NCBI GenBank assembly: GCA_031261425.1
Contig: JAISJR010000013.1
Location: forward strand, 1 to 64,000
DNA: 64,000 nt
Direction: 5' to 3'
DNA from: Planctomycetota bacterium
GTDB lineage: Bacteria; Planctomycetota; SZUA-567
Made by a program: the position numbers and the translations under genes. How positions within the stretch are numbered: position 1 is the first letter of the stretch; every line of letters starts with the position of its first letter. Positions 1-64,000 of this stretch are shown one piece after another. A model generated the notes under the pieces. It was not told the DNA's origin and did not search any database. It saw nothing but the letters and a program-made list of their open reading frames with translations.

Positions 1-262
1 GGCACACGCTCTACCGTGCCGTAACCCTGGGTAGCGGTTATTTTTTGATAATCAATCCGACAGTCCCGCCGCGCGGTTTGCGGCGGCAAACGCGGCGGCG
101 GCGGGAGCGGTTCGCCAAAACGCGGCGAACCGTCCAATTGCGGTTGGTCGCTTCGCGACCTTTTACCCAGGGTGGCGCGGCTGATAGAACGTCGCCGCTT
201 ACCCTGGGCTAATATGCGCCGCGCTTTCAGCGCGACTGTCGGAATAATTATCAAAATATTTC
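1..262. repeat. REP-like composite palindromic repeat, copy A
   Basis: Nested inverted repeats fill this gene-free stretch. Units of the type ACCCAGGGT...ACCCTGGG bracket short hairpins, and the block ends in a GCGCTTTCAGCGCGACTGTC segment. The same modules recur in inverted order at 7827-8118, and the last module recurs as fragments near 10775 and 54991. No reading frame here looks coding. It resembles REP/BIME-type non-autonomous repeats, but no transposase is adjacent. Confidence 0.75.
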
Positions 263-310
263 CTCGCCCCGTTGGGACGAAGCGCGATTAAACAATTATT
301 TTTTCCCCGT

Positions 311-341
311 TTAACTTTCAACTCTTAACTTTCAACTTTGA
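311..341. repeat. heptamer repeat array
   Basis: Short run of seven-base units of the type CTTTCAA / CTCTTAA. It is a small member of the heptamer-array family seen throughout the window. It lies in the leader of the gene at 421. Confidence 0.6.
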
Positions 342-420
342 ATCCGTATTTTCCGCCGTTGACGCGACGGGGCAAGACGCCCGCGAATAATTATCCGCTC
401 TCACTTGAAAGGACAAAAAA

Positions 421-792
421 ATGGACGCGACTACGACTGTGCCGGAAGGTCTCTGCACTTTTGCCGATTTTGAGAAAATTAAATTGCGCGTGGCGGAAGT
501 TGTCGCCGCGGCGCCGCACCCGAACGCCGACAAATTGTTGGTGTTGCAATTGCGATTGGGCGAGCGGACGAAACAAATCTGCGCCGGCATCCGCGCGTAT
601 TACTCGCCGGAGCAACTCGTCGGCAAGCGGATTGTCATCGTCGATAATTTGGAACCGCGCAAACTGCGCGGCGAGGTCAGCGAAGGAATGTTGTTGGCGT
701 CGCACGACCGCGGCGGCGCGGACGGCGCGGAACGGGTTACGCTCATCACCACCGACGCGCCGGATTGCCACAGCGGTAGCGCGGTGGGGTAA
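421..792 (+). CDS. free-standing tRNA-binding OB-fold protein (MetRS C-terminal domain/Trbp111-like)
   Basis: A 123-residue protein that matches the tRNA-binding domain found at the C-terminus of many methionyl-tRNA synthetases and as free-standing Trbp111/CsaA-like proteins. Visible family signatures are the strand with LRVAEVVAAAPHPNADKL (residues about 21-38), the KQICAGI segment and the VDNLEPRKLRGEVSEGMLL segment near 75-95. It spans the whole domain, so it is a stand-alone protein and not a fragment. The ATG follows an AAAGGA ribosome site. It probably binds tRNA structurally or assists a synthetase in trans; no synthetase gene is in the window. A heptamer array begins four bases after the stop. 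Confidence 0.85.
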   Translation: MDATTTVPEGLCTFADFEKIKLRVAEVVAAAPHPNADKLLVLQLRLGERTKQICAGIRAYYSPEQLVGKRIVIVDNLEPRKLRGEVSEGMLLASHDRGGADGAERVTLITTDAPDCHSGSAVG

Positions 793-796
793 AGCA

Positions 797-826
797 GAGT
801 TAAGAGTTTAGAGTTTAGAGTTTAGC
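797..826. repeat. heptamer repeat array
   Basis: Four to five units of the form GAGTTTA/GAGTTAA directly after the stop of the OB-fold gene and just before the convergent stop of the sensor kinase gene. Confidence 0.7.
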
Positions 827-835
827 GGCGGCAAT

Positions 836-3688
836 TTATTGCCGCCGATTCAGATATTTCTGCAACACCGCCAGCACTTTTTCAAATTCCAACGGTTTGG
901 CTAAATGTCCGTTCATGCCGGCGGCGAGGCACCGGTCGATGTCTTCGCGGAAAACGTGTCCGGTCATCGCGATAATCGGCACGGTTTTCGCCGCCGCCAG
1001 CGGCAACCCGCGAATCGCCGCCGTCGCCGCGTAGCCGTCCATCTCCGGCATCTGCACGTCCATAAAAATTATGTCGTGGCGCGCCGCGCCGAATTTCGCC
1101 ACCGCTTCTTTGCCGTTCGCCGCCTCGTCAATTTTTATCGCCGTCGGTTCGAGCAACGTCCGCAGAATTTCGCGGTTAATTTCGGCGTCGTCCGCCAGCA
1201 ATAAACGGCAACCGGCGAAATTGTCGGCGGGCAAGGTTGGCGCCGTCAAATGCCGCGACCGCTCCAACAAATTCTCATCGCCGCGGCGCAGGCGCGCGGT
1301 GAACGCGAACGTCGAGCCCTTGCCCAATTCCGACTTAATCCAAATTTCGCCGTCCATCATATTGACGATGCGCTTGGCAATCGCGAGCCCCAAGCCGGTG
1401 CCGCCGAAGCGCCGCGAAGTGCCGGCGTCGGCTTGTTGAAACGCGGAAAACAAGGTCGCCTGCTGTGCGGGACTGATGCCGATGCCGCTGTCGATGACTT
1501 CGATATAAACGACGCACTCGCCGTGCTCTTCTTTTTCCAAGCGGGCGTTCAGCCAAATTTTGCCGCGGCGCGGCGTGAATTTACCGGCGTTGGAGAGCAG
1601 GTTGATAATTACCTGCATCAGCCGCTGGTCGTCGCCGATTAACACCGGCGGCAACTGCGGGTCAAAACTCACGCGGAGTTCCTGCGATTTTTCGGCGAGG
1701 CGGAAATTGATGATTTCGACGATTTCGTTCAACGTTTGTTCTAGCGAAAAATGCACCGGCGACAGTTCGAGTTTGCCCGCTTCAATTTTCGCCATATCGA
1801 GCACGTCGTTGACGATGCCGAGCAACAGCGTGCTGGCGTCGCCGATGCGGTTTAAGCAGTAATTTTTCCGCGCGAGGTCGGCGGCGTTTTTGCCGATGGC
1901 GGTCATTCCGATAATCGCGTTCATCGGCGCTCTAATCTCGTGCGACATATTGGAAAGGAAAATGCTTTTGGCGGCGGTCGCCGCGGTGGCGATGGCGGTT
2001 TGCCGCCGCAACTTGCCGAGCATCACGAACACCGCCGCGACGACCAGCAACAGCACCGCGACGAGACCGAGCAAATACGAGCGTTGCTGGCGCTCCATTT
2101 GCTGGCGGTAGTCGAAAACGCGACCGAGCCAGCGGTTGGAGATGGTCTTGCAATTGATGCGGGCGAGCGCCTTGTCGATAATTGAAGCGAGGACTTTTTC
2201 GTCGAGATTGAGACCGAACGTCGAAGCAAAATAATCGTCGAACAAAATGTTGATTTTGTAATTCGGGTCTTCGCGGTAGTGCGTGCTATACATCAGCAGA
2301 TTTTGCGAGCCCATAAACAAGTCGATGTCGCCGTTGCGCAACGCCGCGAACGCGCGGTCGGCGCCGGCGAATTCTTTGAGGTTTTCCTGCCGCGGGAAAT
2401 TCCGGCGAAAGTAACTGCCGGGCGCCGAGTCGGCTTGCACCCCGACCCGCGAATAAATGACGTTGTTGAGTTCCATCTCCGGCGCGTCAACCGTGGAAAT
2501 GAGCGCGAAAATATCGGAATGATACGCGCGCTGGGGGCGGAGAAATTTGCCCGGTTGCTCGGCGGCGGGAATCAATTCGGTCGTCAGCGCGAGCCGCCCG
2601 TCGAGCAACCGGCGGTAAATGTCCGCCCGCTCCAATTTTTCCCCGCCGTCCGCCAGCGCGAATTGCAGACCGGTGAGCGCCGCGATTTCCGCCAACACGT
2701 CCACGCCGATGCCCTGATATTGTTGCTCGTTTTCGTTGTAAAAGGAAATCGGATAATTGTCGTATTCGGTGGCGTAGAGAACGGCGTTGGCGGGCGTGGA
2801 ATGTTCGGCGATGTAGCGGCGTTCTTCCGCGGTCAACTGGGCAAGGAAGCGATGCCGCCGGTGATGCTCCTCGCCGCGATTGTAGAGGTCAACCCAATGG
2901 CGGAGGTCGGAGCGCAGGGCTTTATCGACGACCGCGATGACGGCGCCGAGTTCGGGATTTTGCGTGGTCAGCGACACCGGCACGTAAATCGTCGGCAAAT
3001 AATTCGTTTCCGTAATGTCGTCGTAAATATCGAACGCCGTTATTTCCAAACTCTCGCCGATAAAAGCGTCCGCCTCGCCGCTTTTTAGCGCCCGATACGC
3101 CGCCGCGTAATTATCGACCAAAATCGAGTCGAACTCTTCGCCGGCATACGTCTTCACGCGGTCGCCGGTGATGGCGCCGGCGAGGAGCGCGTAGCGCAAC
3201 CGGCGCTCTTTGGCGAGGTCCGCCGGCGGCGGCGCGTGCGCCAGCCGCACGATTTTGACCAGATTTTCGGCAATCGTGTCGGTCATTAAATACGTCTGCC
3301 GGCGCTCGACGGTGGCGGTCAATTCGCCGGTAAAATCGATTTCCCGCGTCGCCAAACCGGCGAGCAAATCATTCCAATCGTAGGTCGCCGGCTCAAAGCG
3401 AACGCCGAAGAGCGTGGTCAAATAATCGCAAAACAAGGCGGTAAAACTGCCGGCGTGCTCGCCGGCAATCATCTCCGCGTTTTCGGTGGTGCCGACAATC
3501 AGTCGCTCGCGGCTTGACCGCAGTTTTTCAATCGCCGCGATTTCTCCGGCGGTTACGCCCGGAATCGCGCGAAAATCGGTGTAACCCGTCGCGACGGACG
3601 GTCCCGACGCGGACGCACTGAAACCCGCCGTTAAAACGACCAGCAAAAAAATGGCGCCGGTAAATAAATTATGGTTCAAGATTCGCAT
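836..3688 (-). CDS. hybrid sensor histidine kinase with two periplasmic solute-binding domains (BvgS-like)
   Basis: A 950-residue membrane signalling protein. A signal segment (about 8-28) is followed by two tandem periplasmic binding-protein-like domains (about 45-275 and 295-530), one membrane helix (538-560), a HisKA domain with phospho-acceptor H583 in MSHEIRAPMNAIIG, an HATPase domain (N box near 700, G1 DSGIGIS 733-739, G2 GGTGLGLAIAK 762-772) and a C-terminal receiver domain with phospho-acceptor D877, T909 and K931. There is no PAS domain. HisKA has A in place of the usual T after HEIR. The order resembles BvgS without the Hpt domain. The ligand is unknown but probably small and polar. 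No response-regulator gene is next to it, so phosphotransfer to a distant partner is inferred. Confidence 0.9.
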   Translation of the reverse strand: MRILNHNLFTGAIFLLVVLTAGFSASASGPSVATGYTDFRAIPGVTAGEIAAIEKLRSSRERLIVGTTENAEMIAGEHAGSFTALFCDYLTTLFGVRFEPATYDWNDLLAGLATREIDFTGELTATVERRQTYLMTDTIAENLVKIVRLAHAPPPADLAKERRLRYALLAGAITGDRVKTYAGEEFDSILVDNYAAAYRALKSGEADAFIGESLEITAFDIYDDITETNYLPTIYVPVSLTTQNPELGAVIAVVDKALRSDLRHWVDLYNRGEEHHRRHRFLAQLTAEERRYIAEHSTPANAVLYATEYDNYPISFYNENEQQYQGIGVDVLAEIAALTGLQFALADGGEKLERADIYRRLLDGRLALTTELIPAAEQPGKFLRPQRAYHSDIFALISTVDAPEMELNNVIYSRVGVQADSAPGSYFRRNFPRQENLKEFAGADRAFAALRNGDIDLFMGSQNLLMYSTHYREDPNYKINILFDDYFASTFGLNLDEKVLASIIDKALARINCKTISNRWLGRVFDYRQQMERQQRSYLLGLVAVLLLVVAAVFVMLGKLRRQTAIATAATAAKSIFLSNMSHEIRAPMNAIIGMTAIGKNAADLARKNYCLNRIGDASTLLLGIVNDVLDMAKIEAGKLELSPVHFSLEQTLNEIVEIINFRLAEKSQELRVSFDPQLPPVLIGDDQRLMQVIINLLSNAGKFTPRRGKIWLNARLEKEEHGECVVYIEVIDSGIGISPAQQATLFSAFQQADAGTSRRFGGTGLGLAIAKRIVNMMDGEIWIKSELGKGSTFAFTARLRRGDENLLERSRHLTAPTLPADNFAGCRLLLADDAEINREILRTLLEPTAIKIDEAANGKEAVAKFGAARHDIIFMDVQMPEMDGYAATAAIRGLPLAAAKTVPIIAMTGHVFREDIDRCLAAGMNGHLAKPLEFEKVLAVLQKYLNRRQ

Positions 3689-3871
3689 TGTGAACTCGCC
3701 TCGTTTTCTCGGTTATTATTACGCTCCGCCCCCGATAAAACGAGTAGGCAGTTTTTAAGCGGCAAATCGTCTTCCGTCAGGAAGGCGCGGTCTTTGTGCG
3801 ACGAGTTTCTACCAAGCGCGGCAATCCCGCGGATTGCCCAAACGCGAAATAAAGGTTGTCGAACCGCTCGA

Positions 3872-4972
3872 TTAAAAAATCCCCGCGCCGGCGGCGCGGG
3901 AACCGCCCGCCGCACTGACTTCCTCTATAATTTTCCGCGCGTTTTTGATGCCCGTCTTTGCCGCGACGCGCATCAGGTCGTCCGGCGTCGGGTCTTTGCC
4001 CGCGCCGTCAATCGTCGTCGCGTGTTCGCCGCCCATTCCCTCGGCATAAACCAAATCATAAGGCGGCGAGACCGTCCAACGTTTGCCGGTGTATAAAAAT
4101 GAAAAATTCTTGGCGTGGTCGTCGCGGTTGTGGTAAAACACATTAAAGCACATCTGCCGAAATAACTTTTCCGCCTCGCCGTAATCGCGGGTCAGTTTCA
4201 GCGCGGCGTTGAGCAAATCCACGTAATCAAGCGTGGGATAACGATGCGAAGCGTCAAGCAACGCGCTTGCCGAAAGCATAAAAACCTTTTCACCGGCGCG
4301 CCGGTCGAAGCGTCGCGCGCCGAAGTATTTACCCTCGAATAGTCGCGCGGCGGGAAAATCCAACCCCGCTTTACGCGCGAGGAGCGCGTATTGATACTCT
4401 TTTTTGCCGATGTTTTTCGGGTCAACGGCGGCGCGGAATTTTACGAGCCACTCCTCGCCGTCGATGGTCAGCAATACTTTTGGACGAGCGCCGCCGGACG
4501 AACCGCCTAATTTCACCAAGTCGGCAAGGGCTTGTCCCGTGTAGGGACGGTCATGCAAAATCGCGGCGGCTTCTTTCGCCAAAACGTTTAAGTCATTAGC
4601 GGCGGGGGCGGCGGGCAACGGTTCGGCGGGCTGATATTCGAGCGCTCCCATTCCGCTCGCGCCGACAAGCGCGAGACGGTCGAGAATGGAAACTTCGGCG
4701 GGGTTGACGCCGTTTTTGCGCAACAGCCGGTCAATCAGCAACCGTCCCCAGCCGTCGGGGATACTGTCGTTAAACACGCCGAAATTGCCGTCGAACGGCT
4801 CGCGCGGCGCGAGGAAAACTTTTTTGGCGAGCGGCATACTGAACGGCGAAATGCTAAATCCGTCGGCGATCCATTCGCCGTCATACTCGAACGCGGCGGT
4901 GCGGGCGTCCGCGAGCGCCACCCGCCCGACTTTCCGCCCGTGATAGAAAACGTGGACAACTCTATTTTGCAT
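3872..4972 (-). CDS. hipA: HipA-family serine/threonine kinase toxin
   Basis: A 366-residue kinase of the HipA family, the toxin half of a type II toxin-antitoxin pair; characterised members phosphorylate tRNA synthetases and cause dormancy. Landmarks are the N-terminal couple_hipA region (1-110), the P-loop-like GGSSGGARPKV (156-166), the catalytic segment HNRDDHAKN with D284, and the metal-binding SPPYDL with D306. Its ATG overlaps the end of hipB by 11 bases, so the two are translationally coupled. The final residues (GGSRAAGAGIF) are encoded by a GC-rich hairpin followed by a T run, so the C-terminus is shorter than in typical HipA proteins of about 400-440 residues. The kinase core appears intact. 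Confidence 0.9.
   Translation of the reverse strand: MQNRVVHVFYHGRKVGRVALADARTAAFEYDGEWIADGFSISPFSMPLAKKVFLAPREPFDGNFGVFNDSIPDGWGRLLIDRLLRKNGVNPAEVSILDRLALVGASGMGALEYQPAEPLPAAPAANDLNVLAKEAAAILHDRPYTGQALADLVKLGGSSGGARPKVLLTIDGEEWLVKFRAAVDPKNIGKKEYQYALLARKAGLDFPAARLFEGKYFGARRFDRRAGEKVFMLSASALLDASHRYPTLDYVDLLNAALKLTRDYGEAEKLFRQMCFNVFYHNRDDHAKNFSFLYTGKRWTVSPPYDLVYAEGMGGEHATTIDGAGKDPTPDDLMRVAAKTGIKNARKIIEEVSAAGGSRAAGAGIF
3873..3900 (-). terminator. rho-independent terminator overlapping the hipA 3' end
   Basis: Read on the minus strand: an eight-pair stem CCCGCGCC / GGCGCGGG with a three-base loop, followed by GATTTTTTAAT. The hairpin lies inside the last codons of hipA and the stop codon lies in the T run. 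Confidence 0.75.
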
Positions 4973-5222
4973 TGAGCATCTCGTCTAACGATTGAAAATT
5001 CGGGCGGGCGAAAAGCAGGTTGAAATCGTTCTCATAGCCCAAAACCACGGCAAGGCGCAGGAGCGAGGTCAGCGCAATTTCGCCGGTCTGCTCAAATCGT
5101 TTGATTGACCCCCAACTGACTTGGGCGCGGTCGGCTAAAACCCGTTGCGACAACTTGGCTTCTTTGCGCCGCGCCCGCAGGCGGTCAATCAACCCTTGCT
5201 GAACGGCTAATATATTAGCCAT
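4962..5222 (-). CDS. hipB: HipB-like helix-turn-helix antitoxin
   Basis: An 86-residue Xre/HTH_3-type regulator. The helix-turn-helix covers about residues 12-68, with SQRVLADRAQVSWGSIKRFE as the recognisable core. It should neutralise HipA and repress the operon. The ATG is preceded by GAGGG at short spacing. Codons 2-6 (ANILA) are themselves the perfect palindrome at 5205-5220, so the operator overlaps the translation start, as expected for autorepression. The stop lies 11 bases inside hipA. Confidence 0.88.
   Translation of the reverse strand: MANILAVQQGLIDRLRARRKEAKLSQRVLADRAQVSWGSIKRFEQTGEIALTSLLRLAVVLGYENDFNLLFARPNFQSLDEMLNAK
5205..5220. promoter_or_regulatory. probable HipB operator O1
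   Basis: Perfect 16-base palindrome GGCTAATATATTAGCC that overlaps codons 2-6 of hipB. A near-identical palindrome sits 41 bases upstream (centre to centre). Confidence 0.7.
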
Positions 5223-5245
5223 AACACCCTCTTTTACGCCTTTTG

Positions 5246-5261
5246 GGCTAATATGTTAGCC
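5246..5261. promoter_or_regulatory. probable HipB operator O2
   Basis: Palindrome GGCTAATATGTTAGCC, differing from O1 at one base. The 41-base spacing is about four helical turns, which would place two bound HipB dimers on the same face of the DNA. The hipBA promoter is expected between or beside the two sites. Confidence 0.68.
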
Positions 5262-5305
5262 GTTTTGGGCAATCCGGCAAGCGCAATTTTACCGCGCTTT
5301 GCGCA

Positions 5306-5380
5306 CTTTCAACTTTCAACTTTCAACTTTCAACTTTCAACTTTCAACTTTCAACTTTCAACTCTCAACTCTCAACTCTA
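5306..5380. repeat. tandem heptamer array, ten units
   Basis: Eight perfect head-to-tail CTTTCAA units followed by two CTCTCAA units and a partial CTCTA. The TAG stop of uvrB (minus strand) is formed by the last partial unit, so the array runs straight into the gene end. It resembles the heptanucleotide STRR arrays described in cyanobacteria. Confidence 0.9.
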
Positions 5381-7405
5381 TTCTCGTCGCCGCTTTTTAT
5401 TTCCCGCCAGCGTTTTGCGCCGTTTTTTGCCGTAGGTTACCGGCGATTCTTGCAGGTAATTTATCGGCGCGTGCAGTTTCAACAACCGGTCGCGCAATTT
5501 CGCCGCGTCCTCAAACCGCATCGCTTCCGCCGCGCGCACCATTTCCGTCTGCAACACGCTAATCTCCGTCTGTCGCGCGTTGTCGTCCGGCGCGAGGTCT
5601 TCGACGGCGCCGAAGAAATTTTCCCAACCGGTTGCGAGCGACCGTTCCACGCTTCGCGGCGTGATGTGATTTTCTTCGTTATATTTTAATTGCGCGGCGC
5701 GGCGTTTTTCGTTCTCGTCCATCGCCGCCCGCATCGCGTCGCTGACGCCGTCGGCATACATTATCACTTGACCGTCGAGATGCCGCGCGCAACGCCCGAT
5801 TGTCTGAATCAAACTCGTCGTCGAGCGCAAAAAGCCCTGCTTGTCCGCGTCCAAAATCACCACCAACGACACCTCCGGCAGGTCAAGTCCTTCGCGCAAT
5901 AAATTCACGCCAATCAGCGCGTCGAAATTGCCGAGCCGCAAGTCCTTCAAAATTTCCACGCGCTCCAACGTGTCGATGTCCGAGTGCAAATACTCGGTGC
6001 GCAATTGATGCTCGCGGCAATAGCGGTCTAAATCCTCCGCCAATCGCTTGGTCAACGTCGTGATGAGCGTCCGCTCGCCCTTCGCCGCGCGGAGTTGAAT
6101 TTCCCGCATAATATCCGGCACTTGTCCCGTCGTCGGGCGCACGGTTATCGGCGGGTCCACCAAGCCCGTCGGGCGCACGACCAACCGCGTAACTTCGCCC
6201 GCCGATTTTTGCAGTTCGTCCGCCGCCGGCGTCGCCGACACGTAAATCGTCGGCGGCTGGCGGGCGGTAAATTCCGCGAACGTCATCGGGCGGTTGTCGA
6301 GCGCCGACGGCAGGCGGAAGCCGTGTTCGACCAACGTCGTTTTGCGCGCGCGGTCGCCGTTATACATTCCGCGCAGTTGCGGCAAAGTAACGTGCGACTC
6401 GTCGATGAACAGCAAATAATCGTTGGCGGGAAAATAGTCGAGCAAACACGAGGGGCGCGAGCCGGGCGCGCGTCCGTCAAAATGGCGCGAATAATTTTCG
6501 ACGCCTTGGCAATAACCGATTTCGTTCAGCATTTCGAGGTCGTAGCGGGTGCGGCTTTCAAGCCGTTGCGCTTCGAGAATTTTGTTTTGATTGTTCAGTT
6601 CTTGCAGGCGAGTTTCGAGTTCCGCTTCGATGGCGGCGACGGCGTTTTTTTTGCCGTCTTCGCTCAAAATAAAATGCGTCGCCGGATAGAGGGCGACGTG
6701 TTGGTAGTTGGTGATGGCGGCGCCGGTCAGCGGCGCGAATTCGGTGAGACGTTCGATTTCGTCGCCGAAAAATTCGACGCGCAACGCGGTTTCAAGATAG
6801 GCGGGAAAAATCTCAAGCGCGTCGCCGCGCAAGCGGAATTTGCCGCGCTGAAAATCGTAATCGTTGCGCTCATAGCGCAAATGCAACAGTTGTTCGAGCA
6901 ACCGCCGGCGGTTCACCGTCGCGCCGACCTGAAACGGAATGATGGCTTCGCGGTATTGGTCGGGCGCGCCCAAACCGTAAATGCAACTGACGGACGCGAC
7001 GACGATGACGTCGCGGCGGGTCAGCAAACCGGCGGTGGCGGAGAGGCGCAGACGTTCAAGGTTGTCGTTAATCGCGGCGTCTTTTTCGATATAGACATCG
7101 GTGGCGGGCAGATACGCTTCGGGCTGATAATAGTCGTAATACGAGACGAAATACTCGACGGCGTTACGCGGGAAAAATTGGCGAAATTCGCTGTAAAGTT
7201 GGGCGGTGAGGGTTTTGTTGTGCGAGAGGACGAGCGCGGGTTTTTGCAGTTGCGCGATGACGTTCGCCATCACAAAGGTCTTGCCGGAACCGGTAACGCC
7301 GAGCAACGTCTGGTCGTGCTTGCCGCGGCGCAACCCGTCCACGAGCGCGGCAATGGCTTGCGGTTGGTCGCCGGCGGGCGCGTAGGGAGCGGTGAGTTGG
7401 AACAT
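5378..7405 (-). CDS. uvrB: UvrABC excinuclease subunit B
   Basis: A 675-residue full-length UvrB, the damage-verification helicase-like subunit of nucleotide excision repair. It has Walker A GVTGSGKT (36-43), the beta-hairpin region with YYDYYQPEAY, the DESHVTLPQ helicase motif, the ETIGRCAR-type motif VI (here QTIGRCARH) and a C-terminal UVR motif that contacts UvrC. No uvrA or uvrC is in the window. The start is five bases after the stop of a small upstream gene, so the two are probably co-transcribed. Confidence 0.97.
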   Translation of the reverse strand: MFQLTAPYAPAGDQPQAIAALVDGLRRGKHDQTLLGVTGSGKTFVMANVIAQLQKPALVLSHNKTLTAQLYSEFRQFFPRNAVEYFVSYYDYYQPEAYLPATDVYIEKDAAINDNLERLRLSATAGLLTRRDVIVVASVSCIYGLGAPDQYREAIIPFQVGATVNRRRLLEQLLHLRYERNDYDFQRGKFRLRGDALEIFPAYLETALRVEFFGDEIERLTEFAPLTGAAITNYQHVALYPATHFILSEDGKKNAVAAIEAELETRLQELNNQNKILEAQRLESRTRYDLEMLNEIGYCQGVENYSRHFDGRAPGSRPSCLLDYFPANDYLLFIDESHVTLPQLRGMYNGDRARKTTLVEHGFRLPSALDNRPMTFAEFTARQPPTIYVSATPAADELQKSAGEVTRLVVRPTGLVDPPITVRPTTGQVPDIMREIQLRAAKGERTLITTLTKRLAEDLDRYCREHQLRTEYLHSDIDTLERVEILKDLRLGNFDALIGVNLLREGLDLPEVSLVVILDADKQGFLRSTTSLIQTIGRCARHLDGQVIMYADGVSDAMRAAMDENEKRRAAQLKYNEENHITPRSVERSLATGWENFFGAVEDLAPDDNARQTEISVLQTEMVRAAEAMRFEDAAKLRDRLLKLHAPINYLQESPVTYGKKRRKTLAGNKKRRRE

Positions 7406-7410
7406 AGACG

Positions 7411-7623
7411 CTAATCCGGCAAGATGAATTCGTTGACGGTTTTTGTTTGCCGCGCCCGCACGACTTCCGGTTCGACAAAGACCCAGCCCGCTCTTTCCAA
7501 CAGCGGACGCTCTTCGTCCATGTGCCGGTGCAAACCTTCAATGCCGCCATACATCTCAAATAATTTTTTGCGATTTTCCCATACTTCAACGATGGGGTCA
7601 ATTTCGGGATAATAATGCATCAT
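7411..7623 (-). CDS. small hypothetical protein upstream of uvrB
   Basis: A 70-residue protein. The start ATGATG is preceded by a strong GAGGAG site, favoured over a longer frame starting at 7677. The N-terminal pattern (IDPIVEVWENRKKLFEMYGG) resembles the small orphan antitoxin-like proteins in which a DPI-E-R motif precedes a YGGD-like turn, but this is only a motif impression. It has charged helices and no membrane segment. It lies five bases upstream of uvrB on the same strand; a repair role is not implied. Confidence 0.65.
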   Translation of the reverse strand: MMHYYPEIDPIVEVWENRKKLFEMYGGIEGLHRHMDEERPLLERAGWVFVEPEVVRARQTKTVNEFILPD

Positions 7624-7826
7624 TTTCTCCTCGGCAAAGTCAGCAGTAAATCCGGCGCAATCAAAAACGGCGTCCACAGATTATGTCGCTCATTATAGGC
7701 GCGAATTTTTTCATTTGAGCGGGTTCCCAAATGGCGAAAGTTCCAACTGAGCAAGTAGTCGATTTTCAGATTGACGCCAGCCGCTTTTGGAGTTGAGAGT
7801 CGCTCAATTTAACGTTAACGTTATTC

Positions 7827-8118
7827 CGACAGTCGCGCTGAAAGCGCGAAATATATTAGCCCAGGGTAAGCGACACGCTCTATCGTCGCGCCACCCTGGG
7901 TAAAGATGGCGCGAAGCGCCAACCGAAATTGGACGGTTCGCCGCGTTTGGGCGAACCGCTCTCGCCGCCGGAGGCGGCGTTTACCGCCGCAAACCGCGCG
8001 GGCGGAACTGTCGGATGGTTCGCTTCGCGAACCGCTACCCAGGGTTGCGGCACGGTAGAGCGTGTGCCTTACCCTGGGCTAATATATGCCGCGCTTTCAG
8101 TGCGATTAGCGGATTGAT
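7827..8118. repeat. REP-like composite palindromic repeat, copy B
   Basis: The gene-free stretch 7624-8186 is dominated by this block. It starts with CAGTCGCGCTGAAAGCGCGA, carries CCCAGGGT and ACCCTGGG modules at both ends, and has central hairpins such as GGTTCGCTTCGCGAACC. Module order is largely the inverse of copy A at 1-262, including the ACACGCTCTA/TAGAGCGTGT half-sites. The flanking 7624-7826 shows nothing recognisable. Confidence 0.78.
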
Positions 8119-8163
8119 TATCAAAATGACGCCTTGCGTGCGCTTGCAAATTTATCAATAAAA

Positions 8164-8189
8164 TTTCTCTCTCTCAACTCTCAACTCTA
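8164..8189. repeat. heptamer array at the yicC stop
   Basis: Run of CTCTCAA units ending in CTCTATT; the TAG stop of yicC (minus strand) is inside the last unit, exactly as at the uvrB stop. Confidence 0.75.
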
Positions 8190-9065
8190 TTCCAAGTTCG
8201 CCGCCTGTTCTTTCAGTTTTTCGACCGCGTTCTTGGCTTCGACCGCGGCGGCGGTGATGGTCAGGTCGTTGGCTTTGCTCGCCGTCGTGTTGATTTCCCG
8301 CAAAAATTCCTGCGCCAAAAATTCCAGCCGTTTGCCGACTTCGCCGCCCTGCCGCAACAGTTGCCGGAATTGTTCCACGTGCGACTCTAACCGGTCGAGT
8401 TCTTCGTTGATGTCCACGCGGTCGGCGAAAAAGACCAGTTCGCGCTCCAGCGCCTGCCGGTCGCAATCGCGCGTCGCCGCGATTTCCGCCAACCGGCTCG
8501 TTAATTTCTCCCGTTGCCGCTCAATCAGCGCCGCCGAATTCTGCCGCGCCAATTGGCGAAAATTCTCAATCGGCGCGACGATTTCGAGCAACCGCGCCGC
8601 CGTCGCGCCGCCTTCGGTTTCCCGCATCGCGCACATTTGCCGCAACGCGCCCGCCGTCGCCGCGCGGATAATTTCCCATTCCGCCGCCGTCGCCGGCTCG
8701 TTGAACGTCTCGCCGAACAAGCCGGGCAGTTGCAACAAATCGCTAATCGTCAACTCGCCGCCGAGATGCAATTCGGCGGCAAATTGCCGCGCCGCGGCGA
8801 CGACGTTACGGACGTTTTCCGAGACCAGCGGATTGTTCAGCGCCAGCGGGCGCGTCAGCGTTACCGTCGCGTCAATCGCGCCGCGATGCAATTTTTCGGC
8901 GAGCAGGTCGCGCAAATTTTTTTCGTATTCGTTGAGCGCCGGACGACTGCGCACGACGATTTTGGCGCCGCGATGATTGACGCTTCGCAATTCGACGCGC
9001 GCCGTCGTTTCGCCCGCCGTCGCCGCGCCGCCGCCGAAACCGGTCATACTGTAAATTGCCGACAT
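8187..9065 (-). CDS. yicC: YicC/YloC-family endoribonuclease or RNase adaptor
   Basis: A 292-residue protein with the family N-terminus SMTGFGG, the EYEKNLRDLL region and the conserved C-terminal block (FADRVDINEELDRLESH, then GKRLEFLAQEFLREINT). YicC-family proteins are endoribonucleases or adaptors affecting small-RNA turnover. Length is normal for the family. The gmk gene that often follows yicC in other bacteria is absent here. The 3' end merges with a heptamer array. Confidence 0.93.
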   Translation of the reverse strand: MSAIYSMTGFGGGAATAGETTARVELRSVNHRGAKIVVRSRPALNEYEKNLRDLLAEKLHRGAIDATVTLTRPLALNNPLVSENVRNVVAAARQFAAELHLGGELTISDLLQLPGLFGETFNEPATAAEWEIIRAATAGALRQMCAMRETEGGATAARLLEIVAPIENFRQLARQNSAALIERQREKLTSRLAEIAATRDCDRQALERELVFFADRVDINEELDRLESHVEQFRQLLRQGGEVGKRLEFLAQEFLREINTTASKANDLTITAAAVEAKNAVEKLKEQAANLE

Positions 9066-9084
9066 TTTTTCTCCCGAAGTGAAA

Positions 9085-9155
9085 CGATTACGAAATTGAA
9101 ATTACGAATTGAATAGAACCACCGCGAAACCATTTCGTAATTCTTAATTCTTAAC
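9085..9155. repeat. AATTACG/AATTCTT inverted repeat pair
   Basis: GAAATTACGAATTG-type units face TTTCGTAATTCTTAATTCTTAA across a short centre. The TAA stop of the antiporter gene lies at the right arm. Confidence 0.55.
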
Positions 9156-10514
9156 GGCGGCTTCCCCGTCCGGCACGAGGTCGCGCGCCAGCGGAATGAC
9201 CTCGTTGTCCGCCGTGTCAAATTTGATTTTGCTTTTCACAATCAGCCATTTCACCGCCGACGGCGTCGGTATCGTCGTTACGATGGACAACACGATAATC
9301 GCGTTGAAAAATTCCGGCGGGATTATTTGCATTTGTTTGGCGACTTCGGCGGCGGCGATGGTCGCCGAGAGTTGCGGCACGGTCATCAAGCCCGCGCACA
9401 GCGCCTTGCGCTTGCTGAAACCGCTCAGCCACATCGCGAGATAGCCCGACAAAATTTTACTCGCCACCAAGCCGCCGACCACGGCGAGGACGATATTCAC
9501 GTTCGACCACGCCGTCCCCAAAATCCGCAAGTCGGTTTGCAGTCCGATATTGAAAAAGGTAATCGGAATAATTAAGCCGTAGCCGATGCCTTCCATTTTT
9601 TTGAAAATCATCCGCCCGTGGTCGTGGAAACCGGGCGCCTGCACAATTGCCATGCCGGCGATAAACGCGCCGACAATCGGGCTGACGCCGACGACCTCGC
9701 CGATAAACACCACCGCCAGCACCACCACTAAAAAAAACGTCAGGCGCAAATCATCGGCGGCGGAGACCTGTTCGGTGATGTGTTTCGCGACTTTCGGCAC
9801 CAACCATAGCGCCAACACGATAAACAGCAAAACTAACGCGACAAACAGCGGAATAAACCCATTGCCGAGCGGCGCCGTGTTGAAGTGGTCGAACAGCGAA
9901 ATGCCGCCGACGTTGGCGGAAAAATCTTCAAGCAAATTGCGCCGTTGCAACTGCACGCAGACCGCGAACAGCACGAGCGACGACACGTCGGTAACAATCG
10001 TCGCCGTCAAAACCGCGACGCCGAAACGGGTGGCGGCGATTTTCAGTTCGCGGATGACCGGCAACACGAGGTCGATGGAGTGCGAGGCGAACAGCGAGGC
10101 GGCGACCCATTTGCCGAGAGTATCGTCGGGATAAAACAGTGAATAGACGCAATAGCCCATCGCCGCCGGCAGGGCGAAAGTGAAAACGCTGAGCGTTATC
10201 ACGGCGCGCTTGGCGGCGCGCAACAGCCGCAACGACACGTCCATACCGGCGAGCGCCATCAGAAAAATCAGCCCCAGTTGTCCGAGCGCGTCGAGGACGC
10301 TGTAAATGCGAATGGTCGGATAATTGCCGCCGATGAGGCGGTTGAGATGGTCGATTAAATCGAAGTTCGACGGGAGAAAAATGCTGTATTTGCTGACGAC
10401 TATCCCGATGAGCATCGCCGTAACGACGCCCGGCACGTGCACTCGCCGCAAGTAATACGACGCGACGGAAATCACCGCGATAATCAGCAGAAAGATGAAG
10501 AGGAAAGAGGTCAT
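9144..10514 (-). CDS. CPA2-type cation:proton antiporter
   Basis: About 456 residues and ten or more hydrophobic helices, with the Na+/H+-exchanger fold signatures: GLIFLMALAGMDVSL in the first half and VVGVSPIVGAFIAGMAIV in the second. It is expected to exchange Na+ or K+ for protons across the inner membrane. The ATG at 10514 was chosen because the first membrane helix begins there; a GTG at 10574 would add 20 residues encoded inside an intergenic repeat. There is no TrkA-type regulatory domain, so KefB-like gating is unlikely. It stands alone, with repeats on both sides. Confidence 0.85.
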   Translation of the reverse strand: MTSFLFIFLLIIAVISVASYYLRRVHVPGVVTAMLIGIVVSKYSIFLPSNFDLIDHLNRLIGGNYPTIRIYSVLDALGQLGLIFLMALAGMDVSLRLLRAAKRAVITLSVFTFALPAAMGYCVYSLFYPDDTLGKWVAASLFASHSIDLVLPVIRELKIAATRFGVAVLTATIVTDVSSLVLFAVCVQLQRRNLLEDFSANVGGISLFDHFNTAPLGNGFIPLFVALVLLFIVLALWLVPKVAKHITEQVSAADDLRLTFFLVVVLAVVFIGEVVGVSPIVGAFIAGMAIVQAPGFHDHGRMIFKKMEGIGYGLIIPITFFNIGLQTDLRILGTAWSNVNIVLAVVGGLVASKILSGYLAMWLSGFSKRKALCAGLMTVPQLSATIAAAEVAKQMQIIPPEFFNAIIVLSIVTTIPTPSAVKWLIVKSKIKFDTADNEVIPLARDLVPDGEAAVKN

Positions 10515-10538
10515 GAGGTTTTTGAGGACGGATGCGAG

Positions 10539-10800
10539 CGAGCAGTTCCGTGGACAGTCGGTCGCTCTGCTCACTGTCCACTGCCCGCTCCGTTCGGCGA
10601 ATGATACCGAGAATCGCCACGGCGAAAACCCGAAAAAAAATTAAAGGGAAAAGGGAATGAGGGAAAAGTTGAGAATCGAAAGCGGTTGTCTAAACTTTCA
10701 ATTCTTAATTGATGTTACGAATTAAAAATTACGAATTGTAGAGGCGCGTCGGATTGGGTTGTGCTAATTATTCCAAACAGTCGCCCTGAAAGCGCGACCG
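10539..10800. repeat. mixed intergenic repeats (CACTGTC, AATTACG and REP modules)
   Basis: Fills most of the gene-free 10515-10941. It contains a GTGGACAGTC/GTCCACTGCC pair near 10550-10590, ATTAAAAATTACGAATT near 10718-10738, and a REP module (CAGTCGCCCTGAAAGCGCGACC) near 10778-10798. No gene was seen in it. Confidence 0.6.
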
Positions 10801-10941
10801 GCGGAAATTTCTTTGTTGCCACAGCGCCGGCGTTAACCGCGCGACAACGGTTAAAAATTAAAAATTGCAATGACTTTTCTTAAAATCCTTAAAATGCTTG
10901 ATCCCTTAAAACTTTTCCCTGAACCCCTTGGAGTCCCGCTA

Positions 10942-11586
10942 ATGTCCGCCGCCAACGAAGACGCGCGCCTTGACCTGTTCGCGATTTGCCGTGAGATTTT
11001 GTTGCAATTGTTGGACGGCAAAATGCCCGCCGATGTCGATAAGACGCTCGACGAACTCGGCGTTCCCGCCGGCGACCGCGAGCAACTTATCAACCTCACG
11101 GTCGTCAGCGCGCAAGCCGTCAATCCGGTGATTGAGCAAAAAATTAACAAAGGCGAAGCGGCGCGGAATTTAGTCGGTCAGGGAATGAGCGCGGAGATGG
11201 CGGAGTCGATGGTCAATTTGATTCTCGACGTGATGACCGAGCGGGCGGAGGCGAAAGTCGGCGACCAAAATTTGCCGGAAATTGACGAAAAGACGGCGCG
11301 GATTTTGATGAAACTCGGTTTGATTACCTTGACCGATTTGCAAAACGGCGGCGACGAAACGGCGATGGCGCAAGCGCTCCACAACATCGAGGACATCGCC
11401 GATTATCCCGATGTTTATAATCGCGAAGCCGAATTTATCGCGAATGTGAAACTCGCCGCGAGCGCCGCGCAACGCGCTCTGGCGCAACCGCTACCCGAAG
11501 TCATCAAACAACTCGGCATCGACCAAAAACCGCCCTACGTCGGCGTGTTGGCGCTGTTCTTTATGCGCGTGCGACAAGAACAGTGA
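10942..11586 (+). CDS. conserved-looking protein of unknown function
   Basis: A 214-residue soluble acidic protein. ATG 10942 is preferred because GGAG lies eight bases upstream; a start at 10870 would add a 24-residue hydrophobic leader without a good ribosome site. It is rich in predicted helices, with no cysteine cluster apart from one early Cys and no membrane segment or known motif. The context gives no functional hint: it is convergent with the GGGtGRT gene, and the two stop codons bound one repeat hairpin. Confidence 0.7.
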   Translation: MSAANEDARLDLFAICREILLQLLDGKMPADVDKTLDELGVPAGDREQLINLTVVSAQAVNPVIEQKINKGEAARNLVGQGMSAEMAESMVNLILDVMTERAEAKVGDQNLPEIDEKTARILMKLGLITLTDLQNGGDETAMAQALHNIEDIADYPDVYNREAEFIANVKLAASAAQRALAQPLPEVIKQLGIDQKPPYVGVLALFFMRVRQEQ

Positions 11587-11588
11587 GC

Positions 11589-11706
11589 AGTTAAAAATTA
11601 ACAATTAACAATTAACAATTGAGGAGAGGAACCGATTATCAATTCCGCTTGGCAATTCTGAAAATCGAACTCCACAATTGTTAATTGTAAATTGTCAATT
11701 GTGAAT
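11589..11706. repeat. AATTAAC heptamer hairpin between convergent genes
   Basis: Left arm of AACAATT-type units (11590-11622), a core GATTATCAATTCCGC...CGAACTCCAC, and a right arm of AATTGTTAATTGT units (11669-11703). The arms are mutually inverted. Each arm abuts the stop codon of one of the two convergent genes. Confidence 0.8.
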
Positions 11707-12705
11707 TTACTTCATCGCTTGTTCGACCGCGACCGCGACCGCGACCGACGCGCCGACCATCGGGTTGTTGCCCATCCCGATTAAGCCCATCATTTCGACG
11801 TGCGCCGGCACCGACGACGAACCGGCGAATTGCGCGTCCGAATGCATCCGCCCCATCGTGTCGGTCATCCCGTAAGACGCCGGTCCCGCCGCCATATTGT
11901 CGGGGTGTAGCGTCCGTCCGGTGCCGCCGCCCGAAGCCACCGAGAAGAATTTCTTGTTTTGTTCCAGCCGCTCTTTTTTGTAGGTCGCCATCACCGGATG
12001 CTGAAAGCGCGTCGGATTCGTGCTGTTGCCGGTGATGCCGATGTCCACGTCTTCGAGGTGCATAATCGCCACGCCTTCGCGCACGTCGTCCGCGCCGTAG
12101 CAACGGACTTTCGCCTTGTCGCCGCTCGAATACGCCTTTTCTTTGACCACTTTCACTTTGCCGGTGAAGTAGTCAAACTCCGTCTGGACGTAGGTGAAGC
12201 CGCACACGCGGCTGATAATCATCGCCGCGTCTTTGCCCAAGCCGTTGAGGATGACGCGAAGCGGGGCGGTGCGCGATTTATTCGCGGTGCCGCCGAGTTT
12301 AATCGCGCCTTCCGCCGCCGCGAACGATTCGTGTCCGGCGCAGAACGCGAAGCATTTGGTTTCTTCTTCGAGCAGGCGCGAGGCGAGATTGCCGTGTCCG
12401 ATGCCCACTTTGCGGTCGTCGGCGACCGAGCCGGGAATGCAGAAACTCTGCAAGCCCTCGCCCAAGACCTTGGCGATGTCCGCGCCTTTTTTCACGCCGC
12501 GCTTAATCGCCACCGCCGCGCCGACGGTGTAAGCCCAACCGGCGTTTTCAAAAACAATCGGTTGCGTTTCTTTGACGATTTTAATGACATCCGCGCCTTT
12601 TTCTTGGCAGATTTTTTCGCACTCCTCGACGGTGCCGATGCCTGCCGGCTTGATAAACGCCTCGATTTGTTTTATCCGCCGGTCGTAACTTTCGAATAGA
12701 GCCAT
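11707..12705 (-). CDS. GGGtGRT protein
   Basis: A 332-residue member of the GGGtGRT family, named for the invariant motif seen here as GGGTGRT (259-265). The family occurs mainly in anaerobes and nearly always beside a NifU/IscU-like scaffold protein, as here (13126-13821). Its biochemical role is not established; an iron-sulfur or redox role is inferred from the partner. Cysteines at about 29, 89, 118, 122, 168 and 202 could take part. A strong GAGGAGG precedes the start. Full-length and well conserved. Confidence 0.92.
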   Translation of the reverse strand: MALFESYDRRIKQIEAFIKPAGIGTVEECEKICQEKGADVIKIVKETQPIVFENAGWAYTVGAAVAIKRGVKKGADIAKVLGEGLQSFCIPGSVADDRKVGIGHGNLASRLLEEETKCFAFCAGHESFAAAEGAIKLGGTANKSRTAPLRVILNGLGKDAAMIISRVCGFTYVQTEFDYFTGKVKVVKEKAYSSGDKAKVRCYGADDVREGVAIMHLEDVDIGITGNSTNPTRFQHPVMATYKKERLEQNKKFFSVASGGGTGRTLHPDNMAAGPASYGMTDTMGRMHSDAQFAGSSSVPAHVEMMGLIGMGNNPMVGASVAVAVAVEQAMK

Positions 12706-12720
12706 AAACGTGCCTCCTCT

Positions 12721-13119
12721 TGATGAGTTAAAAATTGAAAATAATTACGAATACAAATTAGCAAATTACGAACTCGAGTTACGCGCAAAAAAAAGAAGCC
12801 GTGAATAAACACGAAAAGAACTTAACACGAATTTTCACGAATTAGACGAATTAACACGAAACCGAGCGAAGCGAAGGTTAGGGTGCTTTCCAAATTTTTT
12901 GTCCGTTTTCCGGCTCGGTAATTCGTGTAATTAGTGTAATTCGTGGACAAAAATCTCTCTCTTACTCGTAAAAATTCGCGTCTTTTTGTTGACTGCGTGA
13001 GTCGAGTTACGAATCACAAATTACGAATGGCAACGTTTGATTGGCAAAATCCGTTTCGCGCAATTTTGACCATTATTCCACTATTCGTAATTCGTAATTT
13101 TTAATTCGTAATTGCTCTT
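12721..13119. repeat. repeat cluster between the GGGtGRT gene and its scaffold gene
   Basis: The 420-base gap holds AATTACGAA units at both ends (12722-12790 and 13012-13115, mutually inverted), ACACGAATT/AATTCGTG units in opposite orientation (12820-12930), and a core CGTTTGATTGGCAAAATCC...TTGACCATTATTCC (about 13033-13080). No coding signal was seen. Confidence 0.7.
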
Positions 13120-13125
13120 TGCGCC

Positions 13126-13821
13126 TTACTCTTTCCGCGGATTGATGACTTTTTTCGCCTCGGCGAAACGTCCGTAGGTGCCGGTGGCTTTTTTCAGCGC
13201 TTCGTCGGGCGCCATTCCCTTTTGGAAAATGTTTTCGAGCATAATGCCGAGTTTGACGAATTTGTAGCCGATGACTTCGCCGTCTTCGTCCAATCCCATT
13301 TCGACGACGTAGCCCTCCGCCATTTCCAAATAGCGGACGCCCTTGGCGTTGGTGGCGAACATCGTGCCGGTAACCGAGCGCAAGCCCTTGCCCAAGTCCT
13401 CCAACGACGCGCCGACGACCAAACCGCCTTCCGAGAACGCGGACTGCGTGCGTCCATAGACGATTTGCAAAAAGATTTCCCGCATCGCGACGTTGATGGC
13501 GTCGCAGACGAGGTCGGTGTTGAGCGCTTCGAGAATGGTTTTGCCCGGCAGAATTTCCGCCGCCATCGCCGCCGAATGGGTCATGCCGGTGCAACCGATG
13601 GTTTCGACGAGGGCTTCTTCGATTTTTCCCTCTTTGACGTTGAGCGTCAGTTTGCAGGCGCCCTGTTGCGGCGCGCACCAACCCACGCCGTGGCTGAAGC
13701 CGTTGATGTCTTTGACTTCATACGCTTTGGTCCATTTGCCCTCTTGCGGGATGGCGGCGGGTCCGTGCTTCGGACCTTTTTTTACCGTACACATCTCGTT
13801 CACCTCGTGACTGTAATTCAT
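13126..13821 (-). CDS. iron-sulfur cluster assembly scaffold-like protein (NifU-N type), GGGtGRT partner
   Basis: A 231-residue NifU N-terminal/IscU-like protein. ATG 13821 is favoured by an upstream GGAGGG site; the longer upstream frame is not credible. Candidate cluster ligands include C49, C56, C77 (in IGCTGM) and C106. The protein has a C-terminal extension beyond the about 130-residue scaffold domain, typical of this GGGtGRT-linked subfamily. It probably builds or carries an Fe-S cluster for a pathway shared with its neighbour; no cysteine desulfurase is nearby. Confidence 0.9.
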   Translation of the reverse strand: MNYSHEVNEMCTVKKGPKHGPAAIPQEGKWTKAYEVKDINGFSHGVGWCAPQQGACKLTLNVKEGKIEEALVETIGCTGMTHSAAMAAEILPGKTILEALNTDLVCDAINVAMREIFLQIVYGRTQSAFSEGGLVVGASLEDLGKGLRSVTGTMFATNAKGVRYLEMAEGYVVEMGLDEDGEVIGYKFVKLGIMLENIFQKGMAPDEALKKATGTYGRFAEAKKVINPRKE

Positions 13822-13937
13822 ACTGTTTTCCCTCCTGAAACAAAAAAATCCCGACGAAACGGCGCGTATTTTGCAAGCGGCAAAACGACAAGCAATGAGC
13901 GCCTTCGCCCGAAACCGCCGAAAACCGGAAAAAAAGT

Positions 13938-14098
13938 GAGGCGCGAACCGTGGGCAGTCGCAAGCGGCTACTGTCCTCTGCTCCCCCCATTTGCTTGTCT
14001 GCGGATAAAAAGCAAAATGATTTCGCGTAAATCGGCAATTGAGGGTGGGCGCGGCAACTATAAGCATAAAAAGACCGCCGGTTCAACCGGTTTTGCCG
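13938..14098. other. intergenic repeat remnants
   Basis: The 13822-14149 gap holds a GTGGGCAGTCGCAAGCGGCTACTGTCC segment of the CACTGCC family (about 13950-13977) and a small hairpin CCGGTTCAACCGG at 14083-14095. No gene was seen. Confidence 0.4.
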
Positions 14099-14149
14099 AT
14101 AAGATAGGACGGTGCCAAGTCGCGGCGGCTATCATCAAAGGAGTGCGTA

Positions 14150-14845
14150 ATGGAACGGCGAGATTTTATGAAATACCTTGCCGCCGGCTCGGCGGCGGTC
14201 ATTTTCGGTTGCGGACGGGCGGACAAAAAAGCGGTTTCCGTCACCGAAGCGGTTGATGCGCTGTCGCCGCAACCGCCGGCGCCGCTTATCGGGCAGAGCG
14301 GCGCGTTGATTTTGCCGGAGCCGACTTCGCAAGCCATCAGCGCGGTGTCGCGCAAACAGTGGCGCGCCAACGAGCCGCTCGCGGGAAAAATGACGACGAT
14401 GAACGGTTGCAACCGCATCACGATTCACCACGAGGGCAATCCGAAGCCGAACAACGACGGCAATCCGACGGCGGTGGCGGCGTGCTTGCGCGGCATCCAA
14501 AAGGCGCATTGCCAATCGATGGACGCGGGCGACATCGGCTATCATTTTATCATCGACCGGCAGGGCTTGATTTGGCAGGGGCGCGATTTGCGCTATCAGG
14601 GCGCGCACGTCAAAAGCAACAACAGCCACAATATCGGCATTATGTGCCTCGGCAATTTTGAATTGCAACAACCGACGTTGGCGCAATTAAACACGTTGGG
14701 CAAATTAAGCCGCGCCTTGTCGAAGGGCTACCGTATTCCGCCGAATCAAATTTTCGCGCACCGCGAACTGCGAAGCACGGCTTGCCCGGGCAAAAATTTG
14801 TATGCGTATGTGCAGACCATTCGCGACCAAATCAAACGCGCGTAA
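14150..14845 (+). CDS. peptidoglycan N-acetylmuramoyl-L-alanine amidase (Amidase_2/PGRP), Tat lipoprotein
   Basis: A 231-residue exported enzyme. The N-terminus carries a twin-arginine-like ERRDFMK motif and a lipobox ending at a Cys near residue 21, so export by Tat and lipidation are likely. The amidase domain (about 70-225) starts at RKQWRA and has zinc ligands in ITIHHEG, the GYHFIIDRQGLIWQGR core and the C-terminal AHRELRSTACPG. It cleaves the amide bond between muramic acid and the stem peptide. A strong AAAGGAG site precedes the ATG. An inverted heptamer pair begins right after the stop. Confidence 0.9.
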   Translation: MERRDFMKYLAAGSAAVIFGCGRADKKAVSVTEAVDALSPQPPAPLIGQSGALILPEPTSQAISAVSRKQWRANEPLAGKMTTMNGCNRITIHHEGNPKPNNDGNPTAVAACLRGIQKAHCQSMDAGDIGYHFIIDRQGLIWQGRDLRYQGAHVKSNNSHNIGIMCLGNFELQQPTLAQLNTLGKLSRALSKGYRIPPNQIFAHRELRSTACPGKNLYAYVQTIRDQIKRA

Positions 14846-14847
14846 TT

Positions 14848-14961
14848 TTAGAGTTTAGAGTTGAGAGTTTAGAGTTGAGAGAGTGGCGTTTCATTTTTAA
14901 GACGCGCGAAGCGCACCCGATACTCAACTCTAAACTCTCAACTCTAAACTCTGAATTCTCA
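14848..14961. repeat. GAGTTTA heptamer hairpin
   Basis: Left arm of TTTAGAG/TTGAGAG units (14848-14882), a core containing GACGCGCGAAGCGC, and a right arm of CTCAACT/CTAAACT units (14926-14960). It lies between the amidase stop and the CPBP start. Confidence 0.85.
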
Positions 14962-14963
14962 TT

Positions 14964-15626
14964 ATGCCTCCCCCCCGCGTTCCTATTCTTATCGGTTTTT
15001 TCTGCGGGCTGTTGGCGGTGAATTTCGTCATCGCTTGGGCGTGGAATGACGGTTTGCCCGCCGCCGCGTCCGCGAACACCCGCGCGTGGTTCACCGGTTT
15101 TAGCGTCGTTTCCCAATGTTTGGCGACGTTATTCTTATTGCGGCTGATTGCCCGCCGCCACGCCGTCGCCCTCCATTCCTGCCTGAAAGTGCCGCCCCGC
15201 CGCGAATGGTTAATCGCCGTCGCCGGTATGACCGTCTGGTTGGCGGTTTGGGCGCTCGCCGATTATTTCGGCGGACGCGAGCCGCCGGTCTGGCAAACGG
15301 CGCTCTTTGCCGAGGTCTCCGGCGGGGCGAAATTCTGGCTGACGGCGGCGGTCGTGCTGTTCGCGCCGCTCAATGAAGAACTGCTTTTCCGCGGCATATT
15401 GTTTTCTTGGTTGCCGCGCCGCGCCGCCGCCGCGCGCGTGTGGGCGACGCTGATTTTTTCGGCGGCGGTATGGACGTGGTGTCATCCGCAATACGATTGG
15501 TATTTTTCCGCGCAAATTTTCACGCTCGGACTCTGGCTCGGCTACGTCCGCCACCGCTCGCAATCACTCGTGCCGTGCCTCGCGCTTCACGTCGTCAATA
15601 ATTTTTTCGCGATTGCGATGTTGTAG
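14964..15626 (+). CDS. CPBP-family intramembrane glutamic endopeptidase
   Basis: A 220-residue membrane protein with about six hydrophobic helices. The Abi/CAAX-protease signatures are present: NEELLFRG (137-144) with the paired glutamates, a histidine in TWCHPQY (about 172-177), and the C-terminal HVVNN. Family members are site-2-like intramembrane proteases or protein maturation factors; the substrate is unknown. The ATG lacks a clear ribosome site and follows a heptamer hairpin. Confidence 0.85.
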   Translation: MPPPRVPILIGFFCGLLAVNFVIAWAWNDGLPAAASANTRAWFTGFSVVSQCLATLFLLRLIARRHAVALHSCLKVPPRREWLIAVAGMTVWLAVWALADYFGGREPPVWQTALFAEVSGGAKFWLTAAVVLFAPLNEELLFRGILFSWLPRRAAAARVWATLIFSAAVWTWCHPQYDWYFSAQIFTLGLWLGYVRHRSQSLVPCLALHVVNNFFAIAML

Positions 15627-15689
15627 TTTTTAAGGGAGGGTAAGGGGTTTAAGAATTTTAAGAGGATTAAGAAGCGCAAGAGCGCAAAC

Positions 15690-15728
15690 CGCTCACTGCT
15701 CACTGCCCACTGCAAACTGCCCACTATC
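15690..15728. repeat. CACTGCC heptamer array
   Basis: Five or six units of CACTGCT/CACTGCC/AACTGCC in tandem in the leader of the AsmA-like gene. Confidence 0.75.
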
Positions 15729-15761
15729 CCCTCCCCGCTCTTTTCCTACCATAGTTACGCT

Positions 15762-17735
15762 ATGAGTGCGCCGCGCCCAAAAAAAACGCGCTATCGCCGG
15801 CTGAAAATTATTTTTTTCGCCGTCGCTTTGTTGTCGGCGGCGGTCATCGGCGGCGCGACGGCGGCGCATCATAAATTTTCCGAAAATTTCGTTCACGATT
15901 ATCTCGAAAAAGAAATCTCCCGCCTGACCGCGCTCCATTGCCGTATCGGCGCGCTGAAATTATCCCTGCTCACCGGCGAATTAACGCTGACCGATTTGCA
16001 ATTGACCGAACGCGCGGCGTTACCCGCCGCGCCGCTCTTCACGCTGAAAAAACTCACGGCGCGCATCTCGTGGTTCGCGTCGCTGTTCACCGGCGGCGGA
16101 CGCGGCGAAATTACCGCCGACGGTTGGCGACTGCAAATTGTTCGTTATCCCAATTTCGCGGCGACGGTCGCGGACGCCGTCCCGACCGCCGAACCCGCGC
16201 CCGCGCCGACGCTGACCGATGTAACGGATTTTCGCCGGATTTCCCAGCGTTTGCGCGAACTGCCGTGGCGCGTGTGGCTCGACCGTTTCGCGCCGCTGAA
16301 ATACCTGAGCGGTTGTCGTCTGACCGGCGAGAACGGCGAAATTGTCTGGCGCGACGGCAACGGTTTTTTCGCCGACAGCGTGCTGTCCATTCCGCAATTC
16401 GTCGCCGAAAAACACGCGGCGCGGTTTTCTTTCGCGACGACGGCGAAACTTCACGCTCCGAATAATGACGGAACCGTCGATGACGGAACGTTGGAACTGA
16501 CCGCGTCCGCCGACCTGCATTCGCGCGGGCGGTGGTCTAATCTCAAAATGGACGCCGCGCTGACGAATTTTGATTTGCCGCAACTGTCGTTTTATTACGG
16601 TCTCGCTTACGGCTTTCAGGGCAACGCGCTGACGCTCGGTGCGCCGTTTTTCGGCGACATTCGTCTTGCCGGCGACAACGGCGGCGTCGCGTTAAGTTTT
16701 TCGTTGCGCACCGACCGGTTGTTGCGCGTTTTTCCGTTCGTCAAAGAACCGGCGCAAATGCCGGCGCTGACCGCCAACGGCGTCATCGACGCCAACGCGC
16801 GGGGCGAGTGGCAAATCAAACAATTGTCGTTGGAGGTCGGCAAATGGTTGACATTGCAGGCGACCGGCGGCGACCGCGACGGTTTGAATTTTCAATTTGC
16901 GATGACCCTCGACGATTTTTCGCGCAGTGAATTGGCGCGGCGGCTGAAAATGAGCATGAGCGGCAAAACCGCGTTGACGGTGCGCTCGCAGACCAGCGGC
17001 GACGACACGGTCGTGCGCGCGCGCTGGTCGGCGCAGGATTTAAGCGTCAATTCGGCGGACGAAAACACCGAGTGGACGGGCAATTTGACGGCGGCGCAAG
17101 CGGCGCTCGACGTTACGCACACCGGACTTGGCGCGCAAATCACCGCGCTGACCTTGGCGACCGGCGCGTTTGCAATGCGCGCCGCCGACCGGCGAAGCGG
17201 CGAGGACTTACTCCTGACGTTTCGCTCCGGCAAATTTGACGCAAACGTCGCGACGGTCTCGGTGGACGATTTCGCGTTAGGACAGCCGTCGTTTTCGCCG
17301 GTGCCGATGGTAACGATACCGGCGATTACGGTGCAAACGCTCGCCGAGCCGCCGTTCGCGGTGTCGTATGTGTTGCTCGACCGGATGAAAGTGAATTATC
17401 AGGAAAAACCGGCGACGACTTCGGCGGCGACGCAAGTGATGAAAGGGTTTTTCAGCAAGTTTCCCGTGACGAAGCCCAAAGTGGTGGAATTGGTGCGGCA
17501 GGCGGCGGCGGAAAAAGTTATGAACGCGATAGAAGCCGTGGTGAAAATGGTAACGGCGGCGGCGGCGGTCGCGCCGCCGGTAACGTTACGCATCGACCAC
17601 GGACAGGTTGACCTCTTGACGCCGGGCGAATACGGCGACGGAATGTCGCTACCGTTGGACCTCACCGTCCGCGACGTAACCGGCATCAGTTCCGAAGAAA
17701 TGACGCGGCAAATCGCGGCGACGATGGCGAATTGA
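15762..17735 (+). CDS. AsmA-like envelope protein, single membrane anchor
   Basis: A 657-residue protein with a basic N-terminus, one membrane helix (about 11-30) and a long periplasmic region rich in beta-strands with repeated L-x-L-x patterns. The start of the mature part (IGALKLSLLTGELTLTDLQL) is typical of AsmA/TamB/YhdP-like proteins, which carry lipids or support outer-membrane assembly. The assignment is by overall pattern. A proline-alanine linker lies near 145-155. It ends ten bases from the convergent end of the defence island, so it marks the island's left boundary. Confidence 0.6.
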   Translation: MSAPRPKKTRYRRLKIIFFAVALLSAAVIGGATAAHHKFSENFVHDYLEKEISRLTALHCRIGALKLSLLTGELTLTDLQLTERAALPAAPLFTLKKLTARISWFASLFTGGGRGEITADGWRLQIVRYPNFAATVADAVPTAEPAPAPTLTDVTDFRRISQRLRELPWRVWLDRFAPLKYLSGCRLTGENGEIVWRDGNGFFADSVLSIPQFVAEKHAARFSFATTAKLHAPNNDGTVDDGTLELTASADLHSRGRWSNLKMDAALTNFDLPQLSFYYGLAYGFQGNALTLGAPFFGDIRLAGDNGGVALSFSLRTDRLLRVFPFVKEPAQMPALTANGVIDANARGEWQIKQLSLEVGKWLTLQATGGDRDGLNFQFAMTLDDFSRSELARRLKMSMSGKTALTVRSQTSGDDTVVRARWSAQDLSVNSADENTEWTGNLTAAQAALDVTHTGLGAQITALTLATGAFAMRAADRRSGEDLLLTFRSGKFDANVATVSVDDFALGQPSFSPVPMVTIPAITVQTLAEPPFAVSYVLLDRMKVNYQEKPATTSAATQVMKGFFSKFPVTKPKVVELVRQAAAEKVMNAIEAVVKMVTAAAAVAPPVTLRIDHGQVDLLTPGEYGDGMSLPLDLTVRDVTGISSEEMTRQIAATMAN

Positions 17736-17745
17736 AAGGGAAAAA

Positions 17746-20700
17746 TCATTCCTTACGGTTTTTGCAATGTTTTAGAACAGGGCTATTGTTGATGTCGTTT
17801 CCCTTTACTCTCTGCCGTCTGTCAATCTTGTCGCGAATGACATCGACATTTATTCCAGGCGGTGTAGGCTTGAACGCGCCGCTCTTTTGAAGTGTGTACT
17901 CCTGTATCTGAAATTCACGCAGAGCCTGAACATCAATCTCTCCAACAAGTAACGCCTGATTTAGACCACCCTTGACCGCCACGAGGTTTCGCTCCTCGCT
18001 TCGCGTCGGTTGCGTTATCCGACTATCGCCATACTGCGAAGTGTTGACTTGAACAAAGTAGCAATGCAGGTCTCTCGCCAGCGATTCTACAATGTTCGAG
18101 AAATAATTAGTGTCGCTGTTATATTCGACAGCCACAACCATATCTGCCCACGACATAAACTCCGCACGGTCGGATATGGAAGTCAGTTCATAGCAACAGT
18201 AAACCGGGAAATAGCAGTCGCCCCAATGGTAAAGCGGACGCTTACCCTGTTCGGATACCGGGTTTGCCCTATAGCCTTCGATAAGGCGTCGTTCTTCAGG
18301 AGCGTAATGCTTTTTTAACTGGAAGAATATCGCCGCTGTCGGTATCGACTTATAATACTTAAATGGCAAAATCACAGCGGTGTAGTTGTAAACATCTGTC
18401 CTCGAATGATTCTGTTCATCGGTATGCTTGACAACAATATGCTCCACGCCGGTTATGATAGACAATCTATCACGTGCGGCTTTTGTCGCCAAGGCGGGAA
18501 GCCATTCAAACGGCACAAAGCTCTCCGGCAGAACAAGCATATCAGCATTTTCCTTTATCGCTGCGTTCACCAGATTTGCCAACGCTCTATACCTCGCGTA
18601 CTTTCTGTTCAGCTTTCTGCCTTTGAGAACATTTTCGAGGTCAGATACCCTTGCGACGTTTACATTCGCTATAGCGACTTTCATTTTCTCCGGCATTTTT
18701 CCGTTGACGTATACCACGCCGCCATCTACATCGTTCGATACTTCAATCGGTATGTCGGTCATACCGTGTCTAATCTCATCAACATAACCCTCCGGTGACG
18801 CGCTGACTGATACACAGCGTGAACAAATAGATTTAAGTAACCTCGCCATTGCTATATCCTGTGCTTGCCTAAAATATGGCAACAGCTCATATCTCGCTTC
18901 TGCGTCGGCACTATCACAAAGATATTGAAACCCGGATGCAAATTCCGTGAAATTAACATCCGCTTGTTCATCTGGACAAGCCAAAATCTCGTTAGGCACT
19001 GCCATAACGTATTTGTTGCTCATACGTGTTTCTATGTATTCTCCACACAAGCCTACGCAGAGTTCAAAATCACAAATTGCGTTCTTTATTTTACGAGCGT
19101 CCTTTCCCCACAAAAGCGAAAGTGTACGGTTCAGCGTCGCTGTTAAATGCAGATATAGATTGTCACGAGTAGCGGAAGCGTCAATATCTTTTCCCTTTTT
19201 CTCGCCATCTATTATTTCTATTTCAATGACAGACAAGTCTTTAATCGCCGATTTAATGCGTTTTACAAACTTAATGAAGCCGTCATAGTTTTTGTCGGTG
19301 ATGAATATCTCCAATACGCGCTCCCAAAGAGTATAATTATCTATCAACTCGCGGTCATTGAACATCCTGCCTATAATACGAGTGAATTCCTTTATACTTC
19401 CGTCGTCAACAAGACTGCTCACGACGCGATATTTGCCGAGGAATTTTGAAAGCTCATATTTGTCCATCGAGATTTCCTTAACACCGCGAAGTTTGTTAAT
19501 CGTAGCGTCGTTTTCGAGCTTATAGAACTGACTGAAGTCGTCCTGCGAAAAAGCCTCCCCAACTTCCGGCATAAAACGGAACTCGCTGACATTCTCCAAA
19601 ATTTCTTGCTTGAATTTGCTGATAAGCGCAGTAGAGTTGTTTTCGGCAAATAATGCAATAATCCGTGTTTTTTCAGATTGAAATTCAAATACGCTGCCCT
19701 CTGATAAGCAGAATTCAGCGTTTACGCGATACAATATATCGATAGAATCTGTTTTGTCAGAATCAAGATCTGAGTCTGTGTTTAGTGTATTGGGAGCATT
19801 GCTTTTGATTTCGCGTTCTACGAAGAAAGGGGCGCTTTTGCGCCGCCCGTCGCCCAGATAGTAATCTATCACATCATTTTTGACCAATGCCCCTTCGCGG
19901 GCTTTATTGTATATTTCACTGCCTTTTTCTATTTTCTCAACAATGATAATGTCGTCTACGTAACGACCATAATAAGCAGGATTCCAGAAGTCAAGAATGC
20001 CTTTGTCAAATTTAGCCAAGCACCAATTCGACAGCACAGGGGATGGCAAGAAGCCAATCGGCAGAACATTCCCGTTATGTTTTATACCCGCCGCTTGCAA
20101 AACCTCGGTATACTTTTTGATAATAGAAAATATCGCCTTATGCAGTACGATGTCCTTCTTCTCGGCATCTCTGAGTAGGTCACTGCTATTGAACGCTTCG
20201 TCCGTTATCCCCGTGTTGTAGTAGTATTTCTTCAAATCAAGCGTAAGGATAAGTACATCGTGCTTTTTTGCGAGCAAATCCTCTGCGCACGAAAGACCTC
20301 CGTCGCGCCATAGTGAATATTGAGCAAAGTATGGCTCAAACAACGCCGGGGAATTCTTTATTTCGTCACTATCGTCGTTCCAAATGAGTTTTGTTCTAAG
20401 CCTGTTTCCGAAAGCATTTTGATAGCAATCATTATCTATCTTCTTGCCAAAAGCCATAACCCACAACACGCCAAGGATATGACCGCACACGCTCATATCA
20501 ATAAAATATTGAAGTTCCTCAACAATCGGCTTATCTTTAGGATTGCCGACGCTAATTACTATACCATCGTTGTTCTTTGCCTTGCACATCTTTTTAGGAA
20601 ATGACATAGCCGAAATGGATGAGAGAATCTCCGATATTAAGGCGGAACCCCCATCTAAAGTCGCATTATCATATGCGTCAGCGATTTCGGCCAGTTTTAT

Positions 20701-20823
20701 CTCAAAGTCTCCACGCGCTTCAAATGCGACAACCGCATCTCTGAGTGGCAAGGTCGTTTTATCGAAGTAAACACTCGCTTTGAGTTTGCGAAACGCTATC
20801 TTAACGCGTTCAAGTGTAGTCAT
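17746..20823 (-). CDS. drt1: defence-associated reverse transcriptase fused to a nitrilase domain (DRT type 1, UG1)
   Basis: A 1025-residue two-domain protein. The reverse transcriptase part (about 90-470) has motif A LTLDLKKYYYN with D196, a motif B-like LPIGFLPSPVLSN (254-266), and motif C YVDD at 288-291. The C-terminal part (about 713-970) is a carbon-nitrogen hydrolase with the Glu-Lys-Cys set: E767 in LVLPESF, K838 in QLKKHY and C877 in PVYCCYEL. This order matches DRT1/UG1 anti-phage proteins, where both activities are thought to be required. Start: GAGG eight bases before the ATG. It lies 13 bases after hsdR on the same strand. G+C is clearly lower than in neighbouring core genes, which indicates transfer. 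Confidence 0.9.
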   Translation of the reverse strand: MTTLERVKIAFRKLKASVYFDKTTLPLRDAVVAFEARGDFEIKLAEIADAYDNATLDGGSALISEILSSISAMSFPKKMCKAKNNDGIVISVGNPKDKPIVEELQYFIDMSVCGHILGVLWVMAFGKKIDNDCYQNAFGNRLRTKLIWNDDSDEIKNSPALFEPYFAQYSLWRDGGLSCAEDLLAKKHDVLILTLDLKKYYYNTGITDEAFNSSDLLRDAEKKDIVLHKAIFSIIKKYTEVLQAAGIKHNGNVLPIGFLPSPVLSNWCLAKFDKGILDFWNPAYYGRYVDDIIIVEKIEKGSEIYNKAREGALVKNDVIDYYLGDGRRKSAPFFVEREIKSNAPNTLNTDSDLDSDKTDSIDILYRVNAEFCLSEGSVFEFQSEKTRIIALFAENNSTALISKFKQEILENVSEFRFMPEVGEAFSQDDFSQFYKLENDATINKLRGVKEISMDKYELSKFLGKYRVVSSLVDDGSIKEFTRIIGRMFNDRELIDNYTLWERVLEIFITDKNYDGFIKFVKRIKSAIKDLSVIEIEIIDGEKKGKDIDASATRDNLYLHLTATLNRTLSLLWGKDARKIKNAICDFELCVGLCGEYIETRMSNKYVMAVPNEILACPDEQADVNFTEFASGFQYLCDSADAEARYELLPYFRQAQDIAMARLLKSICSRCVSVSASPEGYVDEIRHGMTDIPIEVSNDVDGGVVYVNGKMPEKMKVAIANVNVARVSDLENVLKGRKLNRKYARYRALANLVNAAIKENADMLVLPESFVPFEWLPALATKAARDRLSIITGVEHIVVKHTDEQNHSRTDVYNYTAVILPFKYYKSIPTAAIFFQLKKHYAPEERRLIEGYRANPVSEQGKRPLYHWGDCYFPVYCCYELTSISDRAEFMSWADMVVAVEYNSDTNYFSNIVESLARDLHCYFVQVNTSQYGDSRITQPTRSEERNLVAVKGGLNQALLVGEIDVQALREFQIQEYTLQKSGAFKPTPPGINVDVIRDKIDRRQRVKGNDINNSPVLKHCKNRKE

Positions 20824-20836
20824 ATATTATCCTCAC

Positions 20837-23788
20837 TTATACTATTGCTTGACCTTGAAACGCCTCGCCCTCGGCATTATACGTTACGCTGAACACCATA
20901 TCCGCAAGCCACTTTTTGAAAGACGGGTTGTCGCCCCACTGCTTGAGAATCTCCATATTGTCTTCCATAATCGCGAAAACTACACGTTGCAGGGCGGCAT
21001 CGCTTTCCATGCGGGCGTTCTGCTTATCAGAGTTGCGCATAGCATTTTGATACTTGGTATCTCTTGACACCATGCCGGGGATGCGACTAATCTGCGCTCG
21101 CACGTTGTCTGCGTCCTTCCAGTCGATGTTGCCAAACAAGTCGTTGAATGTAGACAGGATATTGGTTAGCAAATCAAGCTCAATCGGTGGTTTGCCGCCA
21201 ATACCGCCCGTCGGAACAGGGTCTAACTCGGCGTTTGCGTCCTCAAGCTGAATAGACATCTGCGAACGCGCTTCCGCTCTATAGCTGTCGAGGTCGATTG
21301 CTTCCAAGATACCCGCCGACAAATCGTCCTCTTTGGGGGACGGCATCTTCGGCAGGAGCAAGTTTAAGAAAATGGACAGCTTCTCCCACTCGGCGTTTCC
21401 ATAGGGCAGTATCGCACCGAGAAAGCCATAAGTACGCACAAAGCCTTTAGCGGAGGACTTGAACTCGACCTGCCCCTCCTCGTCAAGTGCTTTGTAATTG
21501 TTCTCGCACACGTCCAATATCGGGTCGAGCTTATCCCGCTCCGCGCCGCTCAAATACAGGTCAACAAAGCCGTCAACGTGATACTGCGTGTAGACTTCGT
21601 ATTTTTCCATCGCAGAAATCAAGTCGTAGAGCTTGTTGGGGTCGGTTTCACCCGACAAAATCGTCGTGCGGTAGTAGCGCGAGAACGCCGTCTGAATGTC
21701 ATCGGATTCGTTGGCGAAGTCCAAAACGAACGTATCAACTTTGCTCTCTTTGGCGCGATTCAGACGCGATAGCGTTTGCACCGCCTTGATGTCGGTCAGG
21801 ATTTTATCAACATACATCGTGTGCAGTAGCGGCTCGTCGTAACCCGTTTGGAACTTGTCCGCCACAACCAAAATGCGGTATGGTTCCTCTTGAAACATAT
21901 CCTCAATATCTTTAGTGGGGAAGCCGTTAATCAGGCTCTCGTTGAGCGTTTTGCCGCCATAATCTTTATCACCGGAGAACGCGACGATAGCTTTATACGG
22001 GCTTTTGCGGGCTTCAAGCGCGGAGCAAATCGCGTAATAATATTCAATCGCCCGTTCGATACTGCTCGTGACCACCATTGCCCGCGCCTTGCCGCCGATT
22101 TTATGACACACGTTGTCGTGGAAATGCTCCACCATAATGCCAGCCTTGGTAGCGATAGCGAACGGGTCGCTCTCCACGAACGCGCGGAGCTTCTTCTGCG
22201 CCTTTTTCTTGTCGTATTCGGGGTTGCCGGTCACGGTCTTGACTAATTTATAGTAACTCTTTATCGGCGTGTAGAATTTCAGCACGTCGAGAATAAAGCC
22301 CTCTTGAATGGCTTGCTTCATCGAGTAGTTGTCAAACGGTTCGTGCTTCACCGCTCCGTCAACCTGCGGAACAGGAACACCGAACATCTCCAGCGTTTTA
22401 TTCTTCGGCGTGGCGGTAAAGGCGAAGTAACTGGCGTTGGTGAGCAGCTTGCGCCCCTCAACAAGCGCATTGATTTTATCCTCTGTGTCAGCGTTGGGGT
22501 CGAACTCGCCGCCGAGAGCGACGTTCATCTTAGCGGACATATCGCCGCTTTGACTGCTGTGCGCCTCGTCGATGATTATCGCGAACTTGTTGTTTTTGTG
22601 CGCCGTGCCGATGTCATCGAGGATAAACGGGAACTTATGCACCGTCGTAATGATAATCTTCTTTCCGTTGGTGATAGCCTCCCGCAAGTCGCCGGAGCGT
22701 TCCGCCCACGCGACGGTTGACTGCACCTGCATAAACTGCCTAATCGTGTCGCGGATTTGCTTGTCGAGGTTCACGCGGTCGGTAACGACGATAACCGAAT
22801 TCACGACGCTTTCGCCGTTTACCTCAAGCCCCACAAGCTGATGCGCAAGCCACGCGATGCTGTTCGACTTGCCGCTGCCCGCGCTGTGCTGTATCAAATA
22901 TCGCTTGCCCACGCCGCTTTCGCGAACGTCCGCGAGCAGCGACCTCACCACTTTAAGTTGATGATAGCGCGGAAAAATCTGCTTCTCGGTCTTTTTCTTC
23001 GTTTTCTTGTTCTCCTCAACCACCACTTGCGCGTAATTCTCGATGATGTTGGCGAGGCTGTATTTCGTCAGAATTTCTTTCCAGAGATAGTCCGTCATAA
23101 GCCCGTCCGGGTTCGGTGGGTTGCCCGCGCCGTCGTTGTAGCCTTTATCGAACGGCAAAAACCACGAGTCTTTCCCCGCGAGTTTCGTGCAAAACTTCAC
23201 CCTTGCGTCGTCCACGGCGAAATGCACCATACACCGCTTGAAGCTGAACAGTAGTTCTCGCGGGTCGCGGTCGGTTTTGTACTGGTACACCGCGTCGTCA
23301 ACGTCCTGCTTGGTGAGTTGGTTCTTGAGTTCGCACGTTATAACGGGCAGGCCGTTTATAAAAATCGCGAAGTCAAGAGCGAGTTTCTGATTGTCGCGGC
23401 TATACTGCAACTGGCGCGTCACGCTGAAAATGTTCTTCTCAAACATAACTTTCGCCACCGGGTTCTTCTCGGAGGGGGTCATATAGAACATCACGAGGTT
23501 TGCGGGGTAAATTTTCACGCCGCTGCGAAGCACGTCAATAATGCCGCGCTTGGCGATTTCACCCACGAGCCGCGACAAAAACTGCGTCCGCTTGATGTCG
23601 CTGTCGCGAACACCGAGCGACTCCATCGCCTTGGGCTGCGTATCCCACAGGAAGCGGAACAGGCGCGTTTCGTCGATGGCGTACTCTTTGCTGTAATCGG
23701 CGTTTGTGCCTTGCTCGTAGCCGTTTTGCTCGACCAGATAATTTACGATAAGGCTTTCAAGCCCGGATTCACGTGTGTTAGTCGGCAT
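20837..23788 (-). CDS. hsdR: Type I restriction endonuclease subunit HsdR
   Basis: A 983-residue restriction and translocation subunit. The N-terminal nuclease has the PD-(D/E)xK set D139 with E153-x-K155 in TCELKN; the superfamily 2 motor has Walker A HSAGSGKS (301-308), DEAH (407-410) and FTATP. It cleaves unmodified DNA remote from the site read by HsdS. ATG 23788 was chosen by homology (MPTNTRESGLESLIV); it overlaps the hsdS stop by 11 bases, so translation is coupled. All key residues are present, so it should be active. Confidence 0.95.
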   Translation of the reverse strand: MPTNTRESGLESLIVNYLVEQNGYEQGTNADYSKEYAIDETRLFRFLWDTQPKAMESLGVRDSDIKRTQFLSRLVGEIAKRGIIDVLRSGVKIYPANLVMFYMTPSEKNPVAKVMFEKNIFSVTRQLQYSRDNQKLALDFAIFINGLPVITCELKNQLTKQDVDDAVYQYKTDRDPRELLFSFKRCMVHFAVDDARVKFCTKLAGKDSWFLPFDKGYNDGAGNPPNPDGLMTDYLWKEILTKYSLANIIENYAQVVVEENKKTKKKTEKQIFPRYHQLKVVRSLLADVRESGVGKRYLIQHSAGSGKSNSIAWLAHQLVGLEVNGESVVNSVIVVTDRVNLDKQIRDTIRQFMQVQSTVAWAERSGDLREAITNGKKIIITTVHKFPFILDDIGTAHKNNKFAIIIDEAHSSQSGDMSAKMNVALGGEFDPNADTEDKINALVEGRKLLTNASYFAFTATPKNKTLEMFGVPVPQVDGAVKHEPFDNYSMKQAIQEGFILDVLKFYTPIKSYYKLVKTVTGNPEYDKKKAQKKLRAFVESDPFAIATKAGIMVEHFHDNVCHKIGGKARAMVVTSSIERAIEYYYAICSALEARKSPYKAIVAFSGDKDYGGKTLNESLINGFPTKDIEDMFQEEPYRILVVADKFQTGYDEPLLHTMYVDKILTDIKAVQTLSRLNRAKESKVDTFVLDFANESDDIQTAFSRYYRTTILSGETDPNKLYDLISAMEKYEVYTQYHVDGFVDLYLSGAERDKLDPILDVCENNYKALDEEGQVEFKSSAKGFVRTYGFLGAILPYGNAEWEKLSIFLNLLLPKMPSPKEDDLSAGILEAIDLDSYRAEARSQMSIQLEDANAELDPVPTGGIGGKPPIELDLLTNILSTFNDLFGNIDWKDADNVRAQISRIPGMVSRDTKYQNAMRNSDKQNARMESDAALQRVVFAIMEDNMEILKQWGDNPSFKKWLADMVFSVTYNAEGEAFQGQAIV

Positions 23789-25019
23789 TTTCGTCGCCCT
23801 CCGCTTCTTCTTCAATAATTTCTTCGTCTGCTGTTTCCTCCACGGCTTCATACTCCGGCACGACCACGCCTCGCACATCGAGCTTGCCTGTGACAACGTC
23901 AGAGATAAGGCGGGTGCGGTATTCGTTGAGTAAGGAAACCTGATTTTCAAGTTTACTTATCGCATATTCAATTTGTTCAAGTTTCAAATCTAGACAATCT
24001 GAGATTTGATGTTGTTCATTGAGCGACGGCAATACAATATCAATATCTCCCGCTTTACCCCAACTCCTAAAGTCGCTTGTATTTTGACGGACACCATTTG
24101 AAATAGCTTTGTATAATTTTCTAAATGCAAGCATTTGGAGATAGTACATAATAAATCGTTTATCTTCTTTACTATCGCAAACGTGAGCAACGGTGGTGCA
24201 TTTACCATCGTGTTTCGACATGGCAATTGCGCCATGCCAAGTGTCCATTCCGTGTATCATCAAATCACCATTAAGAACACCTTGATAAATATCATCATTC
24301 TCTGAAATTACTCCTATTTTTTTATTACCTCGAAAAAATGTTTTTCCGCTGTTTGAACAAATAACAACTTCGTCAGTATACTTGTAAGACCGATTTAGTT
24401 TATGCACTACACGTTTTAGCCTTACTTGTGTTCCATGAACAGAAAGTACGGCTTCGGTAATTTCTGCTCGCTTCTGCTCCTGCAAGAGCGCGACCTGCCG
24501 CCGCTTGGCATTGACGAGCTTGTTTATCCGCGACACTTTCCAATCGAGATAGCGCACGATTTGGTCTTGCTCGTCGCGGGGAGGGAGTGGAAGATAAATG
24601 GACTTCATCTCGGCATATCGTGTCGTCCATAAATCCGCAACAATGCCTCTGCCATTGCGATAGTATTCTTCTATGAAGTTATAGCTCTTCAGAAGATAGT
24701 GCCAGTACCGCCCGTTAGCTTCGTCGCGTGGCGTAAGCACTATATTTATTAGCGAAACAGAGCCGTCAAGCTCCGATACGCCGCTTGAACCACGTCTGTC
24801 AGAGCGACTGTTAATAGCAAAATCACCTTTGCGGACAAGTTTGCGATTATCTCCAGCGTTTGTCTTCGCCACATTAGCAATTTGAGGTATTGTACCGCCC
24901 TTGCTTACAGAAAGCGGCGCAAAATCCGTGTCGGAAACTTTTTCGCGGCGTTCAGCGAAAAGGTCATTAACCTTTCGCGTTTCCCAACGCTCCGGCAATA
25001 CACCATACCACTCACTCAT
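23778..25019 (-). CDS. hsdS: Type I restriction-modification specificity subunit HsdS
   Basis: A 413-residue protein with two target-recognition domains separated and followed by coiled-coil spacers (about 165-195 and 355-375). The first repeat includes PLPPRDEQDQIVRYLDWKV and the second LPSLNEQHQISDCLDLKL, so the half-subunits are paralogous in layout. The second recognition domain (about 24000-24420) is markedly more A+T-rich than the rest, which suggests domain exchange. The tail is very acidic. The start ATG overlaps the fic stop as ATGA. The DNA target cannot be deduced. Confidence 0.93.
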   Translation of the reverse strand: MSEWYGVLPERWETRKVNDLFAERREKVSDTDFAPLSVSKGGTIPQIANVAKTNAGDNRKLVRKGDFAINSRSDRRGSSGVSELDGSVSLINIVLTPRDEANGRYWHYLLKSYNFIEEYYRNGRGIVADLWTTRYAEMKSIYLPLPPRDEQDQIVRYLDWKVSRINKLVNAKRRQVALLQEQKRAEITEAVLSVHGTQVRLKRVVHKLNRSYKYTDEVVICSNSGKTFFRGNKKIGVISENDDIYQGVLNGDLMIHGMDTWHGAIAMSKHDGKCTTVAHVCDSKEDKRFIMYYLQMLAFRKLYKAISNGVRQNTSDFRSWGKAGDIDIVLPSLNEQHQISDCLDLKLEQIEYAISKLENQVSLLNEYRTRLISDVVTGKLDVRGVVVPEYEAVEETADEEIIEEEAEGDENAD

Positions 25020-26020
25020 GACAGCACCTCCCTGCTTTTTCTGCGGTACCTCTGTCCGCGAGCGTTCGGCGTTTCGGGCAGCGTCATTTCAATCAAACCC
25101 GCTTCGAGCGCGGGGTGCAGATAGTTCTTACGGAACGTCGGGCGGTGCTTCAAATCGAGTCGTGCCATAAGCTCGGCGGCTGACAGCGTTTTTGCGCCTA
25201 AAACGTCAAGCAGACGTTTTACTTGGTCGCTTTGTTGGTCGCTATCTTGGTCGTTTGCGGCGTAGGTTTCAAGCGTATCCCAAACGGCGCGAAGCATAAA
25301 CGCGATAAACTCCGTGCAATCGCCCGCGTCGTTTGATGTGCCGAGCGCGGCGTAATACTCCTGCTGGCGCTCTCGCACGATTGTCTCGACAGGCAACCAC
25401 GCGAAAATCTCTTTCCACTCGTGCAATAACAGCGTTTGCCACATACGCCCCATTCGCCCGTTGCCGTCCGCGAACGGGTGAATGATTTCGAACTCAAAAT
25501 GGAACACGCAGCTCTTTACGAGCGGGTGAACGGGTGCGTCCTTCGTCCATAAAATCAAATCCGCGATAAGACCGCTCACGTTATCGGCGGGCGGCGCGAT
25601 ATGAACGGCTTCCGAGCCGCGAAATACGCCGACATTACCGGAACGAAACTGCCCCGGTGTTTTCACCAAGTCTTTCATAAGAATCTGATGCGCGGTCAGC
25701 AAGTCCATAACGTCATACGGGTCGAACTCAAGCATTTTGTTATACGCGGCGAAAGCGTTCTCGACCTCGCAAATATCCTGCGGCGGCGCAAGTACGCGCT
25801 TGCCGTCGATAATCGCGGTCACTTGTTCGAGCGAAAGCGAGTTGTTCTCAATCGCAAGCGACGAATGGATTGAAAGTATGCGGTTTGCCCGGCGCAGCTT
25901 CGGGCTTTGCTCCATACCGCTCTGTATGGTCAGCACATCAACACGCGCCGCAATGTTCGCGACGAGCGTTAAAATTTCATCGGTAATTGTGTAGTTCGGT
26001 TTATATAGAAAATCGTTCAC
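25016..26020 (-). CDS. Fic-domain protein embedded in the hsd operon
   Basis: A 334-residue Fic protein with the complete catalytic motif HPFADGNGRMGR (181-192), predicting AMP transfer to a hydroxyl of a target protein. A class II inhibitory motif SLAIEN (54-59) lies N-terminal, so the enzyme should be self-inhibited until triggered. The C-terminal third (about 265-334) looks like a winged-helix domain. The GTG start overlaps the hsdM stop as GTGA and the stop overlaps hsdS as ATGA. Both junctions share GGAGGTGCTGTC, and both HsdM and Fic end in EVLS, which suggests insertion as a cassette. The target is unknown. Confidence 0.92.
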   Translation of the reverse strand: MNDFLYKPNYTITDEILTLVANIAARVDVLTIQSGMEQSPKLRRANRILSIHSSLAIENNSLSLEQVTAIIDGKRVLAPPQDICEVENAFAAYNKMLEFDPYDVMDLLTAHQILMKDLVKTPGQFRSGNVGVFRGSEAVHIAPPADNVSGLIADLILWTKDAPVHPLVKSCVFHFEFEIIHPFADGNGRMGRMWQTLLLHEWKEIFAWLPVETIVRERQQEYYAALGTSNDAGDCTEFIAFMLRAVWDTLETYAANDQDSDQQSDQVKRLLDVLGAKTLSAAELMARLDLKHRPTFRKNYLHPALEAGLIEMTLPETPNARGQRYRRKSREVLS

Positions 26021-27774
26021 GACAGCACCTCCTCAAGCAATCCCTCGGTTTCCTGTTCCAAGGCGCGGATGTCCGCCGCGATTTCCGCGAGGTCGCGAAG
26101 CTGCGCGGGCTTGTAGAAATGCTTTGTGAAGCTGATTTCGTAGCCAATTTGCGTCTTTTTCGGGTCAACTTTCGCTTTCGGCGTGTAGGGCAGAACCTCT
26201 TTCGCGATGAACGCGTCAATGCCGCCGGGGTAGTCCAGCGGTATTTGCTCGGTGTCCTTATCCGATCCGTTTACGACGGTCACTTTATAGTAGCCGAACG
26301 CGCTGTTCGGGAAGATTTTGCTGTACTCGTTCTCCTCGAAGTTCAGGAACAACGCCATAATTTGAGTGCGAATGTCGGCTGTGAACTCGCAGTTCTTCTT
26401 GCCGAGATTTTTGCGAAGCGGCGATTTAAGCGCGGTGGCGTCGATAAGCTGTATCTTGCCGCGACGTTTCGCATCTTTGCGGTTCGACAGCACCCAAATA
26501 AACGTGCCGATGCCCGTGTTGTAGAACATATTTTCCGGCAGGGCGATTATCGCCTCCACAAGGTCGCGCTCAATGAGATAACGGCGGGCGTTGCTCTCGC
26601 CTTGCCCCGCGTCGCCCGTGAACAGACTGGAACCGTTGTGGACTTCGGCAATGCGGCTGCCAAGCTCTGTTGTTTCTTTCATCTTGCTGACATTGTTCAG
26701 CAGGAACAGCAGTTGACCGTCGCTTGTGCGCGGTATCATAGAAAAGTCGGGGTTGCTGTCAAAGGTAGTCACAAAGCGCGTGTCCTGTATGCCCTTTTTC
26801 CCGCCAAGCCTGTCCGCGTCAATCTTCCACGACTTGCCGTAAGGCGGGTTCGAGAGCATAAAGTCAAACTGCCGCGTCGGAAATCCGTCGCTCGACAGCG
26901 TTGAACCAAACGCGACGTTATCGGCTTCCGCGCCCTCGCCTTTGAGCAGCATATCGGCTTTGGTAATGGCGTAGGTTTCAGGGTTAATCTCCTGCCCGAA
27001 GAGGTGAATGGATACGTCGCGTCCGCTCTTTTCGGCAAGGGAGAGCAGTCGGTCTTGACTTACCGTAAGCATACCTCCCGTGCCGCTTGCGCCGTCATAA
27101 ACAGAGTATGTACTGTCTTTGATTTGGTCGGCAATCGGCAGGAATATGAGGTCTGCCATAAGCTCCACAACATCACGCGGCGTGAAATGCTCTCCGGCTT
27201 CCTCGTTGTTTTCCTCATTGAAGCGGCGGATAAGCTCCTCGAAAATAACGCCCATCGTATGGTTGTCGAGCGCAGGTATGCGAACGCCGCCTTGGTCATC
27301 GAGAATGTCAATGGGGCTAAGGTTTATCGTTGGCGACACGAACTTCTCAATCACCGCGCCGAGAATGTCCGCGTCAATCATCGTATCTATCTGGTTGCGG
27401 AACTTGAATTTGTCGAGTATCTCCTGCACGTTGGGCGAAAAACCGTCCAAGTAGGCGATAAAGTCGGTTTTGAGTTTTTGCTGGCTTGCGCGGCTTGTAA
27501 GGTCGCGTAAACAAAACGGCGACGAGTTGCAGAACGACTGCCCCGCGACGTTACATAGAGCTTCCGTCTGGTTGCTCACGCTTGCCGCGTCGAGCTTCAC
27601 TTTCATATCAAGCACGGCGGGCTTTGTATCTTCAAGCACCGCGTCCAAGCGGCGTATAACCGTGAGCGGCAAAATGACATCGCGGTACTTGCCCCGCACG
27701 TAAATGTCGCGTAGGCAATCGTCGGCGATGCCCCAGATAAAGCTGACTATTTGGTTGTGGATTTGTGCGTCCAT
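26017..27774 (-). CDS. hsdM: Type I restriction-modification DNA methyltransferase HsdM
   Basis: A 585-residue N6-adenine methyltransferase subunit. The N-terminal helical domain (MDAQIHNQIVSFIWG onward) precedes the SAM-binding motif YDGASGTGGML (226-236) and the catalytic NPPY (309-312). ATG 27774 has GGAGGG eight bases upstream; a longer frame starting at 27810 has no support. It is the first gene of the hsdM-fic-hsdS-hsdR-drt1 operon. With HsdS it protects host sites. Confidence 0.95.
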   Translation of the reverse strand: MDAQIHNQIVSFIWGIADDCLRDIYVRGKYRDVILPLTVIRRLDAVLEDTKPAVLDMKVKLDAASVSNQTEALCNVAGQSFCNSSPFCLRDLTSRASQQKLKTDFIAYLDGFSPNVQEILDKFKFRNQIDTMIDADILGAVIEKFVSPTINLSPIDILDDQGGVRIPALDNHTMGVIFEELIRRFNEENNEEAGEHFTPRDVVELMADLIFLPIADQIKDSTYSVYDGASGTGGMLTVSQDRLLSLAEKSGRDVSIHLFGQEINPETYAITKADMLLKGEGAEADNVAFGSTLSSDGFPTRQFDFMLSNPPYGKSWKIDADRLGGKKGIQDTRFVTTFDSNPDFSMIPRTSDGQLLFLLNNVSKMKETTELGSRIAEVHNGSSLFTGDAGQGESNARRYLIERDLVEAIIALPENMFYNTGIGTFIWVLSNRKDAKRRGKIQLIDATALKSPLRKNLGKKNCEFTADIRTQIMALFLNFEENEYSKIFPNSAFGYYKVTVVNGSDKDTEQIPLDYPGGIDAFIAKEVLPYTPKAKVDPKKTQIGYEISFTKHFYKPAQLRDLAEIAADIRALEQETEGLLEEVLS

Positions 27775-27848
27775 TAGCTTGTCCCTCCATCGCCTTAGTG
27801 ATCGGCTCACGAGAGATGTTCACTAATCACGCTATGATAATTACTTGG

Positions 27849-28014
27849 TCACTGATTTGCTGTTTGCGTGAGCTGTTCCTCTATCGTCAGTTTAGACTTT
27901 CTGCCGTCCTGCGCGTGTTTGTTCATATATTCGGGCAATCAAAGTCTCAACCATCGCGGAAAACGTTTCTATTTTTACGCCAATAATTTGCTTGAAGTCA
28001 ACATCACTCAGTTG
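27849..28014 (-). pseudogene. decayed N-terminal remnant of an IS5-like (DDE_Tnp_4) transposase
   Basis: On the minus strand one frame reads LSDVDFKQIIGVKIETFSAM and continues to GRQKV-stop; shifting one base gives GRKSKLTIEEQLTQTANQ-stop. Joined, these match the start of IS5-group transposases, where a helix-turn-helix domain (KLTIEEQL...) follows. The remnant is frameshifted and truncated, with no catalytic domain. The gap 27775-28136 holds otherwise only this remnant and the hsdM leader. Confidence 0.65.
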
Positions 28015-28136
28015 TCATGTCTTTTCATAATGATTAATTTTTTCAACCCTCTATAACTCTCTCCTATAACTCTACACATCCCCAGAAATTTGTCAATCGC
28101 TTTTTTTGATTGGTTTCCGAGGATGCTTATTCATCT

Positions 28137-29348
28137 CTAATTCAGCGGAAAACTGCTCCGCAAATAATCGCCGGCGGGCTGAATTTCGCGCGGCGGCGGA
28201 TAATGATAAAACGTCGAATTCGGCGACTGCGGCTGCGGCGCGGACGGCGTGAGAAGCGGCGTGGACAGCAAGACCGCCTCGGCGGTCGTCGGATGCGGCG
28301 AAACCGACGAAGCCGGCGGCATACGCGGCTCGCGCGGCATCGCCGGCGCGGACGCGACCGACGGCGAAGCCGGTTCCGACGGCGCGGGTAGCGAGGGAAT
28401 TTCGGCGGCGTAATCGTTAATTTCTTTACCGGCGGTCGCGGTGGAATTTTCCGATAATTCCGGCAGGACGAAACTTTTCGGCACCGTAATCAAAATCTGG
28501 CGCGTGAGATTGTATAAACCGGCGCACAATTCCGCGCAGTCGCGGTCGTTCGCCGCCTCCCACAACAAATCGTCCGGCAAATTGGACAAATCAAACCACG
28601 TCGCCGCGACCACGCCGAGAAAACGCCGCGTCTCGTAATAACGCAACTGTTTTTGCCCCGCGCTTTCCGCGTCGCGCCAATCCGCGGCGTGAAACCAAAT
28701 TTTCAACGCCCGGCACAACCGTCCGACGCCGGTGTTTTCGGGCGCGAGATGGCGCCACTCGCGCAACGGCACGGCGCGGACGGCGGCGGCGACCGTTTCG
28801 TCGTCGGCGTTGAGCGCGGCGATATTCAGCAACGCGCGTTTGTCGCGTTCCTGCCCGCCGATGATGTTCACCAATAAACTGTAAGCGGCGCGCGCGACGG
28901 CGTCGGTGTCCGGGTCGGCTTCGACCAGCCGCGCGGCGTGCATCGCCGCATAGACGCCGCTGGGCGACGGCTCCGTGTAAGCCAGCGCGACGGCGCTCGC
29001 CATCTGCAAGGCGCGCGGCACACCGCCCAGCGGCGCGCGCCCGTCGAGTTCGCGGAACAGCGCGGCGACGCGCTCAATCGCCGGGTCTTTGAGTTCGAGA
29101 ATCGCCGGCACGCGACCGGCGTAGTAGCCGCCTTCCTGCACGAACATCCGGCACAGCGCGCTCAAATAGGCGCGCTGGCGGAGGAAGTCCTTTTTCAGCG
29201 GTCCGACGGGATTGTAACAGAGGAGGGCAATCAGCGCGGCTTTATGGCGGGTGCGGTCGAAAGTGTTTTCGCTCGCGCCCGCCGGCGGTTCGCCCGCCGC
29301 GGTCAACAGCGCGAGAATTAAGGATAAAATATAAAATCGCGGGCGCAT
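28137..29348 (-). CDS. secreted protein of unknown function with proline-rich tail
   Basis: A 403-residue protein with an N-terminal signal peptide (about 1-25) and an alpha-helical, alanine-rich body (30-285). The C-terminal 100 residues are low-complexity and rich in P, S, A and T, ending in a short YHYPPPREI segment. Probably periplasmic or surface-exposed. No enzyme motif was recognised; an EADPDTDA segment near 144 is only loosely reminiscent of ADP-ribosylglycohydrolase metal motifs and is not enough for a call. High G+C third positions fit a native gene. Confidence 0.7.
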   Translation of the reverse strand: MRPRFYILSLILALLTAAGEPPAGASENTFDRTRHKAALIALLCYNPVGPLKKDFLRQRAYLSALCRMFVQEGGYYAGRVPAILELKDPAIERVAALFRELDGRAPLGGVPRALQMASAVALAYTEPSPSGVYAAMHAARLVEADPDTDAVARAAYSLLVNIIGGQERDKRALLNIAALNADDETVAAAVRAVPLREWRHLAPENTGVGRLCRALKIWFHAADWRDAESAGQKQLRYYETRRFLGVVAATWFDLSNLPDDLLWEAANDRDCAELCAGLYNLTRQILITVPKSFVLPELSENSTATAGKEINDYAAEIPSLPAPSEPASPSVASAPAMPREPRMPPASSVSPHPTTAEAVLLSTPLLTPSAPQPQSPNSTFYHYPPPREIQPAGDYLRSSFPLN

Positions 29349-29552
29349 CGCGGCAACTCCGGCAGAGAGATAGGGGCGGGCAGTTTATCCGATGCAAGTT
29401 GCGGGACAAGAAAATTATGAGAATTCCTTGTAATTTCATATTTTCTAAACCCGATTTAAGCCATAAATTGTTTCGCACGAAGGCACGGAGAAATTATTGA
29501 ATAGAGACCCGTCGTCAATCAGCGGGCGACGCTTACGTAACATTGCCCCCCC

Positions 29553-30104
29553 TCACCAATTAAAATCCGTCAATTCCAACGAAAATTCGCCGCAGGTGAG
29601 CGCGACCACGCCGAACGGCACCGCCGGACTGCGCGTCAATTCCAATCGTTTGCCCGCGCCGGTGAGATTGACTTGCGTCGCTTCGATTTCCCGCGCGGCG
29701 TTGTCGGCGTGGGCGGGAAATTCTTTTTTCACCGGCAGACCCGCCAAATTCCGGCTCGGCGGCAACAAGTCCTTCAACAAATAATCGTTGAGCGTTACGT
29801 TGCCGAGCATCACGCCGTCGCGCGCCACCTCAAAATCCAACTGCAATTTGCCGCCCTCGTTTTTCCGCACCGTCAGGCGGCAGTCGAAAACTTCTTGCGC
29901 GTCGGTCGGCGGCGCGGCGTGGGCGGACGCACTCTCATTGCCGGAAAGCGAAAAATATAATTGGCGGGCGGAAGTTGTCAGACGATATTTCGCCCACGCG
30001 CCGGCGTGGAGCGGGATGCCGTCTTCAGCGACATTTTCGCCGCCGAAGGCGGTCAGCGCGGTCAAAAACGCCAAAAATGCCATGACGAACCGGATTTTTT
30101 TCAT
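29553..30104 (-). CDS. secreted hypothetical protein
   Basis: A 183-residue protein with a clear signal peptide (KKIRFVMAFLAFLTALTAFG, cleavage near residue 21) and a beta-rich mature part. No cysteines line up with a known fold and no family was recognised. Likely periplasmic. An AAATAATG start follows a weak AGGAAAAA site. It lies 200 bases from the next secreted gene on the same strand. Confidence 0.7.
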   Translation of the reverse strand: MKKIRFVMAFLAFLTALTAFGGENVAEDGIPLHAGAWAKYRLTTSARQLYFSLSGNESASAHAAPPTDAQEVFDCRLTVRKNEGGKLQLDFEVARDGVMLGNVTLNDYLLKDLLPPSRNLAGLPVKKEFPAHADNAAREIEATQVNLTGAGKRLELTRSPAVPFGVVALTCGEFSLELTDFNW

Positions 30105-30386
30105 TATTTTTCCTCGTAAAAATTAAGGTAAGGAGTTGACCTTTTCGGCGTCTTGGCGGTCGTTGGCGCGTTCGCGTCGTGCCGGTCGAACGCTTGACAC
30201 TGCCGACCGTCCGATTAGTATCCGCCGCCGGTTGACCGCCAGGACGGCGCTTGTTATACAACCTGTTATTTGACAACGACTTGCGTAAAGACGCCGGTCT
30301 TTCGACCTAACTAATTGAAAAATAGCCGGTTAAAACATTGCCGGCAACGAGTTGCCCGCAAGAATTTGTTACGCCGGTTCTCAAAG

Positions 30387-30402
30387 CAACTATATCTTGT
30401 GG
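30387..30402. promoter_or_regulatory. candidate NrdR box
   Basis: CAACTATATCTTGTGG matches the core of the NrdR consensus ACACWATATATWGTGT (C-W-A-T-A-T-n-T-W-G-T-G) 85 bases before nrdR. NrdR boxes usually occur as a pair; a second was not found at the usual spacing. The rest of the gap 30105-30486 shows no gene. Confidence 0.45.
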
Positions 30403-30486
30403 TTTGCACGGTTGGTTTATCGCGATTTTTAAGCGGACGCCCGCTTTTTCGCCGCGCCCCGCGCACTCCTAATCGACGGATAAAAA

Positions 30487-30963
30487 ATGCGTTGCCCCTA
30501 TTGCAAAAACGACGACGACAAAGTTATCGACACCCGCACCGGCGACGAGGGGCTGGCAATCCGGCGGCGGCGCGAGTGTTTGCGTTGCGGACGGCGCTAT
30601 ACCACGCACGAGCGTCTCGAAGAATCGCCGATTAAGGTTACCAAAAAAGACGGGCGCGTCGAATCTTTTGACCGGAAAAAAATCGTCGCCGGCATCGCGC
30701 GGGCGCTCCGCAAACGCCCGCTCAGTTTCGAGGAAATCGAAAATTTGTCCGACTCCGTCGAGCGCGAAATTTTTGAGCAAAACGACCGGCAGGTCGCGTC
30801 GTCGCTGATTGGCGAAACGATTATGCGGCATTTGCACCAAGTTGACCCGGTGGCGTATGTGCGTTTCGCGTCGGTTTATCGCGAATTTTCCCATGTAAGC
30901 GAATTTATCGACGAAATCCGCGCGCTCGAAAGCGCCGATGATACTACGGCAAAAACGGTCTAA
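30487..30963 (+). CDS. nrdR: transcriptional regulator NrdR
   Basis: A 158-residue NrdR, the nucleotide-sensing repressor of ribonucleotide reductase genes. The zinc ribbon is CPYC (3-6) and CLRC (31-34), followed by an ATP-cone (about 47-137). Length and domain order are standard. It is upstream of and co-directional with nrdD, with one small gene between, so it should control its own locus; a candidate box lies upstream. Confidence 0.96.
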   Translation: MRCPYCKNDDDKVIDTRTGDEGLAIRRRRECLRCGRRYTTHERLEESPIKVTKKDGRVESFDRKKIVAGIARALRKRPLSFEEIENLSDSVEREIFEQNDRQVASSLIGETIMRHLHQVDPVAYVRFASVYREFSHVSEFIDEIRALESADDTTAKTV

Positions 30964-30966
30964 AAA

Positions 30967-31022
30967 GTGATAAACCGTGGTGCGACCGCGACGCCGAAGA
31001 GGTCGAATTGGTGGATTATCAC
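30967..31022 (+). promoter_or_regulatory. stem-loop in the leader of the small gene and nrdD
   Basis: Outer stem GTGATAAACC (30967-30976) pairs with GGATTATCAC (31013-31022) with one mismatch; an inner stem CGACC/GGTCG lies at 30983-30987 and 31001-31005. There is no T run, so it is more likely an mRNA element than a terminator. No known riboswitch class was recognised. Confidence 0.4.
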
Positions 31023-31118
31023 TAACCGTCCCGCATGGCTTCGGGTTAAAATCGGGAAATAAACGCGCGGCAAGGGCGTTCGCGTGAACCAAAAATCTCG
31101 CCAGCCAAAGGATGTAAA

Positions 31119-31331
31119 ATGACTTATTCAGTCGAACTCATTGACCCGCGAGCGTTGAAATTATTGGAAGATTTAGCCGGATTGCGGTTGATTCGCGTAA
31201 CGGCAACCGGCGAAGCGGCGGACGATGACGACGCTTATTGTCGCGAATTGTGGGCGGAATGCGCCGCCGACCGCGCCGATGAAGTCGTGCCGTTAAATGA
31301 TTTGGCGGCGCGATTGGGAGTGGCGCTATAA
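31119..31331 (+). CDS. small acidic protein between nrdR and nrdD
   Basis: A 70-residue acidic protein with an AAAGGA site before the ATG. The opening (SVELIDPRALKLLEDLAGLRLIRV) resembles the DNA-binding or dimerisation start of small antitoxin-type proteins, but no toxin gene is adjacent: the next gene is nrdD, 41 bases downstream. Function unknown. Codon use is like that of the native genes. Confidence 0.6.
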   Translation: MTYSVELIDPRALKLLEDLAGLRLIRVTATGEAADDDDAYCRELWAECAADRADEVVPLNDLAARLGVAL

Positions 31332-31372
31332 AACGGATACCGAAAAATAATCGTAATGAAAGGATAAAACCG

Positions 31373-33823
31373 ATGAACGAGTATGTTACCAAGCGCGACG
31401 GGCGCCATGTGCCGTTTGACAAAGCCAAAATTGCCGACGCCATCTTCAAGGCGGCGAAAGCCGTCGGCGGCGAAGACCGGCAACTCGCCGACGAACTCGC
31501 GTCCGTCGTTACGCTGATTCTCGATAAACAGTGCAAAAAGACCATTCCCGACATCGAAGCCATTCAGGACGTGGTCGAGAAGACGCTCATCGAAACCGGA
31601 CACGCCCGCACGGCGAAGGCGTATATCCTCTATCGCGAGCGCCGCGCCAAAATGCGTGAGCAAACTTGCGTGCGCAAAGAATCCAGCGCCGCGAAAAATT
31701 CGACCGATATTCATCTGCTCGTTGACCCGGGCAGTAAAGCCGAATATTTTCAGTGGGACAAAACGCGCATTGCCGCCGCGCTCGTCAAAGAAGCCGCGCT
31801 TCATCCCGAAGAAGCCGCCGACATCGCCGGCGCCGTCGAAAAGCGCGTTTTGGCTTCGGGCTTGTCCCGTATTTCCTCGTCGCTGATTCGCGAACTCGCG
31901 AACAACGAACTTTTTGAGCGCGGTCATCAACGGGCGCTCGCCAAACAAAATATGCTCGGTCTGCCGAAATTCGACGTGGAATCGCTGATTTTCGCCAAGT
32001 CCAACGAGAACTCCAACATCGCCGCCAACAATCCCGAAGCCATCAATCTCGCGATTGCCGAGACCGTGCTGAAACAATACGCCTTGCAGGAAATTTTCTC
32101 GGAATCCGTCGCCGACGCCCATCGCACCGGTCGCGTCCATTTGCACGATTTGGGCTATCCGACCCGCGTCTATTGCTCGTCGCACTCGCTCGAATACATC
32201 AAAAAATTCGGCTTGCAACTCGAAAATCTCGACACCTGCTCCGCGCCCGCCGCGCACGCTTTTACGCTAACCGGACACCTCAACACGTTTTTGGCGTCAA
32301 TGCAGGCGTATTACGCCGGCGCGCTCGGCGTGGGCTACATCAACATTCTCTACGCGCCGTATCTCGAACACGCCACCGACGCGGAACTCAAACAAGAAGC
32401 GCAACACCTGATTTTTTCGTCGTCGCAAAATGCGTTCAGCCGCGGCGGGCAAACGCTGTTTTTGGACTTCAACATTCACACCGGCATCCCGACGTATCTC
32501 AAAAAAATTCCGGCGATTGGTCCGAAAGGCAAATACACCGGACGGACTTACGGCGACTACGCCGAAACCGCGACGCGCTTCACGCGGGCGTTGTTGCAAG
32601 TGTGGGACGAGGGCGACCGTTACGGCAACATTTTCGCCTTTCCGAAATGCGATTTTCACATCAATCACGAGACGTTTTCCGACCCGAAACAATACGAAAT
32701 TTTCCAATACGCCTGCGAAATCGCGGCGCGCAACGGCACGCCGTATTTCATTTTCGACCGCGACGAAGTTACGCTGTCGGCGTGTTGCCGTCTGCGCACG
32801 GTGATTGACGACAACTATATGTTAAATCACCTCGAAAGTATGCGTTTTTGCGGCTTCCAAAACGTAACCATCAATTTGCCGCAATGCGCGTATCGGGCGG
32901 GAACGGGCAATATGGAGAAATTTTTCACGGAAATCGACGCGGTTCTGCAAATTTGCATCAAAGCGCATCTCGAAAAAAAGGCGTTCGCCAAGCGGCTGAT
33001 GAGCGGACCGGAAATGCCGCTCTGGCAAGTCGGCAAAATCGCCGCCGACGGGCGCCCGTATATCGACCTCGACGCGGCAACTTACATCGTCGGCATCATC
33101 GGCTTAAACGAAGCGTTGCAATTTTTGACCGGCAAGGAATTGCACGACGACGACGAGGCGTTGCGGCTGGGCTTGAAAGTGATTTCGCATTTGTATTTCG
33201 CGGTGAAGGACGAGGGCAAAAAATACGGCTTGAAAATTACGATTGAAGAATCGCCGGCGGAGTCGGCGTCGCGCCGCCTCGCGAAAATCGACCTGAAAAA
33301 TTACGAATGCGCGCGCGGCTACGTGCGCGGGGCGCTTTCAGCGGACGAAGTGTATTACACCAATTCAATTCACCTGCGCCCCGACGCGGACGTGGACATC
33401 GTCGAGCGGATTTGCAAACAGGCGAAATTTCACACGCTCATCGAATCGGGCGCCATCATTCACGCCTTTATCGGCGAAAGCCGCCCGTCGGCGGGGGCGA
33501 TTGCGTCGTTGGTGCGCAAAACGTTTGAGCATACGCAGGCGGCGCAACTGACGATTTCGCCGGAGTTCACGGTTTGCCGCGTCTGCCACCGCGTAACCTA
33601 CGGCATCGCCGACCAATGCAAACATTGCGGCGCGGAAAACGTCGAAATGCGGCGCGGCGTCGAGCCGCCCAAAACGGCGGGAACGCCGTCCCAAGGGATG
33701 CGCCCCCAAGGGATGCAACCCCAAGGAACGGAGTTATCGACGGAAAATTGTTGCGCCTGGACCCGCGACAACTTCACCGGTTGGACGACCACCGTCGAAG
33801 AAATGGCGGGGGCGTTGGGGTAA
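31373..33823 (+). CDS. nrdD: anaerobic ribonucleoside-triphosphate reductase NrdD
   Basis: An 816-residue oxygen-sensitive class III reductase that makes deoxynucleotides from NTPs. Two ATP-cones occupy about 3-93 and 108-198, then the catalytic ten-stranded barrel with YCSSHSLEYI and LSACCRLR, and a C-terminal zinc site CRVC...CKHC. The usual glycyl-radical motif RVxGY is not visible. The nearest candidate is G803 in DNFTGWTTTVEEM, preceded by an unusual insert with three QG repeats (DNA about 33689-33730). No nrdG activase gene is next to it. AAGGA precedes the ATG. It is in the nrdR operon. Confidence 0.93.
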   Translation: MNEYVTKRDGRHVPFDKAKIADAIFKAAKAVGGEDRQLADELASVVTLILDKQCKKTIPDIEAIQDVVEKTLIETGHARTAKAYILYRERRAKMREQTCVRKESSAAKNSTDIHLLVDPGSKAEYFQWDKTRIAAALVKEAALHPEEAADIAGAVEKRVLASGLSRISSSLIRELANNELFERGHQRALAKQNMLGLPKFDVESLIFAKSNENSNIAANNPEAINLAIAETVLKQYALQEIFSESVADAHRTGRVHLHDLGYPTRVYCSSHSLEYIKKFGLQLENLDTCSAPAAHAFTLTGHLNTFLASMQAYYAGALGVGYINILYAPYLEHATDAELKQEAQHLIFSSSQNAFSRGGQTLFLDFNIHTGIPTYLKKIPAIGPKGKYTGRTYGDYAETATRFTRALLQVWDEGDRYGNIFAFPKCDFHINHETFSDPKQYEIFQYACEIAARNGTPYFIFDRDEVTLSACCRLRTVIDDNYMLNHLESMRFCGFQNVTINLPQCAYRAGTGNMEKFFTEIDAVLQICIKAHLEKKAFAKRLMSGPEMPLWQVGKIAADGRPYIDLDAATYIVGIIGLNEALQFLTGKELHDDDEALRLGLKVISHLYFAVKDEGKKYGLKITIEESPAESASRRLAKIDLKNYECARGYVRGALSADEVYYTNSIHLRPDADVDIVERICKQAKFHTLIESGAIIHAFIGESRPSAGAIASLVRKTFEHTQAAQLTISPEFTVCRVCHRVTYGIADQCKHCGAENVEMRRGVEPPKTAGTPSQGMRPQGMQPQGTELSTENCCAWTRDNFTGWTTTVEEMAGALG

Positions 33824-33862
33824 AAAAGGGGTATGATTAGTGATTAAAATAGGTGAAATCCG

Positions 33863-34465
33863 ATGACGACCGAAGAGAAAAACATCTTGACGGAGATAAA
33901 GGCGATTCGCGCCGTTTATCAAAAATTATTTGAGTTCTTGCCGTCTTTTGCGGTTACCGATAAGAACGTCTTACCGTATGGACTTAAACCGCACACACGG
34001 TCGGTAAGTTGGTTGGTCGAGCAGGTAATTACGCAACAAACTAAATATCGTAAAGATATTCTGGGTTTGGACGCGGTTGATTTTGATATGCCAGATACTT
34101 GTCTGCACGATTGCGAGATGATTAAGGACAAAAAATCGTATTATGTGAATATCAAAGTCCACAATATCGGCGGCAAGGAAAACAAAAACGACATTGCCGC
34201 CGTAGAAAAGTTGTATATGCAGTATTCTGCCAATCCCGCTTATAACTTGATTTACGCCTGTTTTGGCATTCGCTTCGACAATATCACTATTCATTTTGAC
34301 TCGGCGTATATTCGGTTATTTTCACCGCAATTTATGCCGATTTATGTCAATCCGCGCAACGATAAAATCCAAGCATTTTATGAACACGAGTCGGAATATC
34401 GAAGCAGAAACGAATTTTTACAATTATTGCGCGAGAATTCCACCAGTATCAAACTTCCCAACTAA
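33863..34465 (+). CDS. putative Type II restriction endonuclease
   Basis: A 200-residue protein starting 40 bases after nrdD. The segment CEMIKDKKSYYVNIKVHN, with D83/E85 and K98, looks like a PD-(D/E)xK nuclease core, followed by NKNDIAAVEKLY, as in several small restriction enzymes. The immediately following gene (two-base gap) is a DNA methyltransferase, which is the main support for the call. G+C is lower than in flanking core genes, consistent with acquisition. The recognition site cannot be read from sequence. Confidence 0.7.
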   Translation: MTTEEKNILTEIKAIRAVYQKLFEFLPSFAVTDKNVLPYGLKPHTRSVSWLVEQVITQQTKYRKDILGLDAVDFDMPDTCLHDCEMIKDKKSYYVNIKVHNIGGKENKNDIAAVEKLYMQYSANPAYNLIYACFGIRFDNITIHFDSAYIRLFSPQFMPIYVNPRNDKIQAFYEHESEYRSRNEFLQLLRENSTSIKLPN

Positions 34466-34467
34466 CG

Positions 34468-35289
34468 ATGAATCAAATTTTTAACGAAGACCTTTTTAAC
34501 GGCATCGACAAAATCGCGGATAATTCCGTCGATTTAATTGTCGCCGACCCGCCTTACGGATTAGGCAAGGATTACGGCAACGACTCCGACAAAATCGACG
34601 CGGCTGATTATTTACGTTGGTCGGAAACGTGGATTGACGTGGTTTTGCCCAAACTAAAAGCCACCGGTTCATTGTATATTTTTTTGACTTGGCGATTTTC
34701 GCCGGAGGTTTTTGGCGCGCTCAAAAAGCGAATGACAATGTTAAACGAAATTATTTGGGACCGAAAAGTTCCAAGTATGGGCGGAAGTACGCGCCGTTTT
34801 TCGTCGGTTCACGACACGATTGGTTTTTTCGCGAAAACAAAAAACTATTATTTTGACCTCGACGCGGTGCGGATTCCCTATGATGTCGCGACGAAAAAAG
34901 CGCGGAGCCGGTCGATTTTCGTCGGCAAAAAATGGTTGGAAGTCGGCTATAATCCGAAAGATATTTGGAGCGTTTCGCGATTGCACCGGATTCATTCCGA
35001 ACGCGTTAATCATCCGACGCAAAAGCCGCTTGAACTGCTTGACCGAATGATTCTCGCCAGTTGTCCGCAAGGCGGATTGGTTTTTGACCCGTTTATGGGA
35101 AGCGGGACAACCGCGGTTGCCGCCAAACAAAACGGACGCAACTATGTCGGTTTTGAACTGAATCCCGATTATTGCCGAATTGCCGAAGAACGGCTTGCGG
35201 ATAATGATTTTGACGAGAGAGTGTTATTTTCCTCTGGAAATACGCCAATAAGTTATTCCGAAACGCCAGCCGTTGCTTCTCTGTTTTAG
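34468..35289 (+). CDS. N6/N4 DNA methyltransferase (beta class), partner of the preceding nuclease
   Basis: A 273-residue methyltransferase with catalytic DPPY at 27-30 and SAM-binding DPFMGSGTT at 207-215; motif IV before motif I defines the beta group. It should protect host DNA against the adjacent endonuclease. The ATG is two bases after the upstream stop, so translation is coupled. The last about 25 residues (after LADNDF) have no family match and may be a recent readthrough tail. Lower G+C than native genes. Confidence 0.88.
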   Translation: MNQIFNEDLFNGIDKIADNSVDLIVADPPYGLGKDYGNDSDKIDAADYLRWSETWIDVVLPKLKATGSLYIFLTWRFSPEVFGALKKRMTMLNEIIWDRKVPSMGGSTRRFSSVHDTIGFFAKTKNYYFDLDAVRIPYDVATKKARSRSIFVGKKWLEVGYNPKDIWSVSRLHRIHSERVNHPTQKPLELLDRMILASCPQGGLVFDPFMGSGTTAVAAKQNGRNYVGFELNPDYCRIAEERLADNDFDERVLFSSGNTPISYSETPAVASLF

Positions 35290-35421
35290 TGAACACCGCC
35301 CGTCATCACTTCGCGGCGAATAAATTCGGCAATAGTAAACATTTACATCGTAGCGGGTCGAAAAAGTAAAATCCGTCACGCTACGATTTACGGGCTTTTC
35401 ACGCAATTTTATAGTGAACAC
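35287..35421. repeat. direct repeats bounding an inverted repeat between two methyltransferase genes
   Basis: TAGTGAACAC occurs at 35287-35296, over the stop of the first methyltransferase, and again at 35412-35421. Between them ATCGTAGCG (35347-35355) faces CGCTACGAT (35379-35387) as a perfect nine-base inverted repeat. This could be the scar of a small insertion or a regulatory site for the next gene. Confidence 0.5.
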
Positions 35422-35456
35422 GTCCTATTAAAAATAGACATTCCCAATAGGTCTAT

Positions 35457-36521
35457 ATGCCACTCAACCAAATAATGCACGGCGATTGTTTGGCAGTGTT
35501 AAAGCAACTGCCTGCCGCGTCCGTTGACTTAATTTTCGCCGACCCGCCTTACAATCTGCAATTAAAAAATGAATTATATCGCCCGAATAACACCAAAGTC
35601 CTCGGCGTCGCCGACCGGTGGGACAAATTCAATTCGTTCGCCGATTACGACGAATTTTGCCGGACGTGGTTGCGGGAATGCCGGCGACTCCTGAAAGAAT
35701 CCGGCTCCATCTGGGTCATCGGCTCCTATCATAACCTCTTCCGCGTCGGCAACATTATGCAGGATTTAGGGTTTTGGCTCCTCAACGACGTAACTTGGCG
35801 CAAGACCAATCCGATGCCCAATTTTCGCGGCAGACGGTTCACCAACGCGACCGAAACGCTGATTTGGAGCGCCAAAGGCGAACACTGCCGCTACACGTTC
35901 AATCATAAGTTGATGAAACGCTACAACGGCGGCAAGCAAATGACTTCGGTCTGGTCGATTGGCTTGTGCGCCGGCGCGGAACGCCTCAAAGGCGGCGACG
36001 GCAAAAAAGCCCATTCCACGCAAAAGCCGGAAGAGTTGTTGAAGCGGGTAATTTTGTCGTCGAGCGCGCGCGGCGCGGTGGTGTTAGACCCGTTTTTCGG
36101 CGCCGGCACCACCGGCGCGGTGGCGAAAAAATTAGGGCGAAATTTTATCGGCATCGAAAAAGAAGCCGCCTATGTCGCGCTCGCCGAAAAACGCCTCGCC
36201 GCGATAAGCGATTTATTGCCGGAAGCCGAATGGCGCGAAGACGCCGCGCCGCGTAAAATTCCCTTTGCGGAATTGGTGCGCGAGCGCGTGATTTTGGCGG
36301 GCGAGATTTTACGCGGCAAAGGCGAGGTCTGCGCGACGGTTTTACCGGCGGGCGATTTGCAGTGCCAAAATCAGACGGGGTCAATTCACCGGCTCGGCGC
36401 GCTCGCGCAAGGAACGCCGGCGTGCAACGGTTGGACGTTCTGGTCGATTCGCCGCGACGACCGCTGGGTATTATTGGACGAACTCCGCGCCGGTTATCGC
36501 GACGGAAAGACGAAAAATTGA
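35457..36521 (+). CDS. CcrM/HinfI-like adenine DNA methyltransferase
   Basis: A 354-residue beta-class N6-adenine methyltransferase. DPPY (29-32) opens the catalytic loop and DPFFGAGTT is motif I. The C-terminal 90 residues carry the CcrM-type module (FAELV..., GSIHRLGA, ACNGWTFW), which in CcrM helps read GANTC. The family link is strong; GANTC specificity is inferred. No nuclease partner follows, so it may be an orphan regulator of the cell cycle or expression, or the second methylase of the preceding locus. G+C and codon use are native-like, unlike the pair upstream. Confidence 0.88.
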   Translation: MPLNQIMHGDCLAVLKQLPAASVDLIFADPPYNLQLKNELYRPNNTKVLGVADRWDKFNSFADYDEFCRTWLRECRRLLKESGSIWVIGSYHNLFRVGNIMQDLGFWLLNDVTWRKTNPMPNFRGRRFTNATETLIWSAKGEHCRYTFNHKLMKRYNGGKQMTSVWSIGLCAGAERLKGGDGKKAHSTQKPEELLKRVILSSSARGAVVLDPFFGAGTTGAVAKKLGRNFIGIEKEAAYVALAEKRLAAISDLLPEAEWREDAAPRKIPFAELVRERVILAGEILRGKGEVCATVLPAGDLQCQNQTGSIHRLGALAQGTPACNGWTFWSIRRDDRWVLLDELRAGYRDGKTKN

Positions 36522-36526
36522 GTTCA

Positions 36527-36700
36527 TAAAAATAAGAAATTTGTCCACGAATTTCACGAATTAGACGAATTAACACGGATTAAGAGCAAGAGATTTCTCA
36601 CCGAGCCGCTGTGTCTCTGTGCCTCTGTGAGAAAAAAAATTTGAAAAGCACACTAACCTTCGCTACGCTCGGTTTCGTGGAAATTCGTGGAAAAGTTCTT
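36527..36700. repeat. ACGAATT-type intergenic repeat
   Basis: CACGAATTTCACGAATTAG...TTAACACGG units, a CTGTGTCTCTGTGCCTCTGTG segment and inverted TTCGTGGAAATTCGTGG units fill the gap before ribD. Confidence 0.65.
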
Positions 36701-36714
36701 TCTTTTAAGGTTTA

Positions 36715-37824
36715 ATGACAAATCCCGACGAAATTTTTATGCGCGAAGCGCTAGCGCTGGCGGCGCGGGGCGTCGGCGCGGTCAGTCCGAATCCGCCGGT
36801 CGGTTGCGTGTTGGTGAAAAACGGCGTTGTTATCGGGCGCGGCTATCACCGGCGTTGCGGCGACGCGCACGCCGAGGTCAACGCCTTGCGCGACGCCGCG
36901 CGTTTGGGCAACGACCCGACCGGCGCGACGGCGTATGTAACGCTGATGCCGTGTCATCATCACGGCAAAACTCCGCCTTGCACCGGCGCGTTAATCGCCG
37001 CCAAAATCGCGCGGGCGGTGGTCGCGCTCGACGACCCGAATCCGACCAGCGGCGACGGCGCGGCGGCGTTGCGCGCGAACGGCATTACGGTCGAAACCGG
37101 CGCGGGCGCGGCGGCGGCGCGGCGGTTAATGGCGGGTTTTTTGCATTGCGTCGCCACCGGTTTGCCGCGCGTAACGCTGAAATACGCGATGACGCTCGAC
37201 GGCAAAATCGCGCTGTCCGACGGCTCGTCGCAATGGATTTCCAACGACGTCAGTCGCGATTACGCGCACGTTCTGCGCGCGCAAGCCGACGCGATTTTAA
37301 TCGGCGGCGGCACCGCGCGGCGCGACGCGCCCCGCCTGAACGTGCGTCTGCCCAACCGCGCGTCCGACGCGCCGCAACCGAGGCGCGTCATCATTTCAGC
37401 GACGTTAAACGTGCCGTCGCTCGCGGCGTTCGGCGACGGAGAATGGCTCATTTTCCATACGGCGGCGGCGGACGGCGGTAAGAGGCGGCGTTTGCAAGAA
37501 CGCGGCGTAACCTTGCGGCAAGTCGCCGCCACGGCAAACGGTCGGGTTGATTTGCGCGCGGCGTTGCGGATTTTGGCGGAAGAATTCGGCGCGCGCGAGG
37601 CGTTATGCGAAGGCGGGGCGCATTTACACGCGGCGCTGTTGCAAGATAGATTGGCGCAGGCGGCGGCGGTTTTTATCGCGCCGTTATTGGTCGGCGGCAC
37701 CGGCGTTGCGGCGACGGAGGGCGAAAAATTTTTCCCGCTCGGCGTCGCGCCGCGCTTAATCAACGCCACGACCGAAAATTTCGCGGGCGATATTTGTTGG
37801 CGCGGGGAAATTGCGTATAAATGA
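36715..37824 (+). CDS. ribD: bifunctional riboflavin biosynthesis deaminase/reductase RibD
   Basis: A 369-residue two-domain enzyme of riboflavin synthesis. The N-terminal deaminase (1-145) has zinc-site HAEVNAL and PCHHHGKTPPC; the residue before PC is M, where E is usual. The reductase domain (about 150-369) opens with TLKYAMTLDGKIA and contains ILIGGGTARRDAPRL and LCEGGAHL. Both halves look complete. No other rib gene is in the window. The stop codon TGA is the first part of a heptamer array. Confidence 0.95.
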   Translation: MTNPDEIFMREALALAARGVGAVSPNPPVGCVLVKNGVVIGRGYHRRCGDAHAEVNALRDAARLGNDPTGATAYVTLMPCHHHGKTPPCTGALIAAKIARAVVALDDPNPTSGDGAAALRANGITVETGAGAAAARRLMAGFLHCVATGLPRVTLKYAMTLDGKIALSDGSSQWISNDVSRDYAHVLRAQADAILIGGGTARRDAPRLNVRLPNRASDAPQPRRVIISATLNVPSLAAFGDGEWLIFHTAAADGGKRRRLQERGVTLRQVAATANGRVDLRAALRILAEEFGAREALCEGGAHLHAALLQDRLAQAAAVFIAPLLVGGTGVAATEGEKFFPLGVAPRLINATTENFAGDICWRGEIAYK

Positions 37825-37959
37825 GAGTTTAGAGTTGAGAGTTAAGAGTTTAGCAGTGGTTGCGCTTCGCGCATCTTAAAAAATAAAATTCCACTCTCTC
37901 AACTCTCAACTCTCAACTCTAAACTCTCAACTCTAAACTCTAAACTCTAAACTCTAAAA
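37822..37959. repeat. GAGTTTA heptamer hairpin, largest copy
   Basis: Left arm GAGTTTA/GAGTTGA units (37825-37855), a core with TTGCGCTTCGCGCATC, and a right arm of about nine CTCAACT/CTAAACT units (37893-37958). The arms are inverted. It starts at the ribD stop and ends just before the next gene. Confidence 0.88.
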
Positions 37960-37972
37960 AGGGGGGCGGGCG

Positions 37973-38416
37973 ATGAACAAGTTATTGATGGCGGCGGTGT
38001 GGTGCGGCTTGGCGCTGATGACGACGGTCGGCGCGGCGGACGCGGGCGCCGCGGTGCGGGAGGAAGTCGGCAAGGTCTATACCCAGCATCTCAACGCGAT
38101 GAAAGCGAAAAATTTAGGCGAAGTAATCGACACTTTCCATCCGCAATCGCCGGCGTTCAACCAAGCCAAACAGGCGGCGGCGCAAAATATGGTCAACTAC
38201 GATTTGACCTACAACATCACCGCGTTTGAGGTCGTCGGCGTAACCAAAGACGGCGCGTTCGCGGTCGTGCGCGCCAAACTCGAAACCCGCAAAGCCGGCG
38301 GCGTCGCGCCGTTTGAAGACAACGAACTCGACGCCTTGCAGGTCTTCAGCAAAGACGGCGGCAAGTGGAAAATCTGGGGGAGCGTCATCCTCGGCGTCAA
38401 GCCGCTGAATAATTGA
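37973..38416 (+). CDS. secreted NTF2/SnoaL-like protein
   Basis: A 147-residue protein with a signal peptide (about 1-23) and a mature part matching the NTF2-like fold: helix-rich start (VYTQHLNAMKAKNLGEVIDTFHPQSP), then strands ending in KDGGKWKIWGSVILG. Such proteins bind small ligands or act as stress factors; no catalytic residues stand out. A G-rich ribosome site precedes the ATG. Confidence 0.75.
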   Translation: MNKLLMAAVWCGLALMTTVGAADAGAAVREEVGKVYTQHLNAMKAKNLGEVIDTFHPQSPAFNQAKQAAAQNMVNYDLTYNITAFEVVGVTKDGAFAVVRAKLETRKAGGVAPFEDNELDALQVFSKDGGKWKIWGSVILGVKPLNN

Positions 38417-38538
38417 TATGTTCGATAGTCCACCAATTCACCGCAACGGGCGAAGAAAAAAACTATTTCTCCCTTTTCCCTAACCCTCTTTTCCCGCCGC
38501 TGAAAAATTTTCCTTTGTCGAACGAAGTTGATTGGTAA

Positions 38539-41085
<2,547 letters not shown>

Positions 41086-41114
41086 AAAAGCGCGTCCGCC
41101 GATTAAGCGCCAAG

Positions 41115-41205
41115 AACTTTTTGGTCCACGAATTACACGAATTTTCACGAATTAAAAAACTTAACGGAAAGAAGTTAATTCGTCTAATTCGTGCGCGAAT
41201 CGCGG
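41115..41205. repeat. ACGAATT-type inverted repeat
   Basis: CACGAATTACACGAATTTTC and TTAATTCGTCTAATTCGTG face each other between the convergent gyrB and grpE genes. Confidence 0.65.
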
Positions 41206-41226
41206 ACGAATCTCCGGTCGTAATTT

Positions 41227-41778
41227 TTATTCCCCCGCCGCCGGTGCGACCGGTTCGGCGGCGACAACCACGCGCGCCGGACGGAGAACCGCGTCGTTTA
41301 ACAGATAACCCGCCTGTAAAATATCCGCGACGTTGCCCACCGGCACGTCCGGCACCGGCACCATCGCCACCGCCTCGTGATAGCGCGGGTCGAAGCGTTT
41401 GTTTTTCGCGTGGATTTCTTTGACGCCGGCGGTCTCCAACGTTTTCCACAAATTGGCGCGCGCCAATTTGATGCCTTCGAGTTGCGGCGTCGGCGCTTTT
41501 TCGCCCTCGGCAATCACGCGGTCGAGGTCGTCGAACGCCGGAAAAAAATCTTTCAGAAAACGCGCCAACACGTCTTTCTGCCATTCCTGCCGTTCTTTCA
41601 TTATCCGCTTGCGATAATTGTCAAATTCCGCCGCCGTCCGTTGCGCGATTTGTTTGTAGTCCGGCGCCGCGTTAATCGGCGGCGGCGTGTCGTCCGGCAC
41701 CGGCTCGACGCTCTCCGCGCCGGTTTCGGCTTCCGGCAAATTTTCGTCGGACGGCAGTTCGCGGTTATTATCTTCCAT
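41227..41778 (-). CDS. grpE: nucleotide exchange factor GrpE
   Basis: A 183-residue DnaK nucleotide-exchange factor. An acidic disordered N-terminus (1-40) is followed by the long coiled-coil helix (about 41-95, AEFDNYRKRIMKERQEWQ) and the beta domain with FDPRYHEAVAMVPVPDVPVG. The ATG has GGAG upstream. It lies downstream of dnaJ on the same strand, forming a chaperone locus; dnaK is not in the window. Confidence 0.93.
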   Translation of the reverse strand: MEDNNRELPSDENLPEAETGAESVEPVPDDTPPPINAAPDYKQIAQRTAAEFDNYRKRIMKERQEWQKDVLARFLKDFFPAFDDLDRVIAEGEKAPTPQLEGIKLARANLWKTLETAGVKEIHAKNKRFDPRYHEAVAMVPVPDVPVGNVADILQAGYLLNDAVLRPARVVVAAEPVAPAAGE

Positions 41779-41802
41779 TGGTGAATCTCCGTTGAAGATA
41801 AT

Positions 41803-41926
41803 TAACAATTGACAATTCACAATTAACAATGGCGGAGTTTGATTAGCAAAATCGCTTCGCGAAATTTCAATAATCAATACCGAAATTGTTAATTGTTAAT
41901 TGTTAATTGTTAATTGAAATACCCTT
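41803..41926. repeat. AATTAAC heptamer hairpin between dnaJ and grpE
   Basis: Left arm AACAATTGACAATTCACAATT (41806-41830), a core GGAGTTTGATTAGCAAAATCGCTTCGCG...ATAATCAATACCG, right arm of AATTGTT units (41883-41925). The TAA stop of dnaJ lies in the right arm. Confidence 0.85.
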
Positions 41927-43061
41927 TCACTAAATCAATAAAACTTTTGCGCTCCGGCGACACGTTTTGGTCGTCGATTTTCGCCAATTCCCGATACAGT
42001 TTTTCTTGTTCGGGCGAGAGTTTTTTCGGAATTTCGACGGCGACGGCGACGATTTGGTCGCCTTTGGCGCCGCCGCGCAAGTCGGGAAAACCCATGCCGC
42101 GCAAGCGGTAAATCTGCCCGTGTTGCGTTCCCGGATTGATTTTCATATTCGCCCGCCCCTGCAACGTCGGCACGTCGAGCGTCGTCCCCAACGCCGCTTG
42201 CGCGACGCTAACCGGCACTTGGCAAACAATGTCGTTGCCGTTGCGCTGAAAAAACTTGTCTTCTTCCACGAAAATATAGCAGAACAAATCGCCGCGCGGA
42301 CCGCTCTGTAACGACGGCTCGCCCTCGTTGGGAATTCGCAACCGCGAGCCGTCGGCGATGCCGGCGGGAATTTTTACCTGAATACGGACGGTTTTGGTTT
42401 TGACGCCCTGCCCGCGGCAGTCGGCGCACGGTTTTTCGATGATGGAACCGGCGCCGCCGCATTGCGGGCAAACGGTCGAAATCGAGAAAAATCCTTGCGA
42501 CTGATGAATCTGCCCACGCCCGTTGCAGGTCGGACATCTTTTCGGTTGCGTGCCCGCCGCCGCGCCGGAACCCTTGCAGGTCTCGCAAAGTTCGTTGCGG
42601 TTAAGTTCAATCGTTTTCGCGCAACCGGTGAAGGATTCTTTGAAATTGATATTGACGCGGCATTTAAGCGAATTGCCCGCTTGCTGTTGGCGCTGACCGC
42701 CGCCGCCGAAACCGGAAAACAGTCCGTCGAAAATTCCGCCGCCGCCGCCCCCGCCCCCGCCGAAAATATCGGAAAAATGGCTGAAAATGTCTTGGATATT
42801 GGAGAAATCCGCGCCGCCGTAGCCGCCGCCTTGCTGAAACGCGGCGTGTCCGAGCCGGTCGTAGCGGGCGCGTTTGTCGTCGTCGCGCAACACGTCATAC
42901 GCTTCGGCGGCTTCTTTGAATTTTGCTTCGGCTTCTTTATCGCCCGGATTGCGGTCGGGGTGATATTTCATCGCCAATTTGCGATACGCGGACTTGATGT
43001 CGTCCGCTTTCGCGTCTTTGGCGACGCCTAAAATCTCGTAGTAGTCGCGTTTGGTAGCCAT
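41910..43061 (-). CDS. dnaJ: chaperone DnaJ
   Basis: A 383-residue full-length DnaJ. The J domain (1-70) contains HPD (34-36); a Gly/Phe-rich linker (about 75-125) with a nine-glycine run follows; four zinc repeats [24 protein letters not shown] and CADCRGQG follow; then the two substrate-binding beta domains. It stimulates DnaK ATPase. ATG 43061 is chosen by homology ([13 protein letters not shown]). It is followed by grpE. Confidence 0.97.
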
Positions 43062-43092
43062 ATTTTTCCTGTGTTTTGCCCGATGCCTGTAT

Positions 43093-43422
43093 AGACACAA
43101 TTACGAATTAAAAATTACGAACGGCGGTCGTAATTCGTAATTTTTAATTCGTAATTGTTCTTTGCGCCGCGCCGGCAAAGCAATTTTAATGCCACTTGCC
43201 GCGCCGAGCGGCGGCGCGCCGTAAGCGTTTTACCGGTAATGGATTATTGATTGCGGCGGAATAAACGCAATGCCGGACGCGGCGGCATTTTGGCGGGGAC
43301 GGAGGTCATTTTGACTTTAGAGTTGAGAGTTTAGAGTTTAGAGTTTAGAGTTGAGCGATGGAGTTATTTGAAAGACGCGCGAAGCGCAACCTCTGCTCAA
43401 CTCTCAACTCTCAACTCTAATT
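43093..43422. repeat. two repeat hairpins in the dnaJ upstream region
   Basis: The 360-base gap holds AATTACGAATTAAAAATTACG facing CGTAATTTTTAATTCGTAATT (43099-43158), a short unassigned stretch, and a GAGTTTA heptamer hairpin (left arm 43317-43355, core GACGCGCGAAGCGC, right arm 43392-43421). No gene was seen. Confidence 0.75.
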
Positions 43423-43424
43423 TC

Positions 43425-44519
43425 TCACCGCCGGTAGTCATTCAACAGCGGGCTGTCGAGAAGCGGAGAATGCGGGTCGTAGGTTTTGAGCGGCGGCGCG
43501 TGTTGGTTGTCGCGGGCGAGCGCCTGCCGGATGTAGTCCTCCAATCGCAAATTGTCGCTTTCGCCGACGACGACAATTTGCCCGTTTTTGACGAGCGGAT
43601 TTTGCCCGTTCACGCCGCCGTAGAGCGCCGCCGCGACGTTGTAAATTTTGGCGCGCGGCGCGGCGCGGTGCGGCGTAATCAACATCACGCGCTCCAAGGC
43701 GGCGTTGTCCGCGAGCGTGTAATGGTCGCGAATCGGCGCGTTGGCGACGGCGTCCGGCGAGCGGTCGTCCAACAATTCCGCGTTGGCGCGAAAAACGGCT
43801 TCGCTCAACGACAGCGGTTTCATACCCAGCGGAAAACGCCCCTGATGTTTCACGCCGCCCAAAACGTAATAATAGCCGCCGGAACCGCTCGCCGTCTGCA
43901 CGCGCACCGCCGGATATTGGCGCACATACGGGCGAAGGGCGCGGGCGATGCCGTCGGCGATTTGCGCGGCGTTTTTGCCGCGCGCGACGACGTAATCCTC
44001 CGTGCCGGGAACGCGGACGCGCCCGTCGCGCTCGATGACCGCCGAGCCGTTAAACTCCGGCTGGTCTTTGACCGCGAGCGTAATCACGTCGCCGTCCTGA
44101 TGCTCATACGGCTCGTCCTCGCCGGGCTCGGCATACGCGCCGGCATAGACCTGTTGCTCAATCGGCATCGGTTGGCGCGGGTCAAGTCCGCCGACGGTGA
44201 ACGGACGCGCCGCGACTAAATCGGGATTGACGCCAAACGTGAGCGGCTCGCGCGCGCCGCGTTCGGGAAATTGCGGATTTTGCCCCGACAGCGCGTCGAG
44301 CGGCGGCAGAACGGGGCGCGCGTTGACCGGCGTTTCCGCCATTGCGACGGCGGGCGAGCCGAGCGAGCGCGGCGGTTGCGGCGCGACGGCATAGACCGCC
44401 GGCGCGGACAAGCCGTTGGCGCCGTAAGCGATTGGTCCTTCGTTGACTAATTGCGGCTCTGAACAAGCGGCGGCGAGCGCCAAAACCAGCGGGAGCAATT
44501 TTTTCATTTTTCTTTTCAT
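43425..44519 (-). CDS. polysaccharide export lipoprotein (Wza-like Poly_export/SLBB)
   Basis: A 364-residue outer-membrane-type lipoprotein with a lipobox LAAAC (Cys near 19), a disordered proline-rich stretch (about 25-130), then the export domain beginning DGDVITLAVKDQPEFNGSAVIERDGRVRVPG and an SLBB-like segment (YYVLGGVKHQGRFPL). Such proteins form the channel for capsule or exopolysaccharide export. No co-polymerase or glycosyltransferase genes are nearby. Either of two early ATGs could be used. Confidence 0.82.
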   Translation of the reverse strand: MKRKMKKLLPLVLALAAACSEPQLVNEGPIAYGANGLSAPAVYAVAPQPPRSLGSPAVAMAETPVNARPVLPPLDALSGQNPQFPERGAREPLTFGVNPDLVAARPFTVGGLDPRQPMPIEQQVYAGAYAEPGEDEPYEHQDGDVITLAVKDQPEFNGSAVIERDGRVRVPGTEDYVVARGKNAAQIADGIARALRPYVRQYPAVRVQTASGSGGYYYVLGGVKHQGRFPLGMKPLSLSEAVFRANAELLDDRSPDAVANAPIRDHYTLADNAALERVMLITPHRAAPRAKIYNVAAALYGGVNGQNPLVKNGQIVVVGESDNLRLEDYIRQALARDNQHAPPLKTYDPHSPLLDSPLLNDYRR

Positions 44520-44559
44520 TTTTCACCGATAAAGCGGCATTCAATTTATTTACTCGTGC

Positions 44560-44755
44560 TACGCGGTCAACAAAAAGACGCGAATTTTTACGAATAAAAA
44601 AGAGAGATTTTTTGTCCACGAATTACACGAATTACACGAATTAAAGAACCGGAAAACGGACAAAAAAAATTCGTGTTAATTCGTCTAATTCGTGAAAATT
44701 CGTGTTAAGTTCTTTTCGTGTTCATTCGCGGCTTCTCTTTTTTTGCGCGTAACGT
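44560..44755. repeat. ACACGAATT repeat hairpin
   Basis: Within the 340-base gap 44520-44860: TCCACGAATTACACGAATTA units (44618-44644) face TTCGTGTTAATTCGTCTAAT and TTCGTGAAAATTCGTG units (44670-44710), with ACGCGGTCAAC..., also seen at 51362, at the left end. No gene was seen. Confidence 0.7.
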
Positions 44756-44860
44756 GAGTTATTTAGTTATCGGACTCGGCGCGGGCGCAAGTTTAATTAG
44801 AGTTATCCGGCAAATAGCCGGAGCCAGAGATTCTTCCAATCCGACCCCCACCAACAAAAA

Positions 44861-45091
44861 ATGCCCCGTTATCGCCACGACCGCTTTATCGCGCAGGAAT
44901 TGCGCGCCGCGCAACCGGAGTTTGCCGACTGTCCGTTTTGCGTCGGACGCGACGGGCGGCGCAAAAAACTCTATCCCGCCGTCGAAGACGCCAAACACGC
45001 CGCCGCGCAACAACGCCTGCGCCGCGGCGCCCATTTAGCCGTCTATTATTGCGAAAACGGCGGCGGCGGCTGGCATCTCACCGGCGGTTGA
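44861..45091 (+). CDS. small zinc-ribbon-like protein
   Basis: A 76-residue basic protein with CPFC (24-27) and a C-terminal YYCENGGGGWHLTGG. The pattern of CxxC, then a lysine-rich Y..-eA- helix, then Y-C-x-n-GG-W-H-L-T is shared by small zinc-ribbon proteins in phage and bacterial genomes. The second half-site has only one Cys, so metal binding is uncertain. No ribosome site is visible; the function is unknown. Confidence 0.5.
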   Translation: MPRYRHDRFIAQELRAAQPEFADCPFCVGRDGRRKKLYPAVEDAKHAAAQQRLRRGAHLAVYYCENGGGGWHLTGG

Positions 45092-45202
45092 CGCGCGCGT
45101 CCTTGCAATCGGCTTGACGCTTATCGCGACCACCCTACAATTGCGCGGTTTGTCGCTTGCCGGTAAATTTATTTGCCGCGTAATTCTCACGAGGAGAGGT
45201 AA

Positions 45203-46675
45203 ATGTTTGATTTCAAGAAAGCCGCCAATTTTTTGTTGGCGAAAGGGATGCAGACGGCGTTGCCGTTTTTGTCCGACCATAGCCCCGACACGCTTATCAA
45301 ATTCATCGACATCCTCAAAAATCGCGGCATCGAGCGAATGAAAGCGTATCACAAAGGCACGCCGGCGGAGTTGGCGCGTCGCGTCGAAGCCGCCAACGCT
45401 TTTTTCGAGATGGTCAAACGCAATTTGCCGAAATACAGCAGAGCCACGCAACGCAACATCGCGTTCAATTTTTATTACAACGCCCTCACCGCCGGCGAAG
45501 ACATTCGCAAGGCGTATTTTGAGCGCCACGGCGAATACCCGCCGTTTTTCCTCGCGATTTCGCCGTCGATGGCGTGCAATCTGCGCTGTTTCGGCTGTTA
45601 TGCGTGGAAATATCCGAAAGAAAAATCGCTGAGCAAAGAAAAGGTTTCGCAAATCATCACCGAAGCCAAAGAGAAAATGGGCATCTATTTCGTCACCATC
45701 ACCGGCGGCGAGCCGACGTTTTGGCCCCCCCTTGAAGAACTCATCCGCGAACACCACGACGTGTTTTTCCACATTTACACGCACGGAATGAACATCGACG
45801 ACGCCACCGCCAAACGTTGGGCGGACTACGGCAACGTCCACGCTTCAATTTCGATCGAGGGCAACCGCGAACTCACCGACGAGCGGCGCGGCAAAGGCGC
45901 CTACGACAAAATCACCGCGTCGATGCGGCGTCTGCGCGACGCCGGTTGTATGTTCGGCTTTTCGATTACGCACACGACGAAAAATCACGGCGTCGTCTGC
46001 ACCGGCGAATATATGGACGAAATGATTGCCAACGGTTGCAGTTACGGCTGGTTTTTCCAATACATTCCGATTGGCAAAGAGCCGGATTTATCGCTCTGCC
46101 CGACGCCGCAACAGCGGTTGGAACGGCGCGACGCGGTGCTGAAATTCCGCCGCGAAAAACCGATTTTGGCGTATGATTTCTGGAACGACGGCGACTCGTG
46201 CGAGGGTTGCATCGCGTGGGGACGGAAGTATGTCCACATCACGGCGCAGGGTTTGGTCGAACCGTGCGTGTTCGTGCATTTCGCGACCGACAGCATTCAC
46301 GACAAATCGTTGGAGGAATGTCTGAACAGTCCGGCGTTTAAGGACGCGCGGCGGCGGCAACCGTTCACCACCGATTTGCGGACGCCTTGCCCGCAGATTG
46401 ACCAATGTCATCACTTGAAAGAAATCGTCGAGAAATTTCAGATGAAACCGACGCACGAAGGCGCGGAGCGGATTGTTACCGACCTCTACGACCAAGTCGA
46501 AAAAATGGCGAAAGATTATCAGGCGGCGCTCCCGCCGGACGACGGCGCGATTAAAACCAAAATGTCGAGCGAAGACCATAAAGGCGGTTTTTCGCGGGAA
46601 GTGTCGAAAGAGGACTTGGATAAAATTAACGACGCCGGCGCGCCGCTGAAAGCGGAAATTTTGGCGAGCAAGTAG
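45203..46675 (+). CDS. radical SAM protein with SPASM-like C-terminus
   Basis: A 490-residue enzyme. The [4Fe-4S]-SAM cluster site is C125-x3-C129-x2-C132 (CNLRCFGC), with GGEP at 168-171. A C-terminal cysteine-rich region (DSCEGCIAWG, VEPCVF, TPCPQIDQC) fits an auxiliary cluster. A helical N-terminal domain of about 110 residues precedes the barrel. The substrate is unknown and no precursor-peptide gene is obvious nearby. A strong GGAGAGG site precedes the ATG. The 46686 gene follows by ten bases. Confidence 0.9.
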   Translation: MFDFKKAANFLLAKGMQTALPFLSDHSPDTLIKFIDILKNRGIERMKAYHKGTPAELARRVEAANAFFEMVKRNLPKYSRATQRNIAFNFYYNALTAGEDIRKAYFERHGEYPPFFLAISPSMACNLRCFGCYAWKYPKEKSLSKEKVSQIITEAKEKMGIYFVTITGGEPTFWPPLEELIREHHDVFFHIYTHGMNIDDATAKRWADYGNVHASISIEGNRELTDERRGKGAYDKITASMRRLRDAGCMFGFSITHTTKNHGVVCTGEYMDEMIANGCSYGWFFQYIPIGKEPDLSLCPTPQQRLERRDAVLKFRREKPILAYDFWNDGDSCEGCIAWGRKYVHITAQGLVEPCVFVHFATDSIHDKSLEECLNSPAFKDARRRQPFTTDLRTPCPQIDQCHHLKEIVEKFQMKPTHEGAERIVTDLYDQVEKMAKDYQAALPPDDGAIKTKMSSEDHKGGFSREVSKEDLDKINDAGAPLKAEILASK

Positions 46676-46685
46676 AGGGAAAAAG

Positions 46686-47150
46686 ATGACTACGGCTGAG
46701 ATGCGTAATTCGCTGAAAGATGAAATTGACGCGCTGGCGGCGAATTTATTGCCGGCGGTGCGTTCTTTCGTGCGCTCGCAAAAAAATGCGCCGACCGCCA
46801 ACCCGTCAGTTTCGCCGAAAGTCGTGGATATGGTAACGGGGAAAAATTTTGCTTCGGTGGAAGAAATGTTGGCGAGTGTTGACGAAGCGCGCGGAAAAAA
46901 AATTGCGCAAATCGCCGATTATTATGGCAAGATTGACCTTGTTGATACTGACGATGAGGAATTGGCGACGCTCGATTACGCCGACGATTTGGAATCACTG
47001 ATTCCCGATTTGGAGGAAAAGTTGTTGGCATCGGAAGCGCAACTTGCCGCCGGTTGTCGGACTTACACGCTTGACGAAATAAGGGGACAAATTTGGAGAC
47101 GTTACCGTGACGCCACGCAAAATTACGATGTTGCCGGCGGCGGTCGATGA
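46686..47150 (+). CDS. hypothetical protein with antitoxin-like ends
   Basis: A 154-residue acidic protein. The N-terminus (MTTAEMRNSLKDEIDALAAN...LPAVRSFVRS) looks like the start of small antitoxins of the 'addiction module' type, and the tail (LLASEAQLAAGCRTYTLDEI) resembles the end of another antitoxin family. No toxin gene is adjacent. It may be an antitoxin fusion or unrelated. It probably belongs to the operon of the radical SAM gene, ten bases upstream, and has an AGAGGG site. Confidence 0.6.
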   Translation: MTTAEMRNSLKDEIDALAANLLPAVRSFVRSQKNAPTANPSVSPKVVDMVTGKNFASVEEMLASVDEARGKKIAQIADYYGKIDLVDTDDEELATLDYADDLESLIPDLEEKLLASEAQLAAGCRTYTLDEIRGQIWRRYRDATQNYDVAGGGR

Positions 47151-47202
47151 AAAATTCTGATTGACTAACGAATAATTAGAAATGTTTTCAAACGCGGTTG
47201 CT

Positions 47203-47341
47203 CTATTCAATTGCCACGCCTTTTAAGGCGTGGTTGGCGGTCAAAAAAATAAATGGGCTTTAGCCCAAAGAAAACCATTCGGCTAAAGCCGGTCATTTTA
47301 CTAACGCCGACCACGCGCTAAAGCGCGTGGCAATTGAATAG
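47203..47341. mobile_element. MITE/REP-like element with 17-base terminal inverted repeats
   Basis: CTATTCAATTGCCACGC (47203-47219) is exactly inverted at 47325-47341. Inside are further palindromes: GGGCTTTAGCCC, GGCTAAAGCC and GCGCTAAAGCGC. At 139 bases it is too short for a transposase, so it would be moved in trans if mobile. No clear target-site duplication was seen. Confidence 0.75.
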
Positions 47342-47412
47342 CGCATCCTCTATTGATATTTATCCGTGTCCTCCGTGAGAAATAAAAAAAGAGGTTGAAA
47401 AACGCGACCACT

Positions 47413-48012
47413 ATGGCTAAACGCGCGGAACTTTACGAAATTATCGCCAACAGTATGGGCGACGTTCCCGCGACGGACGCCGCGGAAGTCGTCTATGAGT
47501 TGCCGACCGTCAGCCCGCGCTCGCGGGCACGCGAAATCGTCTTGTCGCTCGACGCCGCCTTTGTGATTTTCGTGCTATTTCTGATTTTGCTCGGCACGGC
47601 TTACACGCTCGGCGTCAACAGCGGCGAGCAAAAAGAACGCGAAAGTTTCAACGCGCCGCGCGTTCCCGCCGCCGAAGCCGAACTCGGCGAACTGAGAGTC
47701 AACCGGAGCGCGCCGTTGGCGGCGACGGTGCTGATTCCGCCGCAACAGTTCACGATGCGCTTGACCGAGGCGGACGACCTCGACGCCCTGCGCGTCCGGC
47801 GCGCCGCGTGGTTGGACAACGCCGTCATTCGCGACGGCAATCTCGAAGTTTTTATTTTCGACGACGGGAAAAAATATATTTTAACGGTCGGCGCGTTCTC
47901 CTCGCCGGAAGAGCGCAATTTAGGACGAGTGCGCGAATTTATCGCCGGTCAGCCGGCTTATCGCGACGCGGTTCTGACGAAAATCGGCGACCTTGGTCAG
48001 CCGGTGCTTTGA
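47413..48012 (+). CDS. single-pass membrane protein with SPOR-like periplasmic end
   Basis: A 200-residue-scale protein with a cytoplasmic N-terminus (about 45 residues), one membrane helix (about 47-68) and a periplasmic part ending in YILTVGAFSSPEERNLGRVR, a pattern like SPOR peptidoglycan-binding domains. The likeness is weak, so the role is unknown. ATG 47413 is chosen over an in-frame TTG at 47395 that sits closer to GAGG. An AATTAAA repeat follows the stop. Confidence 0.6.
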   Translation: MAKRAELYEIIANSMGDVPATDAAEVVYELPTVSPRSRAREIVLSLDAAFVIFVLFLILLGTAYTLGVNSGEQKERESFNAPRVPAAEAELGELRVNRSAPLAATVLIPPQQFTMRLTEADDLDALRVRRAAWLDNAVIRDGNLEVFIFDDGKKYILTVGAFSSPEERNLGRVREFIAGQPAYRDAVLTKIGDLGQPVL

Positions 48013-48015
48013 AAG

Positions 48016-48130
48016 TGCAATTAAAAATTAAGAATTAAAAATTTCGGGGTTTGATTATCAAATTCGCTTCGCGTAATTTTGACGATTATTCCGCCATTTC
48101 TAATTTTTAATTGGTAATTTTTAATTCATA
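48016..48130. repeat. AATTAAA/AATTTTT repeat hairpin
   Basis: Left arm CAATTAAAAATTAAGAATTA, core GGGGTTTGATTATCAAATTCGCTTCGCGTAATTTTGACGATTATTCC, right arm TAATTTTTAATTGGTAATTT. The core matches those at 13033, 41833 and 56967. Confidence 0.82.
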
Positions 48131-48188
48131 GTTTTCATTTCCCTTAATTGACTGCCGTGCCAAGCAGAAACAAAAAAAAGGAAAAAAT

Positions 48189-49043
48189 ATGCGTCCAGTT
48201 CCATACTGTTTGCCGGAAATTACCGAGATGATTTTCGCCGCCGCCCGCATGGTGTCGGAAGACGTGTTCATTCATAAGCGGGTGATTGCGACGGCGCTCG
48301 GCGCGGCGCTCGCCAACGACGACGAAGACAGTCCGCAGGAATTAGCCCTGACCGCCTTGCGCGCCGCTTATAAGGCGTTGGGCGTTACCGACCCGTATGA
48401 AAACGAAAAAGCGCGGCGCAATCGCGCGATGTTGGGCTTGGAGAATTTCATCAACGATTATTTGACCACGGCGGAAAGCGCGTTCGCGGCGAGCGTGCGC
48501 TTGTCGCTGGCGGCGAACGGCGAAAAAATCAAACGGCTCGGACGCGAGGAATTGGAAAAAGAATTGAGCGCGCGCCTGATGATTAAACCGGCGATTGACA
48601 AAATCACGACGCTGGCGGTGCAGGTGGCGAAATCCCCGTCGGTGATGTTTATCGCCGACTGCGCGGGCGAGATTGTCGCCGATAAATTTTTGATTACCGA
48701 GTTGCGCCATCACGCCAAAGTTGAAGTGGTGGTCGCGGCGAAGCCGATAATGGGGCGCGCGACGCTGGCGGACGCGGAAATGGCGGGGCTGACGGAAATC
48801 GCGACCGTAACCGACCCCGGCGCCGATATGCTGGGGCTGTCGCTCGGACGCGCCGCGGCGGAGTTTCGCCGGCGTTTTGCGGCGGCGGATTTGGTCATCG
48901 CCAAAGGCGCGTTCAATTGGCAGACCTTAAAGGACTGCAACCGCGAAGTGTTTTGTTTGGTGCAAGCCGAGGGCGCGAGCATCGCCAAAGAGTTGAACGT
49001 CGCGGTCGGCGACGGCGTGATTACGGTGCTGAACGACAAATAG
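48189..49043 (+). CDS. DUF89/ARMT1-like metal-dependent phosphatase
   Basis: A 284-residue protein of the DUF89 (damage-control phosphatase) family. The segment FIADCAGEIVADKFLI corresponds to the family's metal-binding D-N-x-G/E motif, here D-C-A-G-E with Cys in place of Asn. VVAAKPIMGRATLADAEMAGL and ADLVIAKGAFNWQTL complete the signature. Members hydrolyse damaged sugar phosphates with Ni2+ or Mn2+. The Cys substitution may tune metal choice. AAGGA precedes the start. Confidence 0.82.
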   Translation: MRPVPYCLPEITEMIFAAARMVSEDVFIHKRVIATALGAALANDDEDSPQELALTALRAAYKALGVTDPYENEKARRNRAMLGLENFINDYLTTAESAFAASVRLSLAANGEKIKRLGREELEKELSARLMIKPAIDKITTLAVQVAKSPSVMFIADCAGEIVADKFLITELRHHAKVEVVVAAKPIMGRATLADAEMAGLTEIATVTDPGADMLGLSLGRAAAEFRRRFAAADLVIAKGAFNWQTLKDCNREVFCLVQAEGASIAKELNVAVGDGVITVLNDK

Positions 49044-49044
49044 C

Positions 49045-49126
49045 AGTGGACAGTGGGCAGTTGGTAATGAGTAGTGGATAGAGTCATTAATCGCTTGCGA
49101 CTGCCCACTGCCAACTGCCAACTAAT
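49045..49126. repeat. CAGTGGG/CACTGCC heptamer hairpin
   Basis: Left arm CAGTGGACAGTGGGCAGTTG (49047-49066), core with ATCGCTTGCG, right arm CCCACTGCCAACTGCCAACT (49104-49123). It starts one base after the DUF89 stop. Confidence 0.85.
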
Positions 49127-49159
49127 GAATTGAAACCCTGATGAAAGGAGTAAATAGCG

Positions 49160-49378
49160 ATGAGTATTCACAGCAGTTTGCGCGCCGTGAGCGGCGGCGG
49201 CATTAAACACCGGAACGTGTTGAGCCGCGAGGAGCGATTGGTGAAATTGAGCGGCGACGGGCGCTGGAACGAGGGCAAAAGTTTATTCGCTCTGGCAAAA
49301 GTCCGGTCGATTAAAGTGGCGGTGAAAAAGAAAAAGAAAGCCACCGAAGACGAAGGCGCGGACAAGAAGAAGAAATAG
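49160..49378 (+). CDS. PVC-type small basic protein
   Basis: A 72-residue protein matching the 'small basic protein' family of Planctomycetes-Verrucomicrobia-Chlamydiae relatives: SIHSSLR, then IKHRNVLSREERLVKL, GRWNEGKSLFALAKVRSIKV and a lysine-rich tail. The role is not established; the high charge suggests RNA or ribosome association. An AAAGGAG site precedes the ATG. It is the main taxonomic marker of the window. Confidence 0.88.
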   Translation: MSIHSSLRAVSGGGIKHRNVLSREERLVKLSGDGRWNEGKSLFALAKVRSIKVAVKKKKKATEDEGADKKKK

Positions 49379-49432
49379 CGGCGTTTCTACCGACAGATTG
49401 CCCCTAACGGGGCAAACAGCCGGATAGGTTGT

Positions 49433-49491
49433 AAGAATGGCGGCGTTTGGTTGTCAGATTCGCTGGGGCGATTTTGATAATCAAGCGCCGC
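49433..49491. repeat. isolated palindromic core without heptamer arms
   Basis: GGCGGCGTTTGGTTGTCAGA and TTTTGATAATCAAGCGCCGCC are mutually inverted around ATTCGCTGGGGCGA. It matches the cores at 41833, 48046 and 56967 but lacks AATTAAC arms. It lies directly before the nadE ribosome site. Confidence 0.7.
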
Positions 49492-49515
49492 CATTTTTCA
49501 TTCTCGGAGAGAATT

Positions 49516-51360
49516 ATGCGTTACGTTCTCGCGCAAATAAACCCGACGGTCGGCGATTTGCCGGGCAACGCCGCGCGCGTTCTCGCCGCGCTGGCAACGG
49601 CGGAAAAATTTTCGCCGGATTTGGTCGTTTTCCCGGAAATGACGTTAAGCGGTTATCCGCCGGAGGACTTGTTGCTCAAACCGGCGTTTCTCACCGCCGC
49701 CGAATTGACGCTCCAAAATATCGCCGCGCGCGTCCGCGGACGCGCCGTCGTCGGCTATCCGTCGTCGCCGTTTTTCGCCGGTCATCCGCGCCTCCTCGCG
49801 CCGTTGCCGCCACGCTACGTGGCGCGTCCGCGCAACACGGCGGCGGTTATCGACGACAGCGCCGTCGTCGCCGAATACCACAAATGCCTGCTCCCGAACT
49901 ACGCCGTGTTCGACGAAAAACGCTATTTCGCCGCCGGCGACGGCGGTTTGGTCTTGGAGTTGCAAAACGGCGACGCCCGCCAAAAAACCGGCGTCGTCAT
50001 TTGCGAAGACGCGTGGAATTTGGCGGGACCCGTCCGCGAAGAAGCCGCCGCCGGCGCGACGGTGATTGCGTGTTTGTCGGCAAGCCCGTTTTATCGCGGC
50101 AAAGAGAGCGAGCGCCTCGCGACTTTCGCCGCGCTCTGCCGCGCATACGGCATATATTTTCTTTACTGCAATTTAGTCGGCGGACAGGACGAGTTGGTTT
50201 TTGACGGCGCGAGTTTCGCGCTGTCGCCGCAAGGCGAAATCATCGCCCAAGCGAAAAATTGCGCCGAGGATTTTTTAGTAATCGATATTCCAAACACACA
50301 GTCGTGTGCTACACCGTCGTGTGATACACCGTCGTGTGATACGCCGCGCGTTACGCCGCCGCGCGCGGCGGCGGCGAACGACGCGCGACCGATTATTGTT
50401 TGCGCGTTAAAATCCGCCGCGCCCGCTCATTCCGACTATCAACGCGCGTCCGCGGCGGCGGACGGCATCCCGCCGACCGGCGAGGCGCTCGAACCGGTTT
50501 ATGCCGCGCTGACGCTCGGTTTGCGCGATTACGTGCGTAAAAACGGTTTTACCGGCGTCATTGTCGGCTTGTCCGGCGGCATTGACTCGGCGCTGACCGC
50601 CGCCGTCGCCGTGGACGCGCTCGGCAAAGAAAACGTTTGGGGCGTAACGATGCCGAGTATTTATTCGTCCGCCGCGACGCGCGACGACGCGAAAATTCTC
50701 GCCGATAATTTGGGGATGCGCTTTTCCGTTTTGCCGATTGCCGCGCCGCTGGCGGCGTTTGAACGGGAGTTGACGCCGCTTTACGCCGCCGCCGACCCGC
50801 GCCGCGACCCGGAGAATTTGACCGGACAAAATTTGCAGGCGCGAATTCGCGCCGTGTATCTGATGGCGCTGGCGAATAAATACGGTTTGTTGTTGCTGAA
50901 CACCTCGAACAAATCCGAAAGCGCGGTCGGCTACGGCACGCTTTACGGCGATATGGCGGGCGGGTTTGCGGTCATTAAAGACGTGTTCAAAACCGAGGTG
51001 TGGAAACTGTCGCGTTATGTCAACGCGCGGCGCGGGCGGGAAGTGATTCCGGTTTCGACGATTGAGCGGACGCCGAGCGCCGAGTTGCGGGAAAATCAGG
51101 AAGACCGGCAGTCGTTGCCGGATTATCCGATATTAGACCCGATTCTGAAAATGTATGTGGAGGACGACGCGGCGCTCGCGGAAATCATCGCGGCGGGCTT
51201 CGACGAAGCCGTCGTCCGGCGGGTGGCGCGAATGGTTGACCGAAGCGAGTTTAAGCGGCGGCAGAGCGTTTGCGGGGCGAAAGTTACGCCCAAGGCGTTC
51301 GGCAAAGACCGCCGGCTTCCGGTAACCAACCGGTTTGCGTATGAGGAAATTACCAACTGA
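49516..51360 (+). CDS. nadE: glutamine-dependent NAD+ synthetase
   Basis: A 614-residue two-domain enzyme that converts nicotinate adenine dinucleotide to NAD+. The N-terminal glutaminase has nitrilase-type residues E41 (FPEMTLSGYP), a Lys in KCLLPNY and the Cys of GVVICEDAWN. The synthetase domain begins near 345 with GLSGGIDSALT and ends with the KVTPKAFGKDRRLP region. The linker contains a near-perfect SCDTP repeat. ATG 49516 has GGAGAG upstream. Full-length. Confidence 0.95.
   Translation: MRYVLAQINPTVGDLPGNAARVLAALATAEKFSPDLVVFPEMTLSGYPPEDLLLKPAFLTAAELTLQNIAARVRGRAVVGYPSSPFFAGHPRLLAPLPPRYVARPRNTAAVIDDSAVVAEYHKCLLPNYAVFDEKRYFAAGDGGLVLELQNGDARQKTGVVICEDAWNLAGPVREEAAAGATVIACLSASPFYRGKESERLATFAALCRAYGIYFLYCNLVGGQDELVFDGASFALSPQGEIIAQAKNCAEDFLVIDIPNTQSCATPSCDTPSCDTPRVTPPRAAAANDARPIIVCALKSAAPAHSDYQRASAAADGIPPTGEALEPVYAALTLGLRDYVRKNGFTGVIVGLSGGIDSALTAAVAVDALGKENVWGVTMPSIYSSAATRDDAKILADNLGMRFSVLPIAAPLAAFERELTPLYAAADPRRDPENLTGQNLQARIRAVYLMALANKYGLLLLNTSNKSESAVGYGTLYGDMAGGFAVIKDVFKTEVWKLSRYVNARRGREVIPVSTIERTPSAELRENQEDRQSLPDYPILDPILKMYVEDDAALAEIIAAGFDEAVVRRVARMVDRSEFKRRQSVCGAKVTPKAFGKDRRLPVTNRFAYEEITN
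50299..50343 (+). repeat. 15-base in-frame tandem repeat inside nadE
   Basis: Three copies of (c/a)CGTCGTGTGATACA-type units encode SCATP, SCDTP and SCDTP in the linker between the two NadE domains. Unit length is a multiple of three, so copy-number change keeps the frame. Confidence 0.85.
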
Positions 51361-51361
51361 C

Positions 51362-51724
51362 GTTACGCGGTCAACCCCAAGACGTGAATTTTTACGAATA
51401 AAAAAGAGAGATTTTTTTGTCCACGAATTACACGAATTACACGAATTTTTTTTCTCGCAGAGACACAGAGTTCCACAGAGAAGAAATGAAAAATTATTTA
51501 ACTTTTATTTTCTCTTTTCTTTCTCTGTGTCTCTGTGCCTCGGTGAGAAATCTCTTGCTCTTAATTCGTGTTAATTCGTCTAATTCGTGAAAATTCGTGT
51601 TAAGTTCTTTTTGTGTTTATTTTTTCTCTCTCCGTGCATCTGTGCCTCTGTGAGAAATCTCTTGCTCTTTAACTCGTGTTAATTCGTCTAATTCGTGAAA
51701 ATTCGTGTTAAGTTCTTTTTTGTT
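51362..51724. repeat. long ACGAATT/CTCTGTG repeat cluster
   Basis: Fills the gap between nadE and the RND pump. CCACGAATTACACGAATTAC (51420) faces AATTCGTGTTAATTCGTC. A module running from CTCTGTG...GAGAAATCTCTTGCTC to AATTCGTGTTAAGTTCTTTT occurs twice in tandem (about 51522-51612 and 51625-51722). No gene was seen. Confidence 0.8.
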
Positions 51725-51726
51725 CC

Positions 51727-54700
51727 TCACTTCGTTTTCCCGCCGAGCCACTGCATTAAATAATATGTCGCCGGCACGAGGAAAATCGCGAGGCAGGTCG
51801 AGGCGCCCATCCCGCCGATGACGACCGTCCCCATAATGCGCCGCGAAATCGCGCCGGAGCCGGTGGCGACGGCGAGCGGCAGACAGCCGACGATGAACGC
51901 GAGCGAAGTCATAATAATCGCGCGGAGCCGCAAGCCCGCGCCTTTCAGCGCCGCCTCCGCCGCGTTCAGTCCGCTCTCGCGTTGCAACTCGGCGTATTCG
52001 ACGATGAGAATCGCGTTTTTCGCGGCGAGACCGATTAACATAATCAAGCCGATTTGCGCGTAGATGTTGTTGTCCAAACCGCGCCACCAAAGAAACGTCC
52101 ACGCGCCGCACACCGCCACCGGCACCGTCAACAACACGCTGAACGGCAAAATCCAACTCTCGTAAAGCGCCGCCAACAGCAGGAAAACCAACAAGCCCGA
52201 AAACGCGAAAATCGCCGCCGCCGGAACGCCGGTCGCCGCGGCTTTTTCCTGAAACGTCATTCCCTCGTAGTCAAAACCCATCTCCGTCGGCATCGTCGCC
52301 GCGAAAGTCCGTTCGAGCGCCGCGAGCGCTTGGTCGGAACTGAAACCTTTCGCCGCTTCGCCGGTCAACTGCACCGCGCGATAAAGATTGTGGCGCATCG
52401 TAAATTCGGGACCGGTGATGTGCTCAACGGTCGTGAACGACGACAGCGGCATCATTTCGCCGGCGCCGTTGCGCACAAAAAAGTTCATCAAGCCGTCGAT
52501 GCTTTGCCGATAGTCGCCGTCCGCCATCATCCACACTTGCCACTGACGCCCGAAGCGATTGAAATAATTGACGAGCGAGCCGCCCATAAACGCTTGGAGC
52601 GCGGCGGTGATGTCGTCCATATCGACGCCTTGGCGCACCGCTTTGTCGCGGTCGAGATTGGCGTAAATTTGCGGCGTCGCCGGCGCGAACGTCGTCATAA
52701 TACCGCCGATTTCCGGCTGTTTTCTCGCCGCCGCCATAAATTTTTGCGTGTTGTCCCAGAGCGTTTCGACCGTGCCGCCGGCGCGGTCTTCCAACATAAA
52801 AGTGAACCCGCCGCCGGTGCCGATGCCCGGAATCGCCGGCGGCGGAAAAGCAAACGCCGCCGCTTCGTGATGGGCGCCGAGCGTTTTATTCACCGCCGTT
52901 TTGATTGCCGCGTATTGTTCCGCCGGCGCTTTACGTTCTTTCCATCCTTTCAGCGTGATAAAATAAAACCCGCTGTAACTGCTCGTCACCGAACTTAACA
53001 TACTGTAGCCCGCGACGGCGGTAACGTATTCGACGCCCGGAATTTCTTGCAATTCCGCCGTTATTTTGTTCATCGCGATTTCGGTGCGTTCGAGCGACGC
53101 CGCGTCGGGAAGCGAGACGTTCGCCATCAAATATCCTTGGTCTTCTTCGGGCAAAAAGCCGCCGGGCAACGTTTTGCCGAGCCCGCCGCACAACGCGGCG
53201 AAACCGCCGAGAATCAGCAAACTCACGCCGAATTTACGCACGCCGACGCGACAGACGCCGACGTAACCTTTATTCACGCGGTCGAAACCGGAATTAAATT
53301 TGTCAAAGAATTTGCCGAACAAGCGCGTCAAAATTCCGCGCCGCGCGGTTTCGCCGGCGCCGCGCGGACGCAGTAATTTCGCCGCGAGCGCGGGACTGAG
53401 CGACAGCGCGTTGAACGCGGAAATTATCACCGCCGCCGCGATGGTCAGCGCGAATTGTTGGTATAAGCGTCCGGTGATGCCGGGAATAAACGCCGAGGGA
53501 ATAAACACCGCCGACAGCACCAGCGTTATCGCGATAATCGGTCCCGACACGTCCGCCATCGCTTTTTCCGCCGCTTCTTTCGGCGCGAAGCCCTGCGCGA
53601 TATACGACTCGACCGCCTCGACCACGACAATCGCGTCGTCCACGACCAGCCCAATCGCCAACACCAAGCCGAACAGCGAAATCGTGTTAATCGAAAAACC
53701 GAACAGCGGAAACGCGATGAACGTGCCGACTAACGCGACCGGCACCGCGAACAGCGGAATCAGCGTGGCGCGCCAATTTTGCAGGAAGGCGAAAACGACG
53801 ATGATGACAAGCAACAACGCTTCCCACAAGGTCTGCGACAGTTCGGTCATACCTTCGGTGATGGCGAGCGTGGTGTCGAGCGGGACTTGATATTCGATGC
53901 CTTCGGGAAAACTTTGGGCGAGTTCCGCCATTTTGGCGCGGGCGATTTTAACCGCTTGCACGGCGTTGGAACCGGGCATTTGTTTGAGCGACAAAACCGC
54001 GTTGCGCTTGCCGTTCAGCGTCGCGGCGGTGGAGTAATCCTGGGCGCCGAGTTCGACGCGCGCGACGTCTTTCAACCGCACCATCGCGCCGCCGGTCGCG
54101 GCGCGGATAATAATTTCGCCGAATTCTTCCGGCGTGGTCAACTGTCCCGGCGCCCGCACCGTGTAGGAAAATTCCTGCCCCGCCCGGATAGGTTCGGCGC
54201 CGATTTTGCCGGCGGGACGAATCGCGTTTTGCGAGGTCAGCGCGTTCTTCACGTCGGTAACGGTCAGCCCCAATTTCGCGAGTTTGTCGGTATAAAGCCA
54301 GACGCGAATAGCGTATTCTCCGGCGCCGAACATATCGATTTCGCCAATCCCCGGCGTGCGCAACAATTCGTCGTAGAGATGGATTTTCGCGTAATTGTAG
54401 AGGAACAGCGGCGAGTATTTGCCGTCCGGCGAGGTCAGCGAAAACAGCACGAGCGGCGCGCCGAGCGACTTTTTCACGGTGATGCCGTAGTTGCGCACCT
54501 CCGGCGGCAGTTGCGAATCCGCTTGGTCCACGCGCATTTTCGTCAGGATATTGTCCACGTCGGGGTCGCTACCGAGTTTGAAATACACGGTGAGCGCGTA
54601 GGCGCCGCTGTTGGCGTTGACCGAGGACATATAGTCCATATTGTCCACGCCGCTGATTTGTTGCTCAATCGGCGCCGCGACGTTTTCCTCGACGGTGAGC

Positions 54701-54861
54701 GCGTCGGCGCCGGAATAAGTGGCGCTGACCTGAATGGTCGGCGGCACGATATCGGGAAACTGCGCAATCGGCAAACCGAACGCCGCCACGGCGCCGATAA
54801 TCGTGGTGAGAATCGCAATCACCATCGCGACGATGGGACGGTTGATGAAAAATTTGCTCAT
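51727..54861 (-). CDS. RND multidrug efflux permease (AcrB/MexB, HAE1 type)
   Basis: A 1044-residue inner-membrane pump. It has the standard start SKFFINRPIVAMVIAI, a first periplasmic loop, a TM4 region LVLAIGLVVDDAIVVVE with the paired aspartates of the proton relay, a second periplasmic loop and a C-terminal helix bundle ending LVPATYYLMQWL. It exports hydrophobic compounds by proton drive. No membrane-fusion or TolC-type gene is adjacent. The minus-strand start is 200 bases from pdxJ. Confidence 0.95.
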   Translation of the reverse strand: MSKFFINRPIVAMVIAILTTIIGAVAAFGLPIAQFPDIVPPTIQVSATYSGADALTVEENVAAPIEQQISGVDNMDYMSSVNANSGAYALTVYFKLGSDPDVDNILTKMRVDQADSQLPPEVRNYGITVKKSLGAPLVLFSLTSPDGKYSPLFLYNYAKIHLYDELLRTPGIGEIDMFGAGEYAIRVWLYTDKLAKLGLTVTDVKNALTSQNAIRPAGKIGAEPIRAGQEFSYTVRAPGQLTTPEEFGEIIIRAATGGAMVRLKDVARVELGAQDYSTAATLNGKRNAVLSLKQMPGSNAVQAVKIARAKMAELAQSFPEGIEYQVPLDTTLAITEGMTELSQTLWEALLLVIIVVFAFLQNWRATLIPLFAVPVALVGTFIAFPLFGFSINTISLFGLVLAIGLVVDDAIVVVEAVESYIAQGFAPKEAAEKAMADVSGPIIAITLVLSAVFIPSAFIPGITGRLYQQFALTIAAAVIISAFNALSLSPALAAKLLRPRGAGETARRGILTRLFGKFFDKFNSGFDRVNKGYVGVCRVGVRKFGVSLLILGGFAALCGGLGKTLPGGFLPEEDQGYLMANVSLPDAASLERTEIAMNKITAELQEIPGVEYVTAVAGYSMLSSVTSSYSGFYFITLKGWKERKAPAEQYAAIKTAVNKTLGAHHEAAAFAFPPPAIPGIGTGGGFTFMLEDRAGGTVETLWDNTQKFMAAARKQPEIGGIMTTFAPATPQIYANLDRDKAVRQGVDMDDITAALQAFMGGSLVNYFNRFGRQWQVWMMADGDYRQSIDGLMNFFVRNGAGEMMPLSSFTTVEHITGPEFTMRHNLYRAVQLTGEAAKGFSSDQALAALERTFAATMPTEMGFDYEGMTFQEKAAATGVPAAAIFAFSGLLVFLLLAALYESWILPFSVLLTVPVAVCGAWTFLWWRGLDNNIYAQIGLIMLIGLAAKNAILIVEYAELQRESGLNAAEAALKGAGLRLRAIIMTSLAFIVGCLPLAVATGSGAISRRIMGTVVIGGMGASTCLAIFLVPATYYLMQWLGGKTK

Positions 54862-54990
54862 TGGCGGGACGGCTCCGTAGCGGAAAAATGAAACGGCAAG
54901 GATATGGGAAAAGGAGGTAGGGAAAAGCGGTTGTGCGCGCGCGGCGAGTTCTTGCGGTTATTAAAACCTTAACCTCCTTAAATTCTTTTT

Positions 54991-55021
54991 CCGCCGGTCG
55001 CGTTTTCAGCGCGACCGGCGG
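54991..55021. repeat. REP-like hairpin
   Basis: A perfect 12-base stem CCGCCGGTCGCG / CGCGACCGGCGG with a seven-base loop, downstream of pdxJ. There is no T run. The same GCGCGACCGGCGGA module is at about 10785-10798. Confidence 0.8.
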
Positions 55022-55068
55022 AGTTAAAGTTGCTAACGATGCGCCAACGCGCGTAAAATTCGCTACGG

Positions 55069-55782
55069 TTATTGCAACAGCGCTTTCATTTCGCGGACGG
55101 CTTGGTCGAGACCGGCGAGGACGGCGCGGGCGATGATGCTGTGTCCGATGTTTAATTCTTCGACGGCGGGAATCGCCGCGACGGGCGCGACGTTGTGATA
55201 GGTCAAACCGTGTCCGGCGTTGACCCGCAAACCGGCGGCGAACGCGAGATTGACGCCTTCGACCAAACGGTTTAATTCCGCCCGCATCGCGGCTTCGCGC
55301 GGATAAGCGTTGGCGTAGGCGCCGGTGTGAAATTCGACAAACTCCGCGCCGGTTTTCGCCGCCGCCGCGATTTGCGCGGCGGTCGGCTCGATAAACAAAC
55401 TCACGCGAATCCCCGCGGCGCGAAATTTCGGCAACTGCTTTTTCAGCCGCGCCAATTCTTTCACCGCGTCCAAACCGCCCTCGGTGGTGATTTCCTGCCG
55501 CCGCTCCGGCACGAGCGTTACCTGGTCGGGTTGCGCCCGCAACGCGATGTCGATGATTTCACTATTCAAGCCCATTTCCAAATTGAGCCGCGTCGTTACG
55601 GTCTGCCGCAAAATCGCCAAATCGCGGTCTTGAATGTGGCGGCGGTCTTCGCGCAAATGAATGGTGATGCCGTCGGCGCCGGCGCGTTCGGCGATTGCCG
55701 CCGCCGCCACCGGGTCGGGTTCGTTCGTCTGCCGCGCCTGCCGCAACGTCGCGATATGGTCGATGTTCACGCCGAGTTTCAT
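55069..55782 (-). CDS. pdxJ: pyridoxine 5'-phosphate synthase
   Basis: A 237-residue PdxJ that condenses 1-deoxyxylulose 5-phosphate with aminoacetone phosphate in the DXP-dependent vitamin B6 pathway. Family signatures are [15 protein letters not shown] at the N-terminus, [28 protein letters not shown] and the phosphate-binding AGHGLTYHN...ELNIGHSI. Full length; monocistronic. It ends before a REP hairpin. Confidence 0.96.
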
Positions 55783-55799
55783 CGGTTTTCCTTTCCGTA

Positions 55800-55882
55800 G
55801 TGTGGACAGTGGACAGTGGACAGTTGTGGAGTTTTATTTTCGCAAGCGCGTTGTCCACGGCTCACTGACCACTGCTTACTAC
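55800..55882. repeat. CAGTGGA/CACTGAC heptamer hairpin
   Basis: GTGGACAGTGGACAGTGGAC (55802-55821) faces TGTCCACGGCTCACTGACCA around a TTTCGCAAGCG core. It lies just upstream of pdxJ. Confidence 0.8.
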
Positions 55883-56095
55883 GATTATCGCCGCGCCGCG
55901 CCGCTTAACAACGCCCCCGTCTTGCAATTCTTTTGCCGGTTTCTATAAATCACCGTTTCTAATCGTCGCCGAACGGTCGGCGACTTTTTTCTTTTTAATT
56001 TAGCGTCATCGCTCCCGCCGGTGTGTGGCAGTTGAACGCCGGGATGGGCGCCGCGTTTTGGCGGCGACCCGACAGCGCGACGCGGAAAGGCAGTC

Positions 56096-56932
56096 ATGGC
56101 AATTAACGCGACGTTCAAAGACCTGCTGGATGCGGGCGTGCATTTCGGCAGTCCCTCCGCCAAATGGCACCCGCTGATGAAGCCGTATATCTACGGCGAA
56201 GTCAATCGTCTGCACCTCGTCAACCTGCGCGAAACGCTGAAAGGTCTCATTCGCGCCGCGCGTTATCTCGAAAATTTGACCGCGAGCGGCAAAAAGGTCT
56301 TGTTTGTCGGCACCAGCCGGCAGGGGCGCGAAATCGTCCGCGCCGAAGCGAAACGCACCGGCGGCTTCTTCGTCGTCCACCGTTGGCTCGGCGGCACGCT
56401 GACCAATATGAACACGATGCGCAAACGCATCGCGCGGCTGAACGAATTGGAAGGGCTCGAAGCCAGCGGCGAAATTGAAAAATTCAGCAAAAAAATGATT
56501 TCCAATCTGACGCGGGAAAAGAAGAAAGTATTCCGCAACTTCGAGGGCATCCGCGATATGGAAGTCGCGCCGGGCGCGATGGTCATCGTTGACCCGAAAC
56601 GCGAAGCCAACGCCGTCGCCGAAGCGATTAAATTGAGCGTGCCGATTGTCGCGCTGACCGACACCGACACCGACCCGACGCCGATTGATTTTGTCGTGCC
56701 GGGCAACGACGACTCGCAACGGAGCATTCAACTGATTGTCGGCTTGCTTGCCGACGCCGTCGAACTCGGCTCGAAAAAAGCCGCCGCCAACGCGGTGGCG
56801 ATTAACGCGGCGCGGCAAAAAGAGCGCGAAGGCGGTCGCCGCCGCGAACGCGGCAAAGCGCCGGAAATCAACGTCGAAGTGCCGGCGAATCTCGCGGAAC
56901 TCGGCGCGTTCACGATGCCGGACGAGGCGTGA
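56096..56932 (+). CDS. rpsB: 30S ribosomal protein S2
   Basis: A 278-residue S2 protein with VHFGSPSAKWHPLMKPYIYG, the LFVGTSRQGREIV segment and RWLGGTLTNMNTM. A charged C-terminal extension (RQKEREGGRRRERGK, then an acidic end) is about 40 residues longer than in E. coli. It is followed by tsf, the classic rpsB-tsf order, with a repeat hairpin between them. AAAGG precedes the ATG. Confidence 0.97.
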   Translation: MAINATFKDLLDAGVHFGSPSAKWHPLMKPYIYGEVNRLHLVNLRETLKGLIRAARYLENLTASGKKVLFVGTSRQGREIVRAEAKRTGGFFVVHRWLGGTLTNMNTMRKRIARLNELEGLEASGEIEKFSKKMISNLTREKKKVFRNFEGIRDMEVAPGAMVIVDPKREANAVAEAIKLSVPIVALTDTDTDPTPIDFVVPGNDDSQRSIQLIVGLLADAVELGSKKAAANAVAINAARQKEREGGRRRERGKAPEINVEVPANLAELGAFTMPDEA

Positions 56933-56937
56933 GTCAA

Positions 56938-57047
56938 TTCACAATTAAAAATTAACAATTAACAATTGTGGAATTTGATTATCAAATATCGCTTCGCGAA
57001 TCTGAAAATTAAACTCCGCAATTGTGAATTGTTAATTGTTAATTATG
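56938..57047. repeat. AATTAAC heptamer hairpin between rpsB and tsf
   Basis: Left arm CAATTAAAAATTAACAATTA (56940-56967), core GGAATTTGATTATCAAATATCGCTTCGCGAATCTGAAAATTAAACTCCGC, right arm AATTGTGAATTGTTAATTGT (57019-57044). It begins six bases after the rpsB stop. Confidence 0.87.
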
Positions 57048-57098
57048 AAAAATAACCACCAAACAAAAATTTAACATCGAAACGAAAGGGAAACCATT

Positions 57099-57956
57099 AT
57101 GGCTGACTTTGATGCAAACTTATTAAAGGAATTGCGCGAAAAAACCGGTATGGGCTTTGCCGATTGCAAAAAGGCGCTGACGGAAGCGAACGGCGACCTC
57201 GACGCCGCCGAAATGATTCTGCGTAAAAAGGGCTTGGACAAGGCGGCGAAAAAAGCCGACCGCGCCACCGGTCAGGGCGTCATTGCGATTGCGACGAAAT
57301 TCCCGAAAGCGGTGATTATCGAAGTGCAGTGCGAACAAGACCCGACCACGCAGAACGAGCGGTTTCAGGAATTTGTGGCGCAGGCGCTTGACGCGGCGTT
57401 GGCGCTGAACGAAGTCAACGCGGAAAATTTGCTGAACGCGACGAGCGGCGGGAAAACGCTGGCGGAAAAAGTGAAAGAATTGATTGGCGTAATCGGCGAA
57501 AACGTCGTGTTGAAAAAAGCGGCGGCGTTGACCGCGCCGAACGGCGGCGTCATCGGACAATACACCCACTTCAACAAAAAAGCCGGCGCGATTTGCGCGC
57601 TGAAAATCGGCGGCGGCGACGGCGCGGCGTTGCAGGCGGCGGCGAACGACGTTTGTATGCACACGGTCGCGGCGCGTCCGTTGGCGTTAAACCGCGCCGG
57701 CATACCGGCGAATATCGTGGCGAAAGAAAAAGAGGTCTTCGCCGAAGAAGTCAAAAACAAGCCGGAAAACATTCGCGAAAAAATTCTCGAAGGCAAACTC
57801 GGCAGTTTTTACGGCGAGAAATGCTTGTTGGAACAGGTCTTCGTCAAAGCCGCCGACGGCAAAACGAAAGTGCGGGATTTCGTCGCGCAAGAAGCGAAAA
57901 CCGCTGGCGTCTCCGCCGAACTCGTCGATTTCCAGCGGTTGGAATTGGGGGCGTGA
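57099..57956 (+). CDS. tsf: elongation factor Ts
   Basis: A 285-residue EF-Ts, the guanine nucleotide exchange factor of EF-Tu. The N-terminal UBA-like domain LLKELREKTGMGFADCKKAL is followed by the core with AIATKFPKAVIIEVQCEQDP in place of the usual TDF-FV segment, and the C-terminal GSFYGEKCLLEQ. Full length. AAAGGG precedes the ATG. Confidence 0.96.
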   Translation: MADFDANLLKELREKTGMGFADCKKALTEANGDLDAAEMILRKKGLDKAAKKADRATGQGVIAIATKFPKAVIIEVQCEQDPTTQNERFQEFVAQALDAALALNEVNAENLLNATSGGKTLAEKVKELIGVIGENVVLKKAAALTAPNGGVIGQYTHFNKKAGAICALKIGGGDGAALQAAANDVCMHTVAARPLALNRAGIPANIVAKEKEVFAEEVKNKPENIREKILEGKLGSFYGEKCLLEQVFVKAADGKTKVRDFVAQEAKTAGVSAELVDFQRLELGA

Positions 57957-58036
57957 CACAAGTCGGTAACACAAATAAGAGACAACGTGCGCTTCATCAA
58001 TTGAAAATGTGTGCAGTTTCATAAAAGGAAAACCGG

Positions 58037-58954
58037 ATGTCCGTATCAACCGAAAGACCATTCCCGCAAGGGACGCTCTCGAAAATTACCGAAATTGCTG
58101 AGATGCTTGGTCGGGCTTATGCCGACGATTTTAGGTTTATTGCTTGTTTAGCCCTCAGCGAAGGACTAAACATTTCGCCTTATGTGAAAGGCGGAACCGG
58201 TATCAGTGGACCGTTTGCTCAATGGATACCGTTGGCGACTCAAAATTGCCTCGATGGGAAAGCGCCTAAAATAGTGCGCGTGGTCAGCGGCGAGTTTAAT
58301 TATGGTCATTGGAATAAACTTGTTGAACAACGGATTTTGACGGATGATAAAAAAGACGTTTGGACGGTTTTTTGTGAAGACATAGATTTTTCCGTGGAAG
58401 GAATTTGTTGTCCTTACGTCAGCGAGGACAACGGGCGTAACGATGCATTTGCTTTTTTCCGCGCAATGACGGAAAAACTTCCACTGGACGGGGCGAGGGT
58501 AAAACTATTCGCTTCGCCGTGGCGTTCCAGTTGCCATTGGATTGCAGTCGGAGATGAAATGCGGGTTTCCGACGCGCATATACCAATGGCTTTGGATGCC
58601 GACGACTCCGATATGACGCTCATAATTCGCGGCGACGGTGTTGCTGAATTTGCCGAAAAATTGTTTAATATTTGCTTATCGCACAATTTTGATGATTGGG
58701 CGTGGTTGGATCGTTCGATTTTCAAGGATTTGGCTTGCGAAAAGAATCGCCGGTTCTTTGCGCAACATCCAGAGATTTCCGAATGGTTTAATGATGAAAC
58801 GAAATGTCTCTACGCGCAACCGCGGTTGCTTGCCGATGATGTAATTTTTGAGCACTTGCCGAAAAAAGACATTGATGCCCGCTATGAAAAAGAAAACCCG
58901 ACCGTATATGACGCTGATTTTGAAAAATGGCGCGTCAATAAGAAGTCGGCGTAG
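58037..58954 (+). CDS. orphan protein of unknown function
   Basis: A 305-residue soluble protein, without signal peptide or membrane segment and with lower G+C than neighbouring core genes. It is rich in Trp and Asp, with scattered cysteines (CEDIDF, ICCPYV, RSSCHW) but no metal motif. No family was recognised. It begins the accessory stretch after tsf and has an AAAGGA site. A defence or plasmid-type role would be pure guesswork. Confidence 0.65.
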   Translation: MSVSTERPFPQGTLSKITEIAEMLGRAYADDFRFIACLALSEGLNISPYVKGGTGISGPFAQWIPLATQNCLDGKAPKIVRVVSGEFNYGHWNKLVEQRILTDDKKDVWTVFCEDIDFSVEGICCPYVSEDNGRNDAFAFFRAMTEKLPLDGARVKLFASPWRSSCHWIAVGDEMRVSDAHIPMALDADDSDMTLIIRGDGVAEFAEKLFNICLSHNFDDWAWLDRSIFKDLACEKNRRFFAQHPEISEWFNDETKCLYAQPRLLADDVIFEHLPKKDIDARYEKENPTVYDADFEKWRVNKKSA

Positions 58955-59002
58955 GTAGAGTAAAGAGATTATTTGTGCGGGTGTCTTCGATAGGAGTAGG
59001 TG

Positions 59003-59335
59003 ATGCCTAAAAATATCGCAAGGTCTCCAGATACTCTTATGTCAGTAGTTAACTTGATAAAGCGTCTCTTGTCAGCGGAAAACAGCACCGAATACGATAA
59101 TTTCGAGATGAAGGAAAAGCGAGAGTCGGTAAGGCGTCACATCAATTTGTTGATAAATTATTATTATTCCGATGAATACATACCGAATGTTTCGGGAATT
59201 AAAGTCGAATTACCCGGTTTAGTGGTTAAATTGCGCACTCTGGCGAAAAAAGCGAGAAATGACCCAGAAGGGCTTTTACCTTTGCTCGCCAATATTATCA
59301 ACGACCAACTTATTCCTAAAATACCATCTGAATAA
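59003..59335 (+). CDS. small hypothetical protein
   Basis: A 110-residue helical, charged protein. ATG 59003 has AGGAG six bases upstream; a GTG three bases earlier is the alternative. It has a coiled-coil-like middle (FEMKEKRESVRRHINLLINYYYS) and no known motif. It lies 48 bases after the previous orphan gene and so is probably co-transcribed with it. Confidence 0.6.
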   Translation: MPKNIARSPDTLMSVVNLIKRLLSAENSTEYDNFEMKEKRESVRRHINLLINYYYSDEYIPNVSGIKVELPGLVVKLRTLAKKARNDPEGLLPLLANIINDQLIPKIPSE

Positions 59336-59391
59336 TCATCCTGTATGAACGAAAATGCAAATCGCACTTTTGGCATCGGCAACATAGGTCT

Positions 59392-59470
59392 ATTCCCCTT
59401 GCGGTTCGTCTTCTTCGGGCGCGGCGACGGGCGGGAGATATTTTCATAGGCGGCGATGACCTCGGCAAAA
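59392..59470 (-). pseudogene. possible 3'-end fragment of an unidentified gene
   Basis: On the minus strand one frame ends YLPPVAAPEEDEPQGE-stop, the style of an acidic native protein tail, and upstream sequence in another frame reads AEVIAAYEN. A single frameshift would join them. It lies head to head with the gyrB fragment. The source gene is not in the window. Confidence 0.25.
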
Positions 59471-59594
59471 TGGACTCCGGAGCAGTTGTAGGAAACGACG
59501 ATGAATCCCGAAAAAGCGGCTGTTGCTGAAAGTCGTCGAACCGCGCCGGAAATTCATCGAAAAATACGCGCTCGACGCGCAGTTGGACGTGTAG
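59461..59594 (+). pseudogene. truncated duplicate of the gyrB 3' end
   Basis: Matches gyrB 40900-41085 almost base for base but has a 57-base (19-codon) deletion after CTGAAA, two single-base insertions, a TGG-to-TAG change, and otherwise only a few substitutions. The final codons and a stop (TAG for TAA) are kept. It is non-functional. The low divergence implies a recent origin. Confidence 0.9.
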
Positions 59595-59660
59595 CGACGG
59601 CGTCAGAGAAAAACGGCATGGGCGCGGCAGAGGTGAATTTGCCCTTACGATTACCCACCC

Positions 59661-59698
59661 AAAAAAGACCTCCCGTTTTCGTGGGCGGTCTTTTTTTT
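59661..59698. terminator. bidirectional terminator-like hairpin
   Basis: AAAAAAGACC-TCCC and GGGC-GGTCTTTTTTTT pair with a small loop, so both strands carry a T run after the stem. It separates the gyrB fragment (plus strand) from the minus-strand BOF gene. A second hairpin GAGCGT-CCC-ACGCTC follows at 59704-59718. Confidence 0.75.
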
Positions 59699-59743
59699 AT
59701 AGGCGAGCGTCCCACGCTCGTCTGGGTTACATGACCAAGAGTT

Positions 59744-60040
59744 TTATATTTTACGTATTGTTTTTACTTCAATCTCAATGTCTCCATGTTCCACGTCAAC
59801 TTCACCGTATATTTCTACCCGGTCGTTTATGCCCGCCGACAAACCGCGCCATACTTTACGGTCTATATCGATAACTATTTCCCCAGAACTATCCCGGAAT
59901 AGATACTTCTCATCTCCCAAAGATTGGATAATGGTTCCTTGTAATATGACCATTGTATCATCGGGAAGTTTTTTGCCGCCAATACTGTAACCGGTTGTCC
60001 TTGACCTTGTTTTTGTTGCCCGATAAAGAAATGCGAACAT
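59744..60040 (-). CDS. BOF/YgiW-like OB-fold protein, N-terminus probably frameshifted
   Basis: A 98-residue frame. Residues about 24-98 (KLPDDTMVILQGTIIQSLGD to EIEVKTIRKI) match the bacterial OB-fold stress protein family (YgiW/YdeI), including the KVWRGLSAG segment. Those proteins are exported, but residues 1-23 here do not look like a signal peptide. In another frame the preceding DNA reads QQKQGQGQPVTVLAAK, a plausible mature start; one lost A in the A6 run near 59972 would explain it. Possibly a pseudogene. Confidence 0.6.
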   Translation of the reverse strand: MFAFLYRATKTRSRTTGYSIGGKKLPDDTMVILQGTIIQSLGDEKYLFRDSSGEIVIDIDRKVWRGLSAGINDRVEIYGEVDVEHGDIEIEVKTIRKI

Positions 60041-60172
60041 TTCAGGATAATAAAAAATGTGCCGGAGAAAAACGCATAAAGGGCGTAGGCGACTGCGTTT
60101 TTCGTATGACCAAGCCGCTACTGCGGCGTAGCGTATAGCGTATGTTATGTGCAGTTGGGCTACCTTTGATCT

Positions 60173-60697
60173 TTATTTCCTAATAATTTTTGGATCTAGT
60201 GATTTCCATAAAACCCAAAAATCATTCTCTTTGAATTGATTGCTTTTATTGACAAAATCCTTTATACAATTTATTCCCTCATACAAAGTATTGCCTGAAA
60301 TAATAGTGCTTAAAATATTCTTCATATTTTCGAGTTCGTTAGGTATTGCCAATAACCCAAATGTCAGTGCCACTCCTATTACAGTTTCAATACCGTTCGA
60401 CCTTAATTCTTTTTCCTTTTTTTTGTTTAGATTGTTTATCTTTAATATATGATAATCCAACTCTTGCAAGTATTTTTTTAGTTGATTAATGTCCTCTAAC
60501 GGATCAAGCAATTGATCTATGCAATGTAAAAAAGCATTAAATTCATCAGGATTATTCATTACAATATCCACATAATCATTCATTCTGGCACCATGTAACC
60601 AATCCAAAACCATCGGAAAACGAAAATCACTTTTTATATTCCTACTGTTCATTTTCTTAAAATCAATAAAGCCGAAATTATTCAATAGAATAAACAT
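60173..60697 (-). CDS. A+T-rich gene of unknown function, downstream member of a pair
   Basis: A 174-residue protein in DNA far more A+T-rich than the rest of the window. It has a basic coiled-coil stretch (about 80-110, KKYLQELDYHILKINNLNKKKEKEL) and a hydrophobic segment (VIGVALTFGLLAIP) that could be a membrane helix. The start ATG overlaps the end of the upstream gene by 20 bases without its own ribosome site, so it is probably translated by coupling. It could also be the distal part of one frameshifted gene. No family was recognised. Confidence 0.6.
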   Translation of the reverse strand: MFILLNNFGFIDFKKMNSRNIKSDFRFPMVLDWLHGARMNDYVDIVMNNPDEFNAFLHCIDQLLDPLEDINQLKKYLQELDYHILKINNLNKKKEKELRSNGIETVIGVALTFGLLAIPNELENMKNILSTIISGNTLYEGINCIKDFVNKSNQFKENDFWVLWKSLDPKIIRK

Positions 60698-61286
60698 TAT
60701 TTGCAGTTCTGTATTCAAAAGCTCCCACTATTACGGAACTATCTGTATCAGTATTTACAAAACGACTAGGCAACAACCATGTTAATCCAGAAATCAATGC
60801 CGGTTTCAATAAAAACAGCATTTGGAAAAAATCGAGTGGTATGAGTTTACTAGTCCCGCCTCTATTATTTTCATAAGTTTCAAATCTGTCAGAAAAATAC
60901 AACAACCTATAAGGGAAAATACAAGAATAGTTGATTGTCGTTTTATCTCCTATCGATAATTTTTTTATAGTTTCTTTATATATACGACGATGAACCATCG
61001 GTACATAATTAATTCTGTCAGCACCTATTGTGAATGGATTTATAATTAGTCGCCTTTTCGGAACTCTATCATGATTCAAGATTATTGCATCATATTGTTC
61101 CAATATTATATCAAATATTTCTGTTTTCCATGGTGTGTATTCGTTGAGATCAAAACCATTCATAACATCATCAAAAGTTTTTAAATGGTAATCACAGAGT
61201 ATTTGAAATGCATTTGCATACATTCGTTGTATCGCATCGGAAGTCGTTCCACGAAATTGCTCATCACCAAAACTTGTATTTCTCAT
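60678..61286 (-). CDS. A+T-rich gene of unknown function, upstream member of a pair
   Basis: A 202-residue soluble-looking protein. ATG 61286 has AAGGAAG six bases upstream. It contains no clear catalytic motif, and the composition (low G+C, many N, I, K and Y) is foreign to this genome. It overlaps the next gene by 20 bases. The paired overlap resembles toxin-antitoxin or defence gene pairs, but nothing in either sequence proves that. Confidence 0.65.
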   Translation of the reverse strand: MRNTSFGDEQFRGTTSDAIQRMYANAFQILCDYHLKTFDDVMNGFDLNEYTPWKTEIFDIILEQYDAIILNHDRVPKRRLIINPFTIGADRINYVPMVHRRIYKETIKKLSIGDKTTINYSCIFPYRLLYFSDRFETYENNRGGTSKLIPLDFFQMLFLLKPALISGLTWLLPSRFVNTDTDSSVIVGAFEYRTANNVYSIE

Positions 61287-61417
61287 ATAATCTTCCTTTT
61301 ATTATTTTGTCAAGCCATTTTCCAGAAATTTTTTATTTCATTATTTACCAACCAATTTAGGCGGTTATAGCATATAACGTGAAAAAACGCTAATTCTTGC
61401 AACTCTAAACTCCGCCC

Positions 61418-64000
61418 CTATTTTTTCGCCAAATGGCGACCGTGCAACATCACGAACAGCACCGGCGTAACCAGCAGGATGTGGAGCAAACTCGAAATCA
61501 TCCCGCCGACCACCGGCGCGGCGAGCGGTTGCATAATTTCTACGCCGGTGCGCGCGCTCCAAAAAATCGGCAACAGCGAGGCAATCGTCGTCGCCACGGT
61601 CATCACTTTCGGGCGCAGGCGCAGGCGCGCGCCGGCTTTGACCGCCGTGATAAATTCCGGCAACGTCAATTCCGCGCCCTTGGCGGCGCGGGCGTTTTGC
61701 ACGGCTTCTTCGAGATACACCACCATCACGATGCCGGTTTGAATCGCCGTGCCGAACAGCGCGATATAGCCGACCCAAACCGCGACGCTGAAATTAAAGC
61801 CCAAAATCGCCTGTAAAATCACGCCGCCGGTCAGCGCGAACGGCACCGCGAGCAACACGTGCGCCGCTTCGCCGACCGAATGAAACGTCATCACCAACAA
61901 AATGAAAATGACCAAAATCACCGTGGGAAACACGACCAACAAGGTCTGCCGCGCGTGCAATTGGTTTTCATACTGCCCGCTGTATTCGATGGTTTCGCCC
62001 GCCGCCAAATGAATTTCGCGGTGGAGCCGCTCTTTGATTTCATCGACAAAGCCGCCCAAATCCCGCCCCTCGACGTTGGCTTGCACATACACGCGCAGAC
62101 GCCCGTTTTCGCTGGCGATTTCGTTCGGACCGATTACCCGTTTAATCGTCGCGACTTGCGCGAGCGGCACGGTCAACATTTTGCCGTCGTTTTCAATCGC
62201 CGTCGGAATGAGCAAGGCGCCGATTTTTTCCAGGTCCTCGCGGTCGTCGCGGTCGAGCCGCACCTGCACGCCCCAGCGCTCGCGCCCTTTAATCGACGTG
62301 GTAACGTTCGTGCCGCCCAAGCCGGTTTCGACGTAGCGCAAGACCTCGGCGGCGCGGAGTCCGTAGCGCCCCATTTCGGCGCGGTTGACGGTGATTTCCA
62401 AATACGGCTTGCCCTGGTCGCGCGACGGCGCGACGCCGGTGGCGCCCGGAATTTCGGCGATAATTTTTTCGACCGCGAAAGCGCGTTGTTGCAACGCCGC
62501 CAAATCGTCGCCGAAAATTTTCACGCCGACCTGCGCCCGAATGCCGGTGCTGGTCATCAGCGTCCGGTTTTCAATCGGCTGTAAAAAACCGGGGGAGTAG
62601 CCGGGGATTTGCGTCAGGCGCTCGCTTAAATCGTTGATGATTTTTTGCTTGGTAACGCCGGGGCGCCACTCGCGCGGCGGTTTCAGCGTAATCGTCGTTT
62701 CAATCATTTCGACCGGCGCGGGGTCGGTCGCGGTGTCGGAGCGTCCGAGTTTGCCCGCCGCCATCGCCACTTCGGGATATTCGTTAATCACTCGGTCCTG
62801 CCACGCCATAATCCGTTTGACTTCGGTCAGCGAATTGGCGGGGAACAGCACCGGCATAAACAGCAAACTGCCTTCTTCCAACGTCGGCATAAATTCCGAG
62901 CCGAAGCCGCGCAGTTTCGCTACCGGCGTGTCGCGGAACGCGCGGCTCTCGGTGATGAATTTCGGCAGTCCGAACGCGAGGACGAGCGCGATAAGCAGGA
63001 GCGCCGCCGCGCCGCTGAAAATAATTTTCGGGCGGCGAATCGCCCAGTCGAGCAGCGGGTCGTAAATTCGCAACAACGCCTGCATCAATCGATTTTTTTC
63101 TTCGGGGCGGAACGGACCGCGCACTAAAATCGTGCAGAAAACCGGCACCACCGTCAGCGCCAACAACACCGCGCCGACGAGCGCGAAGGTCTTGGCGTAG
63201 GCGAGCGGATGAAAAAGTTTGCCTTCCGCGCCCGACAGTAAAAACACCGGCACGAACGCGAGGACGATAATCGCCATCGAAAAAAACATCGGGCGACCGA
63301 CCTGCATACTCGCTTCTTTCGTCAACTGAAAAATCCGCGCGGCGGTCAAGGGCGGCGCGCCGGGAAGTTTCAATTCGTTTTCGCAATGGCGGATGACGTT
63401 TTCGGTCATCACGATGCCGGCGTCCACCAGCACGCCGATGGAAATCGCGATGCCGGTCAACGACATAATGTGCGAGGGAATCCCGCCGTAATACATCAGG
63501 ATAAACGAAATCAACAGCGCGCTGGGAAGCGGCAGGGTAACAATCAAAATCGAGCGGAAGTGGAATAAAAATAAAATGTGCGCCAGCGTTACCAACACTA
63601 TTTCCTCGGCGAGCGCGTTTTTGAGCGTGTCGATGGCGCGACCGATTAAGTCGCTCCGGTCGTAAAACGAGGCAATCGTTACGCCGGCGGGCAAGCCGCT
63701 TTGCAAGTCGGCAATCCGCGTTTTGATGTCCTTGATGACCTGATAGGCGTTCGCGCCGTAGCGCATCACCACGATGCCGCCGACGACTTCCTGCCCGTTG
63801 ATGTCGAGCGCTCCGCGCCGGAATTCGCCGCCGATTTGCACCCGCGCAATGTCGCGCAAATACAGCGGCGCGCCGTTGCGGGCGAGAAGCGGAATGTCCT
63901 CGATTTCTTCCGGCGACGTGATTAGCCCGATGCCGCGCACGACAAATTCCGCGCCGTTTTCCTCGACGGTTTTGCCGCCGACGTTGAGATTGCTGGCGGC
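61418..64000 (-). CDS. CusA/CzcA-family heavy-metal efflux RND pump, partial
   Basis: At least 860 residues; the frame continues past the window edge, so the N-terminus is missing. Signatures are SLTGIAISIGVLVDAGIVM in the TM4 region, GFGSEFMPTLEEGSLLFMP, the LMTSTGIRAQVGVKIFGDD segment and a C-terminal helix bundle ending VTPVLFVMLHGRHLAKK. This branch exports Cu+/Ag+ or Co2+/Zn2+/Cd2+ by proton drive. CusB and CusC partners would lie upstream, outside the window. Confidence 0.93.
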   Translation of the reverse strand, partial: AASNLNVGGKTVEENGAEFVVRGIGLITSPEEIEDIPLLARNGAPLYLRDIARVQIGGEFRRGALDINGQEVVGGIVVMRYGANAYQVIKDIKTRIADLQSGLPAGVTIASFYDRSDLIGRAIDTLKNALAEEIVLVTLAHILFLFHFRSILIVTLPLPSALLISFILMYYGGIPSHIMSLTGIAISIGVLVDAGIVMTENVIRHCENELKLPGAPPLTAARIFQLTKEASMQVGRPMFFSMAIIVLAFVPVFLLSGAEGKLFHPLAYAKTFALVGAVLLALTVVPVFCTILVRGPFRPEEKNRLMQALLRIYDPLLDWAIRRPKIIFSGAAALLLIALVLAFGLPKFITESRAFRDTPVAKLRGFGSEFMPTLEEGSLLFMPVLFPANSLTEVKRIMAWQDRVINEYPEVAMAAGKLGRSDTATDPAPVEMIETTITLKPPREWRPGVTKQKIINDLSERLTQIPGYSPGFLQPIENRTLMTSTGIRAQVGVKIFGDDLAALQQRAFAVEKIIAEIPGATGVAPSRDQGKPYLEITVNRAEMGRYGLRAAEVLRYVETGLGGTNVTTSIKGRERWGVQVRLDRDDREDLEKIGALLIPTAIENDGKMLTVPLAQVATIKRVIGPNEIASENGRLRVYVQANVEGRDLGGFVDEIKERLHREIHLAAGETIEYSGQYENQLHARQTLLVVFPTVILVIFILLVMTFHSVGEAAHVLLAVPFALTGGVILQAILGFNFSVAVWVGYIALFGTAIQTGIVMVVYLEEAVQNARAAKGAELTLPEFITAVKAGARLRLRPKVMTVATTIASLLPIFWSARTGVEIMQPLAAPVVGGMISSLLHILLVTPVLFVMLHGRHLAKK

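Follow-up and report, generated by a model that had tools for sequence, protein, structure and literature searches.

Organization of the five-gene array

The window, a stretch of 64,000 nucleotides from a contig of an uncultured Planctomycetota bacterium, carries a Type I restriction-modification (R-M) system together with a fic gene and a reverse transcriptase (RT)-nitrilase gene (Table 1). All five reading frames are open and complete on the minus strand, and their coordinates and spacing agree with those of the initial annotation. hsdM and fic overlap by 4 bases (GTGA, 26017-26020), fic and hsdS likewise by 4 bases (ATGA, 25016-25019), and hsdS and hsdR by 11 nt (23778-23788), while hsdR and the RT gene are separated by a gap of 13 nt (20824-20836). 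Shine-Dalgarno-like stretches ahead of the start codons are strong for hsdM, fic and hsdS, and weaker for the RT gene (AGGA).

Table 1. Features of the locus and gene contexts of UG5-type reverse transcriptases
Feature or locus	Position	Strand	Description
Genomic island	17737-28137		five genes and leader only; synteny with the genus-mate G141 ends at both edges
Promoter-like site TTGACA-16-TAGAGT	28069-28096	-	about 300 bp upstream of hsdM; consensus scan only
hsdM	26017-27774	-	Type I DNA methyltransferase subunit, 585 aa
16-bp direct repeat, copy 1	26017-26032	-	GGAGGTGCTGTCGTGA; hsdM/fic junction
fic	25016-26020	-	Fic AMP-transferase of class II (self-inhibited), carrying a Fic-like_C domain; 334 aa, GTG start
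16-bp direct repeat, copy 2	25016-25031	-	GGAGGTGCTGTCATGA; fic/hsdS junction
hsdS	23778-25019	-	specificity subunit, 413 aa
hsdR	20837-23788	-	Type I restriction subunit, 983 aa
UG5-type RT-nitrilase	17746-20823	-	1025 aa
UG5 context, window			HsdR, then UG5 after 13 bp
UG5 context, L003 (Clostridium MAG)			two ORFs of a split HsdR that is of another type, then UG5 after 18 bp
UG5 context, L038	87-3885		C-terminal part of a PglX-like methylase at the contig start, then UG5 after 7 bp
UG5 context, L039	6750-11678		kwaA-kwaB (Kiwa), then UG5 on the same strand; the gap is 44 bp for the ORF as called and about 104 bp if the conserved ATG is the start
UG5 context, L021	8274-17799	-	Wadjet jetABCD, then UG5 after 49 bp; RT broken by stop codons
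UG5 context, L019	7275-10525		N-terminal remnant (97 aa) of an hsdM from the same family as the window's HsdM, 56 bp ahead of UG5
UG5 context, L040	345-3411		RecQ adjoining UG5; RT broken
UG5 context, L020			genes of unknown kind upstream of UG5
UG5 context, L022			housekeeping genes upstream of UG5; contig end
UG5 context, L002, L011 (Sinorhizobium plasmid) and L012 (E. coli)			UG5 alone or divergent

Terminator-like sites were about as frequent in the region as in shuffled sequence (22 versus 21.4 expected), and none was located before the RT gene. Promoter-like matches inside genes numbered 28 with both strands counted, compared with 11.8 expected, and the consensus scan gave none on the strand of the RT gene in the last 300 bp before it. 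Nothing in these scans speaks for an internal promoter or terminator ahead of the RT gene. Since consensus scans are weak evidence, we infer co-transcription from the spacing, by which the five genes form one tight array resembling a transcription unit. No Rfam RNA family was detected in positions 17000-28600.

Restriction-modification genes

HsdM contains the Pfam domains HsdM_N and N6_Mtase as well as an NPPY motif and matches the PADLOC model MTase_I with 766 bits. HsdS is recognized by Methylase_S and by Specificity_I (290 bits). HsdR combines HSDR_N, SWI2_SNF2 and a T1R_D3-like domain and is homologous to HsdR of EcoR124I; its score of 215 bits against TIGR00348 lies under the cut-off of 284.55. 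Together, the three genes amount to a full Type I system, with its motifs intact and all members in one operon.

In 20 regions with HsdR relatives from the same phylum, M, S and R were commonly interspersed with additional genes. Accessory genes of many kinds, among them DUF262, macro domain and AbiE genes, were found within related R-M operons. In L067:7822-13402 (G069), an HsdR 62% identical to that of the window is followed by a 303-aa gene and then, as second gene after hsdR, by a UG36 reverse transcriptase, with all three genes joined by 4-bp overlaps. Here a different defense RT takes a similar place in an R-M operon. The RT genes abiA and abiK have also been reported in R-M operons (PMC8934634). 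As in the window, a defense RT adjoins R-M genes in these cases, but AbiA and AbiK belong to other RT groups and lack a nitrilase.

The Fic protein and its flanking repeats

Fic carries the Pfam domains Fic and Fic-like_C, the core HPFADGNGRMGR, and upstream of this core the sequence SLAIEN, the motif by which Fic proteins of class II inhibit themselves. Both the HPFx(D/E)GNGRxxR core and the N-terminal (S/T)xxxE(G/N) signature of this class are present in the alignment to FICD and 4RGL, the latter being the closest solved structure (E=2.4e-110, residues 5-328). The initial description of a self-inhibited Fic embedded between hsdM and hsdS was therefore borne out.

The fic gene is flanked exactly by two 16-bp direct repeats which include both start codons. 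The pattern GGAGGTGCTGTC(G/A)TGA has two matches in the 64 kb, compared with 0.01 expected, although part of the repeat consists of the Shine-Dalgarno stretch and the stop/start overlap and is constrained in any case. The arrangement looks like a cassette that was set into the hsdM/hsdS junction via short homology, with the repeats as a possible cassette boundary.

Among seven Fic relatives on plasmids that were examined, four sit within Type I R-M operons (Shewanella L028 and L030, Vibrio L029, Azotobacter L033). In these operons, as in the window, hsdM, hsdS and hsdR are lined up on one strand together with a fic homologue. They differ in that the fic homologue is located between hsdS and hsdR, while in the window fic lies between hsdM and hsdS and hsdR is followed by an RT gene. 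Other related Fics, such as those on Klebsiella and Rahnella plasmids, are encoded away from R-M operons. Fic is probably an autonomous self-inhibited toxin-like add-on and not a sensor for the RT.

Identity of the reverse transcriptase-nitrilase

The RT, recognized as RVT_1 by Pfam, had initially been labelled DRT1. Its best match, however, is the PADLOC profile RT_UG5-nitrilase with 743.5 bits over the full length (residues 2-1004), as opposed to 63 bits with the Drt1a (UG1) profile. Two true Drt1a genes included as controls (L025 and L026) behaved in the opposite manner, with 1,325 and 1,315 bits on Drt1a and 144 and 132 bits on UG5. Consequently, the protein has to be assigned to UG5. An RT plus nitrilase architecture and collinearity with DRT1 9YFD are shared with true DRT1 (UG1), but given these scores such an identity is extremely improbable, and at the level of profile scores it was ruled out. 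In the region L025:1-10086, the control gene (1,325 bits) and a Type I R-M operon point away from each other on either side of a small XRE-like gene.

As judged from alignments, the UG5 RT is a distant, collinear relative of DRT1 in which the catalytic residues are kept. D196, Y288-V-D290-D291 and the nitrilase residues E767, K837, E844 and C877 were invariant in nine UG5 proteins, and a profile of these nine proteins was collinear with 9YFD in the RT and nitrilase parts (hmmsearch, E=5.9e-28), C877 aligning with C1116 of DRT1. Both proteins thus have in common the two domains, the catalytic cysteine and a conserved C-terminal tail. In contrast, the UG5 RT is about 200 aa shorter, falls into another profile group, and no counterpart of the DRT1 priming serine was identified. 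According to a published report, other class 3 DRTs do not conserve this serine, S402 (PMC13275509), and no conserved Ser, Thr or Tyr was present in the loop after YVDD among the nine UG5 proteins. An AlphaFold2 model built from three sequences gave no usable structure (pLDDT 32). A relative of the RT was not found in viral contigs and phage records.

Extent of the island and origin of its parts

Similarity to the flanks in the genus-mate G141 (88% and 91%) ends at positions 17736 and 28138, so that the island of 10.4 kb consists entirely of these genes and the leader. The two flanks lie on different contigs of G141, and the comparison defines edges rather than a precise insertion or a clean empty site. 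No match to the RT or to HsdR was found in the G141 assembly, which is 84% complete.

The nearest RT relatives found were encoded by a Coriobacteriales MAG (63%) and a Clostridium MAG (65%), compared with 32% for a relative from the phylum of the window (G311). The GC content of the RT gene is 43.9% (47% at third positions) versus 52-54% (65-70%) for hsdM, fic and hsdR. This lower GC content suggests another origin. Together with the nearest relatives in other phyla, it makes a separate arrival of the RT from elsewhere more likely than long co-adaptation.

Two minor features were noted in and next to the island. An IS5-like transposase remnant suspected by eye in the hsdM leader (27850-28020) was discarded, as neither a Pfam transposase nor a plasmid match was obtained. 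Outside the island, 114 bp near the 3'-end of a DUF748-like gene (17575-17688) are inverted relative to the copy of the genus-mate (L097:8345-8565); the reading frames are open in both, and an inversion, a template switch or an assembly artefact may account for this.

Genomic neighborhoods of UG5 genes

With the RT as the sole criterion for choosing UG5 loci, 12 readable upstream contexts were obtained including the window; the fragmented copies of G088 (L023 and L024) were left out of the count. In 5 of the 12 contexts UG5 directly follows a recognized defense gene on the same strand within about 105 bp, or in 6 of 12 if the hsdM remnant is included, a frequency that may still reflect ordinary packing of defense islands. 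The five genes directly ahead of UG5 encode two unrelated HsdRs, a PglX-like protein, KwaB and JetD. The locus with the hsdM remnant looks like a decayed R-M operon. RecQ helicase genes are located directly beside UG5 RTs in two Clostridia-side genomes (L040:345-3411 and L003:6270-11392).

Other UG5 RT-nitrilases share with that of the window the full-length match, the RT and nitrilase domains and the catalytic residues, but stand alone or follow other systems, whereas the window's gene sits behind an R-M operon with Fic. The solitary cases (L002, L011, L012) imply that the RT is not dependent on R-M. The E. coli member is present in 253 of 5,426 genomes; its context was read in L012 only, where it lies beside AbiE genes. 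Neither the remaining readable UG5 loci nor the 20 regions with HsdR relatives showed the five-gene order. A literature search for RTs together with R-M, Kiwa and Wadjet gave no match (strict query, partial coverage).

Functional interpretation

DRT1 synthesizes DNA in a template-free, protein-primed manner and forms dormant filaments with an occluded nitrilase; it acts by abortive infection, for which the active sites of both RT and nitrilase are required (PMC13275509). As UG5 keeps the relevant parts of DRT1, including the conserved C-terminal tail, our best guess for the window's enzyme is a mechanism along similar lines. We favor, with a probability of roughly 60%, a stacked defense operon in which restriction acts first, an autoinhibited Fic is an add-on, and the RT-nitrilase serves as an abortive back-up. 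One transcript, probably starting near 28.07 kb, would cover all five genes. The Type I R-M system would be the first line, cutting unmodified phage DNA. The class II Fic inserted at the hsdM/hsdS junction most likely AMPylates a host target once its inhibitory helix is displaced. By homology to DRT1, the UG5 enzyme would produce template-free, protein-primed DNA and form a dormant, nitrilase-competent oligomer. On phage replication its nitrilase activity would be released and the cell stopped, providing an abortive back-up when restriction fails. Co-transcription, activity and the abortive outcome are inferred.

This interpretation is supported by the short spacing (-4, -4, -11, +13) with no terminator-like site before the RT, by island edges coinciding with the operon plus leader, by the intact catalytic residues and the collinearity with 9YFD, and by the recurrence of UG5 behind defense operons, of UG36 after an HsdR, and, on four plasmids, of fic homologues within R-M operons. 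Arguing against it are the UG5 members standing alone, the reported lack of conservation of S402, the UG5 loop after YVDD with no conserved Ser, Thr or Tyr, and the deviating GC content of the RT gene. The Fic genes within R-M operons and the UG36 and extra genes in related operons identify both additions as instances of a known habit. While the components and the habit of adding defense genes to R-M operons are known, the five-gene combination is new.

A tighter coupling is conceivable, in which the R-M complex would keep Fic and/or the UG5 RT silent, and these would be set off once a phage anti-restriction protein knocks out the complex. The precedent is PrrC of EcoprrI: its gene lies within a Type IC operon, the R-M enzyme sequesters it, and T4 Stp sets it free (PMC3874165, PMC12707154). 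As in the window, a Type I R-M operon here houses a self-toxic accessory gene (PMC3874165); PrrC, however, is an anticodon nuclease, whereas the window encodes Fic and an RT-nitrilase, whose sequestration is hypothetical. By the same analogy (PMC3874165), Fic could conceivably act as the trip-wire proposed in the initial annotation. The position of a self-inhibited Fic between hsdM and hsdS and the occurrence of UG5 after HsdR in two unrelated R-M types would fit such guarding. The presence of UG5 behind Kiwa, Wadjet and PglX-like genes, as well as alone, makes a specific HsdR partner unlikely, and the related Fics outside R-M operons also speak against this model, which we regard as improbable.

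Slightly less improbable, but still unlikely, is plain packing of a defense island, i.e. independent head-to-tail modules without functional coupling and possibly with separate promoters. The composition and nearest relatives of the RT, which are unlike those of the R-M genes, the variable neighbor order, and the many kinds of accessory genes in related R-M operons would be expected from packing. It accounts less well for the spacing of 4 to 13 bp, for island edges that coincide with the five genes, and for the repeated tail position of UG5 at short gaps behind unrelated systems. The stacked defense operon remains the preferred reading. The interpretation proposed at the outset is partly borne out but too specific. 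Layered control in the sense of a co-evolved five-gene system is not supported, as no relative examined shows the order and Fic and the RT look separately acquired. A weaker form stands: UG5 is repeatedly the last cistron behind a primary defense operon, which makes back-up by a co-expressed abortive module plausible.

What deserves follow-up is the repeated placement of UG5 as last cistron. As a tentative and rather doubtful generalization, UG5 RT-nitrilases could be plug-in tail effectors, a generic abortive back-up co-expressed as last cistron of a primary defense operon and adding a second, suicidal layer to Type I R-M, Kiwa, Wadjet and PglX-like systems. If so, one gene family would link several unrelated defense systems, and the nitrilase mechanism of DRT1 would extend to UG5, a family for which no experimental report was found. 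The view is testable by asking whether a UG5 gene contributes to defense only once the system ahead of it has been overcome.
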